This document shows, piece by piece, positions 1 through 44,466 of a DNA stretch of 44,466 nt. The position numbers and the translations under genes are program-made. The DNA is from Deltaproteobacteria bacterium. GTDB lineage: Bacteria > Desulfobacterota > DSM-4660 > Desulfatiglandales > HGW-15. Under the pieces are notes generated by a model, which saw nothing but the letters and a program-made list of their open reading frames with translations, did no database searches and was not told the DNA's origin. The stretch covers positions 1 through 44,466 of the forward strand of contig JAFGFM010000107.1 of assembly GCA_016931115.1 (NCBI GenBank), written 5' to 3'. Positions within the stretch are counted from its first letter, which is position 1. Every line of letters starts with the position of its first letter.

Positions 1-8
1 GTTTTAAG

Positions 9-1055
9 ATGAGATTCTTTTTCAGACATAAAAAACAGATAATACTCGGCATTCATGGGCTGGGAAATAAACCACCACAGGATACTTTAACACTATGGTG
101 GCTGAATTCTATGAGGGAAGGGCTGCAGAGGATAGGTAAAACGCGCCTTTATATTCCATTTGAACTGGTATATTGGGCCGATGTTTTATACGATGAACCT
201 TTGGATCCTTCAATTACAGACCCTGCCCATGCCTTATTTAACGCAGAACCATATATGGAGGTTAAACCCGGTCAGGTTGTAAGACCGGTTACCTTTCGTA
301 AAAAAATAATGCGATTTATAGAAAGTAAACTTGATAAGATATTTCTCAAAAATGATATGACACTGAACTTCGAAGGGCTGACCGATATATTTATCAGTAA
401 ATATTTTCATGATCTGGAAACCTATTTCGGAGATAGATTAAATCCGGTTGAGAATCCGCATGATTCCGCTAAAGGGCTGATAAGGAAAAGACTCATTGAT
501 GCGCTTACCAGATACAGGAACTATGAAATAATGCTGATCGGCCACTCCATGGGATCAATTATTGCTTATGATGTCCTGATGCAATATCAGCAAGTTCTGG
601 AAGTACATACACTGGTTACCATGGGGTCTCCTTTGGGATTACCGGTTATTGTCAGCCGGATTAATATGGAGTTAAAGAAGTTAAACCCGGATCTAAAAAA
701 ACCACCTGCTCCTGAGAAGGTGTCTTATAATTGGTATAATATTTCCGATGAGGATGATAACGTTGCGCTTGATCATTCAATAAGCAATGATTATGAAAAG
801 AATGAAAAGGGCATTAACGTTGAGGATATTAATGTTTGTAATGATTATGAAATCAATGGAAAGGGTAATCCCCATAAGGTCTACGGCTATTTGAGAACAC
901 CCGAGTTTGCCAGGATTATTGATCAATTTTTAATCAAAGAAAAAAGAAATATTTTTTATATTGGGTTTAAATCTATACAGGGAAGCCTGCAGAAAGCCGC
1001 GGATAAAATACTAAAAATATTCGGAGGAAAAAATAGAGGGGGTCAGCCCCTTTGA
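9..1055 (+). CDS. alpha/beta-hydrolase-fold serine hydrolase
   Basis: Probable cytoplasmic serine esterase or lipase-like hydrolase; substrate unknown. The nucleophile elbow GHSMG lies at residues 178-182 (Ser180) after a beta strand, and an HGLGN loop at 16-20 could form the oxyanion hole. Candidate acid residues are Asp247-250 and a candidate catalytic His is His289 in NPHKVYGYL, in the expected order Ser-Asp-His. There is no signal peptide or clear membrane segment. The frame is open to the left window edge, so the true start may lie upstream; no Shine-Dalgarno is visible in the eight bases before this ATG. Residues about 260-288 contain an 18-codon imperfect tandem duplication (NDYEKNEKG / NDYEINGKG). 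The fold call is firm, the function is not. Confidence 0.75.
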   Translation: MRFFFRHKKQIILGIHGLGNKPPQDTLTLWWLNSMREGLQRIGKTRLYIPFELVYWADVLYDEPLDPSITDPAHALFNAEPYMEVKPGQVVRPVTFRKKIMRFIESKLDKIFLKNDMTLNFEGLTDIFISKYFHDLETYFGDRLNPVENPHDSAKGLIRKRLIDALTRYRNYEIMLIGHSMGSIIAYDVLMQYQQVLEVHTLVTMGSPLGLPVIVSRINMELKKLNPDLKKPPAPEKVSYNWYNISDEDDNVALDHSISNDYEKNEKGINVEDINVCNDYEINGKGNPHKVYGYLRTPEFARIIDQFLIKEKRNIFYIGFKSIQGSLQKAADKILKIFGGKNRGGQPL

Positions 1056-1130
1056 AATAGGGAACGCTCCTCGGTTAGAAAATTCCTGTTTAGCGAAAAT
1101 GTCAATGTTGTCGGTCTCATAAAAACCTAA

Positions 1131-1213
1131 TCTCACACAAAGACACTGAGTCACAAAGGTGAATACATAAAGTAAAACTGTTTTTCTTTGTGTTCTTTGA
1201 GGCTTTGCGTGAT
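1131..1213. repeat. imperfect inverted-repeat element (CAAAGA-rich arms)
   Basis: The left arm (1131-1159, tcacacaaagacac...cacaaagg) is matched in inverted orientation by 1186-1212 (ctttgtgttctttg...gcgtga). It resembles the noncoding palindromic elements rich in cacaaaga that are dispersed in many environmental bacterial genomes. No coding potential is seen. It lies just downstream of the hydrolase gene. Confidence 0.5.
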
Positions 1214-1261
1214 AACTTACCTTTTTACAATGTTGGCAAAATGGCTAAATCTTTTATCTGC

Positions 1262-1504
1262 TTAAACCTCGTTCAATACCTTCCGGAATTTTTCAGCTAA
1301 ATCCTTGCCTGAAAAGGGTTTGCTGATAAAAACAATCCCCTGACCCAGAACACCATGGGGGCAATGACATTAGAGGCAGATCATATCAGGGATGGTATCC
1401 ACCAGTATCCTGAGATGGGCTATAGAATCTAACGGGGTTTGTTGTTTTGACTGGAGTTCCGTGATCCGCTGTTCGAAGGCTTCATAACTTGGTTTCACAG
1501 ACAT
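1262..1504 (-). pseudogene. remnant of a PAS / hybrid histidine kinase with internal deletion
   Basis: Reading leftward from the ATG at 1504, 44 codons begin MSVKPSYEAFEQRITELQ and end in IPDMICL followed by TAA at 1370-1372. This is the usual amino end of a deltaproteobacterial PAS-type sensor kinase. Directly after the stop, in the same frame, 35 more codons carry GIVFISKPFSGKDLAEKFRK and end VLNEV-stop. That is the beta5-alpha5 end of a receiver domain, including the conserved Lys-Pro-Phe. The start retains a good ribosome site (gaggga). The simplest reading is an intact hybrid kinase that lost its PAS, HisKA, HATPase and most of its receiver domain in one deletion. Too short to be functional. 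Confidence 0.7.
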
Positions 1505-1716
1505 ATTCCCTCACCTATTACAATAGGTTTAGATAAGACAGGCTCATCTCCTCGATATTATATTGGGTACCATTTGCAAGCAAGTATAAATGCGTTATTC
1601 ATGTTAATGAATCCATAAGGTACGTGAATTACAGATAATATATAAGGTAACAGATATCCATTCAAGCGATAATAAGGGAGAGTTATATGAAAATATTATC
1701 TCTTTCCGGATGAACC
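1505..1716. other. intergenic stretch, nothing recognised
   Basis: Together with 1056-1261 this makes up the non-genic DNA around the kinase remnant. Apart from the repeat at 1131-1213 and the pseudogene no coding or structural signal was found. A plus-strand ATG at 1687 with a ggga upstream opens only eight codons and is not considered a gene. Confidence 0.4.
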
Positions 1717-2460
1717 CTAATATATTTCCCCTTTTTCATCAACCATAGGGACAAAGGATACAGCCATTACCTTCATTCGAATGAGTTTGCCCTCTTTTTT
1801 AACCAGGAAGACCAGTTGCTGTACATATCTTTCACCCACAGGGATGATCATTCTTCCCCCTTCAGCGAGCTGTTCTTCAAGCGGGGCAGGGATATTAATA
1901 GGAGAGCAGGTGACAATGATTGCATCAAACGTGGCGTGTTCTATCCAGCCTTTATAGCCATCACCGATCTTGACCTCTATGTTTTTGTACCCCAGTTTCT
2001 TTAATAATTCCCCGGCACGTTCACCTAACTGAGGGACTATCTCTATGGTATATACTGATTCTGCTATCTCAGCCAGCACTGCTGCCTGGTAACCTGATCC
2101 TGTTCCTATTTCAAGCACCCTGTCAGAAGGTTTAAGCTCCAGTATCTCTGTCATATAGGCAACTATATAGGGCTGTGAAATGGTCTGGCCATACCCGATG
2201 GAGAGAGGGGTGTCATTGTAGGCAAACTTAACATATTCATCTGGTACGAACAGATGCCTTTCAACCTTTTTCATTGCACTTATAACATGCGGGGCCGTTA
2301 CCCCGCGGGCAATGATCTGATTTTCTACCATTCGGTTGCGTTTTATTTCAAAGGATTCCTTTGCGCAGGCACTGCTGACTGCCAGGATAAAATAGAAAGA
2401 AAGGGAGAGTATGAGTTTCAACGGAACAATCATGCGACTGATACCTTTATTTTTAGCCAT
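1717..2460 (-). CDS. pcm: exported protein-L-isoaspartate O-methyltransferase
   Basis: Repairs isoaspartyl residues in damaged proteins by methylating them with S-adenosylmethionine. The SAM motif I VLEIGTGSGYQ (about 116-125), the upstream TISQPYIVAYM segment and the later GDGYKGW and GGRMIIPVG motifs are typical of the family. Unusually there is an N-terminal basic and hydrophobic leader (residues 8-34, ending AVSSACAKE), so the enzyme is probably sent to the periplasm or anchored there; the Cys at 32 is a weak lipobox. The start is supported by ggaggga seven bases upstream. The MFS gene lies 44 bases upstream on the same strand, so the two may be cotranscribed. Confidence 0.93.
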   Translation of the reverse strand: MAKNKGISRMIVPLKLILSLSFYFILAVSSACAKESFEIKRNRMVENQIIARGVTAPHVISAMKKVERHLFVPDEYVKFAYNDTPLSIGYGQTISQPYIVAYMTEILELKPSDRVLEIGTGSGYQAAVLAEIAESVYTIEIVPQLGERAGELLKKLGYKNIEVKIGDGYKGWIEHATFDAIIVTCSPINIPAPLEEQLAEGGRMIIPVGERYVQQLVFLVKKEGKLIRMKVMAVSFVPMVDEKGEIY

Positions 2461-2504
2461 ATAATCCCTCCTTTGATGATCAAAATATTCACATTATACT
2501 ATAA

Positions 2505-3884
2505 TTATCTTCGGGCCATTGAAAATATAATACCCACAACACTCAAGCCGCTGAACAGGAGAAATGAAATATGCATAGAGTAGAGGAACATATCCTGTGT
2601 CTGTACAGAGATTGCATGGTCACCCATCTTCCATGAAAGTATATAGGTGATAATGGTCATGCAGAAAAGCATACCCACTGTTCTCATGGTGGATACAAGG
2701 CTGGATGCTATTCCATAATGGCGTGGCTCTACACTGCTCATAACGGTTGTCATGTTAGGGGAAGCGAAAAATGCAAACCCGTTTCCTAAGAGCACCAGCA
2801 TTATGATAATAAGCGGAAGCCCTGTATCTTTATCAACAAGGGCAGCTAAAAAAAGACCGGTGGCAGTAATAATCATCCCAATGGTTGCTATCAATGATGG
2901 GGATTTCTTATCTGCGAGGCGCCCTGCAATGGGTGATAGTATTGCCTGCACTACAGGCTGACATATCAATATCAAACCTGCATGCTGCGGTGATATCCCC
3001 TTTACTACCTGCAAATAGAGGCTGAAAAAGAAACTCACTCCAAACGAGGCGGCATAGTTGATTAATGTGGCAATATTACTGAAGGTAAATACCCTGTTTG
3101 ACATAAGAAGGCCCACATCCAGCAAAGGCGATTTGATATGGTATTCTGCAAATAGAAATATCACGATACCTGCGGCTCCTGCTATCATGAAATAGAGGGC
3201 AAAAGGGTTTGTTTCAAGTTTTGATGCCCCGTATATTAAAAAGGAGAGGGCGAATATATAGATGGCTGTCCCGGTCAGGTCAAAACTTTCTCCCTTTGCA
3301 TCTCTCCATTCTCCTCTGATTCTCTTCATGGCAAGGAGAATCGCAACAATCTGGAAGGGGACAGTAGCGGCAAATATCCACCTCCACCCGATATGTGATA
3401 TCATTAACCCTCCCACAGTAGGGCCGAACGAAAGCCCGCAATATACACAGGCAACAGATATACCCAGAACCTGCCCTCTTTTTTCTGAAGGGAATATGGA
3501 TGTAAGAATGGCAAGGCCGGAGCTTAAAACAAAGGCAGAGCTGGCGCCCTGAAGAAACCTGATAATGATAAAGGTATTGATTGACCATGCGCCTGCTGCC
3601 ATAAGTGTGGTTAATGAAAAAACGGCAAAGCCAATGATGTACATCCTTTTTCTGCCATATATGTCTCCGATCCTTCCTGCTGGCAGGAGAAACAGACTGC
3701 TTCCAAGGACAAAAAGCATTTCTATCAGACCAAGGTGAACAGCACTGGCTGAAAACTCACTGCCTATGGCGGGTAAGGCGATCCCCACTGATGAGACCAT
3801 AAATGGCGTTAAAAACTGTGAAATACATATGGAAAATAGCACAGCCTTTTGTTCAGGAGTCCATGGGGTATTATTCTCTGTCAT
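2505..3884 (-). CDS. MFS drug/solute exporter, DHA2-like
   Basis: Integral inner-membrane transporter of the major facilitator superfamily, about 459 residues and some 14 hydrophobic segments, as in the DHA2 (14-TMS) drug:proton antiporters. Motif A is GRIGDIYGRKR after TM2 and the motif C region is GLSFGPTVGGLM in TM5. Substrate cannot be read from the sequence. The chosen ATG at 3884 (MTENNTPW) has ggtga upstream. A longer frame starts at 3914, but those ten extra codons are read from a palindromic repeat and are unlikely to be genuine. pcm follows 44 bases downstream. Confidence 0.88.
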   Translation of the reverse strand: MTENNTPWTPEQKAVLFSICISQFLTPFMVSSVGIALPAIGSEFSASAVHLGLIEMLFVLGSSLFLLPAGRIGDIYGRKRMYIIGFAVFSLTTLMAAGAWSINTFIIIRFLQGASSAFVLSSGLAILTSIFPSEKRGQVLGISVACVYCGLSFGPTVGGLMISHIGWRWIFAATVPFQIVAILLAMKRIRGEWRDAKGESFDLTGTAIYIFALSFLIYGASKLETNPFALYFMIAGAAGIVIFLFAEYHIKSPLLDVGLLMSNRVFTFSNIATLINYAASFGVSFFFSLYLQVVKGISPQHAGLILICQPVVQAILSPIAGRLADKKSPSLIATIGMIITATGLFLAALVDKDTGLPLIIIMLVLLGNGFAFFASPNMTTVMSSVEPRHYGIASSLVSTMRTVGMLFCMTIITYILSWKMGDHAISVQTQDMFLYSMHISFLLFSGLSVVGIIFSMARR

Positions 3885-3888
3885 ATTT

Positions 3889-4070
3889 TTCACCACGGAG
3901 AACACAGAGAGCACGGAGAAAATCTTTTTATTATGTTATCAATAAATAATTTTTCTTTTCCTAGTGCCCTTTGCGTCTTTGCAATTTATTTTTTGTCTGT
4001 CACTTCAACCATACAAGTAAACGGAGATCACAGAGGCAGATATTAAACTTCTCTGTGCTCTCTGCGGTAA
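3889..4070. repeat. MITE-like palindromic element (caccacggag family)
   Basis: The arm 3889-3920 (ttcaccacggagaacacaga...) and the arm 4049-4070 (ctctgtgctctctgcggtaa) are imperfect inverted repeats, with a further gag-rich stretch at 4020-4037. Elements with these arms occur scattered in many bacterial and archaeal genomes and carry no genes. It separates the MFS gene from the next gene and overlaps the apparent upstream extension of the MFS frame. Confidence 0.6.
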
Positions 4071-4119
4071 ATCGTATTATTGGGTTTATCGAATCCATTA
4101 AGCGGCTGTAAGGCCTCCA

Positions 4120-4884
4120 TTACTTTTTATATACTGCATAAGAGCGGACAACTACATCGGTGATCGCCTTCATATCTATGAGAGAACCCAGTGCCGGGCC
4201 GTTCGGAAGGGGTGTCTTGAGGCGCTCCTGTATAGCATTGTTTGCCTTTTCCAGGTCTTCCGCCTTTTCAGATAAGTAAGCAATAAGAAATGTTCCCGGG
4301 GAATCCTTGGGATTATCGTATACGTCGGTCTCCCACTCAAAGATGGTCCCACCAACAAGCATCTTTTCAAGCACCGGCCCAAAGAAGTATTTACTTAACT
4401 GATCCACCGCATCAGCCGGTGCGTCCGGCCTGATTTTATAGATCCCGACATGGACATATGCGTTCTCGCATCGGATTGTTATACAATTGTAATAGCGGCT
4501 CACAAGAATGCTGACAGGCATAACCGGAGCCCCTTCTTTGGCCGGAACCTGAGTTATGCCAATCTTTTCAAACTGATCACGTACAGTCTCAAGCCCATCT
4601 TTGGACTTTGCGAGCCAGAAGGTATCATGCAGGGGGTTCCTGTCATAACCATAGGAGAAAATAGTGTTGTTATCAATGGCTTGATCAAGTATTTTTTTAG
4701 CTTCTGCTGCTTGATCTTTTCGATTTTCCCACTCGCTTTCAGGGATGTTCCACACCGCAATGTAGGAGTACATCGGGGGTTGAGCATTGATTTCAATAGG
4801 CTGATCGTCTGCCAGTGCATTTCCGGTAATGGATAATGACAAGATTGACAGTAGTGAAAGAGCAATTGATACTTTTTTTATCAT
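4120..4884 (-). CDS. exported protein with two ferredoxin-like repeats, function unknown
   Basis: Predicted periplasmic protein of 254 residues, not recognised as a named family. The start at 4884 (MIKKVSIALSLL) is chosen over an in-frame ATG 30 bases upstream because it has ggagaa at the right distance and opens directly into a signal peptide ending NALA-DDQP. The mature part seems to contain two related halves: YSYIAVWNIP...TFWLAKSKDGLE...VRDQF and YVHVGIYKIRP...TFLIAYLSEKAE...IQERL. Each has the beta-alpha-beta pattern of a dimeric alpha/beta-barrel (ABM/EthD-like) unit. The last residues before the stop are VVRSYAVYKK. No operon partner is evident. Function should be left as unknown. Confidence 0.7.
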   Translation of the reverse strand: MIKKVSIALSLLSILSLSITGNALADDQPIEINAQPPMYSYIAVWNIPESEWENRKDQAAEAKKILDQAIDNNTIFSYGYDRNPLHDTFWLAKSKDGLETVRDQFEKIGITQVPAKEGAPVMPVSILVSRYYNCITIRCENAYVHVGIYKIRPDAPADAVDQLSKYFFGPVLEKMLVGGTIFEWETDVYDNPKDSPGTFLIAYLSEKAEDLEKANNAIQERLKTPLPNGPALGSLIDMKAITDVVVRSYAVYKK

Positions 4885-4965
4885 AATGTTTCTCCTTTTT
4901 AATCCGGGAAACATCCCGGTGTTTTGGTGAACGGAGATTCAAAACTTACTGAAATACCGGTTGTT

Positions 4966-5058
4966 CTCTTGATCTTGCTCTTAATCTTACTCTTAAGTCA
5001 AAGATGAGAATATGATTAAGAGTAAGAGTAAGAGTAAGAGCAAGAGTAAGAGTAAGAT
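4966..5058. repeat. hexanucleotide tandem repeat with inverted left arm
   Basis: Positions 5014-5058 hold about seven copies of the hexamer agagta (one variant agagca). The left arm 4966-4997 carries the complementary series (ctcttgatcttgctcttaat), so the whole stretch could fold into a long hairpin. It sits in the divergent intergenic region (4885-5210) between the secreted protein gene and the first ECF sigma gene. Copy number of such a repeat is likely to vary between strains. The rest of this gap shows only an A/T-rich inverted repeat near 5116-5143. Confidence 0.7.
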
Positions 5059-5210
5059 ATAGATATAAAATATGTTTTTCCTGGCATACAAGTCAAGGCC
5101 CTCCTGCATTCCTTAAAAAAATAGGTTTAATTATTTTTTTAGACCCAAAAACACTCCTGAATTGTTATATTACCGAAAACGATTTTCAACGCCCATACAG
5201 GACCGGACCT

Positions 5211-5753
5211 ATGGAAGATAAGTTACTGGTGTATCGATGCAAGCGCGGGAACGAGGCAGCTCTTACGCGGATATACGAAAAATATAAAAAAAACCTTTTT
5301 TTGCTGGCGATGACCCTGCTTAATGACCGGACAGCCTCGGAAGATGTTGTTCACGATGTATTCGTGACCTTTGTCAGGAGGCTGGATGATTTCAGGCTTA
5401 CGGGCAGCCTGAAAAGCTATCTGATGACCTGCGTAGCCAATAATGCCCGGAACAGGAACAGGGCCGAGCGTTTACGATCTAACCCTTTGCCTGATTCTGA
5501 AATGGAATTTGCCGGTTGTGCAGAAGGGCCGCTTGAGACAGTAATATGCAATGAACAAATGGAAAGATTAAGCAATGCCCTGGCAGAATTATCCTTTGAG
5601 CAGCGTGAGGTGGTTATGATGCATCTGCATGCCTCCATGACATTCCGGGAAATTGCCAGTGCACGGCAGATTTCGACCAATACGGCCAAAAGCCGTTACC
5701 GGTATGGAATTGAAAAACTTAGATCCATTTTGAATGATGGAGGTGACCGATGA
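5211..5753 (+). CDS. ECF-type RNA polymerase sigma factor (first cassette)
   Basis: Extracytoplasmic-function sigma-70 of 180 residues that directs RNA polymerase to a dedicated promoter set. Region 2 spans about 20-85 (EKYKKNLFLLAMTLL, EDVVHDVFVTFVRR, SLKSYLMTCVANNARN). Region 4 spans about 120-175 (LSFEQREVVMMHLHASMTF, IASARQISTNTAKSRYRYG). Regions 1 and 3 are absent, as usual for ECF factors. Its TGA overlaps the ATG of the membrane sensor gene downstream by four bases, so the two are translationally coupled and the sensor is the likely anti-sigma factor. Confidence 0.92.
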   Translation: MEDKLLVYRCKRGNEAALTRIYEKYKKNLFLLAMTLLNDRTASEDVVHDVFVTFVRRLDDFRLTGSLKSYLMTCVANNARNRNRAERLRSNPLPDSEMEFAGCAEGPLETVICNEQMERLSNALAELSFEQREVVMMHLHASMTFREIASARQISTNTAKSRYRYGIEKLRSILNDGGDR

Positions 5754-6976
5754 AAACACCAAAAGAATTTGTCCGATTGATTAGAGAATCTGAAATAATA
5801 ACCAATCCCGGGGTGGATGACCGTATCCTGCAGGATGCCCGGAATGAATTGGCAAAGCGTCAGCAGGACAGGATTGCGCCTATCGGGGTTTTATGGAGAA
5901 CACTCATGAAAACCAAAAAAACCGCATTTATTACAGCGTCAATGATTGTTATCGTGGCACTGATAGTTTTTCAATTTGTTGGAAATCCGGTTGGCCCAGG
6001 TCTGACATTTGCCCAGGTGATTGAACCCATCTTAAAATCAGATATATATTCCTTCGATCTTATCTCCGGAAGCAAGGATGGCGGCGAGCCGCTTATTCTT
6101 CATTGTTTGTCCAAGGGCTTGCGTTTCAGGTTGGAAGGAAACTTCTCAGCAAAATTACATAACTTCTCAACAAAAATGATCTGTATCTACGATCTACAAA
6201 ACGAGAGAATTCTTACTCTGGTTGAAAATGGTATGCAAGCCCAGTACATAGGGTATAAAGGATTTGTAAATCCTCAAGACAAAAACCTTCAAAATCCTAT
6301 GAAGAGCCTGAAAGATCAGATAACTTTTCTAAAAAACGATCCGGATGTGACTGTTAAAGAACTTGGGCTCCGTAAAATGGATGGACATGATTCAATTGGA
6401 TTTTACGCATATTCCTCGAATAGTGATACCACCATCTGGTCCGATGTCAAAACAGAGCTTCCAGTGCAGATCGAAATTAATAGGGGACAAGTGCACTTGA
6501 TTTTCCGGAATTGGAAATTCGACATTCCTGAGGCAGATGATTTGTTAAGCATGGAGGTGCCTGCTGGATACACAGTGATTGGTGAGGCTTTGAAGTGGGA
6601 CAGGGAGGAAATGACAGAAGAAAAATTTATTGAAGGACTTAAGCTGATAGCTGAAAAAATAAACTATGGCGAGTTCATTCTCTGCAAATCATTTAAGGAT
6701 ATTAATGAGTGGTTAGAAAATGTCTTCTATCGTTTAGACGCAATGAATTTTTCCAAAGAAGAGGCTGTTAACATACGGCAGAGCATTGACTATGTCAATT
6801 TGTTTTTATCCGATATCTCGACCCAGGGGAATTGGATCTACCGGGGCCAGGGTGTCAGGGTGGGCGAAGCAGACACTCCTATCTTCTGGTACAAACCGAA
6901 AGGATCCGAGACCTATCGTGTCATTTACGGCGATCTTCATGTAGAAAATGTCGACTCCGAAGATCTTCCGGAATAA
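5750..6976 (+). CDS. membrane-anchored putative anti-sigma / sensor protein (paralogue A)
   Basis: A 408-residue protein with a short cytoplasmic part (about 1-60), one membrane helix (about 65-85, FITASMIVIVALIVFQF) and a periplasmic domain of about 320 residues. No HxxxCxxC zinc anti-sigma motif is present, so sigma binding is inferred from the coupled gene order. The periplasmic part has a LolA/LolB-like feel (DSIGFYAYSS, TTIWSDVKTELPVQIEI, LSMEVPAGY). It ends with a conserved tail (PIFWYKPKGSETYRVIYGD) shared with the protein at 7777. Similar sigma-plus-LolA-like pairs are known from other phyla such as Planctomycetes; ligand and targets are unknown. A strong terminator follows. Confidence 0.7.
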   Translation: MKTPKEFVRLIRESEIITNPGVDDRILQDARNELAKRQQDRIAPIGVLWRTLMKTKKTAFITASMIVIVALIVFQFVGNPVGPGLTFAQVIEPILKSDIYSFDLISGSKDGGEPLILHCLSKGLRFRLEGNFSAKLHNFSTKMICIYDLQNERILTLVENGMQAQYIGYKGFVNPQDKNLQNPMKSLKDQITFLKNDPDVTVKELGLRKMDGHDSIGFYAYSSNSDTTIWSDVKTELPVQIEINRGQVHLIFRNWKFDIPEADDLLSMEVPAGYTVIGEALKWDREEMTEEKFIEGLKLIAEKINYGEFILCKSFKDINEWLENVFYRLDAMNFSKEEAVNIRQSIDYVNLFLSDISTQGNWIYRGQGVRVGEADTPIFWYKPKGSETYRVIYGDLHVENVDSEDLPE

Positions 6977-7030
6977 CATGTGAATCTGGAAGCGGGCGCT
7001 GTTTAATAATTCATAGAGGTAAGTAATATC

Positions 7031-7074
7031 AAGGCGGTTGAAGGTTGTTAACTTTAACTGCCTTGTTTTTTATT
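7031..7074 (+). terminator. Rho-independent terminator of the first sigma cassette
   Basis: A 13-bp stem (aaggcggttgaag with ctttaactgcctt, including G-U pairs) closes the loop gttgttaa and is followed by gttttttatt. It lies 55 bases after the sensor stop codon and separates the two sigma cassettes into distinct transcription units. Confidence 0.75.
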
Positions 7075-7237
7075 CAGCTTTAACAATATATTCCAAATTA
7101 TAGCACCCTTAAAAAAACTGTGATAAATAGCATTTTTTTACCTGCTTATGTCCACAAAATTGAATCTGAGAACGGTTACAAAGAGAAAAGGACATAAAAT
7201 CAATCATTAATGAATTCTTCAGTGAGGAAAATTCAAC

Positions 7238-7777
7238 ATGAGAGCAGACAGCAGTGATTATGACATACTTGTAAAACCAATAGAAAATCAGATGATTCAA
7301 TCTGTCTGGCGTATTGTTCGTGACCCGAACGATGCGGATGATGCATTTCAGGAAGCTACAACCACGATCTGGAAACAGCTGGGGCGGATTCGCCGTCATC
7401 CCAATCCGCATGCCCTGATTCTTAAGATTTGTACCGATGCGGCCTACGACGTGCTGCGGCACAGAATCCGTCATAAACGGGGTCAGGAACAGGAAGAGGC
7501 TATCGCAGCTGTTCCGGATCCTGCTCCTGCTGCAACACAACTTCTAATAAGCCGCGAGACACAGGCAGAGATCCTCCAGGCGATCGGCCAGTTGTCCCCC
7601 AAGCAGGGCACTGCAGTGTTGATGCGGTTTGTGAATGGCCTGTCCTATAATGATATTGCCCAGAGCTTCGGGTGCAGGGAAGCTACTGTACGAAAGCATG
7701 TTGCCCGTGCACGTGACCGGCTCTACGAAGTTCTTGAACACCTTCTCCCCAAATCGACAAAGGAGGTAAACGAATAA
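7238..7777 (+). CDS. ECF-type RNA polymerase sigma factor (second cassette)
   Basis: A second ECF sigma-70 factor, 179 residues. Region 2 is around 15-75 (MIQSVWRIVRDPNDADDAFQ, NPHALILKICTDAAYDVLR). Region 4 is around 115-170 (LSPKQGTAVLMRFVNGLSY, IAQSFGCREATVRKHVARAR). It is only distantly similar to the sigma factor at 5211, although their downstream partners are close paralogues. The start has aggaaa upstream. The TAA shares its last base with the ATG of the next gene, implying coupled translation with that putative anti-sigma factor. Confidence 0.9.
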   Translation: MRADSSDYDILVKPIENQMIQSVWRIVRDPNDADDAFQEATTTIWKQLGRIRRHPNPHALILKICTDAAYDVLRHRIRHKRGQEQEEAIAAVPDPAPAATQLLISRETQAEILQAIGQLSPKQGTAVLMRFVNGLSYNDIAQSFGCREATVRKHVARARDRLYEVLEHLLPKSTKEVNE

Positions 7778-9015
7778 TGAATACAAATAAAAATGAACAG
7801 ATTCTTGAAAGCATTTTAAAAGATAATCCTGGCTCCCAAGTTCCGCAGGAGGTGGAGGCTCGACTGCGCCGTCATCTTAAGGCCTTGCGTGATCGGATGG
7901 AGGAGCCAAAAGGCAAAGAGCTGTCAGCGACTATAAGGGTTTTATGGAGAACATTCATGAAAACCAAAAAAACCGCATTTATTACAGCGTCAATGATTGT
8001 TATCGTGGCTCTTATTGTTTTTCAATTTATTGGAAATCCGGTTGGCCCCGGCCTGACATTCGCAAGTGTTATCGAGCCTATCCTGAAGGCCAAAACTGCT
8101 GCATACGACATGGTATTCGGTCCTGATGATGGCAGCAGGCAGGCAGTTCACGAGCTGGTGATGAATTCCCGTATTCGCAGACAGGTTGCCGGCAGCAGTG
8201 CAGTGACCATCATTGACCTTGAAAACAGGCGAGTTCTTTTTCGGAATGAAGCAAATATGGAGGCTCGATACGGGTATATAGACCCGAAGGGAATGGCTTC
8301 CGGGCAGAATTACCCGAATGGGATGGTTTTTAGTCAGAATTACCTGGAGGAATTGAAAAACATAATCTTAAGCTTAAAGGACATGCCTGATTTTACTGTC
8401 GAGGAACTTGGCCGCAAACAACTCGATGGCAGGGAAGTGATCGGATTTTTCGCCAGCCACCCAAAGCTCGACATCACTATCTGGGCTGATGTCGATACCG
8501 GGCTCCCCGTGCGCATCGAGTATAATGTTGGGACGGTGCATGTAACCTATAAAAATATGGAATTCGACCTGCTCATGGATGAGGAAATGTTCAGTATGGA
8601 AGTGCCCGCTGGTTACATGGTGCAGGAACCCTTGACCATGGACCTCCAGGTGACGGAGGAAAATTTTATCAAAGGCCTGAGGCTGATAGCGGAAAAATTA
8701 AATCACGGTCTTTTCCCCAATGATGTTTCCTATGAATCTTTTTCCAGGTGGATGACCAGCGGCCCCATAAACAGCCAGTTTGATGCGATGGCAAAAGAGG
8801 AAGCGCTGGCCATTAACCTGGAATTAATCAAATTTATAAGATTCACTATCTTCTTCCCCGGCGAAGGTAAATGGACCTATCGGGGTAATGGTGTGCGGCT
8901 GGGTGAAGCGGAATCCCCTATCTTCTGGTATAAACCGGAAAAGTCAGAGACCTATCGTGTCATATACGGCGATCTTCATGTTGAAAATATTGCCCCTGAA
9001 AAGCTGCCTCAGTAA
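7777..9015 (+). CDS. membrane-anchored putative anti-sigma / sensor protein (paralogue B)
   Basis: A 412-residue paralogue of the protein at 5750 with the same layout: cytoplasmic residues 1-65, one membrane helix (about 70-88) and a large periplasmic domain. Shared features are the membrane block RTFMKTKKTAFITASMIVIV, the LolA-like segment (GREVIGFFASHP, ITIWADVDTGLPVRIEY, MFSMEVPAGYMV), and the tail SPIFWYKPEKSETYRVIYGD ending ENIAPEKLPQ. No zinc anti-sigma motif is present. Around the membrane segment its DNA is nearly identical to paralogue A, while surrounding codons have diverged. No clear terminator follows. Confidence 0.7.
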   Translation: MNTNKNEQILESILKDNPGSQVPQEVEARLRRHLKALRDRMEEPKGKELSATIRVLWRTFMKTKKTAFITASMIVIVALIVFQFIGNPVGPGLTFASVIEPILKAKTAAYDMVFGPDDGSRQAVHELVMNSRIRRQVAGSSAVTIIDLENRRVLFRNEANMEARYGYIDPKGMASGQNYPNGMVFSQNYLEELKNIILSLKDMPDFTVEELGRKQLDGREVIGFFASHPKLDITIWADVDTGLPVRIEYNVGTVHVTYKNMEFDLLMDEEMFSMEVPAGYMVQEPLTMDLQVTEENFIKGLRLIAEKLNHGLFPNDVSYESFSRWMTSGPINSQFDAMAKEEALAINLELIKFIRFTIFFPGEGKWTYRGNGVRLGEAESPIFWYKPEKSETYRVIYGDLHVENIAPEKLPQ

Positions 9016-9201
9016 GGGCTTTAAAATGAAGCTGATCAGGTTGCTTTAGAATAGGGAGATAAATTATAAGAGACAGGTATAAAACATCAGGGTCGCGTCC
9101 TGGATAAAATACAGTGGTCAGTCACAATCAATTCTGTCCAATGGGAAAGACAGACTCTGTTGTATATACAAATAAAGATTTTGTGGAAATCAGTCTTCTG
9201 A

Positions 9202-9630
9202 TTATACCGTTTTATTGATCTCCTTAAGTCCTCCTACCTGCAGGAAGAGTTGCCTTGTATCTGCAACATCCCAGTGTTCGCAAAGCTTTCCGTCCCTGAG
9301 CCTGAACATATCCACAGCATCAAAATTTATTTTATTTCCGGTTGGTTTATAGTGGAGAAAACCCTCGTCTGTATGGGTGCCTGTAATGGTGTTGTATACA
9401 AACACAAGGTCATCTTCTGCCACCATCCTGTTGATTGTTGCACAGAAATCCGGTGCTGCCTTAAAAAAACCCTTATGGAACTCGATAAATCCCTTCATAC
9501 CCTGTTCTGCGTCAGGGTTGTGCTGGATGTAGTCCTCATGCATATACCGGACTGTTGAATCAAGGTCGTGTTTTCGAAAAACAGTTTCGTAAAATTCCAG
9601 TACTATTTTTTTATTTTGTTCAGTGCTCAT
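9202..9630 (-). CDS. SnoaL-like / NTF2-fold protein (predicted ester cyclase family)
   Basis: A 142-residue cytoplasmic protein of the SnoaL-like polyketide-cyclase family. Matching features are an N-terminal helix (NKKIVLEFYETVFRKHDL), YMHEDYIQHNP, the GFIEFHKGFFKAAPDF segment, and the strands DLVFVYNTITGTHTDEGF and DMFRLRDGKLCEHWDVAD. The family includes small-molecule cyclases and many proteins of unknown function, so no reaction is assigned. The start is supported by gggaag in front of the ATG. It stands alone on the minus strand between plus-strand genes. Confidence 0.85.
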   Translation of the reverse strand: MSTEQNKKIVLEFYETVFRKHDLDSTVRYMHEDYIQHNPDAEQGMKGFIEFHKGFFKAAPDFCATINRMVAEDDLVFVYNTITGTHTDEGFLHYKPTGNKINFDAVDMFRLRDGKLCEHWDVADTRQLFLQVGGLKEINKTV

Positions 9631-9691
9631 GATTACTTCCCCATAATAAATTGAGTTTTATTTAACGATTTTGAAATTCAAGATTTTTATA

Positions 9692-9769
9692 TGTCGTTCC
9701 CGCGAAGGCGGGAATCCACTTTTTTTAAAAAACACAACAAATGGATGCCCGTCTGCACGGGCATGACAG
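9692..9769. repeat. dispersed 'gtcattcccgc-gggaatcca' type repeat pair
   Basis: A short hairpin unit (gttcccgcgaaggcgggaat) is followed after about 30 bases by a related unit in the opposite sense (atgcccgtctgcacgggcat), giving ends tgtcg... and ...tgaca. Elements of this kind are dispersed in many proteobacterial genomes. A second copy lies at 40884-41015 in this window. It occupies much of the gap 9631-9968. Confidence 0.7.
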
Positions 9770-9866
9770 TTATTTATTAACTGCCAATAACTTAAAATAT
9801 ATAGGGATAAACAATATTTGTCACGTCATAAAACTATCTTCCCTAAGTTATTGATGCTCCTGTAAC

Positions 9867-9886
9867 TTTATGTAATAACACATAAA
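9867..9886. promoter_or_regulatory. inverted repeat, possible operator
   Basis: A perfect 7-bp dyad, tttatgt and acataaa, with a 6-base spacer lies about 80 bases upstream of the flavoprotein gene and just upstream of a possible promoter. Binding by a regulator is only a suggestion. Confidence 0.25.
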
Positions 9887-9911
9887 ATAAGCTTGTCATC
9901 CGTATAATAAA

Positions 9912-9941
9912 TTGACATGCAAATAAAATCTGCTTTATTGT
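9912..9941 (+). promoter_or_regulatory. possible sigma-70 promoter of the flavoprotein gene
   Basis: A consensus -35 box ttgaca at 9912 is followed by an 18-base spacer and tattgt at 9936-9941. The start codon is 27 bases downstream and has ggga at the proper distance. The -10 box is a 4 of 6 match. Confidence 0.4.
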
Positions 9942-9968
9942 GGGCCTTTAAAAAGAAGGGAGAAGATA

Positions 9969-11906
9969 ATGTTTACAAAATACCCGCATCTGTTTCAGCC
10001 CATAAGGGTAGGGAACCTTATACTTAAAAACCGCATCACGAGTGCCCCCATATATAATTTTTTAGCCTCCTATGATAATCATATCACTAGGGAAAGTATT
10101 GAATTTTCAAAGCCCTGCGGAAAGGGAGGTGCTGCCACTGTTACCCTTGGGAGCGGCTTTATAAACAGGGTTCTCCCCCCTGCGGCACACCATATCATTG
10201 GCATGAATGATGACTTTATGGTGGTGTTCCTCTCCGAATGGTGCGAGGCGGTAAAGCGCTATGGCGCAAAGGCATGTGTGGAGCTTGTGCCCATTGCATC
10301 ATACTTTGGCACCCATGAGGTGGAAAGCTCTGTGGGCATACCCATGGAGATAGACTGCAACCTCTTAACAGAAAAGGAACTCAAGGATTTTATAGAGGAT
10401 TATGCAAAGGCAGCAGGCACTGTGCTTAAGGCAGGAGGTGATATGGTGCTGATTCATGGCGCCCACTGCCAGCTCCCTGCGCTATTGTTTTCAAAGGTGT
10501 TCAATAAACGGACAGATCAGTATGGCCCCCAGTCATTTGAGAACAGGTGCCGTTTTGCTATTGAGCTTCTTGAGGCAATCAGGTGCGAGGTGGGTAGCAG
10601 GCTTTCCATAGAATACCGTATAAGCGCGATAGACATGGTCCCCGGTTCTCCAGAGATTGAGGAGGTTATCAAGTTTGCACAGCTAATAGAAAGTAAAATA
10701 GACCTGCTCCATGTCTCAAGGGGTAATCTTGCCATTAATAAGCTTACGCCCTATATCCTTCCCCCTACCTATATGGATCACAACATCAATATAGAATATG
10801 CCAGCCAGTTTAAAAAGGCGTTAAAAATACCGGTAAGCACTGTTGGGGCAATCACATTTGAAGCAGCGGACAGAGCCATAGCAGCGGGAAAGGTAGATAT
10901 GGTTGCCCTTGGACGCCAGCTCCTTGCTGACCCTGATACAGTTAACAAGCTGGAGTGGGGTCAGGAGGGAGATATCCGCCCATGCATACGGTGTAATACC
11001 TGTATAAGCCGGAGCCATTTTGTAATGAAGCCTCCCAGGTGTGCAGTGAATCCTGTCCTTGGCCGTGAACTGGATTACCAGTACATGCCTGCCCCCGCTA
11101 GAAAAAAGAGGGTCGTAGTAGCAGGCGGTGGGCCTGCCGGGCTTGAGGCCGCAAGGACTCTGGCCATGCGCGGGCATGATGTGGTTCTTTTTGAAAAGGG
11201 TGACAGACTTGGAGGGCTCCTGTGTGAGGCAGCAGATGCGCCTTTTAAGGGTGATCTGCTACGATTTCTTGAGTGGTCTGTCAGGATGACCCTGAAATTT
11301 AAGAATATAGATGTGCGGCTTAAGGCAGATGTAACCCCGGAGCTTATTAAAAATGAAAATCCTGATGCCCTTATTATAGCGATTGGTGCAGTTCCATATA
11401 TCCCGGAGCTTTCTTTTATGGAAAGGCCCAGGGTTTTATATGCAGGCGGTATTGAAAAGGGCAGGGATCATATCGGGAATAAAATATTAATCGCAGGGGC
11501 AGGGCTTACAGGGTGTGAAACAGCGCTGAAATATTCAAGGGAAGGTAAGACTGTTACTGTTATTGATACCCTGCCAAAGGAGAAACTCGGTCTTGGCACA
11601 TCGCCCATGAATGCATATTATCTCTTTGATTTGCTTGAAAAACAGGGTGTGATCCTATCACCGGAAACAAGGCTCATTGATGTTACTGCTGAGCATGTTA
11701 TTGTGGAAAAGGTAGGTAAACAGGAAAAACTTGAGTTTGACACGGTCATACTTGCCCTTGGGTACAGGCAGAACGCAAATTATGAGATGATAAAAGTGTT
11801 GAAAGAGGCTGTAGCAGAGAGCTATGTTGTTGGTGACAGTAATGGCAGTGACGGGGCAATATGGAACGCCATAACCAGCGCTTATGATGCGGCAATGGCT
11901 ATATAA
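9969..11906 (+). CDS. Old Yellow Enzyme-type Fe-S flavoprotein (2,4-dienoyl-CoA reductase / BaiCD-like)
   Basis: A 645-residue NADH:flavin oxidoreductase with the three-part design of 2,4-dienoyl-CoA reductase and BaiCD/BaiH. An FMN TIM barrel spans about 5-335, a 4Fe-4S ligand set is Cys339, Cys342, Cys345 and Cys358, and a C-terminal FAD/NAD(P) module begins with VVVAGGGPAGLEAA near 383 and continues with a second dinucleotide site (ILIAGAGLTGCETAL). The barrel motif usually read as HGAHGYL is HGAHCQL here (Cys167). The N-terminal strand reads NRITSAPIY instead of the common NRIVMAPM. Substrate is unknown; an enoate or dienoyl-CoA is likely. The start has gaaggga upstream. It appears monocistronic. 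Confidence 0.9.
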   Translation: MFTKYPHLFQPIRVGNLILKNRITSAPIYNFLASYDNHITRESIEFSKPCGKGGAATVTLGSGFINRVLPPAAHHIIGMNDDFMVVFLSEWCEAVKRYGAKACVELVPIASYFGTHEVESSVGIPMEIDCNLLTEKELKDFIEDYAKAAGTVLKAGGDMVLIHGAHCQLPALLFSKVFNKRTDQYGPQSFENRCRFAIELLEAIRCEVGSRLSIEYRISAIDMVPGSPEIEEVIKFAQLIESKIDLLHVSRGNLAINKLTPYILPPTYMDHNINIEYASQFKKALKIPVSTVGAITFEAADRAIAAGKVDMVALGRQLLADPDTVNKLEWGQEGDIRPCIRCNTCISRSHFVMKPPRCAVNPVLGRELDYQYMPAPARKKRVVVAGGGPAGLEAARTLAMRGHDVVLFEKGDRLGGLLCEAADAPFKGDLLRFLEWSVRMTLKFKNIDVRLKADVTPELIKNENPDALIIAIGAVPYIPELSFMERPRVLYAGGIEKGRDHIGNKILIAGAGLTGCETALKYSREGKTVTVIDTLPKEKLGLGTSPMNAYYLFDLLEKQGVILSPETRLIDVTAEHVIVEKVGKQEKLEFDTVILALGYRQNANYEMIKVLKEAVAESYVVGDSNGSDGAIWNAITSAYDAAMAI

Positions 11907-12003
11907 CCCTGTGTTCACTTTTTATGGACATTTTTTAAAAACTGGATTATCTAAGGTTCTTCTATTAAAGGGTAAAAACAAACAATAAGAGGAGGAATAG
12001 ACC

Positions 12004-12396
12004 ATGCAGGAAGTATATGATTTTTTAAAGAAATGCGGCACTTACTATCTCGCGACAACAGAAGGAGATCAACCCAGGGTACGCCCGTTCGGCACATACC
12101 TGATTTTTGAGGGCAAGCTCTATATCCAGACCGGTAAGGTCAAGAGCGTATCAAAACAGATGAAGGCAAACCCCAAGGTAGAGATATGCGCATTTTCAGG
12201 CGACTCATGGGTTCGTATTGAAGCAATTGCTGTTGAAGATGACAGGCTCGCACCGAAACAGGCCATGCTTGATGCATATCCCCAGCTTCAGGCCATGTAC
12301 AAGGCTGATGACCCCAATACACAGGTTCTCTACCTGAAAAATGCCACAGCAACATTTGCATCGTTTGGTGGCGCACCAAAGGTGGTAAAGTTCTAG
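12004..12396 (+). CDS. pyridoxamine 5'-phosphate oxidase-like split-barrel flavoprotein
   Basis: A 130-residue FMN-binding split-barrel protein. Features are the opening strand GTYYLATTEGDQPRVRPFGT, the FEGKLYIQTGK strand, SVSKQMKANPKVEICAFSG and the closing TATFASFGGAPKVVKF. Family members include pyridoxamine-phosphate oxidases and F420- or FMN-dependent reductases; at this length it is unlikely to be a true PdxH. A strong ribosome site (gaggagg) precedes the ATG. It follows the Old Yellow Enzyme gene by 97 bases and could be cotranscribed with it. Confidence 0.88.
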   Translation: MQEVYDFLKKCGTYYLATTEGDQPRVRPFGTYLIFEGKLYIQTGKVKSVSKQMKANPKVEICAFSGDSWVRIEAIAVEDDRLAPKQAMLDAYPQLQAMYKADDPNTQVLYLKNATATFASFGGAPKVVKF

Positions 12397-12417
12397 AGCG
12401 TTTTTATTCTACCTGTA

Positions 12418-12439
12418 GAGACAAGGCATGCCTTGTCTC
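12418..12439. repeat. perfect 22-bp palindrome (gagac...gtctc family)
   Basis: gagacaaggcatgccttgtctc is a perfect palindrome, just after the split-barrel gene. Related sequences with gagac/gtctc outer arms are at 34694-34715 and 40094-40116. It could act as a terminator hairpin, but no T tract follows directly. Confidence 0.65.
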
Positions 12440-13103
12440 GACGTTTTATTCGTGATTACCTCATTATTTAAAAAAGGAGGGGCACACCAGGATATCAGAT
12501 TCACAAAATTCGATTAAATTCGTGATAAAAAATTCGCAGCCCTTCATATCTACTCAATTATTATCAACTTCAAATTAAATACCGCTATTTCAATATGATC
12601 ATTCCTTTTTTATGATGTGTTAATACCTTTTCAGGATATGAAATCTATCCGTTTTTGGGCTGATTTATAATATGGAGTTTTTTATTGGTTTATTAAAATG
12701 CCTGTAGGGTATTTTCCTGCTAATTTATTGAAATAATAGTGAAAATATAAATTTAAACCATCTGGGATATGACTGCTCAAATTGCTTTTTACCTTTTTTC
12801 CATTCTTGAACATATGGAATTAATTCACAATTTAAAAAAAATGCATCCTGATGCATTTTTTTCTAAAGTTTATTAAAGGGCATACCGATAAAAAAAGTGA
12901 ATCACGGCTGATGCTGTGTAAAATGCTCATGATGAGTGCGTTGTCATCAGTCATGAGCCTCATTTAATAAATTATTACCTGATTATCTTTAACGGTGTTT
13001 ATATTTGAAAATTACCGGTCTGCATAGTCAGGGTTTTGTACAGGGTAATGCGGGAAAACCGCGGTAATTATAATAGAATTAAATTAATTTAAGGGGTATA
13101 GAC
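12440..13103. other. long AT-rich intergenic region
   Basis: No coding sequence is convincing in this gap. It holds an attcgtgat-type degenerate repeat (about 12448-12530) and a symmetric hairpin at 12834-12862. An imperfect stem-loop at about 12920-12965 pairs aatgctcatgatga with tcatcagtcatgagcctcatt. A TATAAT-like box near 13066 lies about 35 bases before the next gene, but no matching -35 box was found. Confidence 0.4.
12834..12862. terminator. symmetric A/T-flanked hairpin, possible bidirectional terminator
   Basis: A run of A, then atgcatcctgatgcat, then a run of T gives an almost perfect palindrome of the form used by bidirectional Rho-independent terminators. The stem is AT-rich and no gene ends close by on either side. 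Confidence 0.35.
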
Positions 13104-13535
13104 ATGAAATCATTAACAAAAATATTACTTGCAACTTTAGTACTGGCTTTCTTTTCAACAACAGCATTTGGACAGCATGAGCTCTACAACAGCCTGAATA
13201 AAAGGATGGGTATACTGTATAAAGGCGGAAAGATCATGGAAGCTATTGCTACCGCTCAGGAAGTTGTAAAGGTTGCAGAAGAGACATTTGGAAAAAATCA
13301 TGCATTCTATTCAGCATCACTTGAAAATCTTGCACTTCTGTATGTTGCAGATGGTAAAAATGACAAGGCTGCTGATTTATATGAGCAGTCATTTGGAGTA
13401 AGAGAAGGTCTGGTTGGGAAGAATAATCCAAAGCTTAAAGATGTACTGGAAAAATTACAGAAATGCTATGAGGCAATGAAGGCGACCGATAAGATTGAAA
13501 ATACAAAAGCCAGGATGGCAAGCCTTCAGAGCTAG
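13104..13535 (+). CDS. small exported TPR protein
   Basis: A 143-residue predicted periplasmic protein. A signal peptide (MKSLTKILLATLVLAFFSTT, cleaved near FG-QHE) is followed by two or three kinesin-light-chain-like tetratricopeptide repeats (EAIATAQEVVKVAEETFGKN, ENLALLYVADGKNDKAADLY, VREGLVGKNNPKLKDVLEKL). Such repeats mediate protein contacts; the partner is unknown. The ATG has aagggg upstream. A strong terminator 50 bases downstream shows it is a single-gene unit or the last gene of one. Confidence 0.8.
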   Translation: MKSLTKILLATLVLAFFSTTAFGQHELYNSLNKRMGILYKGGKIMEAIATAQEVVKVAEETFGKNHAFYSASLENLALLYVADGKNDKAADLYEQSFGVREGLVGKNNPKLKDVLEKLQKCYEAMKATDKIENTKARMASLQS

Positions 13536-13584
13536 TATCTCTAATTGAATTATGAAATAAAAGCTTTTATTTAGTATAAAAATT

Positions 13585-13620
13585 AAAGCCCCGTTCAATG
13601 AACGGGGCTTTTTTTATTTT
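13585..13620 (+). terminator. strong Rho-independent terminator
   Basis: A perfect 12-bp stem, aaagccccgttc with gaacggggcttt, closes a three-base loop and is followed by a T run. It ends the TPR gene and isolates it from the flavodoxin-fold gene. Confidence 0.92.
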
Positions 13621-13673
13621 CTATTATCTGATATCTATAGCTTTTTTAATATAACGGAAAGGGGGCAGGCATT

Positions 13674-14255
13674 ATGGGTAAAAAAATAGTTGTTGTTCAT
13701 GGTGGTCCACGGAAAAAGGGCAACACAAGGGCCATAACAAAAATAACTGTTGATTCTGCAAGGAAACATGGCGCAAAAGTCGATGAGATAGATGCCATTA
13801 ATCTGACATTCAAGGCACCCGGATGTATTGCATGTTTCAAGTGTCAGGAGTCAGAGGAGTATAAATGCATAATTGATGACGAGGTTGCTGCAAAGGTGGC
13901 TACACTCCCTTCATATGATGTGATTGTGCTTTCTGCCCCTATTTACTGGTGGAGTTATCCTGCCCAGTTGAAGATCTTCATAGACCGTATTTTTTCACTC
14001 ATAAAGCTAAAAGGGGATGATCACATATCTGCATTGAGTGGAAAAACAATGGCACTCATTGCCACAGGTGGAGGGGAGCTTGAGAATAACCTCAATCTCC
14101 TGGAGGCGCAGTGGCGCAACCCGGCTGATATGATGGGGTGTAAATTCCTGTCATCTCTTTACCCCGATGTTTTACCGGAAGAGGGTTTTCTTACAAAAAA
14201 TCCAGATGCGGTTCAAAAGGCCAAAGAGTTTGGGCGGCTGCTTGCTATGGAATGA
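13674..14255 (+). CDS. flavodoxin-fold NAD(P)H-dependent FMN reductase
   Basis: A 193-residue flavoprotein of the NADPH-dependent FMN reductase / iron-sulfur flavoprotein group. The N-terminal phosphate loop is GGPRKKGNTRAI (about 10-21). A GCIACFKCQ segment (about 50-58) carries the two cysteines common in this group. Ring-contacting loops are SAPIYWWSYPAQLKIFIDR (about 88-106) and ATGGGELENN. No third and fourth Fe-S cysteines are clear, so an Fe-S cluster is not claimed. It has a good ribosome site (gggggcag). Likely role: reduction of flavin, quinone or a disulfide in the cytoplasm. Confidence 0.87.
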   Translation: MGKKIVVVHGGPRKKGNTRAITKITVDSARKHGAKVDEIDAINLTFKAPGCIACFKCQESEEYKCIIDDEVAAKVATLPSYDVIVLSAPIYWWSYPAQLKIFIDRIFSLIKLKGDDHISALSGKTMALIATGGGELENNLNLLEAQWRNPADMMGCKFLSSLYPDVLPEEGFLTKNPDAVQKAKEFGRLLAME

Positions 14256-14487
14256 TCTGAATTTGTGACTTTTCTCTCAGGTATATTTCAAGTCGCCCGA
14301 ACAAAAATGAAAGGGAGATCGATAATAAAAGGTTGATAAGCGCCTCGAATATCCATGAAATATTCCTCCCTTAAATATAGACTTGAAAAATTATATTCAA
14401 GATGATTAAATTCTCTGTCGATAAGGATAAATAAGATTTTTTCCATCAAATTAGTAAGTAAATATATAAATTTTAAAAGAGGGTAAT

Positions 14488-16131
14488 ATGGAATATTCAA
14501 CAAGCCCTGAAGGTGAAAAGTTTAAAATACCTTCAGATGAGGATTACAAGAAGGAATATGAGAAACTGGTTAAGGTGGCAGACGAACAGAAGAAAGAGGG
14601 TCGCGAGATAGTTGTTGTCATGGGGCTTGGCTTTGTTGGCGCTGTTATGGCGGGTGTTGTAGCAGATTCTGTTGATAAGAAAACAGGCGAACCAAAAAAG
14701 TTTGTTATTGGTATGCAGAGGCCCAGCCCGAGGAGCTTCTGGAAGATACCACTTTTTAACAGGGGCGTGTCACCTGTAAAGGCAGAAGACCCTGAGGTGG
14801 CGCCTATGATAGCCCGCTGTGTAAACGACAAAAAGACCATGATCGCAACATATACCTATGATGCCCTTAAACTTGCTGATGTGCTTGTGGTTGACGTACA
14901 GTGCGACTATATGAAACAGAGCCTGGGTGATCTTAAGACAGGGCACGCTGAAATCACGGCCCTTGAAGATAGCTTCAAGGTAATCGGTGAAAAGATAAAC
15001 CCGAATTGTCTCGTGCTTATTGAAACAACAGTACCTCCGGGAACTACCGAATATGTCGCCTATCCCCATATAAAAAAGGCATTCAGGAAAAGGGGTATTG
15101 ATGCTGAACCGCTTCTATCTCACAGCTATGAAAGGGTTATGCCCGGTAAAAACTATGTGAGTTCAGTAAGGGATTTCTGGCGTGTATGCAGCGGTATAAA
15201 CATGGAAAGCAGAGAAAGGGTAACGAATTTTCTGTCTGATGTCCTCAATGTTGAAAAATTCCCACTCACCGTCCTTGATAAGCCAATAGAAAGCGAGACC
15301 TGCAAGATTGTGGAAAACAGCTACAGGGCCACCATACTTGCCTTTATGGATGAATGGAGCCAGTTTGCAGAGACAAACGGTGTTGACATCATCAAGGTGA
15401 TAAATGCCATAAAGATCAGGCCAACCCACAATAATATGATTTTCCCTGGTCCTGGTATCGGAGGCTATTGCCTTCCAAAGGATGGCGGGCTTGGTTTATG
15501 GGCATACAAGCATCTGATGGGTTTTGAAAACGATATATTCAAGATCACCCCTGAGGCTATAAATATTAATGACACAAGGGCACTGCGCGCGGCCCAGCTT
15601 GCGCGTGATGCCTTAAGAAACATGGGCAAGATTGTTGCCGCATCAAAAATAGCTGTTTTGGGCGCATCATATCGTGAGGATGTGGGGGATACCAGATACA
15701 GCGGTTCAGAGATCATAGTAAGAAAGCTTACTGAGATGGGTGCTGAGGTGCTTGCCCATGACCCCTATGTTGATCACTGGTGGGAACTTGAAAACCAGGA
15801 TACCTACCCGGCTGTTGGTGCTAGCTGGTCAAGGTTTTTCAGAAACCAGGAGCATATGACCGAATTCAGGATGTCAAAATCTATGGAAGAGGCAGTAAAG
15901 AACGCGGACTGTATCTTACTTGCAGTAAGGCACCAGGAATATCTCGACCTTAAGCCGGAGGAGCTGGTAAAGATGGCAGGCGGCCCTGTGGCAGTGATAG
16001 ACTGCTTTGGCATACTGAATGATGAAAAGATCGAGAGATATTTTGTGCTCGGGTGCGAGGTCAAAGGGCTTGGCAGGGGCCATATTAACAGGATAAAGGA
16101 AAAGGTTCGCAAGCAGAAGATGGCAAAGTAA
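14488..16131 (+). CDS. nucleotide-sugar (UDP-sugar) dehydrogenase family protein
   Basis: A 547-residue member of the UDP-glucose/GDP-mannose/UDP-ManNAc dehydrogenase family, which oxidises a sugar C6 alcohol to a carboxylate with two NAD. The NAD site is VVVMGLGFVGAVMAG (about 42-56). IETTVPPGTTEYV, ESETCKIVENSYRA and the catalytic-cysteine motif GPGIGGYCLPKDGG (Cys328) are all present, as is a C-terminal domain with the usual strand (KIAVLGASYREDVGDTRYS). It is about 100 residues longer than typical enzymes because of a charged 40-residue N-terminal extension and extra loops (about 80-110). The ATG follows gagggta. No other polysaccharide genes are adjacent, so the substrate cannot be inferred. 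Confidence 0.88.
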   Translation: MEYSTSPEGEKFKIPSDEDYKKEYEKLVKVADEQKKEGREIVVVMGLGFVGAVMAGVVADSVDKKTGEPKKFVIGMQRPSPRSFWKIPLFNRGVSPVKAEDPEVAPMIARCVNDKKTMIATYTYDALKLADVLVVDVQCDYMKQSLGDLKTGHAEITALEDSFKVIGEKINPNCLVLIETTVPPGTTEYVAYPHIKKAFRKRGIDAEPLLSHSYERVMPGKNYVSSVRDFWRVCSGINMESRERVTNFLSDVLNVEKFPLTVLDKPIESETCKIVENSYRATILAFMDEWSQFAETNGVDIIKVINAIKIRPTHNNMIFPGPGIGGYCLPKDGGLGLWAYKHLMGFENDIFKITPEAININDTRALRAAQLARDALRNMGKIVAASKIAVLGASYREDVGDTRYSGSEIIVRKLTEMGAEVLAHDPYVDHWWELENQDTYPAVGASWSRFFRNQEHMTEFRMSKSMEEAVKNADCILLAVRHQEYLDLKPEELVKMAGGPVAVIDCFGILNDEKIERYFVLGCEVKGLGRGHINRIKEKVRKQKMAK

Positions 16132-16150
16132 GATCGTATCTTTTTTGAAT

Positions 16151-16185
16151 AGGCGGATATCATACGAAAATCCGCCTTTGTCATT
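16151..16185 (+). terminator. probable terminator hairpin after the sugar dehydrogenase
   Basis: aggcggat pairs with atccgcct around an 11-base loop, 20 bases after the stop codon, followed by a short, imperfect T tract (ttgtcatt). Confidence 0.5.
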
Positions 16186-16261
16186 AGAGGCCCTTTAACC
16201 TCCTTTTGTTAAGCCGCATGGTTAAACATATTTTTGCCCTGATTAGTATACCTCAAATATA

Positions 16262-16296
16262 AAACCCATCTTCCTGAGAATCAGGCAGATGGGTTT
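16262..16296. other. two-tier stem-loop in intergenic DNA
   Basis: An outer 10-bp stem (aaacccatct / agatgggttt) encloses an inner cctga / tcagg stem. No T run follows on the plus strand; on the minus strand ttatattt follows. It lies in the 580-base gap between the sugar dehydrogenase gene and the next gene. The rest of 16300-16560 shows no supported gene. Confidence 0.4.
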
Positions 16297-16580
16297 CGGG
16301 AGGGTGAACACATCAATTCTGTAAATTTATAAGTCTTGCCCCCTGGTCTTTATCAGGAGAAGTCTTTAAATGAACAATAAATTATGTGTTCATTTAATCC
16401 CCTGTATTTCAATATCTGTGCCATTAGCAATATTTTGAGCTGTACTTCATCTGAAAAAATATGGTATTTAATTAACCATAGAATTCAATATATTAAAGGT
16501 CTGTTGCAGGGGTTTATCTTTATTTTGCCTTTTAGGATACTTATCAGGGATGTATGTGTTTTAAAAAAATAGCTGATCCA

Positions 16581-16617
16581 GCACATAATAATGTGCATCA
16601 TGCACATATTAATGTGC
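16581..16617. promoter_or_regulatory. tandem GCACAT-N4-ATGTGC dyads, possible operator
   Basis: Two perfect 16-bp dyads, gcacataataatgtgc (16581-16596) and gcacatattaatgtgc (16602-16617), are spaced 21 bp apart start to start. The junction atgtgcatcatgcacat is itself a third dyad. Two helical turns of spacing suggests side-by-side binding of a dimeric regulator, about 95 bases upstream of the TPR gene. It could also be a structured RNA. Confidence 0.45.
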
Positions 16618-16711
16618 ATGATGTTGACTGATATTCATACTCAAGTAAAGTCTTTTAAAAAAGATGACTCAATTCGAATAACGAACAAGGATAGAGTGAA
16701 GGGGTATTGAC

Positions 16712-17344
16712 TTGGAAAAGAGAGGGAGAAGAATAATAGTTGCATCAATAGTCTCTGTTTTTTTCTGCCTGTTAATACTCCAGATCATACTTTCAATTAG
16801 CTCAGGTAAAATTGATGTAGTCAAACCCGAGGTATCTATTCAGAATGAAGCTGAGATCAATCTTGATTCAGAATTAAAGAAGATAGAGATATTGATTAAG
16901 ATGGGTTTTGAAAATGCGGACATATACTATAACCGTGGCTGGATTAATAGCCGGAAGGGGCGGAATGATCTGGCAAAGAATGATTATACCCGTGCACTGG
17001 AGCTTGATAAAAACCATGCTGATGCCTATTTTAACAGGGGCCTGATATACATGAAGGGAAAAAAATATGCTGAAGCAATCTCTGATTTTACTGAGGCAAT
17101 AAAATCAGACCCTTCGATGTCTGATGCCCTTTGTAACAGGGGCAATGCATATTTACAGGCAGGCAAGGTTACTAAAGCCCTGGAGGATTACACAAAGGCG
17201 ATTAGCCTTGATGATAAAGATCCTGATCTCTATCTTAACAGGTCCTTTATTTACAGGGCCTTGGGGCGTTTTAAGGATGCAGATCTGGATGTAAAAAAGG
17301 CTGAGGCGCTTGGCCTGCAAGCAGATATTTTGAAAGCGAATTAG
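16712..17344 (+). CDS. membrane-anchored TPR protein
   Basis: A 210-residue protein with a basic N-terminus, one membrane helix (about 8-32, IIVASIVSVFFCLLILQIIL) and four tetratricopeptide repeats from about 68 to 200 (ADIYYNRGWINSRKGRNDLA, ADAYFNRGLIYMKGKKYAEA, SDALCNRGNAYLQAGKVTKA, PDLYLNRSFIYRALGRFKDA). The TPR domain is probably periplasmic and serves as a scaffold; no partner is known. The start is TTG, chosen because aagggg lies seven bases upstream and an in-frame stop lies just before it. Confidence 0.8.
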   Translation: MEKRGRRIIVASIVSVFFCLLILQIILSISSGKIDVVKPEVSIQNEAEINLDSELKKIEILIKMGFENADIYYNRGWINSRKGRNDLAKNDYTRALELDKNHADAYFNRGLIYMKGKKYAEAISDFTEAIKSDPSMSDALCNRGNAYLQAGKVTKALEDYTKAISLDDKDPDLYLNRSFIYRALGRFKDADLDVKKAEALGLQADILKAN

Positions 17345-17405
17345 TGTCCATTCAGAAAGAGGTAATTTATGGATGGATACAATTTAAACGTAGAGGATAT
17401 AATTC

Positions 17406-18905
17406 ATGCATAACAGGAATATCTCAGTCGCTATAATAGGTGCAGGCGCAAGCGGAACCATACTGGCATATCAGATTATGGAAAAGGCATCCCAGAGATC
17501 TGATTCAGGGGTTAAGGTATACCTTATAGAAAAAGATGGTGATCACGGGCCTGGTCTTGCCTATAAAACCCCTTTGTCTGCCCATATATTGAACATGAGG
17601 GCAGATACCCTTGGAGTACTAAATGGTGATCCACTTGATTTTGTGAGATGGCTTAAAGGTCATGATGATGTGTCAAAGGCTTCATGGGGTGATCTTAACT
17701 ACCCTCCCAGAAATGTTTATGGAAGATATCTCGATACAGTACTTGACCTTGCAGTAAAAAAGGCAGCTCTGGGCAGCTCTTCAATAGAGCTGATAACTGG
17801 TGAGGCAGTTGATATTGATAAGAATGGCAGGGCCTTTAGTGTGAAAATGTCCGATGGGGGTGTAATAAATGCAAACAGTGTGATTTTAGCCCCAGGCAAT
17901 TTTCCAGGTGCTTTTCTTTCGGAGCTGAATGGAACAAAAGGGTATTTCCCTTATCCATGGCCTGTATCTGAGATTATAGAGAATATCCCCATGGATCAAC
18001 CTGTGTGTATAATGGGGGCAGGCCTGAGCGCTATTGATACCCTGATTACCCTTCTTGAAAACGGGCACAGAGAGAAGATCACCTTTTTATCAAGAAACGG
18101 CCTTTTACCAAAGGTACAGGGAGCAGCCTTTGACTACCAGCTTAAATATGTGAATAAAGAAACTATAGACAGGTTTCTTTCCGAATCAGATAAAAACAGT
18201 ATCTCATTTGACCTGGTAAAAAGGCTTTATATGGATGAAATGGAGGCTGCTGCAGGTAACAAGATCAACTGGCTGGATATCTTTAATCCTCAGGAATCTG
18301 CTACCCGGATACTTGAAAAGGATATCTCAAGGGCAGAAGCTGGCGTTATCTCTTATCAGGCAGCCCTGACAGCATCCGGACCTCTCACAGGGTACATATG
18401 GAACAGCATGTCTATTGATGACAGGATGCGGTTTGACAGGGAATATAAGACAGTCTGGGCAGTCTACAGACATCCCATGCCTGTAATTAATGCAAAAAAG
18501 ATACTGAATACCCTCAAGTCAGGTCAGCTTGATATTCAGCAGGGGCGTACCAGTGTCAAGGCAGGGAGTAAAGGGGGTTTTGAAATAGATGTCATAACCA
18601 GACTGGGTGTCCCTTTTGTATTAAAGACCCCTTATATTATTAATGCAACTGGCCAGGAGATTGATGTTACAAAATTTGAAAGTAAACTTATCAAGAGACT
18701 CATTAATAAAGGATTAATTATTGCCCATCCAAACGGCGGGATTTTTGTGGATTTTTGCACTTCATGCGTAAAAGAGAAAAGCGGAAAGGATATTCATGGG
18801 TTATATGCCCTTGGCGAGATAACCAGGGGGGTGCATTTTTTTACAAATGGGATTGTTCCAAATATGGTCAGTTCTGGCAGGATTGCCGACGCCATACTTG
18901 CGTAG
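17406..18905 (+). CDS. FAD/NAD(P)-binding oxidoreductase (NAD_binding_9-like)
   Basis: A 499-residue protein of the FAD-NAD(P)-binding group seen in PF13454-type proteins. The N-terminal dinucleotide fold is VAIIGAGASGTILAYQI (about 8-24). Family motifs GPGLAYKTPLSAHILNMRAD (about 48-67) and YPPRNVYGRYL are followed by a second dinucleotide site, VCIMGAGLSAIDTLI (about 199-213). The carboxyl end (YALGEITRGVHFFTNGIVPN) is also typical. The reaction of this group is poorly defined. The gene begins 61 bases after the TPR gene and converges with the M48 protease gene, the stop codons being seven bases apart. Confidence 0.82.
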   Translation: MHNRNISVAIIGAGASGTILAYQIMEKASQRSDSGVKVYLIEKDGDHGPGLAYKTPLSAHILNMRADTLGVLNGDPLDFVRWLKGHDDVSKASWGDLNYPPRNVYGRYLDTVLDLAVKKAALGSSSIELITGEAVDIDKNGRAFSVKMSDGGVINANSVILAPGNFPGAFLSELNGTKGYFPYPWPVSEIIENIPMDQPVCIMGAGLSAIDTLITLLENGHREKITFLSRNGLLPKVQGAAFDYQLKYVNKETIDRFLSESDKNSISFDLVKRLYMDEMEAAAGNKINWLDIFNPQESATRILEKDISRAEAGVISYQAALTASGPLTGYIWNSMSIDDRMRFDREYKTVWAVYRHPMPVINAKKILNTLKSGQLDIQQGRTSVKAGSKGGFEIDVITRLGVPFVLKTPYIINATGQEIDVTKFESKLIKRLINKGLIIAHPNGGIFVDFCTSCVKEKSGKDIHGLYALGEITRGVHFFTNGIVPNMVSSGRIADAILA

Positions 18906-18912
18906 ATATTAA

Positions 18913-20370
18913 TCAATATCCGTCTCTATCCTGGCTATTACCTGATCGGAAAAATGAATTATCCTTCTTCTCTAATTTTTTAAAGTCTTCAGATATCCTG
19001 CTTATAGATTCATCGATCTTTTTCATCAGGTCAGGGTCGTCACCTGCCTCCCTTTTTGCCTCCATATAATGGAAATGTGCCTCTCTGATATTTTTTGATT
19101 GTTCATGGAAAAGACCAAAATTGTAGTGGGCAAGTCCCAGCTTATTTATCTTGCCATAGGAATACCCCAGGCTGTAAAAGATATAATCTTCAACAGGTTC
19201 AAGTAATTTAAGCCTTTCATAAATCTCAATTGTCTTATCAAAATCTCCGGCCTTTTCATATATGGTTGTCAATGTCAGAAGGCTTACCCTGTCATTCCCA
19301 TTTTTATCTATGGCCTCCTTCAGTATTGAAACGGCCTTCTCTGTATCACCATTTGACTGGTATACCTCACTCAGGTAGCTTATAGCCGGGGATGGATCAG
19401 TAAGTCCCTTTACCGCCTTTTCAAGGTGTGTTATTGATTCCTTATAATCACCCTTTTCTTTAAGGATTATTCCCATCCCGAGGTTGGTAAGTGGTGAATC
19501 AGGATCCTTTTTAAGCTCAGATGAAAAATAATTGGTCATCTCTTCCCTTTGCTCATATCTTGCCATTATTACTGTCCTGAAGATCGGATACAGCCTTCTG
19601 AACGCAAGGCTTTCTGCTTTTGATAGCACCACATAGGGGGTTTTGAGCATGGATTCTATATTTGATATTCTTTCAGGCCCTATTGGATGGGTAAGAAGAT
19701 ATGCAGGGACTTCGTTAACTCCAAAGTGTCCGGCCTGCAGTTTTGCAAGGGCACTCTTTATTGCTGCCGGATTAAAACCTGCTCCAAGGGCATACTTGAA
19801 CCCTGATTGATCTGCCTGGCGTTCCGCATCCCTGCTGTATCCAAGCTGTTTCTGTTGCAAAGCCGCCTGGCTACCTAGCATAATAGCCTCGGTTGCCTCC
19901 CCGCCAACAAGTGCGCCAGCCAGCATTCCTAATAAAGATGCAACGCCAAGTGTTTTACTTTGAGCAAATTGTTGCGATATATGACGGTTTGAAACATGTC
20001 CTATTTCATGGCACATAACCGCTGCAAGTTCATCGATCTCATCCATTGCCCTTATAAGCCCGGTATAAATAACGACATGTCCGGCATAACCGGCAAATGC
20101 ATTGAGCTCTTCATCCTTTACGGCATAGAACCGGTATTTGAAATGCCGTGTTTCAACGGATTTAAGCAGGTAATGCCCCAGATCATTTATATAGTTGTCA
20201 ATAAAGGGGTCATCTATTACTCCAAGCTGCTGTTTTATAGCAAGGGCAAATTCCTCCCCTTTCTTTTCTTCCTCTTCCAGTGTAAGCGCATTTATGCTGC
20301 TGATTTGTACAAGCGTAAGAAGGGTAAAAAGTAATGAAATATATAACTTATTTTTTATCCTTTGGGGCAT
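18913..20370 (-). CDS. periplasmic M48 metalloprotease with TPR domain (BepA/YfgC-like)
   Basis: A 485-residue exported zinc protease of the kind that maintains outer-membrane protein and LPS assembly. A signal peptide covers residues 1-29. The zinc motif is HEIGH (121-125), with the third ligand probably Glu183 in SRDAERQADQSG. The LTHPIGPERISNIESML segment matches the BepA group. From about 275 to the end there are several TPR units (ADFDKTIEIY-like repeats). It is the last gene of the operon running from rplU; its ATG lies inside the rsfS gene (23-base overlap), implying translational coupling. Confidence 0.9.
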   Translation of the reverse strand: MPQRIKNKLYISLLFTLLTLVQISSINALTLEEEEKKGEEFALAIKQQLGVIDDPFIDNYINDLGHYLLKSVETRHFKYRFYAVKDEELNAFAGYAGHVVIYTGLIRAMDEIDELAAVMCHEIGHVSNRHISQQFAQSKTLGVASLLGMLAGALVGGEATEAIMLGSQAALQQKQLGYSRDAERQADQSGFKYALGAGFNPAAIKSALAKLQAGHFGVNEVPAYLLTHPIGPERISNIESMLKTPYVVLSKAESLAFRRLYPIFRTVIMARYEQREEMTNYFSSELKKDPDSPLTNLGMGIILKEKGDYKESITHLEKAVKGLTDPSPAISYLSEVYQSNGDTEKAVSILKEAIDKNGNDRVSLLTLTTIYEKAGDFDKTIEIYERLKLLEPVEDYIFYSLGYSYGKINKLGLAHYNFGLFHEQSKNIREAHFHYMEAKREAGDDPDLMKKIDESISRISEDFKKLEKKDNSFFRSGNSQDRDGY

Positions 20371-20713
20371 TGTGTTTTATCTCTATCCTTGGAGCCTCCA
20401 TCCAGAGACCTTCCAGGTCGTAGAATTCTCTGACCGGCTCATAAAAAAGGTGGACAATAAGGTCACCATAATCCATTAATATCCATTGTCCCTCGTTCTC
20501 ACCTTCTGTCCCGTATGCCTTAAAGCCATGTTCCCTCATCTTTTCTATCAGGTGACGGCCTATTGATTGTACCTGCCTGGTGGAATTGCCACCGGCAATA
20601 AGAAAATAATCAGCAAAGGAGGTCATTCCGCCAATATTTAACAGAACCGGGTCAACCGCCTTTCTTTCCATGATAATATCTACTGCAAGCAATGCTTTGT
20701 CAAGAGACTTCAT
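20348..20713 (-). CDS. rsfS: ribosomal silencing factor RsfS
   Basis: A 121-residue protein of the Iojap/RsfS family that binds ribosomal protein L14 and blocks subunit joining when nutrients are scarce. Recognisable segments are SFADYFLIAGGNSTRQVQSI (about 32-51), the EGENEGQWILMDYGDLIVHL core (about 70-89) and the FYEPVREFYDLEGLW end. The ATG shares one base with the nadD stop codon, the same neighbour order as in many bacteria. The 3' end overlaps the protease gene. Confidence 0.96.
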   Translation of the reverse strand: MKSLDKALLAVDIIMERKAVDPVLLNIGGMTSFADYFLIAGGNSTRQVQSIGRHLIEKMREHGFKAYGTEGENEGQWILMDYGDLIVHLFYEPVREFYDLEGLWMEAPRIEIKHNAPKDKK

Positions 20714-21354
20714 TATTTATATATATCCTTCCTTAAAATGTATTCTTTCACCCTGTCAGGTACCAGATAATTGATTGATCTGCCGGTCTTGATATTTTGT
20801 CTGATTTTTGTTGAAGAGATATCCATTAGTGTTGCCCTTTTAAAATAGATAGAGCAGCCACTGCTGTTTATGAATATATCTTCACTGTTGCCCTTTTTAA
20901 AATCCAATCCAAGGGACTCTATAAAACTGTTAATTTCACCCTTCTGTATACCAGGCCTGTCTATAACTGCAAAGCTGGTAAGTTTAAATAGCTCTTTATA
21001 ATTCTTCCAGGTGGTTATCTCTTTAAATGTATCGATCCCCAGAATAAAAAACAGATCGAGATCAGTACCGTATAAATTCTTAATGATATTGATTGTCTCA
21101 ATAGAGTATGATGGTCCTTTTCTCCTGCCTTCAATATCGCTTGCCTCAAGGTAACTGGAATATGAAACCGCAATTTTTGCCATCTCAAGACGTTCAGGAT
21201 AGGGGGTTATAATACTTTCATCCTTATGAGGAGGTTGAGCGCACGGGATCAGGAGCACCTTTGACAAGGAAAATTCTTCGCACATCTCTTCAGCCAGCCT
21301 GAGATGCCCGAAATGAATCGGATCAAATGTCCCTCCAAGTATGCCGAGCCTCAA
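20713..21354 (-). CDS. nadD: nicotinate-nucleotide adenylyltransferase
   Basis: A 213-residue enzyme that adenylylates nicotinate mononucleotide to deamido-NAD in NAD synthesis. The nucleotidyltransferase signature GGTFDPIHFGHLRLAEE is at 7-23, and the C-terminal ISSTKIR motif is near 182-188. PPHKDE and FILGIDTFKEITTW are also typical. The start codon is TTG: it is preceded at eight bases by aggaggg, which overlaps the proA stop codon, and no ATG fits the conserved N-terminus. Confidence 0.96.
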   Translation of the reverse strand: MRLGILGGTFDPIHFGHLRLAEEMCEEFSLSKVLLIPCAQPPHKDESIITPYPERLEMAKIAVSYSSYLEASDIEGRRKGPSYSIETINIIKNLYGTDLDLFFILGIDTFKEITTWKNYKELFKLTSFAVIDRPGIQKGEINSFIESLGLDFKKGNSEDIFINSSGCSIYFKRATLMDISSTKIRQNIKTGRSINYLVPDRVKEYILRKDIYK

Positions 21355-21366
21355 ATAATAACCCTC

Positions 21367-22623
21367 CTAATCCCTGACCTGGCCGTCACCATAGACAATA
21401 AACTTGGTTGTGGTGAGTTCTGTAAGACCCATGGGGCCAAATGCATGAAGCTTTGAGGTGTTAATCCCAATTTCAGAGCCAAGCCCAAGCTGATTGCCGT
21501 CATTAAATCTGGTTGAGGCATTTACAAGTACAACCGATGAGTCCACCTGAGCGAGGAATCTCCTGGCCCTTGCGTAATCCTTTGTGATTATAGTTTCAGT
21601 ATGGTTTGAACCATACTTTTCTATGTGTAAGAATGCCTCTTCCATGCTGTCAACAATCTTTACTGCCAGTATCAGGTCCAGAAACTCAGCTGGCCAGTCT
21701 TCTTCGGTTGCAGGGACTGCATCAGGTATAAGCGCTCTTGTCTTTTCACAGCCCCTCAATTCTACCTTTGCTTTACGAAATGCCTTTGCAACCTCAGGCA
21801 TGAATTCCTCTGCAATATCTTTATGAACCAGCATTGTCTCCATTGCATTGCACACACCTGGTCTCTGTACCTTTGAGTTTATGCATATATTAATTGCAGT
21901 ATCTATATCAGCATATTTATCCACATAGGCGTGGCAGACACCTTTGTAATGCTTGAGCACAGGGATTCTAGAGTTTTCTGTTACAAACCGGATCAGTCCT
22001 TCGCCTCCTCTTGGTATTATTACATCCACCAGATCATCACAGGCCAAAAGCTCGGTTGTGGCCTGCCTGTCTGTGGTAGGTATTACCTGTACTGCCTTTC
22101 CAGGGAGATTGTTTTCCTCAAGCCCCTCTTTAATTATATCTGCCAGGATCAGATTTGAATTTATGGCTTCTGACCCGCCTTTTAAAATGACTGCATTCCC
22201 TGATTTGAGACAGAGGCTTGCTGCATCCACAGTTACATTCGGCCTTGATTCATATATGAAACCTATTACCCCTAAGGGTATCCTGATCTTGCCAACCTGT
22301 AGATTATTTGGCCTTTCCCACATGCCGGTAACCTCGCCAACCGGATCAGTCAGGAGCATCACTTCATTAAGGCCCTGAACAATTGAGTTTATGGTTTTCT
22401 CATCAAGTGTAAGCCTGTCAAGCATTGCAGGGCTTAACCCCTTTTCTTTTGCGGCTGCCAGATCCTTTTTGTTCTGGATCATTATTTCATCTTTACGCTC
22501 AACAAGTTTTCTGGCAATAGATTCAAGCGCTGCATCCTTTTCTTTTCTTTTTATGGTGCGTAAAAGTCGTGATGCCTCTTTTGCCGACAATGCTATTTCA
22601 CGAATCATGGATTTTATTGACAT
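21367..22623 (-). CDS. proA: gamma-glutamyl phosphate reductase
   Basis: A 418-residue NADPH-dependent enzyme, second step of proline synthesis, converting glutamyl-5-phosphate to the semialdehyde. Family segments include [31 protein letters not shown], the catalytic-cysteine region [17 protein letters not shown] and [20 protein letters not shown] at the C-terminus. The gene overlaps the end of proB by ten bases, and its ribosome site (ggag) lies within proB. Length matches the family. Confidence 0.97.
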
Positions 22624-23783
22624 GTTTCATCTCCATCCTGACCACTGGTAATTAGGAGGTTATCCCTGTGTATGATCTCATCGTTATGCTTGAAACCAAG
22701 CATCTCTTCTATCTTTCTGCTGTTCAATCCCTTTATTATATCAAGTTCGCTTGAACTGTAATCTACCATGCCAACCGCTGTTTCATTGCCATTACGGTCA
22801 ACAATTTGAACTGAATCTCCCCTGTTGAATCTTCCGGACACCCCAATAACCCCGGAAGGAAGCAGGCTCTTCCCATTCTTTATCAGCGCCTTTACAGCCC
22901 CGTCATCAATGATGATTTTGCCTTTTATGGCCCTGGTAAATGCGATCCAGTGCTTGCGGCCGCAAACCGCTTTTGTCTGGGGGAGAAATAAGGTCCCGGT
23001 CTCTTCACCTTTCATGATCTTTCTAATTATATTTTTGGTGTACCCGTTTGTGATAATAACCGGTATTCCTTTTAATGTTGCCTTTCGTGCCGCCGCGATT
23101 TTGCTTGCCATTCCGCCTGTGCCTAGTGCCCCCGGGACTGATGTTGCAGATTGAAAATGGCTGCTGCTTATTTTGTTTATAAGCGGAATGAGCTTTGCAT
23201 TTTTATTTGTCCTCGGGTCATCATCATAAAGCCCGTCAATATCTGTAAGTATCGCAAGCAGGTTTGATTCTGTCATGTTGGCAACCATGGCGCTTAAATT
23301 ATCATTATCACCGAACTTGATTTCATCAATTACAACTGTATCGTTTTCATTTATGATTGGTATAATGCCCCATGATAAAAGGGTGAAGATAGTATTCCTT
23401 GCATTAAGATAGCGCCGCCTGTTATTAAGGTCATCCCTGGTGATAAGTATCTGTGCCACTGTGACCCCGTGACGGCCAAAGGCCTTTTCATATGCCATCA
23501 TAAGGCGGCTCTGGCCGATTGCAGCCATTGCCTGTTTTTCAGATATCCCGTCAGGCTTTTTTTCGTAACCCATCTTTTTCATGCCCGCTGCTATGGCGCC
23601 GGATGAGACAAGGATAATCTCAAACCCCCTTGACCTGAGGTCACAGATATCATTTGTAAGGCTGTTAATAATTGTACTGTTAAAACCATTGTCTCCTGTC
23701 AGTATCCCGCTTCCTGCCTTAATAACTATCCTGCGCGCATTTTTAAGCAGGTTTGTTCTGTTATTTGTTAATTTATCTTCCAT
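22614..23783 (-). CDS. proB: glutamate 5-kinase with PUA domain
   Basis: A 389-residue kinase that phosphorylates glutamate in the first step of proline synthesis. The amino-acid-kinase domain covers about 15-270 ([68 protein letters not shown]). The C-terminal PUA domain covers about 290-375 ([19 protein letters not shown]). The proB-proA order and overlap imply equimolar production. The lead-in to the ATG shows no strong Shine-Dalgarno. It follows obgE after about 115 bases. Confidence 0.97.
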
Positions 23784-23898
23784 TTATTTATGTGCGCCAT
23801 TTATTGAACCGGTTACATAATATACTTAATATTACAGGGAAAATTGTATTTTAAATAAAACAGATTACAGGACAGCGGTTGACCCGGCTCATTTTCAG

Positions 23899-24900
23899 TT
23901 AACCCGCTGCATTTTCTTTGAGAAACCTTTTTAGTTCCTCTATCCCTTCACCTGTCAGTGCGGATACTGCTATTGCACTCAGCCCCGCAGCATTTATTTT
24001 AAGCAGGATATCTTCAGCTTTTAACCCATCAGGCCTCTCAAGGTCAATTTTATTGAGAACAATTGTCCTTTTTTTTTCCATAAGCAAAGGGTCATATCTA
24101 TTAAGCTCATCCTCAAGAATATAGTAATCCTTTAGCGGGTTATCTGCCTTAAGGTCTGACATGTCTATGACATGAAGAAGAAATCTGGTCCTTTCTATAT
24201 GTTTCAGGAAGCGATGCCCAAGCCCTTTACCTTCGCTTGCCCCTTCAATAAGCCCCGGTATATCCGCTATTGTTAGAGACTTTTCACCAGTAATCTCCAT
24301 CATCCCAAGGTTTGGTATAAGGGTTGTAAAAGGATAATTATCTATTTTAGGGCGGGCCATTGTAAGGCTTGATAACAGGGTGGATTTTCCTGCATTTGGC
24401 AGGCCTACCAGCCCTATATCAGCCAGATGTTTCAGTGTGAGTTTAAGCCTTTTTGATTCTCCCGGAATGCCTCCCTGGGCATACCTGGGGGACCTGTTTA
24501 TTGCAGTGGCAAAATGCCTGTTCCCCTTTCCGCCTATACCGCCGTAAACAATAGTGATTGCCTGCTCATTACTTGTCAGGTCGCCTAGTATTTCACCTGT
24601 ATCGTGATCAGAGATGATTGTGCCGGGAGGCACCTCTATTATGGTATCCTCACCATTTTTCCCTTTTTGATTAGTGCCCATGCCAGGGCCGCCATTTCTG
24701 GCCTTGAAATGTCTTCGAGAACTGAAATCTGCCAGGGTGATAAGCTTATTGGAGGCCCTTATGATAATATCCCCACCTTTTCCGCCGTCCCCTCCATCAG
24801 GGCCGCCTTTAGGGATAAAACGGGCCCTGAAAAAGCTTACGCAGCCTTTTCCACCATTACCTGAAACAACATGTATTACGGCTTCATCCAGAAATCCCAT
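23899..24900 (-). CDS. obgE: Obg-family GTPase (CgtA)
   Basis: A 333-residue essential GTPase of late 50S assembly and stress control. The glycine-rich Obg fold spans about 1-158 (GGKGCVSFFRARFIPKGGPD). The G domain has G1 GLPNAGKST (about 166-174), the switch segment NYPFTTLIPNLG, G3 DIPGLIEGASEGKGLGHRFL, and G4 NKID. The carboxyl end stops shortly after the G domain without a long variable tail. It lies 32 bases after rpmA, the usual rplU-rpmA-obgE order. The ATG follows a gagga ribosome site. Confidence 0.97.
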   Translation of the reverse strand: MGFLDEAVIHVVSGNGGKGCVSFFRARFIPKGGPDGGDGGKGGDIIIRASNKLITLADFSSRRHFKARNGGPGMGTNQKGKNGEDTIIEVPPGTIISDHDTGEILGDLTSNEQAITIVYGGIGGKGNRHFATAINRSPRYAQGGIPGESKRLKLTLKHLADIGLVGLPNAGKSTLLSSLTMARPKIDNYPFTTLIPNLGMMEITGEKSLTIADIPGLIEGASEGKGLGHRFLKHIERTRFLLHVIDMSDLKADNPLKDYYILEDELNRYDPLLMEKKRTIVLNKIDLERPDGLKAEDILLKINAAGLSAIAVSALTGEGIEELKRFLKENAAG

Positions 24901-24932
24901 ATTATCCTCAGGAGGTGGAGAAAGGGGATTTA

Positions 24933-25187
24933 TTAATCGGCTAAAACGCTCACCTTTTTGCGGTTTTTAGTAAACCTTTCAAAGGTGACTGTGCCGTCTA
25001 TCTTGGAATATATGGTATAATCCTTTCCAAGACCTACATTTTTACCCGGATGGACCTGGGTGCCCTTTTGTCTGATAAGGATGTTTCCAGCCTGTACCTT
25101 TTCACCTGAATATTTTTTTACCCCAAATCTCTGGCCGGCGCTGTCTCTACCGTTTCTTGAACTCCCGCCTGCTTTTTTGTGTGCCAT
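24933..25187 (-). CDS. rpmA: 50S ribosomal protein L27
   Basis: An 84-residue large-subunit protein near the peptidyl-transferase centre. The N-terminus is [20 protein letters not shown], without the cleavable leader found in Firmicutes. [20 protein letters not shown] and the C-terminal DGTVTFERF segments are diagnostic. The ribosome site is aagga. Cotranscribed with rplU 82 bases upstream. Confidence 0.98.
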
Positions 25188-25269
25188 AATTATGATTCCT
25201 TATTAAATAATACGCTTAGAACTAAAAAGTCTTTAGTTTACTAATAAAAATACCGAAAATATTAATAAA

Positions 25270-25581
25270 TTACTGACCGATGTTGTCGATCTTTATCTGG
25301 GTAAAACATTGCCTGTGGCCCTGTTTTTTTCGGTAGTTTTTTCTTCTTTTATACTTGAAGATGATAACCTTTTTATCCTTGGCCTGTCTCATAATCTTGC
25401 CATATACCTTTGTTCCTTCAAGGTATGGTTTGCCAAGGTTGACGTTATCCCCGTCTGAAGTAAACAGGACCTTATCAAAGGCAACTGAGTCCCCGATATT
25501 ACCCTCAAGTTTTTCTATCTTCAGCATATCACCTGGTGCTACCCGATACTGTTTCCCACCTGTTTGTATTACAGCGTACAT
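25270..25581 (-). CDS. rplU: 50S ribosomal protein L21
   Basis: A 103-residue large-subunit protein that binds 23S rRNA, with the usual beginning MYAVIQTGGKQYRVAPGDML and the C-terminal basic signature KRRKNYRKKQGHRQ. The ATG at 25581 is chosen over an in-frame ATG at 25605 because ggagg lies just before it and it gives the standard N-terminus. It is the first gene of a long operon; a good promoter is at 25609-25637. Confidence 0.98.
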   Translation of the reverse strand: MYAVIQTGGKQYRVAPGDMLKIEKLEGNIGDSVAFDKVLFTSDGDNVNLGKPYLEGTKVYGKIMRQAKDKKVIIFKYKRRKNYRKKQGHRQCFTQIKIDNIGQ

Positions 25582-25608
25582 AATTAACCTCCAAAATTGT
25601 AACACGTA

Positions 25609-25637
25609 ACCATAAAAGAAAAAAAGTCATATGTCAA
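25609..25637 (-). promoter_or_regulatory. sigma-70 promoter of the rplU operon
   Basis: On the minus strand, ttgaca (25637-25632), a 17-base spacer and tatggt (25614-25609) form a good promoter. Transcription would begin near 25602, about 20 bases before the rplU start codon. Confidence 0.6.
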
Positions 25638-25658
25638 ATTGTTTATTATATGACTTTT
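25622..25658 (-). terminator. terminator hairpin of tRNA-Arg, overlapping the rplU promoter
   Basis: An 11-bp inverted repeat, aaaagtcatat and atatgactttt, with a 15-base loop is followed on the minus strand by further T residues (ttttctttt). It is 26 bases after the tRNA-Arg 3' end. The promoter -35 box of rplU lies inside the loop and 3' arm. Confidence 0.6.
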
Positions 25659-25683
25659 AATTCAGTGTTTACTTGTCTTAAAG

Positions 25684-25757
25684 TGCCCCCGGCATGACTT
25701 GAACATGCGGCACCCAGATTAGGAATCTGGTGCTCTATCCGCCTGAGCTACGGGGGC
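25684..25757 (-). tRNA. tRNA-Arg (anticodon CCT)
   Basis: All four arms form. The acceptor pairs GCCCCCG with CGGGGGC, the D stem pairs GCTC with GAGC, and the anticodon arm is CCAGA-TTCCTAA-TCTGG. The variable loop is GTGCC and the T arm is GCATG-TTCAAGT-CATGC. Discriminator A; the CCA end is not encoded. It reads the rare Arg codon AGG. Confidence 0.97.
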
Positions 25758-25767
25758 GTGGACTAGT

Positions 25768-25795
25768 CTTGTACCAAAAAATAATTAAAATGCAA
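25768..25795 (-). promoter_or_regulatory. possible promoter of tRNA-Arg
   Basis: On the minus strand ttgcat, a 16-base spacer and tacaag lie ten bases before the tRNA. The -10 box is a weak match, but its position is right. Confidence 0.35.
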
Positions 25796-25916
25796 GTTTT
25801 TTGTGCAGTAGTTTCAAAAAATGAAAAAAATCTTGATTATAGTAATAAAAGAATTTATAAGTTTTATTAATATTTGTTGGCTTAACATCATTTAGATTTA
25901 AGTTAAAAAAGATAGC

Positions 25917-25992
25917 GGGGATGTAGCTCAGTTGGGAGAGCGGTACGTTCGCAACGTACAGGCCGTCGGTTCGATCCCGATCATCTCCACCA
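25917..25992 (+). tRNA. tRNA-Ala (anticodon CGC)
   Basis: The acceptor pairs GGGGATG with CATCTCC and includes the G3-U70 wobble that marks alanine tRNAs. D stem GCTC/GAGC, anticodon arm GTACG-TTCGCAA-CGTAC, T arm GTCGG-TTCGATC-CCGAT. CCA is encoded. It reads GCG. It is divergent from tRNA-Arg and 120 bases before hisB. Confidence 0.97.
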
Positions 25993-26112
25993 TATTATCC
26001 TTTTCAGTATGGGCAGAGTCCGGTGAGAATAGCTGATAATCAAATGCTTTTCCTTATATTTCCTTGAGACGTTATTGAACTGAAAATCTCTTATTCCTTT
26101 GGAGAATATTAA

Positions 26113-26703
26113 ATGAAAAGAAATGCAGAAATTAATCGCAAAACCAATGAAACTGATATCCGTGTAAAATTTGATCTGGATGGAAAAGGAAACAGCAGTA
26201 TTAACACAGGCATTCCATTTATGGATCATATGCTGAAGCTGTTGGCTGTACACGGCTATTTTGACGGTGAGATATACGCTAAAGGTGATATTGAAATTGA
26301 TTATCACCATACGGTTGAAGATCTTGGCATATGCCTGGGTATGGCAGTCAGCAAATGCCTTGGAGAAAAAAAGGGCATAAGGAGATATGGACAGGCTGCA
26401 GTGCCAATGGATGAGGCCATGTCGAGCGTTGTTATTGACATATCCAACAGGCCTTTTCTTGCCTATCGGGTTGAGGTTAATAACAGCAAGACCGGGAGCT
26501 TTGACATAGCCCTGCTTGAGGAGTTTTTCAGGGCATTTGTAAACTATTCAGGCATCACCATGCATGTTGATATGATATCAGGCAGGGATCCTCATCATAT
26601 AGCGGAATCTGTCTTCAAGGCATTTGGTAAAGCACTTGATGTGGCAACAGGGGTTGAGGAAAGACTGGGCGGCAATGTCCCTTCATCAAAAGGGCTCTTA
26701 TAG
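26113..26703 (+). CDS. hisB: imidazoleglycerol-phosphate dehydratase
   Basis: A 196-residue single-domain enzyme that removes water from imidazole glycerol phosphate in histidine synthesis. The two manganese-binding histidine motifs are DYHHTVEDLG (about 60-69) and DPHHIAESVFKAFGKAL (about 160-176). FMDHMLKLLAVHG and VPMDEAMSS are also typical. No HisB phosphatase domain is fused. Ribosome site ggaga. No other his genes are nearby. Confidence 0.97.
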   Translation: MKRNAEINRKTNETDIRVKFDLDGKGNSSINTGIPFMDHMLKLLAVHGYFDGEIYAKGDIEIDYHHTVEDLGICLGMAVSKCLGEKKGIRRYGQAAVPMDEAMSSVVIDISNRPFLAYRVEVNNSKTGSFDIALLEEFFRAFVNYSGITMHVDMISGRDPHHIAESVFKAFGKALDVATGVEERLGGNVPSSKGLL

Positions 26704-26733
26704 TAAGTGGGCGGTCAGGTTAAAGGGTATATT

Positions 26734-27417
26734 GTGGCTGAATATAAAAAATTCAATGAATGTAAAAAATGTTTTTTTCTTTTTTGCCTACTCCTTATCT
26801 TCAGCGGATGCGCAACCAGCAAGAAGGTTCATTCCGAATTCCCGGAAAAGCAGATTGGTTCATCTAAAATTGTCTTTTTGGGTTTAATATCTGCAATGCC
26901 TGATGGGAATGGCCCTGACCTGTTTTCTAATCCGCTGCTGAACACAATGATAAGCGCAGAACCGGTGAGTCAGGATATCTCTGATCGATTGTCTGATATA
27001 CTGTATACACTTATTGAAGGGTCAAGAAATTATAATATTATCAACATGAAGGGGTATCAAACCTCTGGATTTAACAGCGCTGATCCTTTAGACATAAATG
27101 CCATTAAGGCCCTTGTAAAGGAGATTTCAGCTGATTTTGTCATAACCGGGTATGTCTACAGGATACGTGAACGTGAGGGCTCGGATTATTCTGCTAACAG
27201 CCCTGCTTCGGTATCTTTTGATATATATATCATAAATCTTGAAACAGGCTTAATTCCATGGAAAGGGAGTTATTACAAAACTCAAAAATTCTTAAGTGAT
27301 AATCTACTTGATTTTAAATCATTTCTGAAATTCAAAGGGAAATGGGCGGATGTGGAAAGCCTTGCTTCAGCCGGATTAAAAGAGCTTGTCGATGATATGC
27401 CGGTAATAAAAAAATAG
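26734..27417 (+). CDS. outer-membrane lipoprotein, CsgG-like fold, function unknown
   Basis: Predicted lipoprotein of about 227 residues. The lipobox is FSGC-ATS after the leader KKCFFLFCLLLI. The mature part contains FVITGYVYRIREREG and a later strand series (SVSFDIYIINLETGLIPWKG, KTQKFLSDNLLDF) like the beta-sheet of CsgG/GNA1162-type proteins. The GTG at 26734 is preferred over the GTG at 26707 because aaaggg lies six bases upstream. It follows hisB by 30 bases and is probably cotranscribed, without an evident functional link. Confidence 0.75.
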   Translation: MAEYKKFNECKKCFFLFCLLLIFSGCATSKKVHSEFPEKQIGSSKIVFLGLISAMPDGNGPDLFSNPLLNTMISAEPVSQDISDRLSDILYTLIEGSRNYNIINMKGYQTSGFNSADPLDINAIKALVKEISADFVITGYVYRIREREGSDYSANSPASVSFDIYIINLETGLIPWKGSYYKTQKFLSDNLLDFKSFLKFKGKWADVESLASAGLKELVDDMPVIKK

Positions 27418-27511
27418 GTGTTTGTTTCTAAATAAGATCGGTAGCATTATTTTAGTTCATTTTATACTGATCAAAAAGGCTTTTTAATTCCGAAAGCCCG
27501 CTTTTTCATCA

Positions 27512-27539
27512 TTGACAATATAAAAATCGTTAATATAAT
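27512..27539 (+). promoter_or_regulatory. near-consensus sigma-70 promoter of dnaG-rpoD
   Basis: Exact ttgaca at 27512, a 16-base spacer and exact tataat at 27534-27539 lie about 100 bases before dnaG. This is the best promoter match found in the window. Confidence 0.8.
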
Positions 27540-27641
27540 AAAATATTTATCTAAAAACCTGGTTTTAACCAATTGGCCATGTCGGCGCCTTGGAGAATTT
27601 AAAAGCCATGTCGATAAAATAGGAAAAATCGTGGGTTTATA

Positions 27642-29378
27642 ATGGATTTCTATCAGGCAGCCAAGGAGGAGATAAAAAGGTCGGCAGATATTGTCGAGCT
27701 GATAGGACAGTATGTCCAGCTTAAAAAGGCCGGTTTAAACCATGTAGGGCTTTGCCCGTTTCACGGTGATAAGGATCCATCTTTTTCTGTCAGTTCGACA
27801 AAACAGATATTTCACTGTTTTGGATGTAAAAAGGGTGGCGATATTTTTACCTTCTGGATGGAATACCATAAGGTTTCATATTCTCAGGCAATAAAAGAGC
27901 TTGCTGAAAAGTATCATGTAGTATTGCCTGAAAAAAAGATTACACCGGAAAAAAGGCATGAGCTTGATTTAAAGGAGGAGATATACCGGATTAACGGGGC
28001 TGCGGCAGCCTATTATAACTATATCCTTGTAAAAACAGCCTTAGGGAAGAAGGGTATTGGATACTTTGATAAAAGATCTATCACCCCTGAAATCATAGAC
28101 AGGTTTAAATTAGGCTATGCCTCTGAGGATTGGGACGGGCTGACTAGATTTTTATCAGGCAGGGATGTGAATCTTGAGAAGGCGGAAAAGGCAGGTCTTC
28201 TTATCACAAAAAAGAATGGCGGGTATTATGACCGTTTCAGGGGGAGGGTAATATTCCCCATATTTACTATGGAAGGAAAGGTTGCGGGTTTTGGTGGCAG
28301 GGTGCTTGATAATTCGCTGCCCAAATACCTGAATACCCCGGAGACATCCATCTTCCATAAAGGTGAGTTATTATACGGGTTGAACACAGCCTTTCCCCAT
28401 ATACGTGAAACAGGCCGTGTGGTTATTGTTGAGGGTTATACAGATGTCCTGGCGCTGAATAAACATGGGTTTTATGCGGCTGTTGCAACACTCGGAACAG
28501 CCCTTACACAGAATCATTTAAGGAAGCTTAAGGGTTTCAGCAGGGAGATTATTGTTGTATTTGATGCCGATTCAGCAGGGAAAAGCGCAGCGGTGAGAAG
28601 TCTTCCGCTGTTTCTCAATGAGGGTCTCTCGGCCAGGGTAATGATATTACCAGAAGGTGATGACCCTGATACATTTATGAACAGCAGGGGGCTTGATGCC
28701 TTTTTAAGTCATCTTGACAGGGCCATGCCCCTGTATGACTTTTATATTGAATCAAAACTAAAGACTGTTGAGCCAGGCATTGCAGGTAAGCTGGAGATTC
28801 TCAAGGAGGTAATCCCTGTACTTTCAGAGATTACAAGCGATATACAGAGGTCAGTTTATATAAAGCATCTCTGTGAAAGGTGTGATGTCTCAGAGTCAGT
28901 TGTTCTTACTGAGCTTAACAGGCTGAGAGGTACGGTATCAGGAAAAGGAAATATTGCAAGGCTGGAATCAGTGCAAACCGGATCAGGGGTAAAAAGCCTT
29001 AAGGAGTATCATCTCCTTAATCTTATAATTCACTCGCCCGGAATTGCAGGAAGGGCGCTGGTTGATGACTTTAAAATGCTGATTTCAACCGACGAAGTTG
29101 TAAAGATTTTTAATATACTTGCCGAAGAGTATAGGCTGAAAAAAAATATTGATCCTGCACAGATACTTGAGCATATGCAGGAAGGACAGGAAAGAGATAT
29201 TTTCAATGAGGTGATGCTTTCAGAGCCTATTTATAAAGGTCCGGCTGTTGAACAGGCTGTTCTGGAGTTTGAAAACAGGATATATGATATTAAGCTCTCA
29301 AACTCAATAAATGAGGCAAAAAGTTCCGGGAATATTGAAAAGCTTAATGAATTGGTTAAATTAAGAAAGGCTATTTGA
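27642..29378 (+). CDS. dnaG: DNA primase
   Basis: A 578-residue enzyme that makes RNA primers for replication. The zinc-binding domain has Cys38, His41, Cys59 and Cys62 (CPFH...CFGC). The catalytic core holds RFRGRVIFPIF and the TOPRIM motifs EGYTD (264-268) and DAD (308-310). The C-terminal region (about 430-578) would bind the DnaB helicase. The start has only a weak ribosome site (gtggg). It heads a dnaG-rpoD operon lacking rpsU. Confidence 0.97.
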   Translation: MDFYQAAKEEIKRSADIVELIGQYVQLKKAGLNHVGLCPFHGDKDPSFSVSSTKQIFHCFGCKKGGDIFTFWMEYHKVSYSQAIKELAEKYHVVLPEKKITPEKRHELDLKEEIYRINGAAAAYYNYILVKTALGKKGIGYFDKRSITPEIIDRFKLGYASEDWDGLTRFLSGRDVNLEKAEKAGLLITKKNGGYYDRFRGRVIFPIFTMEGKVAGFGGRVLDNSLPKYLNTPETSIFHKGELLYGLNTAFPHIRETGRVVIVEGYTDVLALNKHGFYAAVATLGTALTQNHLRKLKGFSREIIVVFDADSAGKSAAVRSLPLFLNEGLSARVMILPEGDDPDTFMNSRGLDAFLSHLDRAMPLYDFYIESKLKTVEPGIAGKLEILKEVIPVLSEITSDIQRSVYIKHLCERCDVSESVVLTELNRLRGTVSGKGNIARLESVQTGSGVKSLKEYHLLNLIIHSPGIAGRALVDDFKMLISTDEVVKIFNILAEEYRLKKNIDPAQILEHMQEGQERDIFNEVMLSEPIYKGPAVEQAVLEFENRIYDIKLSNSINEAKSSGNIEKLNELVKLRKAI

Positions 29379-29452
29379 AAAGTCCCTTTAATGATTATTA
29401 TTAAAGAGATTTTTACATAACACAGAGATAAGTAATTATCGGGAGGAATAGT

Positions 29453-31216
29453 ATGGTAAATAAATCTGATATGCAGAATCTGAAGAGACTGATAGATATG
29501 GGCAAAGATAAGGGATACATCACCTATGAAGAGCTGAATGATGATCTGCCTGATGAAATCACCTCCTCGGAGCATATCGACGATGTAATGATGATGTTTG
29601 AAGAACTGGACATCATGGTAATAGACGAGGCAGCCAAAAATGAGATTGAAAAATCAAGAAAACTCAAGAAGAAGAAGGAGAAAGAGCTTGAGAAAGAGGA
29701 TTTACAGGCTGATATAGTTGATAATTCAACAAGGGTTTCTGACCCTGTTAAAATGTATCTCAAGGAAATGGGCTGCATATCCCTTCTTACAAGGGAAGGG
29801 GAAGTTGATATAGCCAAAAGAATTGAAGAGGGTGAAAAAAATACACTTGAGATGTTTTTAAAGTGCTGCGTGGGAGTTGAGTATATTATTGATCTCGGAG
29901 AAAAGCTGAAGACCGGAGAGGTTAAGCTGAAGAATATAATCAATGACCCTGATTATGAAGAAAACCATGCACAGATCGGTGAAAAAAAGGAGCACCTTAT
30001 AAAACTGATAGATGAAATCAAGGTCTTGTATAATGATTATGGAAAGATAAAAAACGAAATCACCAAGAAGACCTGTGTTGCAGCCAGGAAGAAAAAGTTA
30101 ACTGATAAGCAGACAAAAATCTTTAAACAGATTGTAGATATGATTTATGGCTTCAAACTGGAAAAAGGTCAGCTTGATAAGATGATGGAGATGCTCCACA
30201 GGATGGTAATTGACTGTGAAAAGGCCGAACGCCAGTTGTCTGATTGTGTTATTAAAAATGGCGGAAAATCATTAACATACATAAAAAAGTGTATTATGGG
30301 TATTCCAAAATCGGCAAAGGATAATGATATTGTAACACCGCTGAAACGAAAAAAAACAGAATTGCTCTTAATGAAAACGGAGCTGAATGAGGCGCAAAAG
30401 ACCGTCAAGGATATAAAAGACCGCACCAACATGACAGCTAAAGAATTGAGGGAGACCCTTGACTATGCAAGAAGGAGCCTTGAAAGATCAAAGCTGGCCA
30501 AAAAGGAGCTTATCCAGGCTAACCTCAGGCTTGTAGTGAGTATCGCTAAAAAATATACAAACAGGGGATTGCAGTTTCTTGATCTGATTCAGGAAGGTAA
30601 CATAGGCCTCATGAAGGCTGTGGAAAAATTTGAATACCAGAGGGGCTATAAATTCAGCACCTATGCAACATGGTGGATCAGGCAGGCAATAACAAGGGCG
30701 ATTGCAGACCAGGCCCGCACTATCCGCATACCTGTGCATATGATTGAGACAATAAACAAGCTCATAAGGACATCACGTTACCTGGTTCAGGAACATGGTC
30801 GTGAACCAACGCCAGAGGAGATCGCTGAGAAGATGGAGTTTCCACTTGAAAAGGTGCGCAAGGTACTGAAGATAGCCAAAGAGCCTATCTCCCTTGAGAC
30901 CCCTATCGGCGAGGAGGAGGACAGTCATCTTGGCGATTTTATAGAGGATAAAAAGGTCATCTCTCCCGGTGAAGCGGTGGTAAATCACAGCCTTGGAGAG
31001 CAGACAAGAAAGGTACTTACCTCTCTTACACCAAGGGAAGAAAAGGTCCTCAGGATGAGATTCGGAATTGGTGAAAAGTCTGATCACACACTTGAAGAGG
31101 TAGGACGTGACTTCAATGTTACAAGAGAGAGGATCAGGCAGATAGAGGCAAAGGCCTTGAGAAAGCTAAGACACCCGAGCAGAAGCAGGAAATTAAAAAG
31201 TTTTATTGAAAGATAG
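29453..31216 (+). CDS. rpoD: primary RNA polymerase sigma factor (sigma-70)
   Basis: A 587-residue housekeeping sigma factor. Region 1.1 is at the start (about 1-60), followed by a charged linker and region 1.2 ([20 protein letters not shown]). A large helical non-conserved region runs to about 345. Regions 2.1-2.4 follow ([40 protein letters not shown]), then region 3 ([13 protein letters not shown]) and region 4 ([36 protein letters not shown]). The ATG follows gggagga. Cotranscribed with dnaG, 74 bases upstream. Confidence 0.98.
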
Positions 31217-31237
31217 TATTTTTATCATCGTTTTTTC

Positions 31238-31276
31238 TTGACAAAAATCGATTCAGACTGCATTTTATACAGCCTG
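31238..31276 (+). promoter_or_regulatory. possible promoter of the CAU tRNA
   Basis: A consensus ttgaca at 31238 is followed by an AT-rich attttatac stretch at about 31262-31270. The spacing (about 20-22) is longer than ideal, so this is tentative. Confidence 0.3.
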
Positions 31277-31295
31277 AATCAAACGGCAGTCTTAA

Positions 31296-31368
31296 GGGCC
31301 TATAGCTCAGCTGGTAGAGCCACCGGCTCATAACCGGTAGGTCCCTGGTTCGAACCCAGGTGGGCCCA
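31296..31368 (+). tRNA. tRNA with CAT anticodon (Met elongator or Ile2)
   Basis: The acceptor pairs GGGCCTA with TGGGCCC, D stem GCTC/GAGC, anticodon arm ACCGG-CTCATAA-CCGGT, T arm CCTGG-TTCGAAC-CCAGG. Position 1 is paired and the anticodon stem lacks the three G-C pairs of an initiator, so it is not tRNA-fMet. Elongator Met and lysidine-modified Ile cannot be separated here. CCA is not encoded. Confidence 0.93.
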
Positions 31369-31431
31369 TCATAAAAGGAAAAATGTTGATTTCAAAAACA
31401 CACATAAATAGATCTCGAAAGAGATAGCTTT

Positions 31432-31469
31432 AAAAAAGGGCGCATCATTAAAGATGCGCCCTTTTTTTT
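31432..31469 (+). terminator. strong Rho-independent terminator
   Basis: An A run, then gggcgcatc, a six-base loop, gatgcgccc and eight T residues. It ends the rpoD-tRNA transcript before the Nif3-like gene. Confidence 0.93.
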
Positions 31470-31505
31470 GAATTAAGTATTAAAAGATATTTTAAGGGCG
31501 TTCAT

Positions 31506-32315
31506 ATGTCTGCAAGCCTTAAAAAAGTAATTGATATAATTGACGGAATAGCACCCTTCTCTCTGGCCGAGAAGTGGGATAACGTTGGCCTTCAGATTGG
31601 TTCTCCTGACATGGGTATCAGTAAGATACTGGTTGCCCTTGATCCGACAATGGAGACATTAAAAATGGCCATGTCTGTAAATGCCCAGATGATCATAACT
31701 CATCATCCCCTGCTGTTTCATTCCATATCTCATATAGATTTCAATTCGTTCCCTGGTAACTTTATAAATGAGGCAATAAAAAACAACATATCAGTTATTG
31801 CCGCCCATACAAACCTGGATAATGCAAAGATGGGGATCAACCAGATCCTTGCCACAAAACTTGGTCTGACTGGCTGGGAGATCCTTGAGCCAAAGGAGTT
31901 AAATGGCATGACCGGATACGGGCTTGGTGTTATCGGTTATCTGAATGAACCTATGGATCTTCGTACCTATGCCATGAAGGTTAAAGAAAGTCTTGGTGCT
32001 GCATCTGTCAAAATAATTGGATCGGATGAATCCAAAGTTAAGCGTGTTGCAACTGTCGGGGGATCAGGCAGGGATTATATAGCTAAAGCCAGAGAAAAAG
32101 GTGCTGACCTTATTGTAACCGGAGACATCGGTCATCATGATGCCCTTAATGCGAGGGCACTGGGCATCAATGTAATTGATGCAGGCCATTTTTATACAGA
32201 AAGGGCTGCCTTGACAGGTTTTATTGAACAAATAAGGGAAAAATTTGAAACACAGGGCATTGATATCATGCTTGAGCTTTATAAAGATGAGGCTGACCCT
32301 GTCAGAATATTGTAA
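31506..32315 (+). CDS. Nif3-like dinuclear metal-centre protein (YbgI / DUF34)
   Basis: A 269-residue protein of the NIF3/YbgI family, annotated elsewhere as GTP cyclohydrolase I type 2 homologue; true activity unsettled. Metal ligands are seen in ITHHPLLF (about 61-68), AAHTNLDNAKMG (about 99-110) and near the end in TGDIGHHDALNARA and DAGHFYTERAALTGF. The short single-insertion form (no PII-like domain) matches the length. It runs into the zinc-ribbon gene 27 bases downstream, an arrangement common in deltaproteobacteria. Confidence 0.94.
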   Translation: MSASLKKVIDIIDGIAPFSLAEKWDNVGLQIGSPDMGISKILVALDPTMETLKMAMSVNAQMIITHHPLLFHSISHIDFNSFPGNFINEAIKNNISVIAAHTNLDNAKMGINQILATKLGLTGWEILEPKELNGMTGYGLGVIGYLNEPMDLRTYAMKVKESLGAASVKIIGSDESKVKRVATVGGSGRDYIAKAREKGADLIVTGDIGHHDALNARALGINVIDAGHFYTERAALTGFIEQIREKFETQGIDIMLELYKDEADPVRIL

Positions 32316-32342
32316 TAATCATTATCATAAGGGGGAAGAGAA

Positions 32343-33086
32343 TTGAAAGAGCATCTGAAAAATTTGATCCTGCTTCAGACGTGCGATAACAGGATAAAAA
32401 CTATCCAGACAAAGCGGGATTTCATTCCTGAAAGGATAAAAAGGCTGGAAGAGTCATTTGAGGAAAAAAGCAGGATATTCAATTCCAGATTGGAAAAACT
32501 TGACTCACTTGAAAAGGAAAAAAGGGCTGTTGAGAAGGAAATCCAGGTTATAGAAAGCAGGGCGCAGAAAGGTCAGGAAAAACTCAATAACATAAAGTCA
32601 AACAAGGAATATACGGCTGCGCTTAAAGAGATTGAAGATATAGAAAAAGAGAGAACAAAACAGGAAGACATACTGCTTCAGGTCATGGAAACTATTGAAG
32701 AGCTAAAAAAGGAGTGCATCGAGATAAAGGTAGAAAAGGAAAATCTCAGGAATGAATTTGATGCGGAAAAAAAGGAGATTGAAGAGGAGCTCCTTGAACT
32801 TAATGAAGAGTCTGAAGGGTTAATGAAGCAAAGGGCTGAATATAATTGTGCGGTTGACAGTAAAATACTCAAGACATATGATCTTTTGAGAGCCAGAAGG
32901 GCAGGTGTTGCTGTAAGTGCTGTAGTTGGAGGCATATGCCAGGCATGTCATCTGGAGATACCCCCGCAGAAGTTTAATGAACTTCAGAGATGCAATGAGA
33001 TGATGTCCTGCCCACACTGCAACAGGCTCTTATACTGGGGGGAAGACGAATTTTTTATTAACCTTTTGAACAATGATGGCGTTTAG
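32343..33086 (+). CDS. coiled-coil protein with C4 zinc ribbon
   Basis: A 247-residue cytoplasmic protein. Residues about 5-185 form a long coiled coil (repeated EKEK and IEDIEKERTKQEDI segments). The C-terminus holds a zinc ribbon with CQACH and CPHC pairs (about 202-228). Similar proteins sit next to Nif3-like genes in many genomes and have unclear roles; nucleic-acid or tRNA-related functions have been suggested. The start is TTG with agggggaag upstream. The rnpB promoter lies across its stop codon. Confidence 0.9.
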   Translation: MKEHLKNLILLQTCDNRIKTIQTKRDFIPERIKRLEESFEEKSRIFNSRLEKLDSLEKEKRAVEKEIQVIESRAQKGQEKLNNIKSNKEYTAALKEIEDIEKERTKQEDILLQVMETIEELKKECIEIKVEKENLRNEFDAEKKEIEEELLELNEESEGLMKQRAEYNCAVDSKILKTYDLLRARRAGVAVSAVVGGICQACHLEIPPQKFNELQRCNEMMSCPHCNRLLYWGEDEFFINLLNNDGV

Positions 33087-33092
33087 TATATT
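33066..33092 (+). promoter_or_regulatory. probable promoter of rnpB
   Basis: ttgaac at 33066, a 15-base spacer and tatatt at 33087-33092 place the start near 33100, matching the 5' end of the RNase P RNA. The -35 box and spacer lie in the end of the zinc-ribbon gene. Confidence 0.5.
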
Positions 33093-33101
33093 AGTGTATT
33101 A

Positions 33102-33478
33102 GAGCAGGCCGGATGGCCGCTGCTTTGCTTTAAAAGCAAAGGGGAGGAAAGTCCGGGCTCCACAGGACAGGATGCTGGATAACGTCCAGTCCCGGTGACG
33201 GGAAGGAAAGTGCAACAGAAAGTATACCGCCTCTCTTCCGGCATTGGCCGGAGGTTATGGTAAGGGTGAAAAGGTGAGGTAAGAGCTCACCGTCCTGGCG
33301 GTGACGTCAGGAGCTTGGCAAACCCCATCCGGAGCAAGACCAAATAAGGAGGAGCCTGAGGGTGGTCCGCCCGATCCTCCGGGTAGGTCGCTTGACCCTG
33401 ATGGCAACATCAGGGCTAGATGAATGGTCATCGTTCAGGGTGTTTCCCTGAAAACAGAACCCGGCTTATGGCCTGCTC
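33102..33478 (+). ncRNA. rnpB: RNase P RNA, bacterial class A
   Basis: The catalytic RNA of ribonuclease P, which matures tRNA 5' ends. The conserved gaggaaagtccgggctcc block lies at 33143-33160, with acagaaagtataccgcc near 33215 and the closing cagaacccggcttatgg near the end. The ends pair (gagcaggcc with ggcctgctc), forming P1. A T run follows immediately and would terminate transcription. The YggT gene on the other strand ends five bases beyond. Confidence 0.97.
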
Positions 33479-33486
33479 TTTTTTTA
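33470..33486 (+). terminator. terminator using the 3' strand of RNase P RNA helix P1
   Basis: ggcctgctc, pairing with the RNA 5' end, is directly followed by a T run. It lies between converging genes. Confidence 0.55.
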
Positions 33487-34308
33487 TATCAGCTTACCCA
33501 CAGCGTTAATGATAGTCTGCCTTAAAACCCCGCCAATAATCTGGAAACACAATAGTGCCGCAATCGGTGATAAATCAAGCCCTGCGATTGGCGGTATGAT
33601 CCTGCGAAAAGGCGCCAGGAGAGGCTCACTAATACCATAGATGGTCTGCACAACAGGGTTATATGGTGATGGGCTTACCCATGACAGTAAAACGCTAACG
33701 AGTATTACAAGCGAAAAAAAACCCGGGAAAAGTTCTATTATAAGCACCAGTGCCTCAACTATACCATAATAAAACTTGAATGATAGTGGGGGTGATTTAA
33801 ATGAGGTAATATTGTGAAGCAGGTATGATATAAGGCTGTAAATTATAAAAATGACTACAAATGAAAAAAGAGAGAATGATTTTCTCTGAATATTAAGCCT
33901 CGCAGCCAGAGAACCCAGAGGCAGAAACGCCCTTTGCAGCATACCGATTACAGGTGTATGGACTCTATCCCCTGTAAGAATAGCTATGAACCATACAACC
34001 ATGTAAAACTGGAAGAGCAACTGGAATAGATTTAATATGCTCGCCCCTTCTCCGGATAACAGTGAGATGCGTCCGGTTGAAAAGTAAATCAACCCCCTTA
34101 TGATAACAAGGCAGAGGACGCTTAAGCACACACAATAAAAATCATTTTTTACAATGGTTTTAAATGGTTTTAAAATCGGGTCAGTGATCCTGAATATAAG
34201 ATTATATATAGTGTTGAAATTGGCTTCAACAGGCCTTATAAGCAGCCTGAGAAGAACAATAACTATGAGAATATCGATAATAGCCTTAATAGCCTGGATT
34301 AAAAACAT
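33484..34308 (-). CDS. YggT-family membrane protein
   Basis: A 274-residue inner-membrane protein with two YggT-like halves. The first starts about 5 (IIDILIVIVLLRLLIRPVEA, ITDPILKPFK). The second, about 195-270, is canonical (VLLSWVSPSPYNPVVQTIYG, EPLLAPFRRIIPP, LDLSPIAALL). About six hydrophobic segments are seen. The family has been linked to osmotic tolerance and cell-division or SepF-neighbouring functions, but no mechanism is firm. The ATG follows aagagga. It converges on rnpB. Confidence 0.92.
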   Translation of the reverse strand: MFLIQAIKAIIDILIVIVLLRLLIRPVEANFNTIYNLIFRITDPILKPFKTIVKNDFYCVCLSVLCLVIIRGLIYFSTGRISLLSGEGASILNLFQLLFQFYMVVWFIAILTGDRVHTPVIGMLQRAFLPLGSLAARLNIQRKSFSLFSFVVIFIIYSLISYLLHNITSFKSPPLSFKFYYGIVEALVLIIELFPGFFSLVILVSVLLSWVSPSPYNPVVQTIYGISEPLLAPFRRIIPPIAGLDLSPIAALLCFQIIGGVLRQTIINAVGKLI

Positions 34309-34403
34309 GTAAATTCCTCTTGGTATTTTATTTATCTGTAATCTATACTACGGCAATTAATTATTCAACCTGAATATAAACCTGTTTCTTTGTGACTGTG
34401 ATT

Positions 34404-34688
34404 ATGAAAAAGAGAGAACCGGACAGCGCCTATACAGATATAGTGGCAAGGATAATCCCGAAATCCTCAAGGAATGAGATCATGGGTCTGGAAGTGGGAA
34501 TCGTTAAGATCAAGGTGACTGCGCCGCCTGTTGAGGGAATGGCAAACAGGGCAGTTATAGAGCTCATTTCTAAAGAGCTTAAAATCCCCAGGAGAGATAT
34601 TGAGATAATATCCGGTGATAAATCAAAAAATAAAAGGATCAGGGTTCACGGGGTCTCAGACCTGAGTTTTTCAAAAGTTAAGGCATGA
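34404..34688 (+). CDS. DUF167 / YggU-family protein
   Basis: A protein of about 94 residues belonging to the DUF167 (YggU) family, of unknown function and commonly adjacent to yggT. Features are ARIIPKSSRNEIMGLEVG, the family core KVTAPPVEGMANRAVIELIS and the DIEIISGDKSKNKRIRV end. ATG 34404 is used; an in-frame GTG at 34392 is possible, and neither has a clear ribosome site. It is divergent from yggT, 95 bases away. Confidence 0.9.
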   Translation: MKKREPDSAYTDIVARIIPKSSRNEIMGLEVGIVKIKVTAPPVEGMANRAVIELISKELKIPRRDIEIISGDKSKNKRIRVHGVSDLSFSKVKA

Positions 34689-34693
34689 AAAAG

Positions 34694-34715
34694 GTAGAGA
34701 CTGCCCGCAGTGCGT
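34694..34715. repeat. imperfect palindrome (gagac...gtctc family)
   Basis: gagactgcccgcagtgcgtctc lies between the converging DUF167 and ABC-transporter genes. The gagac/gtctc arms match the palindromes at 12418 and 40094. It may serve as a shared terminator. Confidence 0.45.
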
Positions 34716-34719
34716 CTCC

Positions 34720-36573
34720 TCAGGCATGAAACTGCATGTCATAAAGCTGCCTGAACCTGCCGTTTTTATCCATCAGTTCCTTGTGGGAACCCGATTCAAC
34801 GATCTCTCCCTTTTCAAGTACAAAGATCCTGTCTGCATTTCGTATGGTGCTTAATCTGTGGGCAATAGCAAAGATTGTGCATCTGCCCTTAAGTGATTCT
34901 ATGGATTTTTGTATAAGTTCTTCACTCTCTGCGTCAAGCGCAGAAGCGACTTCATCCAGCAGCAGTATGGAAGGATTTACAAGGATTGCCCTGGCAATGG
35001 ATATGCGCTGTTTCTGCCCACCAGACAGGAGCGAGCCCCTGTCACCCACAATAGTTTCATACTGTTTGGGCTGATCCATAATAAAGTTATGGGCATGGGA
35101 AGAGGTTGCAGCGGCGATTATACTGTTTGTGTCAACGGATGATCCTGTACAGTTTATATTATTCAGGATGGTGTCATGAAACAGCAGTACCTCCTGGCTT
35201 ACTATACCTATCTGTCTCCTTAATGATTCAAGCGTAACATCCCTTATATCTATACCGTCGATCAGTATCTGCCCCTCTTTAACATCATAAAAACGGGGGA
35301 CAAGGTCCATCAGGGTGCTTTTTCCAGCGCCTGTTGACCCTACAAAGGCAACCATTTCACCTGCATTGATCCTGAATGAAACGTTTTTAAGTACAGGTTT
35401 ACTGTTTTTATATGAAAAGCAAACATCCTTGAATTCAATGGAGCTGTTATGCCTTGGAAGTATAACTGCGTTTTCCTTTTCTGCAATCTCCGGTCTTGTA
35501 TTGATGATGCTAAATACCCTTTCAGTTGCCCCCTGAAGGGTTTTGATTTCATTGCTGACCCTGGAAAGGTTTTTTACAGGTGAGTATGCCCTTGATAAGG
35601 CATAAAAAAGCGCTACCAGTTCACCAAGGGTAAGATTATAGTAGGTTTTACCTGCGATCAATATTACCGGTAATACTGTAAAGGCTATGGCGTCCATAAT
35701 GGGGCCTATTCCCCTTACCCATCGGTTCCAGTGCATGGTCTTTTTATATAAGAAATCGGTAAGTTTTTTAAATTTACCTGAATGGTTTTCAAATGTGCAG
35801 AAACCCTGAACCACCTTCAGGCAAAGCAGTGTTTCCTGATAGGCTGATGTAACCTGTGCTGTTGCATCCTGAACCCTTGCAGAATGTTTTTTGACCTTGA
35901 TTCCGAATAATCTGGTTACAGCGATTATTAAAGGGGTGACAATCATTACCACAAGAGTCAGTTTGTAGTTCAATTTTAAGGCAGAAAGTAATAGAAACAG
36001 TGCAGTTAGAGGGTACTGAACAAAACCGATGATGATATTTGATATGGATGCCTGCATAAGGGTTAGATCTGCTGTTGATCTGGAGATCAGTTCACCGATC
36101 TTGTATTCATGATAAAAGCCCAGGTGAAGATTAGTGAATTTTTTGTAAAGATCTATCCTTATATCATTTATTGCCCTGTTGGTGAAGGCTGCTGCCGCCA
36201 GTTCACTAAGATACAGGGCAAATGACCTGACAATAACAGAGATGAAAATAAAAAGAGAGAGAAGGATCAGGAGTGAATTAGGTGTTTTTCCTTCAATAAT
36301 CTCAATTTTTTTAAGTTTGATTGGAAATGATGCATCTTTATCCCATACAGGCAGTTTTAAAGTAAATGGAACCGGTTCGTTATCCTGGGGCACACCCTCA
36401 GATATATCCTTTGACATATCCTTGGTCATATTATCTATAAAAGAGGGAAGTATCTCTGCGGGTGCAACAGACAATATAGCTGCAATACATGCAGGTAGAA
36501 TAGCGCATAACATAAGCAACTTATATTTTCTAACATATTTAGCAATCTCTTTGCCAAGTAATCTGTCAAGCAT
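34720..36573 (-). CDS. MsbA-like lipid flippase, ABC transporter fusion protein
   Basis: A 617-residue ABC exporter half-transporter that probably moves lipid A core or another lipid across the inner membrane. The membrane domain runs about 15-345 and the ATPase about 365-610. The ATPase has Walker A GSTGAGKST (about 412-420), Q-loop near 460, signature LSGGQKQR (about 515), Walker B SILLLDE and switch AHRLSTI. A periplasmic loop of about 65 residues between TM1 and TM2 (from about 45 to 110) is longer than in typical MsbA. It lies 94 bases after lptG, fitting an LPS role. Confidence 0.92.
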   Translation of the reverse strand: MLDRLLGKEIAKYVRKYKLLMLCAILPACIAAILSVAPAEILPSFIDNMTKDMSKDISEGVPQDNEPVPFTLKLPVWDKDASFPIKLKKIEIIEGKTPNSLLILLSLFIFISVIVRSFALYLSELAAAAFTNRAINDIRIDLYKKFTNLHLGFYHEYKIGELISRSTADLTLMQASISNIIIGFVQYPLTALFLLLSALKLNYKLTLVVMIVTPLIIAVTRLFGIKVKKHSARVQDATAQVTSAYQETLLCLKVVQGFCTFENHSGKFKKLTDFLYKKTMHWNRWVRGIGPIMDAIAFTVLPVILIAGKTYYNLTLGELVALFYALSRAYSPVKNLSRVSNEIKTLQGATERVFSIINTRPEIAEKENAVILPRHNSSIEFKDVCFSYKNSKPVLKNVSFRINAGEMVAFVGSTGAGKSTLMDLVPRFYDVKEGQILIDGIDIRDVTLESLRRQIGIVSQEVLLFHDTILNNINCTGSSVDTNSIIAAATSSHAHNFIMDQPKQYETIVGDRGSLLSGGQKQRISIARAILVNPSILLLDEVASALDAESEELIQKSIESLKGRCTIFAIAHRLSTIRNADRIFVLEKGEIVESGSHKELMDKNGRFRQLYDMQFHA

Positions 36574-36667
36574 AATATGGTGATACTCCTGTATTTGTGA
36601 AAACCCTTTCAGGCCTGTGCTCTTTGTAATAAGGGGTCATATGTATCAGAAAAAAGGAAAAAAGTGT

Positions 36668-37744
36668 CTATTTTTTGATGTTCATTATCAGATTTATACC
36701 TGCCAGAGAAAAGAGGATATTTGCTGCCCATGCGGATAAAAACGGAGGTAATATCCCTGCACGGCCTATAGCACTGGCAAAAGCCATAACCAGGTAGAGC
36801 AGAAAACAGGCGGCAATACCAATGGTGATGGAAAGGGGGATGCCGTTTATCTTCTCCCACAGGCCTATAGGTATTGCAAGAAGGGCAAGAACAGCAGTGA
36901 TTAAAGGGAATGCGAGTTTTTGGTATAGAAAAACCAGATCAGCCGTATTATCGTATCCCTCGGTCCTTACCTTTTCGGTGTGACTTTTTAACTGCCCATA
37001 ACTCATATCTTCAGGCTTTTTTATTTTTTTGATGAACATCTCAGGTGTTTCAGGGATATCGATTGAAACCTGGTCTAACTTCTCAAGACGGTAATCATTT
37101 TCACCTGCAAGTGTCTGAACCTTTGCCTTTTCTATTTCCCACCTGTTATTCACCCATCTGCCTGTTTCACCCTTGATCTTTTTAACAAGAATGAACTGAT
37201 CATTAAAAAAATAGAATACCGGCCCCTTCATTGTCTGGCTCTTTGCATCAAAATACTCTATCCAGTAGATATTATTTTTTGATTTGTACCATATGTTTGG
37301 CCTTCCGGATAGACCGGTTGGGTCCCGTTTTTTTACCTCGGCATTCCAGATCTCGTTCTGCATTGAGCTGGTATAGGGGATAATGGCATCAGATAGAATG
37401 AATGAAAAGATACTTAATATAATGGAGAAAAATATTACCGGGGTGAAGACCCTGAAAATATCAAGTCCGCAGGCCTTCATTGCCATGATTTCCCGGTTTT
37501 TTTTCATCAGGCATATAACAACAATAACAGATATTGTCGTTGCAACCGGTATCATCTGTTCTGTAATAGATGGTAATTTATAGAGGAAATAGGAGATGGT
37601 AGTGGAAAATGGCACACCTGCTTTAACAAAATTATCTATCTTCTGTATAAAATCTATAACAAGGAACAGGAGGATAAAGATAAACTGGCACATGATAAAT
37701 ACCTTTATTACCTCTTTTGAGATATATTTTGTTATTACCTTCAT
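36668..37744 (-). CDS. lptG: LPS export permease LptG (LptF/LptG family)
   Basis: A 358-residue inner-membrane subunit of the LptBFG transporter that extracts lipopolysaccharide. Six membrane segments: two near the N-terminus (FIMCQFIFILLFLVIDFI and 60-85), one near 100-120 and three at 275-355. A periplasmic beta-jellyroll of about 150 residues lies between. TTISYFLYKLPSITEQMIPV and KKNREIMAMKACGLD are family signatures. The order fits LptG more than LptF, but these are alike. No lptF is adjacent. Ribosome site aaggggat. Confidence 0.9.
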   Translation of the reverse strand: MKVITKYISKEVIKVFIMCQFIFILLFLVIDFIQKIDNFVKAGVPFSTTISYFLYKLPSITEQMIPVATTISVIVVICLMKKNREIMAMKACGLDIFRVFTPVIFFSIILSIFSFILSDAIIPYTSSMQNEIWNAEVKKRDPTGLSGRPNIWYKSKNNIYWIEYFDAKSQTMKGPVFYFFNDQFILVKKIKGETGRWVNNRWEIEKAKVQTLAGENDYRLEKLDQVSIDIPETPEMFIKKIKKPEDMSYGQLKSHTEKVRTEGYDNTADLVFLYQKLAFPLITAVLALLAIPIGLWEKINGIPLSITIGIAACFLLYLVMAFASAIGRAGILPPFLSAWAANILFSLAGINLIMNIKK

Positions 37745-37783
37745 CTATCCCCTTCAATGCCTGTTATGGATTTTATGAATGAT

Positions 37784-37824
37784 GGTATGAAATCCTAAAA
37801 AGTTTTTTCAAAGGATTTCATACC
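37784..37824. other. perfect 13-bp stem-loop upstream of lptG
   Basis: ggtatgaaatcct and aggatttcatacc pair perfectly around a 15-base loop, 40 bases before the lptG start on the minus strand. Function unknown; it is an RNA hairpin or a protein-binding dyad. Confidence 0.5.
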
Positions 37825-37891
37825 AGTGCACAGAAGATACCTTGACGATTTTAAAAAATCTACCTTTAAATTCATATAAAGGTTTTATAGT

Positions 37892-38116
37892 TAGTGTCCA
37901 TCCAAAAACTGTCGCTTTTGGATTTCCATCCTCCGTAGCAGAGCTACTGCGGAGGACGGGTAAGCGGTCAGCCATTAGCGTTCAGCTTCCTGTCCCGCCA
38001 TAGCCTTGTGAGGCGGCGGATCAGTAAAAGACTTTCAAACCAAAGAGTTCGCTGACAGCTGATCGCTGACTGCTGAAAGCCCCATCCAGAATTTGTCTCT
38101 TTCTGGATGGGCACTG
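37892..38116. repeat. MITE-like element with agtg-ccatcca terminal inverted repeats
   Basis: Left end agtgtccatccaaaaa (37893-) and right end ctggatgggcact (38103-38115) are inverted repeats. Each end also forms its own hairpin (tccaaaa...ttttgga and tccagaa...ttctgga). Inside is a near-palindrome cctccgtagc...cggagg (37930-37955) and gctgacagctgatcgctgac-type sequence. No gene is present; a 62-codon frame is accidental. A short agtgtccattcagaaag at 17344 could be a broken end of the same family. Confidence 0.65.
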
Positions 38117-38122
38117 GTTTTT

Positions 38123-38689
38123 CTACCAACTGGGATTTTTCTTTGACCCGATCCATTCTTTCATCTGTTCATTATAGATAATACGTTTGCTGAACAGCCA
38201 CTCACCATTTACCTTTTCCATGTCGTCCTCATAATACCCGTATGAATCAAGGGTTGCCTTGCGTTCAGGGTTATCATTTCCCATGTGAAACCAGTAGGCC
38301 CTTCCGGTTGCCTTGTTCCCGTTTACTTTAATCACTATGTTTGTGATGTTATGGCGACCTGTAGAAGGGTATAATTCTTTTTCACCCTCAGCGGCTGGTT
38401 TTTCGTTTGCCATGTTAGCAGACATGGCCCCGAGTTCTCTCTTGATATTTTCGCGCCCCTGCCATTTAAAGCCTATAATATCCAGGATGCCATCCTCGGT
38501 GAATGTCTTCACATAAGTATCAAGATCACCAAAATCCAGGGCAAACATGTATCGGGCCTGAAGGTCTTCTATCAGCGCCCTGTCTTCTGCATAACTGGTT
38601 GCACCGGTCTCAGCGGAAGAGTAGGTCATAATAAATGTGATGGATAAAATTGTGATCAAAATTAAACATATTAAAGATATTCTTCGCAT
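38123..38689 (-). CDS. exported SnoaL-like / NTF2-fold protein
   Basis: A 188-residue predicted periplasmic protein. A signal peptide (MRRISLICLILITILSITFI, cleaved near SSA-ETG) precedes an NTF2-like domain: DRALIEDLQARYMFALDFGD (about 38-57), YVKTFTEDGILDI, GRENIKREL, then the strands NITNIVIKVNGNKATGRAYW and GYYEDDMEKVNGEWLFSKR. Many such proteins are dehydratase- or cyclase-like but the active residues cannot be assigned. The ATG at 38689 is chosen over one 87 bases upstream since aggagg precedes it and it starts the signal peptide. The stop lies just beyond the MITE-like element. Confidence 0.85.
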   Translation of the reverse strand: MRRISLICLILITILSITFIMTYSSAETGATSYAEDRALIEDLQARYMFALDFGDLDTYVKTFTEDGILDIIGFKWQGRENIKRELGAMSANMANEKPAAEGEKELYPSTGRHNITNIVIKVNGNKATGRAYWFHMGNDNPERKATLDSYGYYEDDMEKVNGEWLFSKRIIYNEQMKEWIGSKKNPSW

Positions 38690-38977
38690 TGGGTTTTCCT
38701 CCTGTTTAGGGTTTGTATATGATTGGGGCATTGATTCAGATGATGGAAGTATAGATATATAGGGGTTCTGTGTCAATATGACTTATCTCTGCTGAATGTT
38801 TCTATGGTGATCTTCGGATTAGATCATCATAGACTATCAATAGTGGATAAGAGTATAACCATATTCAATGCTGTTTTCAGATTTAACAGGTAGTAAGAAA
38901 CTTTGGGCGACAGTCTTGTTCTGAACCCCTGTTTATCTTTTTGTTTGTGCGCTTTTTTCCCCATGGATGTGGATTGG

Positions 38978-39139
38978 TTAAGCAGCCTGTTTTTCTTTTT
39001 TTGAATAATTAACAATATTTTTTTTATGTTTTTTTTCTTTTTCCATAAGGTTTTTAGCAATTGAATCAATATTATATTTATGCTCTTCGGCGATTGAATC
39101 TTTAATTTTCCAGAGTTCTTCTAAAATATCATTTTTCAT
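38978..39139 (-). CDS. 53-residue partner (probable antitoxin) of the PIN protein
   Basis: A 53-codon gene whose ATG overlaps the PIN stop codon by four bases (atga). It begins MKNDILEELWKIKDSIAEE, continues with HKYNIDSIAKNLMEKEKKH and ends KKEKQAA. It is Lys/Glu-rich and probably helical. Short proteins with this pattern (a conserved LWKIKDSIA-like start and NID/NYDI centre) often follow PIN genes in anaerobic bacteria and are thought to be antitoxins in reversed toxin-first order. No DNA-binding motif is evident. Overlap strongly supports coupled translation. The A-rich tract near 39028-39040 offers slippage risk. Confidence 0.7.
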   Translation of the reverse strand: MKNDILEELWKIKDSIAEEHKYNIDSIAKNLMEKEKKHKKNIVNYSKKEKQAA

Positions 39140-39618
39140 TTTTTATTTCCTCCCAGCAATTCTTGTGGAGTGCATATTTCAGGGATATTAAAATCCTTCA
39201 TTAAAAGTAAATTTCTGACTTTTGGTTTCAATTCAGCATTATCCAGATGTCTGCAATTCCAAGTCATTAAATAGTCAATTTTATGTACAGCCGCTATTGC
39301 AAGATGTAATGCATCATTTGATGCTTTTTTAGGAAGTGGGCCAGGTTTAATAATCATTTTGGCAAGATTTATTGCTTCATCGGTAATCTGAAGATAGGGT
39401 ATTTCCTTTATTACCTCAATTCGTTTTGATACTGCAAAGGGATCCCCACGTGTAGCCTCTTCGTAAACCAGTTCAGAGATAAAAATATCAAAATGAGATT
39501 TTCTTTTTTCCCACCAGTCAACAGTAATACTTTGCCATGCGGCAGCAATAAGATTTTGAGATGGCTTGCTGGTTAGAAAACTTATAATACTTGTTTCGAT
39601 GTAAACTTTTTCTTTCAT
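39136..39618 (-). CDS. PIN-domain ribonuclease toxin
   Basis: A 160-residue PIN-fold protein, expected to cleave RNA with metal-bound acidic residues. Candidate ligands are Glu8 (YIETSIISFL, Asp in many homologues), Glu49/Glu53 (SELVYEEATRGDP) and Asp102 (SNDALHLA). The family motif MTWNCRHLDN (about 118-127) is present. No strong ribosome site lies before the ATG. The downstream gene overlaps by four bases, giving a type II toxin-antitoxin-like pair with the toxin first. Confidence 0.88.
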   Translation of the reverse strand: MKEKVYIETSIISFLTSKPSQNLIAAAWQSITVDWWEKRKSHFDIFISELVYEEATRGDPFAVSKRIEVIKEIPYLQITDEAINLAKMIIKPGPLPKKASNDALHLAIAAVHKIDYLMTWNCRHLDNAELKPKVRNLLLMKDFNIPEICTPQELLGGNKK

Positions 39619-39639
39619 TTTTTTATTTTAACAAAAATT

Positions 39640-39902
39640 ACCATTTTTTATAGATGTAGTATATGGAGCAGTGTGCTGTATGTCAACTAAAACTCAATCC
39701 ATCATAATGCAGTACTAGACAGCAGTCCCAAGTGAGCCCCTGAAGGAGTAATCTCTGAATAGCATTTAACAATTAAAAGATAAATCATTAGAATCCTGCT
39801 CATGTAGAGACCATTAAGAATATAATATGCAGGCTCCTGAATGTCGAGGGAGCAGCATCCTTTTATAATCCAATACCCATAGGGGCTTCCAAAAATATTT
39901 AA
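39640..39902. other. intergenic region without recognised features
   Basis: This stretch precedes the PIN gene on the minus strand and should hold its promoter. A 62-codon open frame on the minus strand has no family resemblance and no start, and is not called. No repeat was recognised apart from the short ggctcc / ggagc inversion near 39833-39850. Confidence 0.35.
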
Positions 39903-40085
39903 GGGTTTGAAACCCCCAGTTTTGATGCGATAAAAAGCCTCTGGGATGTTGAAGATTGCTTTGGTAAGGAAAACAACCTTGAACGTATTAAGAAAGACAA
40001 GGCGGAAAACCCTGACAAATCAATAATTATAAAAGGATTTGCTGGGACAATAAAAAACGAATCTGCTTGTAACCAGGAAAAATAA
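39903..40085 (+). pseudogene. possible C-terminal fragment of a lost gene
   Basis: Sixty codons without a start, beginning right after an in-frame stop, read GFETPSFDAIKSLWDVEDCF, then GKENNLERIKKDKAENPD, then KSIIIKGFAGTIKNESACNQ before TAA. The composition and codon use look protein-like and there is no usable start codon or ribosome site, so this may be the tail of a deleted gene. Parent family not recognised. An antisense frame of 73 codons over the same place is considered its shadow. Confidence 0.35.
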
Positions 40086-40093
40086 GAATCATG

Positions 40094-40116
40094 CAGAGAC
40101 GCACGGCTGGGCGTCT
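40094..40116. repeat. palindrome (gagac...gtctc family) downstream of the regulator gene
   Basis: cagagacgcacggctgggcg followed by tctcc forms a hairpin with gagacgc/gcgtctc arms, related to those at 12418 and 34694. It lies directly downstream of the response regulator gene and may act as its terminator. Confidence 0.5.
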
Positions 40117-40126
40117 CCACCTGGAT

Positions 40127-40813
40127 TTATAAACTGTTTTCAAACCGGTAACCAACCTCTCTTACTGTCTTAATAAAATCAGGGTTAGCAGGGTCTTTTT
40201 CTATCTTGTTTCTCAAGGAGTTAATGCATCTATCAACGCTTCGTCGTGTTACGACTATATTATAGCCCCATACAAGATTGAGAATCTGGTCCCTTGTTAA
40301 CACCCTATCAGGATGAGTTATAAGAAGGGATAAAAGACCATACTCCTTTGGTGTTAGCGTTATAATCGATCCATTTTTCGTTAGTTTTCTGGAAGCCATG
40401 TCCAGTTCAAATTCACTAAAACTGTATTTCAAAATTTCTTTTTTACGTCGTGACCTAAGGCAGGCATTTGCCCTGGCAATGAGTTCCTTTATACTGAAGG
40501 GTTTTGTAACATAATCGTTTGCCCCAAGGTTAAGCCCGAGTACAATATCAGATTCCTGGCTTTTTGCTGTAAGCATGATAATAGGCATATCAAGATCCTG
40601 TTCACGGAGAGCGCGGCATATCTCATAACCATTCATACCCGGAAGCATAAGATCGAGGATGATCAGTTCAGGTTTATTATTAAGAGCCTTTTCAAAACCA
40701 TCTTCTCCATTTTCAGAGGTAATTACAGTAAAGCCAGCGAATTCGAAGTTATCCTTCAGACCTCTCAGTAAGGTTTTATTGTCTTCGATTATTAAAATGG
40801 TTTCTTGAGACAT
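40127..40813 (-). CDS. OmpR/PhoB-type response regulator
   Basis: A 228-residue two-component regulator. The receiver domain (1-120) has acidic pair Glu10/Asp11, phosphoacceptor Asp54 (IILDLMLPGMNGYE), switch Thr82 and Lys104 (YVTKPF). The C-terminal winged helix (about 130-226) contains TLTPKEYGLLSLLITHPDRV and RRSVDRCINSLRNKIEKDP. It should be phosphorylated by the kinase encoded upstream (41019-42956). A dispersed repeat separates the two genes, so it may have its own promoter. Target genes unknown. Confidence 0.95.
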   Translation of the reverse strand: MSQETILIIEDNKTLLRGLKDNFEFAGFTVITSENGEDGFEKALNNKPELIILDLMLPGMNGYEICRALREQDLDMPIIMLTAKSQESDIVLGLNLGANDYVTKPFSIKELIARANACLRSRRKKEILKYSFSEFELDMASRKLTKNGSIITLTPKEYGLLSLLITHPDRVLTRDQILNLVWGYNIVVTRRSVDRCINSLRNKIEKDPANPDFIKTVREVGYRFENSL

Positions 40814-40883
40814 TTTTTGGTCTTACTCCGAAACAAAGATTGTCTGATAAATATATTTTTCTACTTGATGGTTAAGTATTTTT

Positions 40884-41015
40884 TGTCATTCCCGTGCAGA
40901 CGGGAATCCAATTTATATTTAAAAGCAAGAGCAAATGGATACCCGCCCACGCGGGTATGACGGTTTTAACCCTATCCTTTTATTAGTCATTCCCCGACTC
41001 GATCGGGGAATCCAG
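40884..41015. repeat. dispersed 'gtcattcccg-cgggaatcca' repeats between kinase and regulator genes
   Basis: Three related hairpin units: gtcattcccgtgcagacggg, tacccgcccacgcgggta, and gtcattccccgactcgatcg followed by ggggaatcca. The family is the same as the pair at 9692-9769. The element is inserted between the kinase stop and the regulator start. Confidence 0.7.
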
Positions 41016-41018
41016 TTT

Positions 41019-42956
41019 TTATTTTGTTACCGGCACCTTAATCGTAAATACACTCCCTTTGCCAGGTTCACTTTTAATTTCAATGGAACCATGATGCACA
41101 TCCACAATGGATTTGACAATACTCAACCCTAATCCGAATCCGCTTCCCTTGCGGGAAAGGGTCTGATCAACCTGATAAAAAGGCTTAAGGATTTTTCCCC
41201 TTTGATCCACGGATATACCAATGCCTTTGTCACTGACTTCAAAACAGATATTCCCATTTTCCTGATATGCTGATAACACAACTGATTTGACTATATCAGA
41301 ATAGTGATATGCATTGTCTAAGAGATTAAGAAGAACCATAACAAAAGCATCATAATCTGCAATGATATTCGGCAATTCATCCTGAACTTTCAGCTCAAAG
41401 GAAAACCCTCCGGATTCAAACCGGTGCTTTAACGTCTCATAAGCAGATCTGACAAGGTTTCCAGGCTCAACAATCTTGAAATTGAAGGTCTGTCTATTAT
41501 CCTCTATCCGTGAAAAGGTTAAGAAATTTTCAACCAGCCTTGTTAGTCGATCATTTTCTTTTGCAATTAATTCAATATAATCCTTAACAAGGTTTTCATC
41601 CTTATATCTACCCTCCATAAGTGTATCGACAAGAAGACGTATAGAAGCAAGCGGTGTTTTTAGTTCATGGGATACAGTTGTTATAAGATCGTTTTTAATC
41701 CTGGTGAGGCTCATCTGGTGAACGAAAAAACGGGTTGTAATAATGGCAAGAATCAGTATCCCGACAATAATCAGCAAGGCCGTCCATATATACAGAGATA
41801 TCTGTTTTTCAGATGCTGCCATAAAAAGATCATCATCTTTAACTTGAACAATCAATTCCCATTCAAGAAAATAGTCTCCGGCTTTTGTACTGAGTAGAGG
41901 TTTGAAATCTTTTTCTTTATCTTTCAGAACAAATAAAAAACGCGCATCTGTGTTCAGCACATTTTTGTTTATGAATGCTTGAGTTTCTCTCTCAATTCTA
42001 TTCAGCTTGAATAATGCGATAACAGTTTGATCGGAAGAGACAATCCGCCATATACCACTTTCGGATATCTTTGACAGGCCATACTTTCCCGGTTGAATTA
42101 ACTGCGACTGCGAGTATATGGATGCTAGGCTCTCAGCTTCATAAGTTGGAAACTCAATGTCATCTTGTATCTTTTTCAAGGCATTCATCAGAAACAATCT
42201 TTGAGAAGATGGCATAAGCGGCGGACTATAGTCTTTAACTCTTGAAACAAGCCCTTCCAGCATTATTTGGAAGACAGGATCGGTGCTGTCATTAATTGAC
42301 TGTAATGAGAATAACAAAATATCAGGTATTATTAGGCGCCCGTTTTTATCTCGAGCCGCATCATACTTCCCGTTCATTACACCCAAAATCAGTTTATTAA
42401 TCTCATCCTTTTTTCCGGCCTTATTGTAACAGCGAACCTGACTTTGGACAGCTTTGCCTGAAATATTGATATCTTCTGATCTTTTGGCAATCACAGCATA
42501 TTCCACTGCAGCAGATATATAATTCCTTTCTCTCAACTCCAGATGTTCCGCATGGTTCCATTCATCAGAGAGATCTCCAAAGTCCGGTGCCATTGGTTCA
42601 GCTTCAATCGGATAGAGCAGATTCCCTTCCTTGCTATAAATTATAACGCTGTCAGAAATTCCCTTTTCTATTATTTTTATGAATCTTTCAGATGAGTTTA
42701 TATCGGGACTAATCCCGGATAAATCATCTATCCTCTGCTCCCAGAACTTATGGATCAATGATGGAAGATTTTCCAATTGTGATTGATACAGGTCTGTGAG
42801 TTTCTGTCGCACTGCCATACGTTCATTACGTACAGCCTCAGAAACAAACCAGAGAAGGCAGACAGTGGGAACAATAACAACTAATAACAGCATAACAACT
42901 ATAGTCCACATCCGCCTTTTCTGGTAAAGACCGGTATTGTTGAAGAACAAGGTCAT
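41019..42956 (-). CDS. membrane sensor histidine kinase
   Basis: A 645-residue inner-membrane histidine kinase. TM1 is about 15-37 (MWTIVVMLLLVVIVPTVCLL) and TM2 about 385-410 (YIWTALLIIVGILILAII), enclosing a large periplasmic domain of about 350 residues with no recognised fold. The HisKA domain has SHELKTPLASIRLL with phosphorylated His430. The HATPase domain has the N box (LLNLLDNAYHYSD), G1 (DKGIGIS) and G2 (GSGFGLGLSIVKSIVDVH). It follows the exported TPR gene by six bases and precedes the response regulator, so the three form one signalling operon. Confidence 0.95.
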   Translation of the reverse strand: MTLFFNNTGLYQKRRMWTIVVMLLLVVIVPTVCLLWFVSEAVRNERMAVRQKLTDLYQSQLENLPSLIHKFWEQRIDDLSGISPDINSSERFIKIIEKGISDSVIIYSKEGNLLYPIEAEPMAPDFGDLSDEWNHAEHLELRERNYISAAVEYAVIAKRSEDINISGKAVQSQVRCYNKAGKKDEINKLILGVMNGKYDAARDKNGRLIIPDILLFSLQSINDSTDPVFQIMLEGLVSRVKDYSPPLMPSSQRLFLMNALKKIQDDIEFPTYEAESLASIYSQSQLIQPGKYGLSKISESGIWRIVSSDQTVIALFKLNRIERETQAFINKNVLNTDARFLFVLKDKEKDFKPLLSTKAGDYFLEWELIVQVKDDDLFMAASEKQISLYIWTALLIIVGILILAIITTRFFVHQMSLTRIKNDLITTVSHELKTPLASIRLLVDTLMEGRYKDENLVKDYIELIAKENDRLTRLVENFLTFSRIEDNRQTFNFKIVEPGNLVRSAYETLKHRFESGGFSFELKVQDELPNIIADYDAFVMVLLNLLDNAYHYSDIVKSVVLSAYQENGNICFEVSDKGIGISVDQRGKILKPFYQVDQTLSRKGSGFGLGLSIVKSIVDVHHGSIEIKSEPGKGSVFTIKVPVTK

Positions 42957-42962
42957 ATTATC

Positions 42963-44420
42963 TTACTTATCATAAACCCTCAAGCTTTGGATGATAGAAT
43001 TATATTCCTGTTTATTTTTCTCGAAGATTTCCTTTTCCGTTCTGATTAGAAAGGAATACAGAAGAGACTTACCAAGAATATGAGTACGACAATCAACCAT
43101 CTTTTTACCTTTATCATCAAATTCGGCTATGTATGATAATGATTGCATTCCGCTGATTACGCCGGCTTTCCAGCTCGAAGGCTCTACTGAAAATTTTTTA
43201 AAGGTTTGTTTCATTAAATTCACTTCAGCTTCTGCTGCGTCTCTCATTGAATCCTGCTTGATCGTCCCACCATGCTCTATAACAAAAAATGGAAACCATG
43301 TGTCTATTTCAGGAGGCGCAAAAATCACAACCATTTTATATTGACCTGATATGGGACTTTTGACAATGTGCCAACTTTCCGGTGCAGACATTGATATGCC
43401 AAATTCATTATCTCTGAATAATTCAGGTTCTCCTGCTGAGACCAGTGCTGCTTTCTCAAGTTCCATAATAGTCTGGGGGGTTTCAATTTTTACTAGATAT
43501 TTTTTATCATCAGCTGAAAGCCACATTTTCTGTTTTATACCAGATTCTAATTTCAGCTCAACACCATAGCACTCAAATGTTCCGGCAGATACAGATATGG
43601 TCTCTTTACCGGTCGTTTTCAACTCTGATTTTATAATCTGACCATTCTGCATAGAAAAAATGGAAAATGATGCAACATAGTTATCTTCAAGAGGCAGCCT
43701 TCTAATAAGATATAACACCTGCTCGTTATCATACACGTTATTACTGAGTGGTATTTCTTTTATATCTGTTTTACCCTGAAAATTATAATTAAGATCGATA
43801 TGATCCTTATTATATTGTGCCTTATTATTAAAGAAACCGCTTCTTACCAACCCGGAAACAGGCATAAAGTCTTTTTTAGACACATCAATGCGGCTTAGTT
43901 GTGATTGATTTTCCGTTGATATAACAAGATAATTGGAGAATCGCCACAAATCATTGTCTTTTATAATGATATTTTTAACAGACATGATCATTTTCACATG
44001 ACTCATGGTCGGCGGAGATTTTATACCATACCAGCAAGTTTCACCTACTTCCCATGGAGCAGGACCGATTTCAAGGGGGATATCCCTATTCCCATCATCC
44101 GAGATACCAAGTCTCGACAATTGTATTTTGGCATCATTGATAACCTCTACCTGCTCAGGGAACCGGTTGAGGAGTTGTTTAAACATTTCTATTGCTTTGG
44201 CCTCATCTCCTGACTTCAGATAACATGTACCAAGCCGGTAATACGCCTTTGAGATATTTATGCGGTTACCCTCATTCTCATCAATAATCTTTTTATAAAT
44301 CGTTATCGCCTCATCCAGATCACCCTTTGTATCTTCTGCATATATCCCTTCCTCCAGAAGATTTGTAACAGTATCTCCCCTAGGAGGCTGTCCGAGAATA
44401 CAAAAATAAAACAAGCCCAA
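42963..44420 (-). CDS. exported TPR protein at the head of the two-component operon
   Basis: A protein of about 485 residues. After a short hydrophobic stretch (LFYFCILG) there are two TPR units (about 38-105: DEAITIYKKIID, YYRLGTCYLKSGDEAKAIEM). A middle domain (about 110-325, including YDNEQVLYLIRRLPLEDNYV, VSAGTFECYGVEL, MWLSADDKKYLVKIE) resembles DUF3108-like secreted proteins. A C-terminal PsbP-like domain follows (FRDNEFGISMSAPESWHIVK). The start used is TTG. The leader is short, and a better leader (KKSDLLKFGLVLFL) lies in the +1 frame upstream, suggesting a frameshift near 44400. It may detect envelope state for the kinase. Confidence 0.72.
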   Translation of the reverse strand: MGLFYFCILGQPPRGDTVTNLLEEGIYAEDTKGDLDEAITIYKKIIDENEGNRINISKAYYRLGTCYLKSGDEAKAIEMFKQLLNRFPEQVEVINDAKIQLSRLGISDDGNRDIPLEIGPAPWEVGETCWYGIKSPPTMSHVKMIMSVKNIIIKDNDLWRFSNYLVISTENQSQLSRIDVSKKDFMPVSGLVRSGFFNNKAQYNKDHIDLNYNFQGKTDIKEIPLSNNVYDNEQVLYLIRRLPLEDNYVASFSIFSMQNGQIIKSELKTTGKETISVSAGTFECYGVELKLESGIKQKMWLSADDKKYLVKIETPQTIMELEKAALVSAGEPELFRDNEFGISMSAPESWHIVKSPISGQYKMVVIFAPPEIDTWFPFFVIEHGGTIKQDSMRDAAEAEVNLMKQTFKKFSVEPSSWKAGVISGMQSLSYIAEFDDKGKKMVDCRTHILGKSLLYSFLIRTEKEIFEKNKQEYNSIIQSLRVYDK

Positions 44421-44466
44421 ATTTTAATAAATCGGATTTTTTATTATCGGGGAGAATTTTTTTTTA

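What the first reader, a model, noticed from the sequence alone, without database searches (positions are those of the whole stretch)
5211..9015. Two tandem ECF sigma / membrane sensor cassettes with unrelated sigmas but closely related sensors
The two sigma factors at 5211 and 7238 are only remotely alike, yet their coupled partners (408 and 412 residues) are close paralogues with one membrane helix, a LolA/LolB-like periplasmic domain and a shared PIFWYKP...YRVIYGD tail. The sensors lack the zinc anti-sigma motif, so the way the cytoplasmic 60 residues hold the sigma factor is undefined. A plausible reading is a pair of envelope-stress or lipoprotein-ligand pathways whose outputs differ while their sensory ends are shared.
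Basis: partly seen in the sequence, partly recalled or inferred. Interest (0 to 1): 0.7.

Follow-up and report, generated by a model that had tools for sequence, protein, structure and literature searches.

The report
Twin sigma-factor stress-sensing gene pairs
Two neighbouring gene pairs each encode a transcription switch (an ECF sigma factor) and a membrane protein that probably holds it until something binds outside the inner membrane; the outer sensing halves are relatives while the switches are not, a useful variant of a well-known kind of bacterial stress sensing.

Summary
Two translationally coupled cassettes (5211-6976, 7238-9015) each encode an ECF sigma factor and a single-pass membrane protein. 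The sigmas are unrelated beyond fold (no BLASTP alignment; 15% in a multiple alignment). The sensors are 47-50% identical. Their periplasmic part is RseB/LolA-like: hhalign 93.7% to DUF4412 proteins, and Foldseek hits led by RseB, from low-confidence models. No Zn motif is present; the cytoplasmic heads are only 52-60 residues, nearer class II (CnrY-like) than class I anti-sigmas. Best reading: an "RseA+RseB in one chain" anti-sigma.

New facts: (1) The pair fills a 4.3-kb segment (4897-9211) that is 65 bp in a sibling species. (2) The genome has a third intact cassette and a fourth, decayed one, all sigma-linked; 84 other genomes of the order and about 390 sampled from the phylum lack the sensor. 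(3) The sensors share a nearly identical ~120-nt DNA tract over the membrane helix (55-nt exact run; permutation P 0.0003), suggesting gene conversion. (4) An in-frame Shine-Dalgarno/ATG before the helix could give a secreted short form, but the peptide's codons predict it, so it is not evidence.

The envelope-ligand reading is plausible, untested. New variant of a known kind; moderate interest.

The parts
4897..9211 (.). accessory segment holding both cassettes; the sibling genome G002 has 65 bp here with collinear flanks at about 85% identity
5211..5753 (+). ECF sigma factor 1 (180 aa), sigma regions 2 and 4
   Evidence: 40% identical to the C25 sigma
5750..6976 (+). sensor / putative anti-sigma 1 (408 aa)
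5750..5905 (+). sensor1 cytoplasmic head (residues 1-52), two predicted helices, no Cys; putative sigma-binding part
   Evidence: (low confidence)
5924..5980 (+). sensor1 membrane helix (about residues 59-77)
   Evidence: hydropathy
6011..6577 (+). sensor1 RseB/LolA-like extracytoplasmic domain (about residues 88-276)
6617..6973 (+). sensor1 C-terminal domain (about residues 290-408) with the PIFWYKP...YRVIYGD tail at 6878-6931
   Evidence: no family hit
7238..7777 (+). ECF sigma factor 2 (179 aa), unrelated group
7777..9015 (+). sensor / putative anti-sigma 2 (412 aa)
7777..7956 (+). sensor2 cytoplasmic head (residues 1-60), differs from head 1
7975..8031 (+). sensor2 membrane helix (about residues 67-85)
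   Evidence: hydropathy
8062..8622 (+). sensor2 RseB/LolA-like extracytoplasmic domain
8635..9012 (+). sensor2 C-terminal domain, tail motif at 8917-8970
5888..6007 (+). near-identical DNA tract, copy 1 (55-nt exact run at 5904-5958)
7939..8058 (+). near-identical DNA tract, copy 2 (exact run at 7955-8009)
5896..5908 (+). possible internal Shine-Dalgarno + ATG (Met53) in sensor1; the same at 7947-7959 (Met61) in sensor2
   Evidence: not above expectation for this peptide

Best explanation
Each cassette is a transmembrane signalling unit. The short N-terminal cytoplasmic head of the sensor protein holds its own sigma factor inactive; the head is joined through one membrane helix to an RseB/LolA-like domain outside the inner membrane plus an extra C-terminal domain. 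Binding of a hydrophobic envelope component (lipid, LPS-like or lipoprotein acyl chains) to the outer domain releases the sigma, probably by making the protein open to regulated proteolysis or by a conformational change. Functionally this is RseA and RseB, or MucA and MucB, fused in one chain. The two units have related outer domains but different heads and sigmas, so similar outer signals may drive two different regulons. They sit together as one accessory segment, and the sensors' helix region has been made alike again by local gene conversion. Shown: gene order and coupling, topology, relation of the sensors, lack of relation of the sigmas, presence/absence against the sibling. Supported but not proven: the outer fold, gene conversion. 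Inferred: anti-sigma action, ligand class, release mechanism.
For: Overlapping sigma-sensor genes; strong ribosome sites at both sensor starts, -10.6 and -12.9 kcal/mol. All four sensors in the genome follow a sigma gene. Single helix with 52-60 residues before it. Outer domain: sensor profile hits DUF4412 proteins in two genomes (E about 5e-4), hhalign 93.7%, E 1.9e-7, and these proteins also hit DUF2092 and, for one and more weakly, LolA_like. The first 11 PDB matches of the sensor1 model are all E. coli RseB (E 1e-5 to 7e-5), followed by LolA structures; LppX and LolB come lower; the isolated sensor2 domain model gives RseB, MucB, LolA, LppX and LprG. RseB/MucB detect LPS or lipid and protect the anti-sigma from cleavage (PMC4598750; PMC7400510). 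Length of the heads: class I domains average 101 +/- 33 residues, and those under 50 may be class II (PMC7406223).
Against: No direct anti-sigma family hit to the heads. Model confidence is poor (mean pLDDT 38 and 42; TM-scores 0.15-0.3), so Foldseek support rests on local geometry. Sigma-head complexes were not modelled. Nothing identifies a ligand or targets. The two outer domains are only about 42% identical, so they may bind different ligands.
Confidence: 0.6

Rival explanations
1. The head does not inhibit the sigma by itself; the membrane protein is a co-regulator or activator (as in FecR-like cell-surface signalling), or the sigma is controlled transcriptionally and the membrane protein is a target product.
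For: Heads are very short and hit no anti-sigma model. C25 and C119 heads share no clear sequence with those of the pair.
Against: Strict one-to-one sigma-sensor adjacency with gene overlap in intact cassettes; CnrY shows that two helices suffice to hold an ECF sigma (PMC4598750).
Confidence: 0.2
2. Sensor genes also make a short secreted protein from an internal start just before the membrane helix (Met53/Met61), giving a free RseB-like form beside the anchored anti-sigma.
For: GGAG about 7 nt before an in-frame ATG in sensor1 and sensor2, and AAGGAG in the C25 sensor; the new N-terminus MKTKK + hydrophobic core + LTFA looks like a signal peptide; the near-identical DNA tract covers this site.
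Against: Random recoding of the same peptide with this genome's codons gives as strong a site in 65-71% of cases (31% for C25) because AGR is the main Arg codon; about 14.5% of internal in-frame ATGs are about as strong; the decayed C119 copy lacks it.
Confidence: 0.1
3. The tandem pair is a decaying leftover with no current role.
For: C119 is broken (truncated sigma, frameshifted sensor) and the sibling keeps only 38 codons of the C25 sigma.
Against: All four ORFs of the pair are full-length and open, with start sites of normal to high strength.
Confidence: 0.1

Closest known systems
RpoE-RseA-RseB (E. coli) and AlgU-MucA-MucB (Pseudomonas)
   Same: ECF sigma, single-pass anti-sigma, RseB/LolA-type periplasmic domain in the same control circuit (PMC4598750, PMC7400510)
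   Different: here the RseB-like domain is part of the membrane protein itself; the head is far shorter; no separate rseB gene next to it; an added C-terminal domain
Class II anti-sigma CnrY (with CnrH)
   Same: short two-helix cytoplasmic head on a membrane protein, no zinc motif
   Different: sequence similarity to CnrY was not tested; CnrY senses through a partner, CnrX, not through an RseB-like domain
Zinc-type anti-sigmas (ZAS, zf-HC2) with one helix
   Same: adjacent to the ECF gene, membrane-anchored; present elsewhere in this genome (contigs C20, C154, C131)
   Different: no HxxxCxxC, no Cys in the head
DUF4412/DUF2092/LolA_like periplasmic proteins
   Same: outer domain is a distant relative
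   Different: those are stand-alone exported proteins without sigma gene or cytoplasmic head
Planctomycete ECF-linked membrane proteins (from memory only)
   Same: I recall similar 'WRxxMK' membrane segments and 'PIFWYRP...YRVIYGDL' tails there
   Different: could not be tested: no planctomycete genome was reachable with the scans left

Membership tests
ECF sigma factor | sigma region 2 and region 4 only, about 180-200 aa | tested here: met
   both sigmas pass Pfam cut-offs for PF04542 and PF08281/PF04545 and NCBIfam sigma70-ECF
Class I anti-sigma (ASDI) | about 100-residue four-helix cytoplasmic domain | tested here: not met
   heads of 52-60 residues (46 in C25) against an average of 101 +/- 33; judged by length, no ASDI profile was run
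Zinc anti-sigma (ZAS) | HxxxCxxC motif | tested here: not met
   no cysteine in the heads
Class II anti-sigma (CnrY-like) | two short helices wrapping sigma2 and sigma4 | tested here: inconclusive
   length and predicted helices fit (low confidence); interface not modelled
RseB/LolA fold | half-barrel of beta strands with helix insert | tested here: inconclusive
   hhalign 93.7% to DUF4412 proteins, Foldseek top hits RseB and LolA, but pLDDT about 40
RseB (MucB_RseB, Pfam) | sequence match to the family model | tested here: not met
   no such Pfam hit to the sensors or their domains
Regulated proteolysis of an anti-sigma | site-1 and site-2 cleavage releases sigma | not testable with these tools
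   needs experiment
Gene conversion between tandem paralogues | tract with silent-site identity far above the rest of the genes | tested here: met
   19-codon identical run, permutation P 0.0003; 81/164 identical codons outside against 19/21 inside

The most novel reading that the evidence does not exclude
One RseB-like sensory module has been joined to two unrelated sigma/anti-sigma heads, so that one class of envelope signal is read into two separate regulons, with gene conversion across the membrane helix keeping the transmission segment common while heads and outer domains diverge. This would go against the reported rule that domains fused to anti-sigmas are conserved within a group and differ between groups.
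Probability: 0.3. Interest if true: 0.6.

Novelty: new variant of a known kind. Interest (0 to 1): 0.42.

Why it matters
ECF sigma factors are among the main ways bacteria read their envelope. A one-chain anti-sigma with a built-in RseB-like sensor, in a protein family with no Pfam or NCBIfam model, is a natural minimal version of the E. coli sigma-E circuit. The tandem pair is a ready experiment on modularity: related sensors and a near-identical membrane segment, but different heads and sigmas. Head swaps would show directly whether specificity lies in the 50-60 residue head.

Tried and rejected
Scans of genome contigs and viral contigs gave no homologues; the automatic peptide patterns mostly fell in the membrane helix or tail, so this is weak evidence of absence. 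Plasmid searches gave only generic ECF factors for the sigmas and no real match for the sensors. A planctomycete plasmid locus could not serve as a centre for genome searches, so a planctomycete origin is untested. Full-length and domain AlphaFold models were poor. The internal-start idea looked attractive but failed its codon-recoding control. A direct search of solved structures by sequence found nothing. A small sigma tree only confirmed that sigma1 groups with the C25 sigma and that sigma2 is a long lone branch. GC content of the pair (42-51%) against the neighbours (37-47%) is suggestive but not decisive of foreign origin.

Full report
Observation. The four ORFs exist at the stated coordinates. 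Sigma1 (5211-5753) and sensor1 (5750-6976) overlap by 4 nt; sigma2 (7238-7777) and sensor2 (7777-9015) overlap by 1 nt; both sensors have strong ribosome sites. Each sigma has region 2 and region 4 above Pfam cut-offs. The sigmas do not align by BLASTP; the sensors align end to end at 47% identity. Sensors have one membrane helix, no zinc motif and no cysteine in the cytoplasmic head.

Genome context. The genome (5.18 Mb, 240 contigs) has 21 region-2 sigma matches. Sensor-like proteins occur in four places, each next to a sigma gene: the two of the pair, contig C25 (sigma 40% identical to sigma1, sensor about 25%) and contig C119. C119 looks decayed: its sigma lacks the start of region 2 and its sensor is frameshifted, though an assembly error is not excluded. 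A profile of the three full sensors found no true homologue in the 84 other genomes of the order (the class search drew the same genomes) or in 394 others sampled over the phylum; two weak hits there are stand-alone DUF4412 proteins. Sigma relatives in the phylum are remote (23-34%) and mostly sit beside zinc-type anti-sigmas.

Empty site. In the sibling species G002 the flanks are collinear at about 85% identity, but window 4897-9211 is replaced by 65 bp. The C119 cassette is likewise replaced by about 97 bp. The C25 cassette is reduced in G002 to the first 38 codons of the sigma at 95% DNA identity, so there the sibling lost it. For the tandem pair, gain and loss cannot be told apart.

Near-identical tract. 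Across most of the sensor genes only half of the shared amino acids use the same codon (81 of 164). In the juxtamembrane and membrane-helix region 19 of 21 do, with a 55-nt exact run (5904-5958 = 7955-8009); shuffling gives a run this long with P 0.0003. The C25 membrane helix is quite different, so protein constraint is an unlikely cause. Local gene conversion between the tandem copies is the simplest explanation. The tract lies at the joint between head and outer domain.

Outer domain. No Pfam or NCBIfam family matches the sensors over a cut-off. The sensor profile aligns with DUF4412 proteins by hhalign at 93.7% probability; these proteins also hit DUF2092 and, for one and weakly, LolA_like. 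AlphaFold models from two sequences are poor (mean pLDDT 38 and 42), but their strand-helix-strand order and Foldseek matches point one way: the top 11 PDB chains for sensor1 are all E. coli RseB (E 1e-5 to 7e-5), followed by LolA structures, with LppX and LolB lower; the sensor2 domain alone gives RseB, MucB, LolA, LppX and LprG with E about 0.005-0.1. I take an RseB/LolA-like fold as likely, not proven.

Mechanism. RseB and MucB bind LPS or lipid and protect RseA/MucA from cleavage (PMC4598750; PMC7400510). A chain with head, helix and RseB-like domain would join the two functions. The head is short for a class I domain (101 +/- 33 residues on average; PMC7406223) and fits a CnrY-like two-helix grip. 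Anti-sigma action itself is inferred.

Internal start. A Shine-Dalgarno-like GGAG precedes an in-frame ATG just before the membrane helix in both sensors and in C25. Control: 65-71% of random synonymous recodings of the same peptide give a site as strong (31% for C25), since AGG/AGA are the main arginine codons. There is no sign of selection for it.

Novelty. The kind is known: ECF sigma with a membrane anti-sigma. The fused RseB-like sensor, the short head, the lack of any family model and the pairing of related sensors with unrelated sigmas make it a variant worth recording. Reported anti-sigma groups keep the same fused domain within a group and differ between groups (PMC7406223), which this pair departs from, if its proteins are anti-sigmas. 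From memory, similar proteins are common in Planctomycetota; I could not test this, and if so the family is less rare than these searches suggest.

Noticed in passing
window 3885-4035, 1087-1242, 9675-9767: Short interspersed repeats (about 60-150 bp), the first two with many copies in the sibling genome G002; they look like REP/MITE-type elements of this genus.
   Followed up: no
L077 13790-13825: A roughly 30-nt near-palindromic sequence present in more than 15 places in G002, matching on both strands.
   Followed up: no
window 4966-5057: Hexamer array (TAAGAG)n with an inverted counterpart 19 nt away, just inside the left edge of the accessory segment.
   Followed up: partly
G000:C119 (L078 5926-7668): A fourth sigma-sensor cassette, apparently decayed: truncated sigma and frameshifted sensor; absent from the sibling.
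   Followed up: partly
window 40127-44420: OmpR-type regulator, histidine kinase and a TPR + DUF3108 protein in a row on the minus strand; kinase and DUF3108 genes of low GC (37-39%).
   Followed up: no
window 5111-5140 and 7107-7136: Weakly similar A-rich elements upstream of both sigma genes (70% over 30 nt); could be promoter-related or chance.
   Followed up: no
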